From Hyphomonadaceae bacterium (GTDB lineage: Bacteria > Pseudomonadota > Alphaproteobacteria > Caulobacterales > Maricaulaceae), in NCBI GenBank assembly GCA_014324115.1, contig JACOMS010000011.1, positions 1-34,404 of the forward strand: a stretch of DNA of 34,404 nucleotides, given 5' to 3'. Both the position numbers and the translations under genes were made by a program. The notes beneath the pieces are model-generated. The model made no database searches, was not told the origin of the DNA, and saw nothing but the letters and a program-made list of their open reading frames with translations. Below are positions 1-34,404 of this stretch, piece after piece. The stretch's first letter is position 1. Every line of letters begins with the position of its first letter.

Positions 1-2
1 AC

Positions 3-197
3 AGGAACAACAGGATTATGAGCCCCACCCTTGAGGGGTTTGTCAACGGCCCGGCCGAGGCTGCAGTCCCCGCGGCCGCGGTTCCCCGGGGCAACGGCTT
101 CCTTGAGGCTGTTGATTATGTGGGCGCTGTCAGGGATGCCGAAGATACCTGGTGGCAGGGCTGGACCTGCGGCCTGGAAGCCTCTGATCCCTGTTGA
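3..197 (+). CDS. C-terminal fragment of an unrecognised protein (5' end outside window)
   Basis: The frame is open from the left edge and stops with TGA at 195-197. It encodes about 64 residues with protein-like composition: a Pro/Ala-rich stretch, then a segment reading FLEAVDYVGAV, and a Trp/Cys-rich end (DTWWQGWTCGLEA). From memory, endings of the type 'D-Y-I/V-G-A-V ... W-x-x-G-W-T' occur at the C-termini of large secreted or surface proteins in alphaproteobacteria and other groups, so this is most likely the tail of such a protein. An ATG at 18-20 could in principle start a 59-residue ORF, but the Shine-Dalgarno spacing is poor. No function can be assigned from the fragment. Confidence 0.5.
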   Translation, partial: RNNRIMSPTLEGFVNGPAEAAVPAAAVPRGNGFLEAVDYVGAVRDAEDTWWQGWTCGLEASDPC

Positions 198-619
198 TCA
201 CATATGGAAAGGTGTGCGGGGGTTATCCATAAACGACAAACAGGACCGCATCGGCCTTGATGGGCAGTGTCCACCAGGTAGAAACCGGACGGAAATCCCC
301 GCCCATAGATCAATTGTCGGGGCCAGATTGTGGACGCCAGCCTGATTAGTGCGCCGAAACAAAGACTGACCCGGGGTGAGAAGGCCCGGATCAGGGCTGG
401 CAAGTCAGCCTTTCAATATCCGGGATAATCCCGACAAGGCGTCACGGAAAGATACAGGCGCACGCTGGATGATAAAATACTCCAAAACTTGCGGAAAAAC
501 CTGTTTGGACAAAAACACACCAAAGGCAGTACTGGACACGATTTGCAATATAATTTGGATTTGAAAAACAATCAAGGTTCTGACACATTCGCGTGACATC
601 ATTGCTTTAAGGATATCCC
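198..619. other. Intergenic stretch, no convincing gene
   Basis: This 420-base stretch holds only short overlapping frames without good ribosome sites or recognisable protein. A perfect TATAAT hexamer lies at 549-554, about 65 bases before the glutathione S-transferase start, but I see no good -35 element 16-18 bases upstream of it, so it is a weak promoter candidate. A small hairpin (CGGGA, loop TAA, TCCCG) lies at 421-433 with no following T-run. A minus-strand frame at 405-602 is hydrophobic, but it comes from AT-rich DNA and lacks a ribosome site. Confidence 0.4.
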
Positions 620-1252
620 ATGCTCAGGCTTTACGATTTCGATGGCGCCCCCAGTCCCAGACGTGCGAAAATGTTCCTCGTGGAGAAGGGGCTGGAATTT
701 GAAAATATCCAGATTGACCTCCGCAAAGGCGAGCAGATGCATGAAACCTACCGCCGGATCAATCCGAACTGTACCGTGCCGGCACTGATTACAGAGGGGG
801 GCGATGTCCTTACGGAAAACTGTGAAATTGCGATTTTTCTGGACAACCGCTATCCGGACAAGCCCTTGCTGGGCACAACCCCGCTGGAGAAGGCACGTAT
901 TGCGAAATGGAATTTTCGCGTTGAATTAGACGGGCTTTCGGCGGTGGGCGATACGCTTCGCAATACTTCCCCGAACATGAAAGACCGTGCCGTTGCCGGG
1001 CCGCGTAACGTCAGGCAAATTCCGGAACTGGCCGAGCGCGGCATGCAGCGCATCGGCTGGTTTTTTGAGGATCTGAATGGGTGGCTCTCGGAGCGCCCCT
1101 ATGTCGCCGGGAACAGCTATTCCATGGCGGATATCACGGCAACGGTTGCCGTTGATTTCGCAAAGTGGGTCAAGGTCAAACCATTACAGAGCCACACGGC
1201 GATTCTGGAATGGCATGAGCGGATGCGGCAAAGACCCTCTTATTCAGCATGA
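620..1252 (+). CDS. Glutathione S-transferase family protein
   Basis: The 210-residue product has the two-domain layout of cytosolic glutathione S-transferases. It has an N-terminal thioredoxin-fold domain (about residues 1-80) with the possible catalytic Ser in SPRRAK near residue 12, the cis-Pro element NCTVPALI near residue 50-57, and the glutathione-contacting TENCEIAIFL helix after it. The all-helical C-terminal domain (about 90-210) carries the family's conserved YVAGNSYSMADI motif. These enzymes conjugate or reduce substrates with glutathione in the cytoplasm; the substrate cannot be read from sequence. The start ATG follows AAGGA with six bases between. The gene stands alone, followed by convergent genes. 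The GST family call is secure; the subclass is open. Confidence 0.9.
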   Translation: MLRLYDFDGAPSPRRAKMFLVEKGLEFENIQIDLRKGEQMHETYRRINPNCTVPALITEGGDVLTENCEIAIFLDNRYPDKPLLGTTPLEKARIAKWNFRVELDGLSAVGDTLRNTSPNMKDRAVAGPRNVRQIPELAERGMQRIGWFFEDLNGWLSERPYVAGNSYSMADITATVAVDFAKWVKVKPLQSHTAILEWHERMRQRPSYSA

Positions 1253-1362
1253 TATGTGGGCCCGCCGGTGTAGGTCTGATCGGTGTAGAAGCGGCAATTT
1301 TCAGACGCACCACACCCGGAATTGAAACAGATATCCGTTATATAACCTGCCTTGTCAGACAC
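1240..1362 (-). CDS. Possible 40-residue cysteine-containing small protein
   Basis: A GTG at 1360-1362 is preceded by AAGGG at 1368-1372 with five bases between, a good ribosome site, and opens a 40-codon frame ending in TAA at 1240-1242. The peptide is polar and protein-like: an acidic/Gly start, then ICFNSGCGASENC with three cysteines (C-x4-C-x5-C), and an end rich in Thr, Tyr and Gly (QTYTGGPTYHAE). It lies 55 bases downstream of the DUF885 peptidase stop on the same strand and overlaps the last 13 bases of the convergent GST gene. I do not recognise a family. The alternative is a chance frame; the ribosome site and composition are the only arguments for it. Confidence 0.4.
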   Translation of the reverse strand: MSDKAGYITDICFNSGCGASENCRFYTDQTYTGGPTYHAE

Positions 1363-1417
1363 GATTACCCTTGACAGCGGCAACCCCTGGCCGGATTCAA
1401 AATGACATGGCAGCCGC

Positions 1418-3247
1418 CTACCGGATTTTTTCCTCGGCGATCCAGGCGTCAATACGCGCTTCAAGGATATTCAGCGGCAAACTGCCCTCAAGCAGGATAG
1501 CATCGTGGAAATCCCGGATCGAGAATTTTTCACCCAGCTCGACTTCCGCGCGTTCGCGAAGTTGGATAATTTTCAATTCACCGATCTTGTAGGCGAGGGC
1601 CTGTCCGGGCCAACTGATGTAGCGCTCAATTTCGGTCTTGATATTGTGAGGAGCAAGAGCGGAGTTTTCGAAGAAACAAGCTTCAGCCCGTTCCCGACTC
1701 CAGCCTTTCCAGTGTATGCCGGTGTCGACAACCAGACGACAGGCTCGCCACATTTCATAAGTCAAACGCCCGAAATTCTCATAGGGTGTCTTGTACAGTC
1801 CCATTTCCACTCCGAGTTTTTCGGCATATAAACCCCAGCCCTCCCCAAAAGCGTGAAGATAGAGATTGCGTCGGAATTTCGGGAGCCCCGACAATTCCTG
1901 CCCCAGGCTGATCTGGTGATGGTGACCCGGCACACCCTCATGCAGGGTCAGGGCGGGCAGGTTGTAGAGCGGGCGCTGTTTCAGGTCATATGTATTGACG
2001 ACATAATTTCCGGCTTTGCCGAGCTTGGGATTGCCCGGCCAGTAACGACCCGTGGTGTAGTGTGGTGCCATTTCGTCGGGCACCGGAATGACACCATAGG
2101 AAATTCGCGGGAGCGTGCCGAAAAATTCCGGCATTTTCCCGTCGGCCTGTTTGGCAAACCAGGCGGCTTCCTTCAGGAGTTGTTCGGGTGTGTCCGCATA
2201 GAATTGTTCATCCGTGCGCAGGAAATCGAGAAAATCCACAAAGCTGCCCTCAAAACCAGTCCTTTCAATGATGGCATCCATTTCGGATCGGATGCGGCGA
2301 ACCTCGCGCAACCCGATATTGTGAACTTCATCCGGTGTTATATCCAGCGTGGTGTAATATTTGACCAGAACCACGTAATGGGCCCGTCCTTCCGGTGTGC
2401 CTCCGATGCCGATTTCGTTCCTTGCTTCGGAGACGTATTCATCCTCCATGAAGGTCAACAAATCGCGATAGGCGGGCAGGACAGCATTTTCCATTGCCGC
2501 CTCACCAAGCTGCCGCAAATTGGCCTTGTCATCCTCGCTGAAGTTATCGGGAAAATGCGTGAAAGGCTGGAAAAAAGGATGCCGCGTTGCGGGCTGTTCG
2601 GACAAATTCCGGATAGTGTTGATAATGCCCGGCAGGATTTCACGGGAAGCCGTGTAATTGGTTTCAATGCCGCGGCGCAGATTCGACTTATGCTGTCCGA
2701 AATAACGCGGAATAGCCGACAGGCGCGCGACATAGGCTTCGTAGTCCTCGACAGATTCAAACCGGGTCTGCCGCGCGATATAGCTGAACTCACTGAAAAA
2801 CCCGCTATCATTGGTGAAAGGAACACGCGCTTCATCAAAGGGCTGGCGGCGATATCGGGTGCGCAGAACATAGCCGAGCAGATCAAAATTCAACTGTGCG
2901 GCCGGATCGCGTTGCCTGACTGATAATGCAGCGTGACGTTTAAGGAATTGTTCCGTCTGTCGGCGTGTCGCAGCGTGAGCTTCCGGACTCACATCCGGCA
3001 GAAGCCGGAGCGCATTTCTGTCGCCCTCATTTCCAGCCTCGTAGGGATCTGCGGCTGCTTGAGCGGCTTCAAAATCAAAAATCAGCCTGTCGAGTGTATC
3101 AAATTCCCGGCATTGCTGCACACCGTCGATTATGACAGGACTCCGGTCGGTCTCGCAAAAGCCGGAGGCGTCATTTTGAGCTTGCGCAAACAGGAATATT
3201 GAAAGGGACAGAAGGCTTGTGCAAAGCAGGCTGAGTGTGCGGGACAT
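1418..3247 (-). CDS. DUF885 family secreted metallopeptidase-like protein
   Basis: This 609-residue protein matches the DUF885 family, whose members are about 550-620 residues long. The clearest signature is HEGVPGHHHQ at residues 436-445, an HExxxHH-type zinc motif characteristic of this family and of M32-like peptidase folds, which suggests a zinc-dependent carboxypeptidase or dipeptidase acting outside the cytoplasm. The N-terminus (MSRTLSLL followed by a Leu/Ser-rich core and AQA) is a signal peptide with a likely cleavage near residue 22-24. The ATG at 3247 is chosen because CAGGAG lies six bases upstream and the signal peptide starts there; a longer frame back to 3301 would put extra polar residues before it. 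The gene is divergent from sdhC. The substrate is unknown. Confidence 0.85.
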   Translation of the reverse strand: MSRTLSLLCTSLLSLSIFLFAQAQNDASGFCETDRSPVIIDGVQQCREFDTLDRLIFDFEAAQAAADPYEAGNEGDRNALRLLPDVSPEAHAATRRQTEQFLKRHAALSVRQRDPAAQLNFDLLGYVLRTRYRRQPFDEARVPFTNDSGFFSEFSYIARQTRFESVEDYEAYVARLSAIPRYFGQHKSNLRRGIETNYTASREILPGIINTIRNLSEQPATRHPFFQPFTHFPDNFSEDDKANLRQLGEAAMENAVLPAYRDLLTFMEDEYVSEARNEIGIGGTPEGRAHYVVLVKYYTTLDITPDEVHNIGLREVRRIRSEMDAIIERTGFEGSFVDFLDFLRTDEQFYADTPEQLLKEAAWFAKQADGKMPEFFGTLPRISYGVIPVPDEMAPHYTTGRYWPGNPKLGKAGNYVVNTYDLKQRPLYNLPALTLHEGVPGHHHQISLGQELSGLPKFRRNLYLHAFGEGWGLYAEKLGVEMGLYKTPYENFGRLTYEMWRACRLVVDTGIHWKGWSRERAEACFFENSALAPHNIKTEIERYISWPGQALAYKIGELKIIQLRERAEVELGEKFSIRDFHDAILLEGSLPLNILEARIDAWIAEEKIR

Positions 3248-3318
3248 AAATTCTCCTGATGAAATAACCCGGTCGATACTGCGTGACAATTCGTTCGCCA
3301 AGTGTTATCACGCGGTAG

Positions 3319-3347
3319 TTGACTCGGGTGACCTGACTGTTTAATCT
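3319..3347 (+). promoter_or_regulatory. Sigma70-type promoter for sdhCDA
   Basis: TTGACT at 3319-3324 and TAATCT at 3342-3347 are separated by exactly 17 bases, a good housekeeping promoter. Transcription would begin near 3354, some 35 bases before the sdhC ATG, whose ribosome site AAAGGA precedes it. It lies in the 141-base divergent region between the DUF885 gene and sdhC. No operator repeats were noticed there. Confidence 0.55.
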
Positions 3348-3388
3348 GCCGCGAAAATAAGGAGTAAGCATAGAAAGGAATAACCATT

Positions 3389-3778
3389 ATGGCTTCTGAA
3401 TGGAACGATCCGCGACCCATGGCGCCGCATTTACAAATCTGGCGCTGGCACCCGGCGATGATGTCATCCATCCTGCACCGGGCCTCGGCCATCATTTGCT
3501 ATGCCGGGCTGATAAAAGTGGCTTTGGGATTGCTGATATTGGCTTTGACAGGCTCCCTGCCCCTGGAGAGTCTGATATTTTCTCCCGTGGGGGCGTTTGG
3601 ACTATTCGTTTTTCTATCTGCTTTCATTTTTACGGCCTTTGCGCAACTGCGTCATGCCGTTTGGGATCGCGGCGGTATGTTCGATCCCGATATGAATAAC
3701 AGGCTTTCTTGGGTGATGATTGTCAGCGCCTTGATTCTGGCGTTGCTTTTAACCATCCTGGCAACAGGAGTGCTGTAA
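3389..3778 (+). CDS. sdhC: Succinate dehydrogenase cytochrome b556 subunit
   Basis: This is the first membrane anchor subunit of complex II, which with SdhD holds heme b and the ubiquinone site in the inner membrane. The 129-residue product carries the family signature at its N-terminus (RPMAPHLQIWRW, then SILHRAS at 27-33, where Ser27 and Arg31 match the quinone-site residues of the E. coli protein). Three membrane helices follow (about 33-55, 66-88 and 107-128). The axial heme ligand is His89 in RHAVWDRGG. The stop codon overlaps the sdhD start by one base (TAATG), so translation is coupled. Length and motifs are normal for the family. Confidence 0.93.
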   Translation: MASEWNDPRPMAPHLQIWRWHPAMMSSILHRASAIICYAGLIKVALGLLILALTGSLPLESLIFSPVGAFGLFVFLSAFIFTAFAQLRHAVWDRGGMFDPDMNNRLSWVMIVSALILALLLTILATGVL

Positions 3779-4113
3779 TGTCGGCCAAGGGAACCACACA
3801 TCACAAAATACACGGTCTGACAGGTTGGGGGCTGATTATCGGTCTACCCTTCGCGATTTTCGGTGCGCTGAAAGCGATTGGCGGTGGCTCACAAGGTTTT
3901 GTGGACTGGCTGTCTTCGCCGACGGGCGCCGTCGGATTCCTGGCGTTTGCTACGGCGGCTATCTGGTACTGCAAGCTCGAATTTGATGAGGTGGTCATGG
4001 ATTACACGGATGGCGGCTTGCGTTCACTGGGCCTGAATTTGAACCGCCTGGTCGCTCTGGCCATTTGGGCGGTTTCCGCCTTCGCCGTTTTGAAACTCTG
4101 GTTGGGAGCCTGA
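3778..4113 (+). CDS. sdhD: Succinate dehydrogenase hydrophobic membrane anchor subunit
   Basis: This 111-residue, three-helix protein (about 16-36, 48-64 and 88-110) sits between sdhC and sdhA and is the second anchor subunit. The family's helix-2 motif is H-x11-D-Y: the His binds heme b, and the Asp-Tyr (D82-Y83 in E. coli) is at the quinone site. Here Asp75-Tyr76 are present with the expected spacing, but the residue 12 before Tyr76 is Tyr64 ([14 protein letters not shown]), not His. Cys65 is adjacent. The other heme ligand, in SdhC, is intact. The start is the ATG of TAATG at the end of sdhC; a longer upstream frame would run inside sdhC. The identity is supported by position and the DY motif. 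Confidence 0.82.
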
Positions 4114-4120
4114 ATACACC

Positions 4121-5905
4121 ATGGCTGAATGGATTGATCACACGTATGATGTCGTCGTCATCGGGGCTGGCGGGGCCGGCCTGCGCGCCACCCTTGGGGC
4201 TGCTCGCGAAGGCCTGAAAACCGCTTGTATAACCAAAGTCTTCCCGACGCGCTCGCACACCGTGGCGGCACAGGGTGGTATCGCCGCATCACTTGGCAAC
4301 ATGGGGCCTGATGATTGGCGCTGGCACATGTATGACACCGTCAAGGGGTCTGACTGGCTCGGCGACCAGGACTCAATCGAATACCTCTGCCGCAATGCGC
4401 CGGATTCCGTGTACGAGCTTGAAAACTGGGGGATGCCGTTTTCGCGAAATGAAGACGGCAAAATCTATCAACGCCCGTTTGGGGGTCACACGACCGAATT
4501 CGGCGAAGGTCCACCGGTGCAGCGCACATGCGCCGCTGCCGACCGCACAGGTCATGCCATGCTGCATACGCTTTATGGCCAGTCCGTACGCAAAAAGGCC
4601 GAGTTCTTTGTCGAGTATTTCGCTATTGATCTCATCATGGATAACGATGTCTGCCGCGGGGTCACAGCCTGGAAACTTGACGACGGTACGCTCCACCGTT
4701 TCCGGGCCCAGACCGTCGTGCTTGCAACAGGCGGTTATGGGCGCGTGTTTTTCTCCGCCACGTCGGCCCACACATGTACCGGTGACGGATCCGCCATGGT
4801 GGTGCGCGCCGGATTGCCCGTTCAGGATATGGAGTTTATCCAGTTCCATCCGACCGGAATTTACGGTGCGGGTTGTCTGATCACCGAAGGCGCCCGCGGT
4901 GAGGGCGGATACCTGACCAATTCCGAGGGTGAGCGCTTTATGGAGCGCTATGCACCGAGTGTAAAAGACCTCGCTTCTCGTGATGTCGTCTCCCGCGCCA
5001 TGGTTGTGGAAATCCGGGAAGGACGCGGTGTCGGCAAAAACAGAGACCATATTTTCCTGCATCTTGATCATCTTGACCCGGAAGTCCTGGCCCGGCGCCT
5101 GCCGGGAATTTCTGAAACGGCCAAGGTCTTTGCCGGGATTGACCTGACCAAAGATCCCATTCCCGTCATCCCGACCTGCCATTACAACATGGGCGGCATT
5201 CAGACCAATTATCACGGCGAGGTCGTAACCAAAAAAGGCGAGAACCCGGATGCGGTGGTTCCGGGCCTGATGGCGGTGGGCGAGGCTGGATGTGTGTCCG
5301 TTCACGGTGCAAACCGTCTCGGTTCGAACTCGCTGATTGATCTGGTGGTATTCGGTCGTGCGGCCGGTTTGCGCCTCGGGGAAACACTCAGGGCCGACGC
5401 GACACAACCCGACCTGTCCAGGGATGCGGGTGACGCCCATCTTGAGCGTTTTGAAAAGGCCCGCAATGCGAGTGGCGGCACGCCGACGGCGGTTATCCGG
5501 GACAGGCTGCAACGCGCCATGCAGGAGCATTGCGCCGTATTCCGTACGACGAAGAGCCTGGCCGAGGGTGTCGAGAAACTTGAAGGCATACGCGATATGA
5601 TGGATGATGTCGCGGTGTCCGACCGGACCATGATCTGGAATACAGACCTGGTGGAAACCCTTGAACTACAAAATCTTGTGGCTAACGCGCTTGTCACGGT
5701 TAATTCCGCTGCCAATCGTCTGGAAACACGCGGCGCCCATGCGCACGAGGACTATCCGGAGCGCGATGATAAAAACTGGATGAAACATACGCTGGCCTAT
5801 TTGGATGGAGACACGGGTAAGGTCAAAATCGACTACCGTCCCGTGCATGAGTTCACCATGACGGACGAGATTAAATACATCGAGCCGAAAAAACGGGTGT
5901 ATTAA
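4121..5905 (+). CDS. sdhA: Succinate dehydrogenase flavoprotein subunit
   Basis: The catalytic subunit of complex II oxidises succinate to fumarate on the cytoplasmic face with covalent FAD. The 594-residue length is standard. The sequence shows the dinucleotide-binding GAGGAG at 15-20, the flavinylation His46 in [10 protein letters not shown], the substrate-binding region around [21 protein letters not shown], and the [18 protein letters not shown] element near the end of the FAD domain. It lies 7 bases after sdhD in the same operon. The usual next gene, sdhB for the iron-sulfur subunit, is absent: sqdB follows instead, so SdhB must be encoded elsewhere if the complex is to work. Confidence 0.97.
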
Positions 5906-5972
5906 ATTTGTTTTCAGCACACAAAATGACGGGCCGACCTGACCCCTTTTGCCCTTGATGCAAAGTGAGCAC

Positions 5973-7193
5973 ATGAAAATAGCAGTTCTGGGCGGTGACG
6001 GATTTTGCGGTTGGCCGACCGCTTTAAGCCTGTCTGACAAAGGTCATGATGTTCACATCATCGACAATCTTTCCCGCCGCTGGATTGACGCGGAGCTGGG
6101 CGTACAGTCGCTGACACCTGTGGATTCGATACAGGAGCGCCAGCGGGTGTGGTACGAAATCACCGGGCGTCGCATTCATTTTCACCTGATTGATATTGCC
6201 GGAGATTACGAAGTTATCAAGCAATGGCTGGGCAAGCACCGTCCGGATGCTGTTATCCATTTTGCCGAACAGCGCGCCGCGCCCTATTCCATGAAGTCGC
6301 CGCATCACAAGGCTTACACCGTTAACAATAATGTCAACGCGACTCATAACATCCTCAACGCGTTGGTTGAGGTTGATCTGGACGCACATCTTGTCCACCT
6401 TGGCACGATGGGGGTTTACGGCTATTCATCTATCGGTGCGGCCATTCCCGAGGGCTATCTGGGCGTGGATATCGCTACACTTGACGGCAGGAAGAAGACG
6501 ACCGAAATTCTCTATCCGGCCAATCCGGGCTCCATCTATCATATGACCAAATGTATGGATCAGCTCCTTTTTGCCTACTACGCCAAGAATGACGGTATGC
6601 GCATCACCGACCTGCATCAAGGCATTGTCTGGGGCACACACACGACACAGACCCGCCTGCATGAACAGCTGATCAACCGTTTCGATTATGACGGAGACTA
6701 CGGAACCGTGCTTAATCGATTCCTCATTCAGGCGGCGGTTGGCTATCCGCTAACCGTGCACGGCACAGGTGGGCAGACCCGTGCTTTCATTCATTTGCAG
6801 GATTCGGTCAAATGCATAGAAATTGCGCTCAATAACCCGCCGAAAAAAGGTGACCGTGTTGAGGTTTTCAACCAGATGACAGAAACACACCGGGTGAGGG
6901 ATCTGGCCAGGCTGATCCAAAAAATGACAGGCTGCGAGATTATCAATATCCCAAACCCCCGCAAGGAAGCGGCGGAAAATGACTTGGTGGTCAAAAACGA
7001 CAAATTCCTCAACCTTGGTCTCAACCCGATCACCCTAAAGGAGGGTCTTCTGGACGAAGTTGTTGAAATCGCCAGAAGATATAACCGCCGCATTGATCGC
7101 TCCCGCATTGTCGCGACTTCGGCTTGGACGAAAAATATTGCAAAAACACTTATCCATGATCCGGAAAGCAAGGGGCTGAAGTCGGTTGGGTAA
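5973..7193 (+). CDS. sqdB: UDP-sulfoquinovose synthase
   Basis: SqdB/SQD1 converts UDP-glucose and sulfite to UDP-sulfoquinovose, the head-group donor of the sulfolipid SQDG. The 406-residue protein is an extended short-chain dehydrogenase with the NAD-binding GGDGFCGWP near its start. It also has the DNLSRR element, FAEQRAAPYSM at 97-107, the catalytic Thr145 in LGTMG, and Tyr189/Lys193 in YHMTK, all at positions matching plant SQD1 and bacterial SqdB. The ATG at 5973 is chosen because the family begins directly with MKIAVLGGDG; a TTG at 5949 and an ATG at 5958 are in-frame alternatives. It lies 67 bases after sdhA, without an obvious terminator between, so read-through from the sdh promoter is possible. 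Confidence 0.93.
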   Translation: MKIAVLGGDGFCGWPTALSLSDKGHDVHIIDNLSRRWIDAELGVQSLTPVDSIQERQRVWYEITGRRIHFHLIDIAGDYEVIKQWLGKHRPDAVIHFAEQRAAPYSMKSPHHKAYTVNNNVNATHNILNALVEVDLDAHLVHLGTMGVYGYSSIGAAIPEGYLGVDIATLDGRKKTTEILYPANPGSIYHMTKCMDQLLFAYYAKNDGMRITDLHQGIVWGTHTTQTRLHEQLINRFDYDGDYGTVLNRFLIQAAVGYPLTVHGTGGQTRAFIHLQDSVKCIEIALNNPPKKGDRVEVFNQMTETHRVRDLARLIQKMTGCEIINIPNPRKEAAENDLVVKNDKFLNLGLNPITLKEGLLDEVVEIARRYNRRIDRSRIVATSAWTKNIAKTLIHDPESKGLKSVG

Positions 7194-7543
7194 TCACCTG
7201 AAGTGTTGCATATCGTAAATCGGATATTCAGTAGATACCAACAATGTCGTCGTTCCAGTCTTGATAGGCGAAAAACAAGTCTGGATCGTTTATTGAATTT
7301 GTAACGGGACAATTTTCCGAAGATGCGCTATCGCCGCTTCCAAGCCCCCCTCCTGATAACACTCCGGATGCGCCAGGCGGGAAATTGTTTTATCGTCCCA
7401 CATATCACAAAAAGGCGGTTCGGTTTCTCGCAAAATCAATGTGAGCCCCCGTTTTATCGGCTGGGAGATATTTCTGTCACGGGTTGCACGCCTGTAAAAT
7501 TAACTCGTGATTATGCTCTTGGACAATTTATGGATCACTATCA
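7194..7543. other. 350-base spacer inside the sqd cluster
   Basis: The stretch between sqdB and sqdD is long for an operon. A 74-codon plus-strand frame (7323-7547) ends in a TGA overlapping the sqdD ATG (ATGA), as coupled genes do, but its composition and codon use do not look like a protein and I see no family; I do not call it a gene. No clear promoter pair or terminator was seen. Confidence 0.35.
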
Positions 7544-8365
7544 ATGATTAAAGCCGAAACCGCCTATGTTACGCTTCTGACGCATCACGCCTATCTGCCG
7601 GGGGCGGTGGCTTTGGTTCGGTCACTGACATTGACGGGGACGACTGCCGATATTGTTATCCTGCACACCGAAGGTATTGTAACGGATATGCTCAAACCAT
7701 TGGTCAATCTGGGCGCAAAGCCGGTGCAGGTTGATCTACTTGATGTGTCGGATGAATTTCGACAGACGCACCGCAAAGATAAAATCCATGGTGATGCGCC
7801 CTTTACCAAGGGCCGCAAGCCCGATTTCCATACACCGCTGGCCAATTTTGCCAAGCTACGACTCTGGCAGTTGACCCAATACGACAAAGTGGTCTTTCTT
7901 GATGCCGATGTAATTGTAATCCGCAACATAGACGCACTATTCGACTACCCCGAATTCTGCGGTGCGCCAAACGTCTACGAGTCTCTAAGAGATTTCCATC
8001 GTCTCAATAGCGGTGTGTTCACGGCCAAGCCGTCCGAGATCACATTTAGTGCTATGATGGACAAACTCGACACGCCTGGTGTGTTCTGGCAGCGTACGGA
8101 CCAGACTTTCCTCCAGAGCTATTTTCCAGACTGGCACGGCCTGCCGATTTTCTATAACACCCTGCAATACATCTGGTTCAATCTACCGGAGCTCTGGAAC
8201 TGGAACAGTGTCAGGGTTATCCACTACCAGTATGAAAAACCGTGGGAAACGGATAATCCCCGCGCACGTCGGCTCGGCCCGCTTATTGATATATGGCAGG
8301 CTTATTGTTCGGGTAAGGACATTCCTGAATTCTCCGATATGCCAAACCCATCATTTCGAATTTGA
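7544..8365 (+). CDS. sqdD: Glycogenin-like (GT8) glycosyltransferase, sulfolipid SqdD
   Basis: This 273-residue retaining glycosyltransferase of family GT8 has the start pattern AYVTLLTHHAYLPGAVAL and the metal- and nucleotide-binding DxD motif at Asp120-Ala-Asp122 (VVFLDADVIVI). It also has the NSGVFTAKPS and DQTFL elements typical of glycogenin-like enzymes. In Rhodobacter sphaeroides the sqdB-sqdD-sqdC operon encodes a glycogenin-like SqdD needed to use UDP-sulfoquinovose, and the same order here makes SqdD the best reading: transfer of sulfoquinovose to an acceptor at the cytoplasmic side. It ends six bases before sqdC. Family membership is clear; the SqdD role rests on gene order. Confidence 0.82.
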   Translation: MIKAETAYVTLLTHHAYLPGAVALVRSLTLTGTTADIVILHTEGIVTDMLKPLVNLGAKPVQVDLLDVSDEFRQTHRKDKIHGDAPFTKGRKPDFHTPLANFAKLRLWQLTQYDKVVFLDADVIVIRNIDALFDYPEFCGAPNVYESLRDFHRLNSGVFTAKPSEITFSAMMDKLDTPGVFWQRTDQTFLQSYFPDWHGLPIFYNTLQYIWFNLPELWNWNSVRVIHYQYEKPWETDNPRARRLGPLIDIWQAYCSGKDIPEFSDMPNPSFRI

Positions 8366-8371
8366 CAAAGA

Positions 8372-9337
8372 GTGACCCGGGTCGTTATCAGTGGCGGCAC
8401 AGGTTATGTCGGGCGGTTTATTGTTGAGGAATGCCTGACTGAAGGCTGGAACGTGACAATCATGGGCCGGACGCCCCCTGTCTATGGTTATTTTTCCGCG
8501 CCGGTCACATTCATTCAGGCTGAGCTGGGTCATAACCACAGTTATGCCGACGCCTTTGAAAATACAGACTACTTCGTTCATGCCGCCTTTGACCATATCC
8601 CGGGAAAGTATCGTGGCGGTGAAGGCGATAACCCAAAAGGCTTTGTACTCAAAAATCTCGGTGGGTCGACGGCGCTATTCAAACAGGCCAAGGCGGCGGG
8701 AGTAAAAAAACTGGTCCTCCTCTCAAGCCGTGCGGTCTACGGCACACAAAAGCCCGGCGTCAATCTCCATGAAGATGAAATGTCTGATCCCGACACACTC
8801 TACGGCAAGGTCAAATATGAGCTTGAGCAAATCCTTGAAAAAATGAGCGGCCCTGATTTTTTCGGCATCTCTTTACGAGTCACAGGGGTTTACGGACTGG
8901 CCGGTACAGGCAAGTCGCATAAATGGGAAAAACTCTTTGAGGATTTTGCGGACGGGAAACACATCCCGTCCCGAATCGGAACCGAAGTCCACGGAGCGGA
9001 TGTGGCGCAGGCTGTCACACTGGTCTTGAAAACGGATGAGAAGAAACTTGCGGGCTTGCATGTGTTCAATGTGTCAGATGTACCGATTGACCGTCGCGAT
9101 ATATTACGGCCGTTACGTCATATTATGGGCGTAGGTCACCCCTTGCCGACCCGTGCCGACAAGTCTGTCTTGAATGTCATGAACACGGACCGGATCAGGA
9201 ATATGGGCTGGCGCGCCGCTGACCCGTTGAAATTTACCTTTACGCTTGACGAGCTCATTGATGACTGGGTGCGCGGTCGATTTGGCAAACAGGCCACAGG
9301 ACAGGCAAGTCCCTCCGCCTGTCCCCGGGACTCTTGA
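8372..9337 (+). CDS. sqdC: NAD-dependent epimerase/dehydratase-like protein, probable SqdC
   Basis: This 321-residue extended short-chain dehydrogenase has the Rossmann glycine motif GGTGYVG at 8-14, a conserved Ser pair in LVLLSSRAVYG and a YGKVK (YxxxK) catalytic pair. It starts with GTG six bases after sqdD ends. In Rhodobacter sphaeroides the third gene of the sqdBDC operon is SqdC, a reductase-like protein whose loss leads to accumulation of sulfoquinovosyl-dihydroxyacetone, so it is thought to act on the head-group intermediate. The assignment here rests on order and fold rather than on a specific motif; another nucleotide-sugar epimerase is the alternative. sqdA, the acyltransferase gene, is not in the window. 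Confidence 0.7.
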   Translation: MTRVVISGGTGYVGRFIVEECLTEGWNVTIMGRTPPVYGYFSAPVTFIQAELGHNHSYADAFENTDYFVHAAFDHIPGKYRGGEGDNPKGFVLKNLGGSTALFKQAKAAGVKKLVLLSSRAVYGTQKPGVNLHEDEMSDPDTLYGKVKYELEQILEKMSGPDFFGISLRVTGVYGLAGTGKSHKWEKLFEDFADGKHIPSRIGTEVHGADVAQAVTLVLKTDEKKLAGLHVFNVSDVPIDRRDILRPLRHIMGVGHPLPTRADKSVLNVMNTDRIRNMGWRAADPLKFTFTLDELIDDWVRGRFGKQATGQASPSACPRDS

Positions 9338-9483
9338 TGCAGGCAGAAGAGGCCGCTACGGGAATTCGTGCCGCACACCTTCGTCGCATGTCTTTCAGGA
9401 CGCGCGATTTGTCCGTCCCGAGGCTTATCCGGGCCTTGTCCGCGGTAAAACGCACAAGCAACATATCCCGTCGGATTTCGGTA

Positions 9484-9936
9484 TCATACCCGGAAGTTAG
9501 CCGCGCCCCGACGGGCCAGCTCATCGGCGCGTTCGTTGCCATCGACGCCGACATGACCTTTGACCCATTTCCAATTGACATCACATCTGGAATTGATCGC
9601 GTCGAGTTCCTTCCAGAGGTCCACATTCAACACCGGTTTTTTGTCCGCTTTTTTCCAGCCGCGCTTTTTCCAGCCATGGATCCACTTGGTGATACCATCG
9701 CGTACGTAAGTACTGTCCGTCCAGAGAGTGATTTTGCCTTCATATGATTTTCTGACGGCCCGCAGACCTTCTATTGCAGCCGTGAGTTCCATACGGTTAT
9801 TCGTGGTCTCCGCCTCGCCGCCACAGAGTTCTCTTTCCACTTCGCCGAATCGCATCAGCACTCCCCATCCGCCCGGGCCGGGATTGCCCGAACAGGCCCC
9901 ATCCGTATAAATGACCACTCCCGGGCGATTTGCCAT
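9484..9936 (-). CDS. rnhA: Ribonuclease HI
   Basis: RNase HI cleaves the RNA strand of RNA:DNA hybrids and removes R-loops and primers. The 150-residue length is typical. The catalytic carboxylates are all present: Asp12 ([14 protein letters not shown]), Glu50 (NNRMEL), Asp74 (LWTDSTYV) and Asp138 (ERADELA), with His128 in KGHVG. The basic handle [11 protein letters not shown] follows, as in the E. coli protein. Its ATG overlaps the ispH stop (TGATG), so the two are co-translated. In many alphaproteobacteria thrB lies between ispH and rnhA; here it does not. Confidence 0.96.
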
Positions 9937-10901
9937 CAGGCGCGCAAAATTCTTGGAAGCTGGAACATCACGTCCTCACGTGTAACCACAACCTCCTTGA
10001 CGCCAAGGTCATAACGCGACTTAAGAGCCGCGATAACCCCATCCGTGAGATATTCCGGTGCGCTGGCTCCAGCGGATAACCCGATGGTTTCCGCCGCATC
10101 TATCATGCCCCAATCGAGATTGTCCGCGCAGGAAATCAATACGGCGGCCGACGCTCCGGATTTTGAGGCGACTTCAACAAGTCTCCTGGAATTTGACGAT
10201 GTTTTCGATCCGATAATGAGGAACAGGTCGCACCGCTCAGCAATGACCTTGACGGCCATCTGCCGGTTTGTTGTCGCGTAACAAATGTCTTCCTTGTGGG
10301 GCAGGGCGATATTCGGAAATCGTTCCCGTAATATCGAAATCATCTGCGCTGTATCATCTACGGATAATGTGGTCTGGGTCACCAAGGCCAGATTTTCGGG
10401 ATTGTCCGGCCGGTAGTTCCGTGCATCCTCTTCCGTCTCAATCAGGGTCATCGCCCCGCCGGGCAGTTGTCCCATGGTGCCGACCACCTCCGGATGACCC
10501 GCATGGCCAATGAGGAGGATATGATGCCCGTTTGCATGGTGTTTGGCGGCTTCGATATGAACCTTGGAGACCAGTGGGCAGGTCGCATCCAGATAGGTCA
10601 TGCCCCTGGCCTTCACAGCGGCGGTGACGGATTTTGGTACGCCATGGGCGGAAAACACAACGGGGCGATCATCGGGGCATTCATCCAGTTCATCGACGAA
10701 TACAGCGCCCAACCCCTTGAGCCGGTTCACTACATGGCGATTATGAACAATCTCGTGCCGGACATAAACAGGTGAGCCGTATCTCTTGAGCGATTTTTCG
10801 ACGATCAGAATGGCCCGATCTACACCGGCACAAAACCCCCGCGGTGCGGCAAGAAGCAGAGTTTTGGCTACACGGTCATTTGCGGGGACGGGATGATCCA
10901 T
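9936..10901 (-). CDS. ispH: 4-hydroxy-3-methylbut-2-enyl diphosphate reductase
   Basis: IspH (LytB) is the last enzyme of the non-mevalonate isoprenoid pathway, making isopentenyl and dimethylallyl diphosphate with a [4Fe-4S] cluster. The three cluster cysteines are Cys24 ([11 protein letters not shown]), Cys108 (LDATCPLV) and Cys207 ([11 protein letters not shown]); the substrate-binding [10 protein letters not shown] segment follows. The ATG at 10901 gives 321 residues and places the first conserved block where the family has it; an in-frame upstream start at 10991 would add 30 residues with no homology that I recognise. It is the first gene of ispH-rnhA. Confidence 0.95.
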
Positions 10902-11075
10902 TAAAATGTTCTCATATCTCTGACAGCATTGTTGCCTGTTTGCCCCGGATTCGATAACTATCCGCCACTGAATCGCAGTACACCGGGTCACAGTATAACG
11001 TAAGCAGACGTCTCACGCTACGGCCGACATAACGAAATGTCTGCGCGTGCCGGGATATTGACAGGGACTTTAACA

Positions 11076-11657
11076 ATGAAAACATCGCATCTGGTTTTAG
11101 CCGTTACCATGGGGGCCCTGGCGTTCACCGGATGTCGTTCAACGCAGGAAGCCCTGCGTATCGGCGAGGCGGGCGAAGCCAATCCCGGTCCGTGCCCGCG
11201 GGCTTTCGCACTCTATGACGCCTCGCGCATTGTGGACATCCAAGGCCCGGAATCCTTTTCCAATGTCGGCTTTACAGGCGAGATGGGGAGTATTCGCAGC
11301 TTTTGCCGCTATTACGGTACGCAACCGATTGTCGCAGACATGGAAATCGAGATGGAGCTGGGTCGCGGCCCTGCAGCCCAAGGTAACACAGCGGTTTATG
11401 AGTATTTTGTGGCTGTGACCCGCAAAAACATTGGCGTTATCCACAAGGAAGTTTTCCCACTTCAAGTGACTTTTCCACAAGGGGCGGATCGCGTATCTGT
11501 GACCGAAAAAATAGACAGGATTGTCATTCCGCGCGCCGAGGAAAATACATCCGGGGCGAATTTTGAAATCATTACAGGGTTTGTCGTGACCCCGGAACAG
11601 CGTGAGTTCAATGCCCAGGGCAAGCGCTTTCGCGTCTCCGCCGGACAGGCAGGATAG
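11076..11657 (+). CDS. Small lipoprotein of unknown function
   Basis: The 193-residue product starts with a lipoprotein signal: Lys2, a hydrophobic core, and a lipobox ALAFTGC with the acylated Cys near residue 20. It would therefore be anchored in the periplasmic face of a membrane, probably the outer one because the +2 residue is Arg. The mature part is beta-rich by appearance, with two further cysteines (in PCPRAF and SFCRYY) that could form a disulfide. AGGGA eight bases upstream supports the ATG at 11076 over a frame start at 11037. I recognise no domain. The gene ends within the 5' part of the argS frame. Confidence 0.75.
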   Translation: MKTSHLVLAVTMGALAFTGCRSTQEALRIGEAGEANPGPCPRAFALYDASRIVDIQGPESFSNVGFTGEMGSIRSFCRYYGTQPIVADMEIEMELGRGPAAQGNTAVYEYFVAVTRKNIGVIHKEVFPLQVTFPQGADRVSVTEKIDRIVIPRAEENTSGANFEIITGFVVTPEQREFNAQGKRFRVSAGQAG

Positions 11658-13455
11658 GATTCGGAATAAACAAATATCCGCGCCAATTTTGGATACGCTC
11701 GACACGGCGTGTCGGGAGGCGTTTTCCGCTTTGGGCTTTCCAGCTGATTTTGGCTCTGTGTTCGAATCAGATCGCCCGGATTTGGCCCCTTTTCAGTGTA
11801 ACGGGGCGATGCCCGCCGCCGGATTTTTGAAAAAAAAGGGTGAAAAAGTCAATCCTCGTGAAATCGCGGAAAAAGTCATTGATTATTTGAAAAACATCCC
11901 GGCTTTCGGTCGGCTCGAAGTTGCCGGGCCTGGCTTTATTAACATTGTCCCGGCTTGTGCCCTGATTTCAGAAAGAGCCAATGGGTTGTCTAACGATGCA
12001 CGAACCGGGGCGGGAAAGGTCAAATCCAAGACAATTATCATTGACTATGGTGGAGCCAATGTGGCCAAGCCCATGCATGTCGGACATTTGCGTTCCGCCG
12101 TAATCGGCGAGTCCCTGAAACGGCTTCTGCGCTTTCGCGGTCACACAGTCATTGGCGATGTTCATCTCGGGGACTGGGGCCTGCAGATGGGGCATCTCAT
12201 AACAGAGCTGGAAGATGAACAGCCGGACCTGCCTTATTTTGACCCCGGTAAAATGGACGATTTTCCCAAAGAATCACCTGTCACTATGGACGATCTCACC
12301 CGGCTCTATCCCGCTGCCAGCAATAAGGCGAAATCTGATGCGAATCGTATGGAACGATCTCGTAAAGCGACAGCAGAATTACAGGCGGGACACCCCGGCT
12401 ACCGGGCGCTTCTGGATCACTTTATCGGGGTCTCGGTTGAATCTCTGAAAAAGGGATATGGGGCCCTCGGCGTCGCGTTTGATCTCTGGAAAGGGGAGGC
12501 CGCTGTTGATCCACTCATCCCCGATATGATCAGGGAGTTCCGCAGCAAGGGCATAGCCATCAAGGATGACGGCGCACTGATTATCCGTGTCAATGATGAA
12601 AACGAGAAAAAAGAAGTGCCGCCTGTTATGCTGGTTGCCTCGTCCGGAGCCGTACTGTATCACGCAACGGATCTGGCGACGCTGCTCGACCGAAAAAATG
12701 GGATCAACCCGGATATTGTCCTGTATGTCGTTGATCAGAGACAGGCGTTGCATTTTGAACAGGTTTTTCGCGCCGCGGTCAAGGCGGGATGGTATGAGAT
12801 GGGTCAGATGATCCACCTCGGTTTCGGCACGATGAACGGCAAGGACGGAAAGCCGTTCAAAACTCGTGAAGGCGGTGTGCTGCACCTTGAAGACCTGATC
12901 GCAATGATGCTTGGGGCGGCTGAAATGCGCCTTGAAGAGTCGGGCATCGGGCTGGGTTTCGATGATCGTGCGCGTGCGGATATTGCCGGTAAAGTCGGGT
13001 TGGCCGCCCTGAAATTTGCCGATCTGCAAAACCAGCGTACAACCAACTACGTTTTTGATCTGGAACGCTTTACCGCCTTCGATGGCAAGACCGGGCCATA
13101 TCTGCTCTACGCGGCTGTGCGCATCAAATCTCTCCTGCGACGCGCCGGGGCGGAGGGTGTAAAGCCCGGTCAAATCATGATCCTTGACAAGGCTGAACAG
13201 CAACTGGTTTTCACCCTGGACAGTTTCGACCGTGCACTTGAGGCCACGGAGTCAAAATACGCACCGCATATTCTGTGTGATCATGTCTACCGTCTGGCGC
13301 AGAGCTTTTCGCGCTTTTACACGGAATGCCCGATACTGGCCGAAAATACGCCGCTGGATATCAGGCAATCGCGACTGGCGCTCGCACAAACAACACTGCG
13401 GCAGCTGACACTGGGGCTTGATATCATCGGGATTGAGGCGCCGGAGCAGATGTAA
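11611..13455 (+). CDS. argS: Arginyl-tRNA synthetase
   Basis: ArgS charges tRNA-Arg with arginine. The class I HIGH element is HVGH (NVAKPMHVGHLRSAVIGE) near residue 156, preceded by the ArgRS N-terminal additive domain (about 40-125, containing AGPGFINI), and the degenerate KMSKS loop is FKTREGG. The C-terminal anticodon-binding helical domain is present and ends LGLDIIGIEAPEQM as in the family. The start is uncertain: ATG 11611 (614 residues) and GTG 11602 lie inside the lipoprotein gene, whereas alignment from memory with E. coli ArgS would put the first residue near 11674-11689, where only a TTG (11689) is canonical. I chose the ATG. The identity is certain, the start is not. Confidence 0.93.
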   Translation: MPRASAFASPPDRQDRIRNKQISAPILDTLDTACREAFSALGFPADFGSVFESDRPDLAPFQCNGAMPAAGFLKKKGEKVNPREIAEKVIDYLKNIPAFGRLEVAGPGFINIVPACALISERANGLSNDARTGAGKVKSKTIIIDYGGANVAKPMHVGHLRSAVIGESLKRLLRFRGHTVIGDVHLGDWGLQMGHLITELEDEQPDLPYFDPGKMDDFPKESPVTMDDLTRLYPAASNKAKSDANRMERSRKATAELQAGHPGYRALLDHFIGVSVESLKKGYGALGVAFDLWKGEAAVDPLIPDMIREFRSKGIAIKDDGALIIRVNDENEKKEVPPVMLVASSGAVLYHATDLATLLDRKNGINPDIVLYVVDQRQALHFEQVFRAAVKAGWYEMGQMIHLGFGTMNGKDGKPFKTREGGVLHLEDLIAMMLGAAEMRLEESGIGLGFDDRARADIAGKVGLAALKFADLQNQRTTNYVFDLERFTAFDGKTGPYLLYAAVRIKSLLRRAGAEGVKPGQIMILDKAEQQLVFTLDSFDRALEATESKYAPHILCDHVYRLAQSFSRFYTECPILAENTPLDIRQSRLALAQTTLRQLTLGLDIIGIEAPEQM

Positions 13456-13614
13456 ACCCGACAGGCTCCTTTCCTGTAAAGCTCCAAAAGCCGACTGCCT
13501 GTGCCAGGCTTCCTGATCCGCTGAATCAGATACGACCTGCATCTACGCCCGGTGTCACGAGATACATTGTCCACAGCGGGCAATCTGAATCGGTTTTGGT
13601 GGGACTTTATCAGG

Positions 13615-13642
13615 TTGACTCTGCCGGGATTTTGATTATTCT
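13615..13642 (+). promoter_or_regulatory. Promoter candidate for the gcv operon
   Basis: TTGACT at 13615-13620 and TATTCT at 13637-13642 have a 16-base spacer and lie directly upstream of the glycine riboswitch, where the gcv transcript should start. The preceding 160 bases after argS (13456-13614) hold two short hairpins (ACAGG/CCTGT at about 13460-13476 and GCCTG/CAGGC at 13497-13509) without T-runs, and no gene. Confidence 0.45.
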
Positions 13643-13652
13643 TGGTCTTGTT

Positions 13653-13813
13653 CACGGGAGAGTGCGGGTTTGACTCGCCACCGAAGACGAAACCGCTGCC
13701 GGAAACGCTCAGGTCAAAGGGACCGTGGACAAATACAAAGCTGGAAAGCGAACCGGACAGGTGAAACGGTTCCGCCGACGGGGTAAATCTCTCAGGCCCA
13801 TCAGGACAGTTGG
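13653..13813 (+). promoter_or_regulatory. Tandem glycine riboswitch (gcvT type)
   Basis: Two consecutive glycine aptamers lie in the leader of gcvT. Aptamer 1 is closed by CACGG (13653-13657) pairing with CCGTG (13723-13727) and contains GGGAGAG, CACCGAAG and the conserved CTCAGG (13708-13713) with AAAGGGACC. Aptamer 2 is closed by AGCTG (13739-13743) with CAGTT (13807-13811) and contains GGAAAG, GCCGACGGGG and CTCAGG (13791-13796). An 11-base linker joins them. Glycine binding normally switches on glycine cleavage genes. Just downstream, AGGACA (13803-13808) is the exact complement of TGTCCT (13841-13846) next to the gcvT GTG, a likely expression platform that competes with the aptamer 2 closing stem. 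Confidence 0.9.
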
Positions 13814-13846
13814 CAGCATTGTCGACGTCGTTCGAGAGGTTGTCCT

Positions 13847-14986
13847 GTGGGTGATTGCAAGCAAACGAAACTCTACAACAAGCATGTTGCCTGTGGCGGG
13901 AAAATGGTGCCCTTTGCGGGTTATGACATGCCAGTGCAATACGTGCCGGGTATTGTGGGCGAACATCTGCACACACGCGAAAAATGCGGGCTTTTTGACG
14001 TATCCCATATGGGACAGTGTTTCATCGGGGCCGGAGACGGCACATTCGAAACCGCGGCCAAAGCGCTTGAAAGACTGGTTCCGGCGGATATTCAAAGCCT
14101 GTTGCCCGGGCAACAACGCTACACGCAGCTGCTAAATGATGATGGCGGTATTCTCGATGATCTGATGGTATCCCGCCTGGGCACGCGGGGCCGTGATCAT
14201 ACGCTTTATCTGGTGGTTAATGCGGGCTGCAAGGCCCGGGACTTTGTCCACCTGAAGACCTGCTTACCCGATGGTGTGAATATTTCGGTCGGGGATGATA
14301 CGCTCTCCCTTATTGCGCTGCAGGGGCCAAAGGCCCCGGACGTGCTGGGGGCCTTAAATCCGGCGGTCAGGAATCTCGTTTTCATGACCGGTGCCGATGT
14401 CCCGCTGACAGATACCATCCGGGCGTATGTATCCCGCTCGGGCTACACGGGTGAAGACGGGTATGAGATTTCCGTCAAGCATGGCGATGTCGAGGCACTC
14501 GCAGGTATCCTGCTGGAGCATGAGGCCGTCGAAATGGCAGGCCTCGGGGCGCGGGACAGTCTGCGAATGGAAGCAGGGCTGTGCCTCTATGGCCATGATA
14601 TTGGTACACATGTCTCACCGATTGAAGCGGGCCTGCTCTGGTCAATTCCCAAACATCGCCGGGCCGCGAATGCGAATTACATGGGCGCGGCCCGCATCGC
14701 TGCGGATATTGCGGACAGATCATCCCGGCGCCTCGTCGGCATTCTGCCCCATGGCCGGGCGATAGCACGGGAACATACTGAAGTTCATGATCTGGACGGG
14801 AATGCAATCGGTGAAATCACATCCGGAGGTTTCGGGCCGAGTGTCGGCGGCCCGGTCGCAATGGGCTATGTGGCCCGTCCTTTCACCAAAGTCGGCACCG
14901 ATATTCACGTGATTGTACGCGGCAAGGCCCGCCCGGCCAAAGTCGTGAAACTGCCGTTTATTACGCATAATTATTTCAGGGGTTAG
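13847..14986 (+). CDS. gcvT: Glycine cleavage system T protein (aminomethyltransferase)
   Basis: GcvT transfers the methylene group from aminomethyl-lipoyl-GcvH to tetrahydrofolate and releases ammonia. The 379-residue length and the blocks KMVPFAGYDMPVQY, VSHMGQ, YTQLLNDDGGILDDLMV and SGYTGEDGYEI, plus the C-terminal beta-barrel domain with GEITSGGFGPSVGGPVAMGY, are diagnostic. The start is GTG with GAGAGG seven bases upstream. The Shine-Dalgarno lies in the loop of the possible switch stem described for the riboswitch. It is the first gene of gcvT-gcvH-gcvPA-gcvPB; gcvH follows after nine bases. Confidence 0.96.
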   Translation: MGDCKQTKLYNKHVACGGKMVPFAGYDMPVQYVPGIVGEHLHTREKCGLFDVSHMGQCFIGAGDGTFETAAKALERLVPADIQSLLPGQQRYTQLLNDDGGILDDLMVSRLGTRGRDHTLYLVVNAGCKARDFVHLKTCLPDGVNISVGDDTLSLIALQGPKAPDVLGALNPAVRNLVFMTGADVPLTDTIRAYVSRSGYTGEDGYEISVKHGDVEALAGILLEHEAVEMAGLGARDSLRMEAGLCLYGHDIGTHVSPIEAGLLWSIPKHRRAANANYMGAARIAADIADRSSRRLVGILPHGRAIAREHTEVHDLDGNAIGEITSGGFGPSVGGPVAMGYVARPFTKVGTDIHVIVRGKARPAKVVKLPFITHNYFRG

Positions 14987-14995
14987 GAGAAAGTC

Positions 14996-15367
14996 ATGAG
15001 CCTGTATTTTACGCAAGACCACGAATGGATAAGGGTTGACGGGGACATCGGAACCGTCGGGATTTCGCCTTATGCGGCCAGACAGCTGGGCGATGTGGTT
15101 TATGTTGAACTGCCCGGGATCGGCGCAAATCCCGGCCGGGGCGATGAGATTGCCGTGGTCGAGTCGGTAAAGGCGGCATCCGAAATTTACGCCCCCGTCG
15201 GCGGAGAGATCACGGAAGTAAATAAAGCCCTCGAAGACGATCCCGGGACGGTCAATGACAGCGCCGATGAAGACGGCTGGTTTTTGAGGATGAAATTGTC
15301 GGACATGTCAGAGCTGGAAAGTCTTATGGATGAGGCAGAATACAGGGAATATTGCGAGGGGCTTTAA
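14996..15367 (+). CDS. gcvH: Glycine cleavage system H protein
   Basis: GcvH is the lipoyl carrier that shuttles the aminomethyl group between the P, T and L proteins. The 123-residue product has the lipoylated Lys59 in VESVKAASEIYAPVGG, the N-terminal TQDHEWIRVDG start pattern, and the acidic C-terminal helix (MDEAEYREYCEGL). The ATG follows AGGAG with six bases between. Its place between gcvT and gcvPA is standard. The L protein (dihydrolipoamide dehydrogenase) is not in the window and is commonly shared with other complexes. Confidence 0.97.
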   Translation: MSLYFTQDHEWIRVDGDIGTVGISPYAARQLGDVVYVELPGIGANPGRGDEIAVVESVKAASEIYAPVGGEITEVNKALEDDPGTVNDSADEDGWFLRMKLSDMSELESLMDEAEYREYCEGL

Positions 15368-15418
15368 CGTCCCTGCAATGCCGACCGCCATTTTGGGCTT
15401 GACGAAGAGTGATTTAAC

Positions 15419-16765
15419 GTGCGCTACCTCCCTCTGAATGAAAATGATCGCCGTGCCATGCTGGATGTGGTTGGCGTCGGCTCAATTGATGACCTGTTTG
15501 ACGATGTGCCCGAAAGTGTGCGTCTCAAGGGTTTGGTCGATTTGCCCAGACATCAGTCGGAACAGGCTGTTGAGCGTTATGTGAGCGCACTGTCAGATAA
15601 ATCCATCTCCGCCTCGTCAGTTCCGTTTTTCTGCGGTGCAGGCGCCTACAAACACCATATTCCGGCCACAGTCGATCATCTGATCCAGCGTTCCGAATTT
15701 CTGACAGCCTATACGCCATACCAACCGGAAATAAGCCAGGGTACATTGCAGGCCTTGTTCGAGTTCCAGACACAGGTCGCGCTCTTGACCGGGATGGAAG
15801 TCGCCAATGCTTCCATGTATGACGGCTCCACCGCCTGTGCCGAAGCCGTCATCATGGCCACGCGTGCGGCAAGGGACAAAAGACGCCGGGCCGTGCTGGC
15901 GCCGGGCCTGCATCCCTATTACGCCGCCGCGACACAGACACTGGTACAGACCTTGGATATTGACATTAATGAGCGGGATACGCGCATGGGCCGGGACGCC
16001 CATGTCATTGATCATATTGACGACGACACCGCCTGCGTTGTGGTGCAGTCACCCAATTTTTTTGGCGAAATTATTGATCTCCGTCCCATATGTGAAGTCG
16101 CCCACGCCAGGGGTGCGCTGTTGATCGCCGTTTTTACCGAGCCCGTTGCCCTGGGGGCCCTCATGTCACCGGGGGAGCAGGGCGCAGATATTGTCGTCGG
16201 CGAAGGCCAGGGGCTGGGTGTAGGTCTTAATTTTGGCGGGCCGCATATAGGCCTGTTTGCCTGTCGTCAGAGACTTGTGCGGCAAATGCCGGGCCGCATT
16301 TGCGGCGAGACGGTTGACGCGAATGGCGAGCGGGGTTTTGTGCTGACACTGTCGACACGCGAACAGCATATCCGCCGTGAAAAAGCGACCAGTAATATCT
16401 GCACCAATTCCGGGCTGTGCTGCATGGCCTTCACAATCCACATGACCCTGCTCGGTGATACCGGGCTGAAGCGGCTCGCCGCACTCAACCATGAAACCGC
16501 CTGCGCTCTCGCCGATGAGATTGACGCTATCAACGGAGCCAAGGTCCTGAATGACAGCTTCTTTAATGAATTCACGGTGCGTCTGAACACATCCGCTGCC
16601 GGTGTGGTTGAGGTTTTGGCTTCGAAAAACATCCTCGGTGGTGTCCCGGTTTCGAGATTGACTCCCGGCAGGAACGAAGACCTGCTCCTCGTCTGTGCGA
16701 CCGAAATCGTGAGTAGGGATGATATGCGGGTTTTTGGTGCCGCGCTTGAGGAGACATTGTCATGA
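15419..16765 (+). CDS. gcvPA: Glycine dehydrogenase (decarboxylating) subunit 1
   Basis: This is the N-terminal half of the two-gene form of the P protein, which decarboxylates glycine with pyridoxal phosphate and passes the aminomethyl group to GcvH. The 448-residue product has the family blocks PFFCGAGAYKHHIPATVDH, YTPYQPEISQGTLQALFEFQ and GMEVANASMYDGSTACAEA, as well as FGGPHIGLFACR. This subunit lacks the cofactor lysine, as expected. It starts with GTG (RYLPLNENDRRAML follows) and its stop overlaps the gcvPB start by four bases (ATGA), which fits equimolar synthesis of the two subunits. Confidence 0.96.
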   Translation: MRYLPLNENDRRAMLDVVGVGSIDDLFDDVPESVRLKGLVDLPRHQSEQAVERYVSALSDKSISASSVPFFCGAGAYKHHIPATVDHLIQRSEFLTAYTPYQPEISQGTLQALFEFQTQVALLTGMEVANASMYDGSTACAEAVIMATRAARDKRRRAVLAPGLHPYYAAATQTLVQTLDIDINERDTRMGRDAHVIDHIDDDTACVVVQSPNFFGEIIDLRPICEVAHARGALLIAVFTEPVALGALMSPGEQGADIVVGEGQGLGVGLNFGGPHIGLFACRQRLVRQMPGRICGETVDANGERGFVLTLSTREQHIRREKATSNICTNSGLCCMAFTIHMTLLGDTGLKRLAALNHETACALADEIDAINGAKVLNDSFFNEFTVRLNTSAAGVVEVLASKNILGGVPVSRLTPGRNEDLLLVCATEIVSRDDMRVFGAALEETLS

Positions 16766-18324
16766 ATTCTGGAGGGCGTCCCACCAGACCTGTTGCAGCC
16801 GGTTCCAATCCGCCGCAGACGGTGTCCGGTTCCAAAGCTCTTAATCAGGTGCAAAAGCTGATTTTTGAGATAGGCACGCCGCGCCGCACAGGTGTGGATT
16901 TACCGGAACCAAAGGGCACAGAAAGTCGTCTTGGGAGCATGGAGCGCAAGGGCGACATCGGTTTGCCGGGTCTGAGCGAGCCGGAAACCCTGCGCCACTA
17001 TATACGCCTTTCACAAAAAAACTACGCCATTGATCTTGGTGTCTATCCCCTCGGCTCCTGTACCATGAAGCATAATCCACGCCTGAACGAGAAAATGGCG
17101 CGCTTGCAGGGCCTCGCGGATGTTCATCCCCTGCAGCCTGAGAGCACGGTACAAGGTGCGCTGGAACTCATCCATGAGCTCGCGCACTGGATTACGACCC
17201 TGACCGGTATGCCGACTGTGGCCATGTCTCCCAAGGCCGGTGCCCATGGCGAACTTTGCGGCATGATGGCTATTCGTGCGCGGCTTGATGCCGACGGCGA
17301 GTCCAAACGTCGCCGCGTGCTGGTGCCGGAATCGGCCCACGGCACAAATCCGGCCACCGCCGTGCGATGCGGCTTTAGCGTCGATGAAATTCCGGGAACG
17401 GATCAGGGATGTATCCATATGGAGACGCTACGCGAAAAACTCGTCCATGGCGATGATATTGCCGGTATAATGCTGACCAATCCGAACACATGCGGATTGT
17501 TTGAGCGGGATGTTATTGAAATTGCCGATTTGATCCACAAGACGGGCGGTTACTTTTATTGTGACGGGGCGAATTTCAATGCTCTGGTTGGACGGGTACG
17601 TCCGGGTGATCTGGGCATTGATGCCATGCACCTGAACCTGCACAAGACGTTTTCCACACCCCACGGCGGAGGCGGCCCCGGTTCCGGCCCGACTGTGCTG
17701 TCCGAAGCGCTCAAGGATTATGCGCCTGTGCCCTTTGTGGTAAAAGACGGGGAGTCCTACCGCCTGATCGAAGATGCAGATAACAGGTCGTTTGGCCGGA
17801 TGTGTGCCTTTCATGGACAGATGGGCATGTTCATCCGTGCGCTGACCTATATGATGAGCCACGGCGCGGACGGATTGAAGCAGGCCACGGAAGACGCCGT
17901 ACTCAACGCCAACTATATACAGGCGTCACTCTCGGATGTCATGACTCCGGCCTTTGGCGGGCTTTGCATGCATGAGGCTTTGTTTGATGATCGCTTCCTC
18001 AGGGATACCGGTATTGAGACCCTGGATTTTGCCAAGGCCATGATCGACGAAGGCTATCACCCCATGACCATGTATTTCCCAATGGTCGTTCATGGAGCCA
18101 TGTTGATTGAACCGACCGAGTCCGAGAGCAGGGAGGAACTGGATCGTTTTATCACTTCCATGCGGTCACTGGCCGAACGGGCCGGATCGGGGGATGTGGA
18201 AAACTTCAAGGCCGCACCGATTCACGCACCGTTGCGACGTCTGGATGAAACCCGGGCCGCCCGCAATCCAATCCTGCGTTGGAAGCCGCCGGACGAACCC
18301 CCGAAAGCGGCGAAACAGGCATAA
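16762..18324 (+). CDS. gcvPB: Glycine dehydrogenase (decarboxylating) subunit 2
   Basis: This is the C-terminal half of the split P protein and carries the cofactor. The pyridoxal phosphate Lys295 lies in HLNLHKTFSTPHGGGGPGSGP, with the Gly-rich loop directly after it. Other family blocks are YPLGSCTMKHNP near residue 95-106, HPLQPESTVQGALEL, and ESAHGTNPATA near 190-200. The 520-residue length is normal. It is the last gene of the gcv operon and is followed after 34 bases by the convergent atpF gene; I saw no clear terminator hairpin with a T-run in that gap. Confidence 0.97.
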   Translation: MNSGGRPTRPVAAGSNPPQTVSGSKALNQVQKLIFEIGTPRRTGVDLPEPKGTESRLGSMERKGDIGLPGLSEPETLRHYIRLSQKNYAIDLGVYPLGSCTMKHNPRLNEKMARLQGLADVHPLQPESTVQGALELIHELAHWITTLTGMPTVAMSPKAGAHGELCGMMAIRARLDADGESKRRRVLVPESAHGTNPATAVRCGFSVDEIPGTDQGCIHMETLREKLVHGDDIAGIMLTNPNTCGLFERDVIEIADLIHKTGGYFYCDGANFNALVGRVRPGDLGIDAMHLNLHKTFSTPHGGGGPGSGPTVLSEALKDYAPVPFVVKDGESYRLIEDADNRSFGRMCAFHGQMGMFIRALTYMMSHGADGLKQATEDAVLNANYIQASLSDVMTPAFGGLCMHEALFDDRFLRDTGIETLDFAKAMIDEGYHPMTMYFPMVVHGAMLIEPTESESREELDRFITSMRSLAERAGSGDVENFKAAPIHAPLRRLDETRAARNPILRWKPPDEPPKAAKQA

Positions 18325-18358
18325 GAAGCCTCCGGATTGGAAGCCTTGTCAATTCAGC

Positions 18359-18859
18359 TTAACGAAATGACTTACCCATCCGGGCGATGCCTTCATCAAT
18401 GAGGCGTGCGTGGTCCGCTGCGGTCATATCCCTGCCAAGGATTTTCCCGGCTGCCGCAATGGCAGCACCTATGGCACGGGCACGGACTTCAGAGAGGGCC
18501 TGTGATTCGGCGTTGGCAATTCTGGCTTCGGCCAGAGCCGCGCGGCGTTCCAGACGCCCAGCCGTCTCCCTGCGTGAGCGTTCGACCATGACGTCGGCAT
18601 CATTTCTGGCCCGCTTGATAATCTCTTCCGCCTTTTTTTCCGCTTCTTTTTGCTTGCGTTGACAAGAGGCCAGCAAATCTTGCGCTTCCTCACGCAGGCG
18701 ACGCGCCTCATTGATATCCATCCTGATACGTTCGGCGCGGGCATCAAGACTGTCGGCGACTTTTTTGTGAACGCCAAAAAACAGCAAAGCGATAAAAAAC
18801 AGGATAACGGCAACGAAAATCCATAATGTTGGTTTCCCGGGATCAAAATCGAAATACAC
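18359..18859 (-). CDS. atpF: ATP synthase F0 subunit b
   Basis: Subunit b forms the peripheral stalk that holds F1 static against the F0 rotor. The 166-residue protein has one N-terminal membrane helix (about 11-29) and then a long charged coiled coil rich in Glu, Arg, Lys and Ala (about 35-140), which is the family architecture. It is the last gene of the F0 operon, 12 bases after the b' gene. The order atpI-B-E-F'-F without F1 genes is typical of alphaproteobacteria, whose F1 genes lie elsewhere. Confidence 0.92.
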   Translation of the reverse strand: MYFDFDPGKPTLWIFVAVILFFIALLFFGVHKKVADSLDARAERIRMDINEARRLREEAQDLLASCQRKQKEAEKKAEEIIKRARNDADVMVERSRRETAGRLERRAALAEARIANAESQALSEVRARAIGAAIAAAGKILGRDMTAADHARLIDEGIARMGKSFR

Positions 18860-18871
18860 GTGATACTCCTC

Positions 18872-19426
18872 CTAATTCAGTACCGATTTGATCCGGGCGA
18901 CCGTCACGGATTTCCCGGCCACCTTTTCAATAGCGGCCTGGGCCACATCGGCTGCAATTTCGTCAATCCGGGACAAGGCCTCGGATCGCATCTTGCGGAT
19001 ACGCATTTCAGCGATTTCCGCCTGTTCCCCGGCTTGGGCATCAGCTGCAGCGATACTCCTTTTGATTTCAGCATCGACAGATTGCCGGGTCGCCTCAACC
19101 ACGCCTTGTGCTTCGGCCCTGGCATCGGTGAGGGCCCGTTCACGATGTTTCTGCGCCTCTCGCGCCTGACTCTGCATGCGGGAAGCCTTATCCAGATCAT
19201 CGGTGATGTGGTCGGACCGCTCCTCCAGAATTTGCCCGACGCGCCGCAGAATCCCCCGCGAGAGAACGAAATAGAGAATCCCGAAACTGATCAGCAACCA
19301 GAAAATCTGGGTTGAAAAATATCCCGGGTCAAAAGGCGGGAACGTGGTTTCGCCCGATGATTCGGCGGCGACGGCCGATGCCGCTGAAACAGTTGTGACT
19401 GACAGGGAAAGATATGTCCGGATCAT
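18872..19426 (-). CDS. ATP synthase F0 subunit b' (second stalk subunit)
   Basis: The b' subunit pairs with b to form a heterodimeric peripheral stalk, found in alphaproteobacteria and phototrophs. The membrane anchor is STQIFWLLISFGILYFVLS (about 38-56) preceded by the family's FPPFDPGYF, and a coiled coil of about 110 residues follows. The 184-residue product has an additional N-terminal 22-residue stretch, MIRTYLSLS followed by Val/Ser/Ala and AVAA, that looks like a cleavable signal peptide. It lies between atpE and atpF. Confidence 0.9.
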   Translation of the reverse strand: MIRTYLSLSVTTVSAASAVAAESSGETTFPPFDPGYFSTQIFWLLISFGILYFVLSRGILRRVGQILEERSDHITDDLDKASRMQSQAREAQKHRERALTDARAEAQGVVEATRQSVDAEIKRSIAAADAQAGEQAEIAEMRIRKMRSEALSRIDEIAADVAQAAIEKVAGKSVTVARIKSVLN

Positions 19427-19454
19427 GGCGGGTGCTCTGTTTGATCCGGATGGC

Positions 19455-19682
19455 CTAGAGCACGAACATCAGAATGAGGGCGACGGCAAATGAGAAAATG
19501 CCGAGGGCTTCGGTCACGGCAAAGCCGAAAATGAGGTTTGCAAACTGGCCCGGGGCGGCGGATGGGTTGCGCAGGGCCCCGGACAGGAAGTTGCCGAAAA
19601 TTATACCCACACCGACTCCGGCACCGGCCATGCCCAGACAGGCCAGACCTGCACCGATATATTTTGCTGCGTCTGCGTCCAT
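19455..19682 (-). CDS. atpE: ATP synthase F0 subunit c
   Basis: Subunit c builds the proton-driven rotor ring. The 75-residue product is two membrane helices with the Gly-rich first helix ([17 protein letters not shown]), the polar loop RNPSAAPGQ, and the proton-binding Glu in the second helix ([12 protein letters not shown], near residue 58). The ATG at 19682 is chosen because AGGAG lies seven bases before it; an in-frame upstream start would add 23 polar residues absent from the family. The Gly pattern and the Glu suggest a normal proton ring. Confidence 0.96.
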
Positions 19683-19725
19683 GATTTTCTCCTGATGATT
19701 TCGAGTGTTGCAGATTGGATTGATT

Positions 19726-20505
19726 TTAATGGTGGCCCGGATGAAGCGCATCTGACAGATAAACGCAAGTCAAAAGGGCAAAAACATAAGCTTGGACAAA
19801 GGCCACGAGAAATTCCAGCGGCACCAGGGCAAAAGTCATGGCGAAGGGTATTAGGGCGCCGAAAACACCCGGAAAAAGGCCAAAGGCCCCGACCATCATC
19901 ACGGCAAATCCGGCGAAGAGTTTCAGCAGGATATGTCCGGCCAGCATATTCGCCCAGAGACGTACGGACAGGCTGATCGGGCGGGACATGAACGAAATCA
20001 CTTCGAGTATGGCTACAAACCAGACGATGGCGAGGGGAATGCCGGACGGCCAGAACAGGCGCAAAAATCCCCAACCATTCCTGTAGACACCATAGCCTAT
20101 GACGAGGCACATCACCATCATGGCCAGCGTGAAGGTTACAACAATGTGGCTGGTTGTCGTAAAGAAGAACGGAATCATGCCAAGCATGTTGGCAAACAGA
20201 ATGAACATGAAAAGCGAAAAAACGAAGGGGAAAAACCGCAAGCCGTCTGAGCCGGCCGTTGAACGGATCATATTCCCGATGAATTCATAGGACAGCTCGA
20301 CAATGGATTGCCAGCGACCCGGGACCAGAGAGCGCCTGCCTGTCGAGAGGAACAGCCACAGGAGAATCAAACCGACCGCAATCAGCATCATAAGTGAGGA
20401 GTTCGTAAAACTGAGATCATAACTGCCGACCTTCCATTCGGCCATTGGCGTGATCTCAAATTGTGAAATCGGGTCAATTCTTTTTCCTTCGCCGTCGGCT
20501 GCCAT
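19726..20505 (-). CDS. atpB: ATP synthase F0 subunit a
   Basis: Subunit a forms the two proton half-channels against the c ring. The 259-residue protein has five or six membrane helices, the essential Arg in [12 protein letters not shown], and the conserved [20 protein letters not shown] and [18 protein letters not shown] blocks. It lies five bases after atpI and 43 bases before atpE on the minus strand. Length and motifs are typical of alphaproteobacteria. Confidence 0.97.
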
Positions 20506-20510
20506 CCGCC

Positions 20511-20861
20511 CTATTGCTCCTGTTCAGGGTCCTCTGACGATATCGCCGTTTGACCCTGTTCCATACCCTTTTGTGCCGACAGGATGATCTCCCGAACCCC
20601 TGCGCACAAGCCCAAAACCAGTCCGGCCAGAAGTCCCCAGGGCGACGTTCCGACCAGCTTGTCGATACCGAATCCGAGGGCAGCCCCGACCAGTGTCGCG
20701 ACCGTAAATTCGGTCGCGTATTTAAAACCCAGGGCCATGGCGGATGTCGGCTTTTCATCCGGCTTCAAGTGTTTTCGCCGCGCCGCATCCAGCCGGTCTG
20801 CCAGGGCGTCGATTGTGTCATTCGCGGACCGGGACCGGGATGTTCCGTCTTGATCTGACAT
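20511..20861 (-). CDS. atpI: ATP synthase accessory protein AtpI
   Basis: AtpI is a small membrane protein at the head of F0 operons, thought to help assemble the c ring or load magnesium. The 116-residue product is charged at the N-terminus, then has two membrane helices (about 45-70 and 75-95) including the family's GAALGFGIDKL and PWGLLAGLVLGLCAG elements. The ATG at 20861 follows AGGAG with the usual spacing; the frame open back to 21128 would add 89 residues of non-protein-like sequence. First gene of the F0 operon. Confidence 0.88.
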   Translation of the reverse strand: MSDQDGTSRSRSANDTIDALADRLDAARRKHLKPDEKPTSAMALGFKYATEFTVATLVGAALGFGIDKLVGTSPWGLLAGLVLGLCAGVREIILSAQKGMEQGQTAISSEDPEQEQ

Positions 20862-20904
20862 GGGCTCCTGCTGTTCGCCGGGACTTCCCCGAAAAAGCAG
20901 GCGA

Positions 20905-20933
20905 AACCTACCCGGGGAAGATGCGTGAGTCAA
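20905..20933 (-). promoter_or_regulatory. Promoter candidate for the F0 operon
   Basis: Read on the minus strand, TTGACT (20928-20933) and TAGGTT (20905-20910) are separated by 17 bases, 44 bases before the atpI start. The -10 is weak. An 8-base perfect inverted repeat (CTTCCCCG at 20884-20891 and CGGGGAAG at 20913-20920) spans the -10 and would form only part of a transcript hairpin, so its role is unclear. Two GAATC sites (21031 and 21053) lie further upstream. Confidence 0.35.
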
Positions 20934-21066
20934 CCGGATTAGCGGGGTGCCAAACGCCTGTTTTATTGTGTTTGGTAAATTCTGTAACAGGTGCGACATC
21001 AGGGCCCGCCCGCGGGACCCGCGAATACGCGAATCGGTCAACTGCGGTGTGCGAATCATTGAGCAC

Positions 21067-24000
21067 CTACTCCGCCGCCACAAGTCTTGTTGCCCGTGAC
21101 AGCTCCATGGATAAAAGCTGTGAGACACCCGGTTCGGCCATGGTAATGCCGAAGAGTCTGTCCATACGGGACATGGTGACAGCGTTGTGGGTAATAGTGA
21201 TAAATCTGGTATGAGTCTGTTTCGTCATTGCGTCGAGCAGGTCGCAATAGCGCGACACATTGGTATCGTCCAAAGGTGCATCAACTTCATCAAGGACACA
21301 GATGGGTGCGGGGTTGGAGAGAAAGACAGCGAAAATGAGAGCCGTCGCTGTCAATGCCTGTTCCCCGCCGGAGAGGAGCGACATGGAACCGGGTTTTTTT
21401 CCGGGCGGATTCACCATGATTTCCAGCCCGGCTTCAAGAGGGTCATCTGACTCTGTCAGGGCGAGGGCCGCCTCGCCTCCGCCGAAAAGTGTATGGAAAA
21501 GTCGTCTGAAATGGCCGTTGACCACATCAAAGGCTTCGAGCAACCGTTGCCGTCCTTCGGAATTGAGGGTGTCAATACCTTCTCGCAGTTGGGCTATGGC
21601 AGCGACGAGATCAGCACGCTCATCGCCCATGGCGGCAAGATGTTCTTCCTGTTCGGCGATTTCGGCGTCGGCGCGCAGGTTCACCGCGCCCATGCGCTCG
21701 CGCCAGGATTGCAGGCGGTCGAGTTTTTTCCCGATATCCGGCTCCGTCAGGCCGGAGTCCGCGCGCTTCTCTCCGAGAAGCCCGGTCAGTTTTTCCGGGC
21801 CCACAAACAGGGTTTCGATAATACGTGCGTGGATATCCTCAACCCGCTCCCTGGCGGCGGTCAACCGGGCTTCCGAGACTGCGCGATCTTCGCGGGCTGT
21901 ACTATGCGCCTGCTCAATCTCGCGGGCCTGCGTTTCCAGTGCCTTTATGCGGTTTTCGAGATCCGAGAGGTCATCGGCGGCTTTGTTGCGGCGATTTTCC
22001 GCATTCTCCAGCTCGGCGAAGAGTTTGTCCCGGCGCACCTTGAACTGATCCGGGCCGGATATAGCCTGCGTGTGCGCTATTTTTGTCCTGGTGAAGCGAG
22101 TTTGAAGGTTTTCAAGACGGCTTGCGGCCAGGGATTGACGCTTGTCCCAATCCGCCATTTCGGATGTAATATTTTCAAGCCGCGTCCGGCGGGACTGTGC
22201 CTGACTGACGAGGCTGCGGTAATGGGCGCCTGTTTCATTGGCCGTGCTGCGGGCGGCTGCAAGTTTGGTGGACAGCTCTGCCTGTCTGGCGGTGAAATCC
22301 GGGCCGTCTTCGATTTGTGCCAGACCGGCTTCAAAAAATTTTTTTTGCCCGGTGAGTTCGGACATGTCCGCTTCAATATGGGTCATACGTTCGGTGACTG
22401 TCCGACACCCGGCTTCGAATTGTACCGTTTCGGTTTCAAGCCGGGCCAGGCTGTCCCGGGCTTCACGGGCCGTTTTTTCAAGCGCCAGAGTTTTCGAACG
22501 TAGTGTTTCAAGCTCGCCGCAAAGTATCTTGCAGGCGGCCTGTGCTGCTTCGAATTCGGTTTGAGCGGCTTCAACCCGCCTTGACTGCACATCTATCCCG
22601 GCGCGTAAGTCGTCCAGCCTGTTTTGCTGTTTCAGGCGCACGGCGGCAGACGTTTCAGCCCCCGAACGGATTTCAAACCCGTCCCAGCGGATGAGGTGAC
22701 CGTTCGTGCACACCAGTCGCTGGCCCGGCTTCAAATCAGGTTCAAGCGCGGCCATTTTGTCGGTACCAACCACGCCGACCTGCGATAATCGCGCCGCAAG
22801 CTCGTCCGGTGCCGTGACGAAATCGGACAAGGGTACGGCACCATCAGGCAGGAGTTGGGTTGGCTTCCCGGCTCCGCCCCAGTGCATATCGGATGTTTTA
22901 CCGATCGGTGCATTCAGATCATCCCCGAGCGCCACAGCCAGCGCCACTTCATAACCGCATGTGACATTTAACTGCCCGAGAACAGGATCGGATTCTCCGT
23001 CGGCCTGCCTTGGGAGAACAACCTGTGCCAGCGCATCCTGCTCGGCGGTCAAACGATCCAGCGCGGTGCGGGCTCCGGCCAACACATCCCGGGTCGACTG
23101 TTCACGGGTTTCTGCAGTGTCCATCCGGTTCTGCAGCTCCGCTTCGGACTGGCGGACCGCATCAAGGGCGTCCCGGGCTTCGTTCAGTGAAGCCTCGAAA
23201 AAATCACCGGAATCATCCGGGCGATCCTGTTGGAGTTTATCCAGCTTTGTTCTCAGGGCATTACGATCCGACTCAAGCCTTAAGAGGCGTGCGCTGATCC
23301 GTTCCAGATCTCGTGCGGCACTGCCACGCCGTGCGGCATGATCCGCCATATGACAGGTGAGTTCATTATAGTCCGCTTCCAGTGAGCTGCGTCGCGCGAC
23401 CGCCTCATCCGCAGCCGCCCTGGCCGCAGCAATGGCGTTGCCCGGGTCATCCCGTCCCGACAGACTTGCCTTTTCGGAATTCAACCGTTCCAGAGCCCGT
23501 GCGGAATCGGTCAAAATATCCGTTTCGCGGTCAATATCGCGGGTGATTTGTGCCATGTCATCGGCAAGTCTTTGAATATCGGTCCGCGCTTTCGCCTCAT
23601 CGGCTTCCAATACTTCGTGGGCGGCGTGCAGGCGAGCCAGAACCGCAGCGCTAATCAACTGTTGTTCCCGTTTGGGTGTCAGTTCAGACGCCAGTTTGGC
23701 AACCCGCGCGGTCAGTTCGGCGGCAGCACGGGCGGTGTTGGTAACTGCGTTCTCGTGCGTCTGCACATCGACTTCCGACTCCGCCAGGTTTTCCAAGGCG
23801 TTCTGCCAGCGCTTTAACCAGAGCAGGGCCTTGTATTCATGAATCTCCCCGGCGAGACGCTTATACCGCGCGGCCTGTCGTGATTGATGCCGGAGTGAAG
23901 CCAGCTGGCTCTCAATTTGTGCAATAATATCATCAAGCCGCTCAAGATTGGCCTCGGCGGCCCGCAGGCGCAATTCCGCTTCATGGCGGCGCGTATGGAG

Positions 24001-24525
24001 ACCTGATATTCCGGCAGCTTCTTCGAGGATACGACGGCGATTGGATGGTTTGGCTGCAATCAGCCCGGAAATCTGCCCCTGCCGGACAAGGGCCGGAGAG
24101 TTGGCCCCGGTACTCGCATCGGCAAATAAAAGTTGCACATCCCTGGCGCGGACCGTTCTACCGTTGACTTTATAGATGCTGCCTTTGCCTGCCGTGAGGA
24201 TGCGCGTGACTTCGAGGGCATCTTCATCATTAAGGGCCGAAGGTGCAACCCGGGCAGAATTATCAATAAAGAGCGTCACATGCGCCTGATTACGACCGGG
24301 ACGGGTTTTGGTGCCGTTAAAGATAACATCATTCATGCCCGCGGCACGCATGGCCTTGGCGGAGTTGGCTCCCATCACCCAGCGAATGGCCTCCAGCAGG
24401 TTGGACTTGCCGCACCCGTTAGGTCCGACAACTCCGGTCTGGCCCGGCTCAATCAGAAAATCTGTCGGGTCAACAAACGACTTGAACCCGACAAGTCTGA
24501 TCCGATTGAAAATGAGCCCGGCCAC
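21067..24525 (-). CDS. smc: Chromosome segregation protein SMC
   Basis: SMC is the ATPase of the bacterial condensin that compacts and individualises sister chromosomes, usually with ScpA and ScpB. The 1152-residue protein has the standard five-part layout. These are the N-terminal Walker A head (GPNGCGKSN at 34-42), a first coiled coil (about 165-500), a globular hinge (about 510-640, with the YEVALAVALGD and Gly-rich elements), a return coiled coil, and the C-terminal head. That last part has the signature LSGGEQ at 1051-1056 and Walker B ICVLDEVDAPLDD at 1076-1088. It starts three bases after the DsbA-like gene stop, so they are co-transcribed. Confidence 0.97.
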   Translation of the reverse strand: MAGLIFNRIRLVGFKSFVDPTDFLIEPGQTGVVGPNGCGKSNLLEAIRWVMGANSAKAMRAAGMNDVIFNGTKTRPGRNQAHVTLFIDNSARVAPSALNDEDALEVTRILTAGKGSIYKVNGRTVRARDVQLLFADASTGANSPALVRQGQISGLIAAKPSNRRRILEEAAGISGLHTRRHEAELRLRAAEANLERLDDIIAQIESQLASLRHQSRQAARYKRLAGEIHEYKALLWLKRWQNALENLAESEVDVQTHENAVTNTARAAAELTARVAKLASELTPKREQQLISAAVLARLHAAHEVLEADEAKARTDIQRLADDMAQITRDIDRETDILTDSARALERLNSEKASLSGRDDPGNAIAAARAAADEAVARRSSLEADYNELTCHMADHAARRGSAARDLERISARLLRLESDRNALRTKLDKLQQDRPDDSGDFFEASLNEARDALDAVRQSEAELQNRMDTAETREQSTRDVLAGARTALDRLTAEQDALAQVVLPRQADGESDPVLGQLNVTCGYEVALAVALGDDLNAPIGKTSDMHWGGAGKPTQLLPDGAVPLSDFVTAPDELAARLSQVGVVGTDKMAALEPDLKPGQRLVCTNGHLIRWDGFEIRSGAETSAAVRLKQQNRLDDLRAGIDVQSRRVEAAQTEFEAAQAACKILCGELETLRSKTLALEKTAREARDSLARLETETVQFEAGCRTVTERMTHIEADMSELTGQKKFFEAGLAQIEDGPDFTARQAELSTKLAAARSTANETGAHYRSLVSQAQSRRTRLENITSEMADWDKRQSLAASRLENLQTRFTRTKIAHTQAISGPDQFKVRRDKLFAELENAENRRNKAADDLSDLENRIKALETQAREIEQAHSTAREDRAVSEARLTAARERVEDIHARIIETLFVGPEKLTGLLGEKRADSGLTEPDIGKKLDRLQSWRERMGAVNLRADAEIAEQEEHLAAMGDERADLVAAIAQLREGIDTLNSEGRQRLLEAFDVVNGHFRRLFHTLFGGGEAALALTESDDPLEAGLEIMVNPPGKKPGSMSLLSGGEQALTATALIFAVFLSNPAPICVLDEVDAPLDDTNVSRYCDLLDAMTKQTHTRFITITHNAVTMSRMDRLFGITMAEPGVSQLLSMELSRATRLVAAE

Positions 24526-24528
24526 GGC

Positions 24529-25320
24529 TTACTCTTTGAGTGATTCCTGCTGTATGGCGTTATCTTCGGCGATCTCCTCCAGGTCTTGAGTGCCTTCAGG
24601 ATCGTCGACCGGGCGATCATGTGTATTTTCCGGCGCTTCACCCGCACCGGCTTCTGTCCCGGCCGCCGGGTCACCCAGGATGGGTCTGAATTTCTCGGCG
24701 AAATCCTCCAACAGGAAAACTCTTTCCTTTACACCGTTGATAAAGAATGTGGGAGTCGAGTCGACGCCTTGTTCGCGCGCCGCTGTGATGCCGGCACTAT
24801 ATTCGTCTATCCACGCCTCATCCTGCAGACAGGCTTCGTACTCAGCCACGGACAGGCCCGACGCTTTGGCCAGATCCTCATAAGCCTTGCGGGGATTTTC
24901 CGAGGTCAATATGGCGCGCTGGCGTTTGAACTGCAGGGAGATATTATCAAAGAACCGTTTCCTGTCGGCACAATTTGCAATTGTAAACCCGGCAAAGGCA
25001 AAATTTTCCGGAACTGTCGGGAATTCACGAAAGACGAACCGGACTTTACCCGTATCAATATAGGTCTTCTTGAAATCCGGGTAGACTTCATTATACCAGG
25101 TTGCGCAGCCTCCGCACACCACGGAAGCATATTCGACCACGGTGATCGGCGCATCAGGATTGCCAACGGCATGGTCGCCTTCGACTTCGTATTTGCTTTG
25201 TGGGGTTGTTGTATCCGGCCCGCCGCAAGCGGTCAACAGGGTGGCTGCAACAAACGCGGCGACGGTTCTTCGCATCAGCGAACCCCGTCTATGCGAATCG
25301 GTATGATGTTTTTTTAACAT
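24529..25320 (-). CDS. DsbA-family thioredoxin-fold lipoprotein
   Basis: The product has a lipoprotein signal (lipobox LLTAC, Cys32 from this start) and a DsbA-type thioredoxin domain. The redox pair is C-G-G-C at residues 69-72 (VVCGGCATWY), the cis-Pro is in STPTFFING, and the inserted helical domain lies between. It would oxidise, reduce or isomerise disulfides of periplasmic proteins while tethered to a membrane. After the domain comes an acidic tail of about 45 residues rich in Glu, Asp, Ala and Pro with no fold that I recognise. A shorter start at 25275 (MRRTVAAF) would give a more standard 17-residue signal peptide and is an equal candidate. This gene lies beside smc in many alphaproteobacteria. 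Confidence 0.88.
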   Translation of the reverse strand: MLKKHHTDSHRRGSLMRRTVAAFVAATLLTACGGPDTTTPQSKYEVEGDHAVGNPDAPITVVEYASVVCGGCATWYNEVYPDFKKTYIDTGKVRFVFREFPTVPENFAFAGFTIANCADRKRFFDNISLQFKRQRAILTSENPRKAYEDLAKASGLSVAEYEACLQDEAWIDEYSAGITAAREQGVDSTPTFFINGVKERVFLLEDFAEKFRPILGDPAAGTEAGAGEAPENTHDRPVDDPEGTQDLEEIAEDNAIQQESLKE

Positions 25321-25370
25321 GGATCAGTCTCTCAGTTTACGGGATCATGGCAAGTCTGCCGTTAAGACCT

Positions 25371-25409
25371 TGTAAAACAATTAACAGCTGTGTAAAACAG
25401 TAAACAGCT
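25371..25409. repeat. Pair of 19-base direct repeats upstream of the dsbA-like gene
   Basis: TGTAAAACAATTAACAGCT (25371-25389) and TGTAAAACAGTAAACAGCT (25391-25409) match at 17 of 19 bases with a period of 20, about two helical turns. The second part also forms an inverted pair AGCTGT (25386-25391) and ACAGCT (25404-25409). They lie in the 112-base gap between the DUF721 gene and the DsbA-like gene, 50-90 bases before the latter's start, where an operator would be. The AT-rich composition stands out from the surroundings. Confidence 0.6.
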
Positions 25410-25432
25410 ATCCGGTTTTCCCGTTGGCAAGG

Positions 25433-26020
25433 TTATTGAGGCGGTTTCGGGGTGCGTTCCGGGTGCCTGTCCCCGGTCACTCCCTCCCTGGACAAAATCT
25501 GCCGTCCGAGCTTTTCCAGGGCTGTCCTGAGATCAGGATCGGCAATGCGGGTCAGGCCTGTTTTCAGTTGTGCCTGTTTATGCGCTGTTAAACCCCGCTC
25601 CGGCACGGGCCTGTAGTTTGGTGTTTCCGCCCGCGTGCGGCTTTGGGTAACGTAGATATCCTTTACATAATCCCGTCCCAAATAAGCATTGAGCCTGTCA
25701 AGAATCTGCGTTTTTGATGCCATCATCAGGGCCGCGGCCGGTCCCGGAGCGCCGATAATCAATCTGCGTCCCCTGGGTGATCCGGTAAATTTGAGCGGTT
25801 GGGTGAGTTTGCCGAATTTCGGGCCGATAATCTCCGCCCAGTGCTGCCGCAAGTCAGAGACACTGCCGCCATACTTTTTTGACAGGGGCCGGACAACTCT
25901 GGATACATGATGCGACAAATGCGGGGCCGGGCGGTATTGCGGACGGCCGCGCTGTGTTTCCAGCCACCGTGCTGCTATCAGGCGGTTCTGCAAGGTCCTG
26001 TGCTCGTCCCGGGAAGCCAT
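25433..26020 (-). CDS. DUF721 protein, DciA-like replicative helicase loader
   Basis: This 195-residue basic protein contains a DUF721 domain. The core (about 45-115: VSDLRQHWAEIIGPKFGKLTQPLKF, then LIIGAPGPAAALMMASKTQILDRLNAYLG) has the Trp and the Gly-Pro-Ala-Ala pattern of the family. In bacteria lacking DnaC/DnaI, DUF721 proteins (DciA) load the replicative helicase DnaB at origins. The C-terminal 70 residues are polar and probably disordered. The ATG at 26020 (GGAG 10 bases upstream) is chosen over an upstream frame to 26098 that would overlap the divergent mutY start. It precedes the dsbA-like gene and smc on the same strand. Confidence 0.83.
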   Translation of the reverse strand: MASRDEHRTLQNRLIAARWLETQRGRPQYRPAPHLSHHVSRVVRPLSKKYGGSVSDLRQHWAEIIGPKFGKLTQPLKFTGSPRGRRLIIGAPGPAAALMMASKTQILDRLNAYLGRDYVKDIYVTQSRTRAETPNYRPVPERGLTAHKQAQLKTGLTRIADPDLRTALEKLGRQILSREGVTGDRHPERTPKPPQ

Positions 26021-26074
26021 GGTATCTTGTGCTCCATTGTCGGCCAGGCGTAAAGGGCCACGGTCGATTGTGAC

Positions 26075-28284
<2,210 letters not shown>

Positions 28285-28321
28285 TTAACCGGCTGGAAAA
28301 TATATGTTTTTTAAGGTTTTA

Positions 28322-28927
28322 TCAGGGGAGGTTAATATCCACGGGCGCGAAACCGCGGCGATGAATCGGGCAGGGGCCGAGCCTGTTTAGTTGACTGCGG
28401 TGAAATGCAGTCGGATAGCCTTTGTGCCGGGCAAAGCCGTAACCCGGAAAACGCTCATCCGCTAATATCATCAACCGGTCGCGCGTCACCTTTGCAAGGA
28501 TGGAAGCCGCGGCAATGGACAGGCTCTTCGCGTCACCCTTGATAACGGTTTCGCTATGACACGGCAGATCAGGCGGTTGTCGGTTACCGTCGATCAAGGC
28601 GTGATCCGGTGTGATTGGCAGGGCCAGAACGGCCCGCCGCATGGCCGCAAGACTTGCGCCGAGAATGTTCATGCGGTCAATTTCCTCAGGTTCTGCAATG
28701 GCTACCCCGACCTGATGCGCGGATACAATATCCCCGTACAGGGACCGGCGCCGGGCTGCGCTGAGCACCTTGCTGTCATTTAGTCCGGATGGAATACAGT
28801 CAGGATTCAGTATGACCGCCGCCGCAACCACCGGGCCCGCCAACGGGCCGCGCCCCGCTTCATCCACGCCGCAGACGATTCCCTTTATCCGGCGTTCATG
28901 TTCAAGGTCGGGTGACAGAGAATTCAT
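28322..28927 (-). CDS. rnhB: Ribonuclease HII
   Basis: RNase HII cuts at ribonucleotides embedded in DNA and starts their excision. The 201-residue protein has the diagnostic Asp-Glu pair D22-E23 in CGVDEAGRGPLAGPV, a third carboxylate in HALIDGNRQP, the IKGDAKSLSIAAASILAKV block with its catalytic Asp, and the C-terminal YGFARHKGYPT. In alphaproteobacteria it commonly lies next to ccrM, as here, where it is the first gene of rnhB-ccrM. Its start region and upstream DNA are crowded with GANTC sites. Confidence 0.96.
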   Translation of the reverse strand: MNSLSPDLEHERRIKGIVCGVDEAGRGPLAGPVVAAAVILNPDCIPSGLNDSKVLSAARRRSLYGDIVSAHQVGVAIAEPEEIDRMNILGASLAAMRRAVLALPITPDHALIDGNRQPPDLPCHSETVIKGDAKSLSIAAASILAKVTRDRLMILADERFPGYGFARHKGYPTAFHRSQLNRLGPCPIHRRGFAPVDINLP

Positions 28928-29061
28928 ACTTGAATCGGCTTCCTGCCTGTAGTGTTAAGGGTGTGCATTGTCGCCACCCCGGAGTCTGTCAAGGGCTCGT
29001 AAAATTTGAATCAGGAGTGCATTGTGTCCAAATTTCGTTGCGGTGCAAGAGTTGGCGATTC
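28877..29061. promoter_or_regulatory. Cluster of GANTC (CcrM) sites at the rnhB-ccrM / glycosyltransferase divergent region
   Basis: Five GANTC sites lie within 185 bases: 28877 (GATTC), 28932 (GAATC), 28982 (GAGTC), 29008 (GAATC) and 29057 (GATTC), with a sixth at 28804. Spacings are 55, 50, 26 and 49. Chance predicts about one per 260 bases. They cover the 230-base region between rnhB and the divergent glycosyltransferase gene. In Caulobacter, GANTC sites in the ccrM leader make its transcription depend on the methylation state, so autoregulation is plausible. No CtrA full site was found. Confidence 0.55.
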
Positions 29062-29157
29062 GGTTCCGGCCGCGGTGGGCAACCGGGCCAGCATACCGGG
29101 TCGGATGCCCACCTTCGCAGCCGGTTTTTTCCTGCCTTTTTATCGGGAACGGTCATC

Positions 29158-29820
29158 ATGCCGGCGGTGATCATATCCGCATTGAATGCCCGGGACAGTC
29201 TGTCGGAACTTCTGCCGCAGGTCGCAGACGCAGCGGAGCGGCTGGTGATATCGGATGGCGGATCTGATGATGACACATTGGCCGTTTCACTGTCCCACGG
29301 GGCGGTTTTGGCTTTGGGCACAGCCGGTCGCGGTCGACAGTTGAGTCGCGGGGCCGCATGGTCAGCGGAATGTGACTGGTTGCTGTTTTTGCATTCCGAT
29401 AGCCGGTTGGTGGAAACCTGGCCTGAGGCGGTCAGCCGCCACATCAATACACATCCTGAAAAAGCCGCCTGTTTCGACCTGCGTTTTGACAGCCGACACT
29501 GGCAGGCCCGGATTGTTGAAGGGCTCGTGTGGGTACGGTCGCGCATCCTGGGCCTGCCTTACGGGGATCAGGGTCTTTTGATATCCAGAGCACTGTATGA
29601 CAGGATCGGCGGTTACGCGGATATGGATCTGTTCGAGGATGTGGATATTATCAGGCGCCTGGGGCGGCGGCGAATCCGGTCATTGCGCACACATATCATG
29701 ACATCAGCCGCCAAATATGAGCGCGACGGGTTTTTCAAACGGGGCTGGGCGAACCTCAAACTGTTGCGCCGCTATTGGAAAGGTGAGGACATCAGCTGCC
29801 TCATCAGGGATTACACATGA
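29158..29820 (+). CDS. Family 2 glycosyltransferase, TIGR04283-like
   Basis: The 220-residue product is a small GT-A glycosyltransferase. It has the nucleotide-binding LVISDGGSDDDTL, the DxD-like LHSDSRL motif, LPYGDQGLLISR and the EDVDIIRRLGRR block. These match, from memory, TIGR04283 ('transferase 2, rSAM/selenodomain-associated'), a family usually encoded beside its partner TIGR04282, as here. The ATG at 29158 gives the family start MPAVIISALN; frames further upstream are not homologous. The stop overlaps the next start (ATGA). In other genomes the pair goes with a radical SAM gene and is linked to arsenosugar or similar small-molecule glycosylation; no such gene is present here, so the substrate is unknown. 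Confidence 0.85.
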   Translation: MPAVIISALNARDSLSELLPQVADAAERLVISDGGSDDDTLAVSLSHGAVLALGTAGRGRQLSRGAAWSAECDWLLFLHSDSRLVETWPEAVSRHINTHPEKAACFDLRFDSRHWQARIVEGLVWVRSRILGLPYGDQGLLISRALYDRIGGYADMDLFEDVDIIRRLGRRRIRSLRTHIMTSAAKYERDGFFKRGWANLKLLRRYWKGEDISCLIRDYT

Positions 29821-30401
29821 TCCGGCCGACGCTTGTCATATTTGCCAGGGCTCCGATTATCGGCAAAGCCAAGACACGTCTGGCCGCCGACATCGGTATT
29901 GTTCATGCCAAAAGGCTCTATTGTGCCATGACGAGCCGCATCATCCGCAATGTCAGTGATCCGCGCTGGAATGTGGTCCTGGCTGTGACCCCGGCCCGCT
30001 ATATCGGACAGGTCAGGGGATGGGACGGACAAATGCAGACAGGGCAGGTCCGCGGCTCACTCTCTGCGCGGCTGGCACATATGTTTGCCTCCCGCAAGGG
30101 TCCCATGGGCGTGATTGGCACAGATGCGCCTCAGGTCAGGGCGTCAGACATTGCCCGCGGGTTCAGATTCCTGCGTTCCAACGCCGCCGTTTTCGGTCCG
30201 GCTGATGATGGCGGATTCTGGTTCATGGCGATGCGTGCCCCGGTAAAACCCTGTGTATTTGACAACGTCCGCTGGTCGTCAGGGCATACACTCAAGGATA
30301 TTCAGGCCAATATCAGAGGCTCGGTCGCCAGGCTTCGAACCCTGGTCGATGTGGATGACGGGCCTGCCTTGAGGCGGGTCAGGCAAAAATACCGTTTCTG
30401 A
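29817..30401 (+). CDS. TIGR04282-like DUF2064 nucleotidyltransferase/glycosyltransferase
   Basis: The 194-residue product resembles MobA/CofC-type nucleotidyltransferases. It has the N-terminal LVIFARAPIIGKAKTRLAADIG loop split by the family's Gly-Lys pattern, GTDAPQV (the metal-binding Asp) near residue 101, and GPADDGGFWFMA near 127-138. This fits the DUF2064/TIGR04282 family ('rSAM/selenodomain-associated transferase 1'). It overlaps the upstream TIGR04283-like gene by four bases, so the two are translationally coupled and probably work together. It is the last gene before the restriction locus. Confidence 0.85.
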   Translation: MIRPTLVIFARAPIIGKAKTRLAADIGIVHAKRLYCAMTSRIIRNVSDPRWNVVLAVTPARYIGQVRGWDGQMQTGQVRGSLSARLAHMFASRKGPMGVIGTDAPQVRASDIARGFRFLRSNAAVFGPADDGGFWFMAMRAPVKPCVFDNVRWSSGHTLKDIQANIRGSVARLRTLVDVDDGPALRRVRQKYRF

Positions 30402-30557
30402 CGCCCGGCGGATTTTATACAACCTGAAATCACCGCCTCCCGCTGATGACAGGATTGAGGGGTGATGCCAACTCTCGACAGAGGCCCCTCCCCCTGCTAG
30501 ATGTTGCGCAGTGCGGCTTTTTGACCGCCGGTTGTGACCTGTGGACATGACAGTAAC

Positions 30558-33527
30558 ATGAGAACAGAAAACGAAATCGAGCAGGAGCTTATCAAAAAAC
30601 TGATCGGCCTGAACTATTCCTATCGGGCCGACATTCGGGATCGGGAGGCTCTGGAAGCGAACTTCCGGGAGAAGTTTGAGGCCCTCAACCGCGTCAGACT
30701 GACCGACACCGAATTCGCCCGTCTGCTCAATTCCATCGTTACCCCGGATGTTTACGCCAACGCCGAAGCCTTGCGGAATATGGAGAATTTTGAGCGGGAG
30801 GACGGGACACCGCTGAAATATCAACTCGTCAATCTGGAGGACTGGTGCAAAAACAGCTTTGAAGTGGTCAACCAGCTTCGCATCAACACCCGCAGCAGCC
30901 ACCACCGTTATGATGTCATCGTGTTGATCAACGGGTTACCGCTCGTGCAGATTGAGCTGAAATCCCTTGAGGTTTCACCCCGACGGGCGATGGAACAGAT
31001 CATCAAATATCGCAACGATTCCGGAAACGGCTACGGGAACAGCCTGTTGTGCTTCATGCAGCTGTTCATCGTGAGCAATCGCGGCCAGACCTGGTATTTT
31101 GCCAACAACAATGATGCGCACTTCCGGTTTGACGTAAAAGAGCGGTTTCTGCCGGTCTACACATGGGCCACGCCGGACAACAGGAAAGTGGTGCACCTGA
31201 ACGCATTTGCGGATCAATTTCTTGCCAAGTGCCCGCTGGCGGAGATGATCAGCCGGTACATGGTCCTGATCTGGAATGAGCGCAAACTCATGATGATGCG
31301 CCCCTATCAGATCTACGCGGTTAAAGCCATGGTCGACTGTATCCGCGAAAACCGGGGAAACGGCTATATCTGGCACACGACGGGGTCGGGAAAGACGCTG
31401 ACCTCCTTCAAGGCGTCCACACTTCTGAAGGGTAATCCCGATATTGAAAAGTGCCTGTTCGTCGTCGACCGCAAGGACCTCGACCGGCAGACCCGGGAGG
31501 AATTCAACCGGTTTCAGCCCGGTTGTGTCGAGGAGAACACCAACACCCGGACCCTCGTGCAGCGTCTGCTCTCCCGTGATTACAGGGACAAGGTGATCGT
31601 CACCACCATTCAGAAACTCGGCCTGGCCCTGGCCGACAAAAAACAGCATCGCGAGCAGTTGCGATCGCTGCGCCATACACGTATCGTATTCATCTTTGAT
31701 GAATGTCACCGTTCCCAGTTCGGCGAGAACCACGAGGCCATTCGCGATTTTTTCCCCGAAGCCCGGCTGTTCGGGTTTACCGGGACCCCGATCTTTGACA
31801 AAAACGCCACCTCCCGGCGCATTGAAGGCGATCAGGCCCGCCTCGCCACCACCGCCGACATTTTCCAGAATCGGCTGCACGCCTACACCATCACCCACGC
31901 CATTGATGACGGCAATGTGCTGCAGTTTCACATCGATTATTTCAAACCCAAAGATACAGGGGCACCGGTCAAACCCGGCGAACCCCTAGCCCGGCAGGCC
32001 GCCGTCGAGGCCATTCTTGAAAAGCACGACGCGCTTACGAACCGGCGCAAGTTCAACGCCCTGATGGCCACGGCCTCGATTAACGATGCCATTGCATACT
32101 ACCGCCTGTTCAGGGAGGTTCAGGCCGAACGGGCCAGGACTTATGAAGAGTTTATCCCCCTCGGGATTGCCTGCGTCTTCTCGCCGCCTGCCGGGGGCGA
32201 CCGGGACGTTGCCCAGTTACAGGAGGACCTGCCGCAGGAAAAGGCCGACAACACCGTTGAGCCCGACCGCAAAAAAGCCGCCCTTGCAGACATAATCTCC
32301 GACTACAATGCCCGCTACGGCACCGGTCATGACCTGGCGGATTTTGATCTCTACTATCAGGACGTGCAGCAGCGCATAAAGAGCCAGAAATATCCCGATA
32401 CCGACCTGCCGCGCAAACAGAAGATCGACATTACCATTGTTGTGGACATGCTGCTCACCGGGTTTGACTCGCAGTATCTCAATACGCTCTATGTGGACAA
32501 GGCCCTCAAATATCACGGCCTCATCCAGGGGTTTTCGCGCACCAACCGGGTGCTTGACGGTTCCAAACCTTTCGGCAACATCCTCGACTTTCGCGCCCAG
32601 GGGGACGCCGTTGATGAGGCCATCGGGCTGTTCTCGGGTGAGGCGGACGCGAAAGGCGCCCGGGAAATCTGGCTGGTGGACCCGGCGCCCAAACTTATCG
32701 ACAGGCTGGAACAGGAAACCCGTCGGCTGAAGGACTTCATGACATCCCAGGGACTGGACGGCCGTCCCGAACGGGTGGCCGACCTCAAAGGTGATGAAGC
32801 CCGCGCCGCCTTCATCAACCGGTTCAGGGAGGTCCGCCGCCTGACCACCCGGCTCGATCAGTACACGGACCTCGACACCGGTGAGAAAGCGCAGATTGAA
32901 ACGCTCATGCCCCGCGACGACCTGCGCGCTTTTTCCGCCCAGTATATTGAGATGGCCACACGCCTGAAAAAACGGCGGTCCGGGACCGACAGTTCCGGTG
33001 ACACTATCGACAACCTGGAATTCGAGTTCGTGCTTTTTGACTCCGCGCTTATTGATTACGACTATATCATGAAGCTGGCGGCCCGCTTTTCCGAGGCCGG
33101 GCCGGAGAAGCGGAACATGACCCGGGAGGAGCTGATCGGCCTGATTTCCGGCAGCACGCGGCTGCTGGAAGAGCGTGACAGCATCAGGGACTTTATTTAC
33201 ACACTTGAGCCGGGCACGGGACGCAGCGAGACGGAAATCCGCGAAGACTATGTGCGTTTCAGGCATGACCGCCAAGTCGAAGAGACAGAGCACATCGCCG
33301 CGGAACACGGGCTTGCGGTCGAGGTCCTGCAGGACTTTATCGACGATATTCTGGGCGGTTATATTTTTGACGCCGCCGCCCTGACCGGGCTGTTCCGGCC
33401 CGGGGGGCTGGGCTGGAAGGCCCGCTTTGAGGCGGAGCAGGCGCTGATGCGGGATCTCATCCCGCTTTTGCACCGCCGGGCGGAAGGGCACGGGATTTCG
33501 GGGCTGGAAGCTTATGAAGAACGGTGA
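30558..33527 (+). CDS. hsdR: Type I restriction endonuclease subunit R
   Basis: HsdR is the motor and nuclease of a type I restriction system: it translocates unmethylated DNA and cleaves it at a distance. The 989-residue protein has the nuclease domain with Asp119 and Glu133-x-Lys135 (RYDV, then LVQIELK), followed by a superfamily 2 helicase with Walker A TTGSGKT at 274-280, DECH at 381-384 and FTGTP near 407-411. The helicase C-terminal lobe carries LLTGFDSQYLNTLYVDK and GFSRTNR. The arrangement resembles type IC enzymes such as EcoR124I. The ATG at 30558 is chosen; a GTG at 30534 lacks a ribosome site. The gene overlaps hsdS by 14 bases. hsdM is not in the window. Confidence 0.95.
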   Translation: MRTENEIEQELIKKLIGLNYSYRADIRDREALEANFREKFEALNRVRLTDTEFARLLNSIVTPDVYANAEALRNMENFEREDGTPLKYQLVNLEDWCKNSFEVVNQLRINTRSSHHRYDVIVLINGLPLVQIELKSLEVSPRRAMEQIIKYRNDSGNGYGNSLLCFMQLFIVSNRGQTWYFANNNDAHFRFDVKERFLPVYTWATPDNRKVVHLNAFADQFLAKCPLAEMISRYMVLIWNERKLMMMRPYQIYAVKAMVDCIRENRGNGYIWHTTGSGKTLTSFKASTLLKGNPDIEKCLFVVDRKDLDRQTREEFNRFQPGCVEENTNTRTLVQRLLSRDYRDKVIVTTIQKLGLALADKKQHREQLRSLRHTRIVFIFDECHRSQFGENHEAIRDFFPEARLFGFTGTPIFDKNATSRRIEGDQARLATTADIFQNRLHAYTITHAIDDGNVLQFHIDYFKPKDTGAPVKPGEPLARQAAVEAILEKHDALTNRRKFNALMATASINDAIAYYRLFREVQAERARTYEEFIPLGIACVFSPPAGGDRDVAQLQEDLPQEKADNTVEPDRKKAALADIISDYNARYGTGHDLADFDLYYQDVQQRIKSQKYPDTDLPRKQKIDITIVVDMLLTGFDSQYLNTLYVDKALKYHGLIQGFSRTNRVLDGSKPFGNILDFRAQGDAVDEAIGLFSGEADAKGAREIWLVDPAPKLIDRLEQETRRLKDFMTSQGLDGRPERVADLKGDEARAAFINRFREVRRLTTRLDQYTDLDTGEKAQIETLMPRDDLRAFSAQYIEMATRLKKRRSGTDSSGDTIDNLEFEFVLFDSALIDYDYIMKLAARFSEAGPEKRNMTREELIGLISGSTRLLEERDSIRDFIYTLEPGTGRSETEIREDYVRFRHDRQVEETEHIAAEHGLAVEVLQDFIDDILGGYIFDAAALTGLFRPGGLGWKARFEAEQALMRDLIPLLHRRAEGHGISGLEAYEER

Positions 33528-34404
33528 CGACAGGCCCGAAGGGCCGGTCCCGGCCTTGCGCTTTCCCGGGTTCCGGGACGCCCCGCCATGGGAAGTGAAG
33601 CGGTTGGGGGACCTCTGCAGGCCAAAACAGTGGAAAACGATTAGCGAGAAGGACCTGCTTCCGGAGGGCTATCCAGTCTTTGGAGCAAACGGCTTTATCG
33701 GGTTCTATTCCACCTTCAACCACTTGGAGGATACGGTTGTAATCGGGTGCCGTGGCAGTTGCGGTGAGGTATCGGTCGTTCCCGGCCCATCCTACATTAC
33801 TGGTAACGCAATGTGCCTGGATGATGTGCAAGAAGAAATTGTCCTCAAGCCTTTTCTCGCTGAGATAATTGGCTTTACTGGAACACAAAGGATCATCAGC
33901 GGATCAGCACAACCTCAGATCGTTCGAGGTCCGCTTTTGAACTTCAAAATCCCGCTCCCTTCGCTTCCGGAACAGGGCGAGATTGCCGATTGCCTCCAGA
34001 CGTGGGATGAGGCCATAGAAAAGACCGGGGACGAGATTAAGGCCCTGACCCGCCAGAAGCGCGGATTGATGCAGAAGCTGTTCCCGGCCCCGGGCGAGGT
34101 CACCCCGGCCCTGCGCTTTCCCGAGTTTCAGGATTCTCCGCCGTGGCAGGTGAAACGGCTGGGAAAGGTGGCAGACATCAAGCGTGGGGCTTCCCCCCGT
34201 CCTATATCATCGCCAATATGGTTCGACGATGAATCCGATATCGGATGGGTTAGAATATCAGATGTAACCGCCTCCGGGCGTGTCTTACTTAAAACAACAC
34301 AAAAATTGTCTCAGGAGGGCGTCAAGAAAAGCCGAATTGTTCCGCCGGGGCATATTATCATGAGTATCTGCGGGACCATTGGGAAACCTATCTGTACGGG
34401 TTTT
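33514..34404 (+). CDS. hsdS: Type I restriction specificity subunit S, 3' end outside window
   Basis: HsdS reads the DNA target with two target-recognition domains (TRD) joined by conserved helical spacers. The frame opens at ATG 33514 and has no stop to the window edge (297 codons). The first TRD follows PALRFPGFRDAPPWEVKRLG. The central conserved region is LPEQGEIADCLQTWDEAIEK plus a helix rich in Lys/Arg, ending QKRGLMQKLF. A second copy of the leading motif (PALRFPEFQDSPPWQVKRLG) begins TRD2, which is cut off by the edge. The start overlaps hsdR by 14 bases. The methylase gene hsdM is probably downstream. Confidence 0.93.
   Translation, partial: MKNGDDRPEGPVPALRFPGFRDAPPWEVKRLGDLCRPKQWKTISEKDLLPEGYPVFGANGFIGFYSTFNHLEDTVVIGCRGSCGEVSVVPGPSYITGNAMCLDDVQEEIVLKPFLAEIIGFTGTQRIISGSAQPQIVRGPLLNFKIPLPSLPEQGEIADCLQTWDEAIEKTGDEIKALTRQKRGLMQKLFPAPGEVTPALRFPEFQDSPPWQVKRLGKVADIKRGASPRPISSPIWFDDESDIGWVRISDVTASGRVLLKTTQKLSQEGVKKSRIVPPGHIIMSICGTIGKPICTGF
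33550..34162 (+). repeat. hsdS: Internal duplication in hsdS
   Basis: Copies at 33550-33607 and 34105-34162 (offset 555 bases, 185 codons) encode the segment ALRFPxFxDxPPWxVKRLG before each target-recognition domain. DNA identity between the copies is high, with changes mostly at third positions. Such repeats are known to allow recombination that swaps target-recognition domains between hsdS genes. Confidence 0.7.

Follow-up and report, generated by a model that had tools for sequence, protein, structure and literature searches.

Complex II of a marine bacterial clade with a heme pocket that is probably filled by other side chains

The role of heme b in complex II is an old question, and the heme lies off the direct electron path. 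At the locus described here, the first-pass annotation had noticed a tyrosine in SdhD where the axial heme ligand histidine is expected, had regarded SdhC His89 as the intact second ligand, and had proposed that heme b would be coordinated by Tyr or Cys, be five-coordinate or be absent. Judged from the sequence comparisons given below, the genes very probably encode a working type C-derived succinate:ubiquinone reductase that has lost heme b from its membrane anchor.

The sdhCDA locus and its heme ligand positions

The window, i.e. the whole stretch of DNA analysed (34,404 nucleotides), is contig 11 of genome G000 (completeness 90.2%). It carries sdhC, sdhD, and sdhA in the same order as in E. 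coli SdhCDAB, a type C SQR (1nek, 2wdq) with which it also shares three-helix membrane subunits and the quinone-site residues (Table 1). The sdhB gene of the same genome is located on a separate contig (G000:C69:10887-11576) and does not adjoin sdhCDA. In other genomes, sdhB was found ~4 to 11 kb beyond sdhA (G017, G021, G082, G083, G137), ~300 kb from it (G010) or within ~0.5 kb of it (G034). The gene after sdhA (window 5973-7193) resembles that of UDP-sulfoquinovose synthase (E 1.7e-103), although its score of 346.5 bits is below the curated cut-off (575), and together with a family 8 glycosyltransferase gene (7544-8365) and another epimerase gene (8372-9337) it possibly belongs to a sulfolipid or glycolipid cluster. 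The window also contains a gene for an HsdR-type type I restriction endonuclease (30534-33527, over the cut-off) and, on the opposite strand to it, one for a CcrM-like methyltransferase (27124-28239, below the cut-off).

Table 1. Genes and codons of the window discussed in the text. Residue counts refer to the 39 Tyr-type and 65 His-type SdhC-SdhD pairs defined below.
Feature	Position	Strand	Basis
sdhC, cytochrome b556-type membrane subunit, 129 aa	3389..3778	+	TIGR02970 (E 1.6e-19) and PF01127, both over cut-off
sdhD, hydrophobic membrane anchor, 111 aa	3778..4113	+	TIGR02968 (E 8.7e-5), below family cut-off; AlphaFold2 fold match
sdhA, flavoprotein subunit, 594 aa, directly after sdhD	4121..5905	+	PF00890 and PF02910 over cut-off
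SdhC Ala34 codon, near-invariant Gly34 site of heme-type SdhC	3488..3490	+	Tyr-type A33 S5 T1; His-type G63 A1 L1
SdhC Thr82 codon, site of E. coli axial heme ligand His84	3632..3634	+	Tyr-type M36 T2 L1; His-type H63 N2
SdhC Gln86 codon, E. coli Gly88 site	3644..3646	+	Gln in 39/39 Tyr-type; Gly in 63/65 His-type
SdhC His89 codon, at site of E. coli His91 and thus no axial ligand	3653..3655	+	Alignment; His91 role from available part of PMC3290573
SdhD Lys10 codon, E. coli Ile17 site	3805..3807	+	Tyr-type K32 R7; His-type I56 L4 V3 K1 N1
SdhD Gly13 codon, propionate-binding Arg20 site	3814..3816	+	Tyr-type G21 T8 S6 N3 K1; His-type R63 K2
SdhD Tyr64-Cys65 codons; Tyr64 (3967-3969) at site of E. 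coli axial ligand His71	3967..3972	+	Tyr in 39/39 Tyr-type; residue 65 C31 S4 A3 V1
SdhD Glu68 codon, E. coli Gly75 site; spacing as yeast Glu112	3979..3981	+	Glu in 39/39 Tyr-type; His-type G63 S1 A1
SdhD Asp75-Tyr76 codons, quinone-site pair	4000..4005	+	D and Y in 39/39 Tyr-type and 65/65 His-type

SdhD remained below the cut-offs of TIGR02968, PF01127, and DUF998, with DUF998 scoring slightly better than PF01127. A single-sequence search of PDB chains with SdhD gave nothing meaningful; with an SdhD profile, chains from E. coli, Mycobacterium, and vertebrates were retrieved, and yeast Sdh4 was not among the matches listed. The single-chain AlphaFold2 model of SdhD (13 rows, mean pLDDT 87.0) resembled E. 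coli 2wdq_D (Z 11.4, rmsd 2.2, 103 aligned) and, practically equally well, Mycobacterium 6lum_N (Z 11.5), as well as yeast Sdh4 9qdl_D (Z 9.9, rmsd 3.1, 92 aligned), while that of SdhC (12 rows, mean pLDDT 83.9) resembled E. coli 2wu2_C (Z 13.2) and 7jz2_C (Z 13.1, rmsd 2.0, 107 aligned). As helix bundles reach such Z values without kinship, and an unrelated receptor indeed reached Z 10.1 against the SdhC model, the models support fold and register only jointly with the sequence. The locus thus has the two homologous three-helix membrane subunits and the quinone site of type C. A class D enzyme such as E. coli fumarate reductase FrdABCD also has two membrane subunits, and it contains no heme, according to the available part of PMC10238741. 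In contrast to FrdABCD, the window SdhC is of the type C family by sequence, and the SdhC-SdhD tree places it and its relatives beside heme-type SdhC-SdhD. No Frd chain occurred among the SdhC sequence hits in PDB chains at E <= 1, and 1kf6_D ranked below the E. coli Sdh chains for both models (Z 9.2 vs 11.4 for SdhD, 9.0 vs 13.2 for SdhC).

For assignment of the heme ligands, the window SdhC stretch FIFTAFAQLRHAVWD was aligned to E. coli LAYHVVVGIRHMMMD and pig LMYHTWNGIRHLIWD, and no gaps were needed there. The E. coli SdhC ligand is His84, as is evident from PDB entry 2wu2, titled 'SdhC His84Met mutant', the sequence of which differs at residue 84; correspondingly, the title of 2wu5 names an SdhD His71Met mutant, and the substitution is visible in its sequence. 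The supposedly intact ligand His89 turned out to be the equivalent of E. coli His91, a residue within the hydrogen-bond network of the distal propionate (PMC3290573, available part), and the true ligand position is occupied by Thr82. The assignment of Tyr64 to the SdhD ligand position held: it precedes Tyr76 by 12 residues, is followed by Cys65, and Asp75-Tyr76 are present. His71, Gly75, and Asp82-Tyr83 of E. coli SdhD (MG1655) are spaced in the same way as Tyr64, Glu68, and Asp75-Tyr76 of the window. With Thr82 in SdhC and Tyr64 in SdhD, both axial ligands are missing and not just one. The ligand helices of the bis-His heme b protein of E. coli thus align gap-free with those of the window, although neither histidine of the type C arrangement, one per subunit around one heme b, is found here.

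Pocket residues in 39 related genomes

For determining the breadth of these changes, a 16-row profile of Tyr-type SdhD was run against 137 genomes of the family, which comprises Hellea/Robiginitomaculum relatives within the Caulobacterales, and 121 genomes matched at E <= 0.001. The 39 best matches (E <= 2e-39; next match E 1.7e-23) were taken as the Tyr-type set, one pair per genome and all distinct. Residues were counted in 105 distinct SdhC-SdhD pairs, consisting of these 39, 39 of the other 82 family matches, 26 pairs drawn from four further families of the order, and that of E. coli. At SdhD 71 (E. coli numbering is used for columns), Tyr occurred in 39 pairs, His in 65 including E. coli, and Gln in one. 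Tyrosine is therefore present in all 39 SdhD proteins of this one family, window included, which answers the question whether it is clade-wide. A sequencing error at codon 64, which had been considered as an explanation, is ruled out since every one of these strong relatives carries Tyr, including that of the single-contig genome G083. No other SdhC as close as E <= 1e-25 was found among 385 evenly drawn genomes of the class, the window's own included; this search is silent on unrelated losses.

None of the 39 Tyr-type pairs has either axial histidine. In the same rows, SdhC Gly34 and Gly88 and SdhD Gly75 and Arg20 are switched, with one row having Lys at position 20. The window and one other row have Thr at SdhC 84, and one row has Leu. 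SdhC 88 is Gly in 63 His-type pairs, Asp in one and Ile in one, vs Gln in all Tyr-type pairs; SdhC 87 is Ala in all 39 vs Asn in 57 and others in the remainder of the 65; and SdhD 23 is Gly in all 39 vs Ala (55), Ser (8) or Gly (2). The quinone-site residues SdhC Ser27 and Arg31 and SdhD Asp82 and Tyr83 are unchanged in both groups. Thus, as far as the alignments go, both ligands and the propionate arginine are lost, the glycines are replaced, and the quinone site is kept in all 39 genomes. When 231 columns were scored for divergence from 62 His-type rows (E. coli, L094, and L131 dropped), SdhD 75, SdhD 71, and SdhC 88 ranked first, SdhD 71 itself defining the groups. The pocket residues listed in the available part of PMC3290573 were enriched among group-differing columns only when the two ligand columns were counted (p 0.026; 0.13 without them), and against the 12-row sister set alone p was 0.25 with and 0.56 without the ligand columns.

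A probable heme-free anchor and its alternatives

The reading as a heme-free anchor follows from the loss of both ligands and of the propionate arginine and from the replacement of three glycines by larger residues, one of them a carboxylate. Some E. coli heme-ligand mutants keep heme. Because of such mutants, and because the E. coli complex with SdhC Met84 folds (2wu2 was solved), the sequence alone is no proof of heme absence. In the proposed enzyme, which would be active, electrons would leave FAD, travel along the three SdhB iron-sulfur clusters, and reach ubiquinone at a site that has stayed the same (SdhC Ser27/Arg31 and SdhD Asp75/Tyr76). The former heme pocket is probably filled by other side chains: SdhD Tyr64 would take the position of one ligand and Met, Thr or Leu that of the second, while the three glycine positions, now Glu, Gln, and Ala/Ser/Thr, would help to close it. 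In E. coli, complex II of a variant lacking the heme is still substantially active and permits growth on succinate (PMC3290573, available part). A defect in heme synthesis does not explain the loss, as ferrochelatase (hemH) was over the cut-off in all 12 genomes checked, 8 of them Tyr-type. In the same 12 genomes, there is one full-length copy of SdhA and one SdhB match each, the SdhB match of G136 having one internal stop, and SdhB His207, part of the propionate network in E. coli, is kept.

A comparable case is S. cerevisiae complex II (PDB 9qdl, 9qdm), for which the available part of PMC13066397 reports no heme in cryo-EM maps or spectra. There, Tyr108 is hydrogen-bonded to Sdh3 His156, Cys109 has no apparent role, and Glu112 stands in place of a glycine and forms a salt bridge to Arg97 that substitutes for the propionate (PMC13066397, same part). 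The spacing of yeast Tyr108-Cys109, Glu112, and Tyr120 equals that of Tyr64-Cys65-x2-Glu68-x7-Tyr76 in the window, and both Tyr at the SdhD ligand site and Glu four residues on are present in 39/39 Tyr-type pairs. By analogy, SdhD Glu68 may pair with SdhC Arg31. Since Sdh4 was not among the profile matches, this comparison rests on the residue numbers of PMC13066397 and the structural match to 9qdl_D. The yeast Sdh3-Sdh4 pair is, like the Tyr-type pair, thought to be derived from a heme-type anchor. However, yeast keeps the ligand His156 in Sdh3, whereas Tyr-type SdhC has Met, Thr or Leu, so that the Tyr-His bond of yeast cannot form; Tyr64 might instead hydrogen-bond to another partner on the SdhC side. 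Unlike yeast, the Tyr-type proteins also have Gln for SdhC Gly88, have lost SdhD Arg20, and are bacterial. The Tyr-type clade goes beyond yeast in that the SdhC histidine is lost too, and its origin appears to be independent of the yeast enzyme. SdhD Lys10 was considered as a counterpart of yeast Lys73, the partner of Sdh3 Asp167, and this equivalence was not established. Maklashina et al. (2010) reportedly dealt with a ligand mutant of E. coli and with heme ligation in yeast.

Retention of heme b with unusual ligands, e.g. SdhC Met82 together with SdhD Tyr64 or Cys65, or in a five-coordinate state, is the best of the alternatives and nevertheless improbable. Methionine is a usual heme ligand in other proteins. 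It occupies the SdhC site in 36/39 pairs, Tyr64 is invariant, and E. coli complexes with His84Met and His71Met were solved according to their PDB titles. Against this, the SdhC site is Thr in the window itself, Cys65 is replaced in 8/39 pairs and is therefore no conserved ligand, the three glycines and Arg20 are gone, and the yeast enzyme with the same Tyr-Cys motif is heme-free, without apparent contribution of Cys109 (PMC13066397, available part). Among the heme states proposed in the first-pass annotation, absence is hence best supported, and Tyr or Cys coordination opposite an SdhC histidine is impossible since that site holds only Met, Thr or Leu.

It is very unlikely that another histidine (SdhC His89, SdhD His8, His9 or His12) now ligates heme at a shifted site. 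SdhC His89 and SdhD His8 are invariant in the Tyr-type set, yet these columns are also His in most His-type pairs (52/65 and 49/65), which have the usual ligands, and His89 is seven residues, about two helical turns, off the ligand position. The other N-terminal SdhD histidines, named before as possible axial ligands, vary within the Tyr-type set (His9 column H in 26/39, His12 column H in 33/39). A decayed or secondary gene copy beside normal heme-type sdhCD elsewhere in the genome is scarcely credible: the window assembly is only 90.2% complete, but in each of the single-contig genomes G010 and G083, SdhD gave a single strong match, SdhC a single match, and SdhA a single full-length copy, and the invariant quinone-site residues across 39 pairs suggest that the genes are under constraint. 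Further hits in these two genomes were a flavoprotein with 33-40% identity, presumably L-aspartate oxidase, and in G010 two short partial SdhD-like matches. With an SdhC profile (E <= 0.001), no second, heme-type SdhC beside a Tyr-type one was found in 249 genomes of the order, which had at most one match each except G254 (two).

The Tyr-type anchors would thus be a bacterial parallel to the recently described heme-free enzyme of baker's yeast, and these proteins are probably misnamed when annotated as 'cytochrome b556 subunit'. In open-licence literature (titles and abstract starts), we found no report of a naturally heme-free bacterial type C complex II or of Hellea/Robiginitomaculum complex II, and no heme measurement in the Tyr-type clade was found in such literature. 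The available part of PMC8879329 has nothing on complex II of this family, and that of PMC13066397, a paper from 2026, names only yeast and some protists as having heme-free type C enzymes 'thus far'. The protists Tetrahymena and Perkinsus are reported there to have complex II without membrane heme (PMC13066397, available part); their divergent membrane domains, located in supercomplexes, are likened to the window by description only.

Possible exchange of anchor genes, and ligand losses elsewhere

Quick trees with SH-aLRT support only were used to trace the history of the genes. After removal of 16 pocket columns, the 39 Tyr-type SdhC-SdhD pairs formed one clade (support 100) within a 53-row clade (support 99), the other 14 rows of which group weakly (67) and comprise 12 pairs with both histidines, L089 (SdhD Gln), and L094 (SdhC Asn). 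L089 (G137) and L094 (G136) belong to one genus and have each lost a different ligand (SdhD Gln71 and SdhC Asn84, respectively). In both, SdhC Gly88 is replaced by Asp and SdhD Arg20 and Ile17 by Lys, which may reflect a single ancestral decay of the pocket.

A different picture emerges from the SdhA tree (99 rows), in which two His-type loci of genus g19, L019 (G027) and L088 (G129), are nested among the Tyr-type genomes, and keeping Tyr-type SdhA together was rejected (p 6.5e-7, 51-row tree). Genus g19 also includes the Tyr-type genomes G128 and G131. L088 and Tyr-type L066 (G131) of the same genus share 94.3% identity in SdhA (first 440 residues), vs 41% in SdhC and 35% in SdhD; for L019 and Tyr-type L031 (G086, genus g9), the values are 94.1%, 46%, and 29%. 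In blastn comparisons of both pairs, the match ends at the start of sdhA, with the exception of one 94-base patch in sdhC of L019/L031. The G129 assembly is 76% complete, that of G027 100% in 5 contigs. The simplest reading is that recombination swapped the two anchor genes together, and a movement of sdhA instead of sdhCD is conceivable. If the anchors are indeed heme-free, the heme-type sisters with 94%-identical SdhA would make it possible to compare directly how the presence or absence of heme affects turnover, superoxide leakage, and stability.

Ligand losses also occur elsewhere in the Proteobacteria, as seen from the order sample and a broader survey. In the order sample, L131 and L094 have SdhC Asn84 with SdhD His, and L089 has SdhD Gln71 with SdhC His84. 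For the survey, a mixed SdhC profile was run against genomes with completeness >= 90% and matched 129/153 of the class (E <= 1e-8) and 97/130 of the phylum (E <= 1e-6), and 156 loci representing part of these matches were analysed (56 best matches and 100 of 103 further listed regions, with at least genome G363 included twice). The residues at SdhC 84/SdhD 71/SdhD 75 were H/H/G in 149 loci, Y/H/E in three, and Y/V/E, H/Y/G, H/Y/S, and H/H/E in one each, so both ligands are kept in 150/156. The three Y/H/E loci are the mirror image of yeast, with Tyr in SdhC and His in SdhD. Glu75 was present in 4/6 ligand-lost vs 1/150 both-ligand loci (Fisher p 3e-6, uncorrected for kinship). A tree-corrected, underpowered comparison of 107 rows had 5 independent supported pairs. 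Of these, 1.5 showed Glu75 going along with ligand loss (median p 1) and 4.0 did so for any residue other than Gly, with 0.1 in the opposite direction (median p 0.125). A single clade of the four SdhC-Tyr rows was not rejected (p 0.35).

The chances are about even that bacteria can dispense with the heme b of type C complex II in the course of evolution, with several losses in Proteobacteria and recurring solutions, namely His to Tyr in either subunit and SdhD Gly75 to Glu as a stand-in for the propionate, and that the Hellea/Robiginitomaculum relatives have since exchanged heme-type and heme-free SdhCD before a near-unchanged SdhA, which would constitute a natural swap experiment on the role of the heme.

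The survey loci with a changed ligand or SdhD Glu75 are L193 (G781), L244 (G478), L257 (G470), L258 (G419), L260 (G397), L261 (G445), and L266 (G663), of which all except L266 come from genomes 1.2 to 2.0 Mb in size. Both histidines are retained in L266, but SdhD 75 is Glu, SdhC 88 is Arg, and SdhD 20 is Met. An annotated sdhC is also present in CAKLQH020000002.1 (254,532 bp), labelled as Acinetobacter phage, perhaps due to host DNA in the record.
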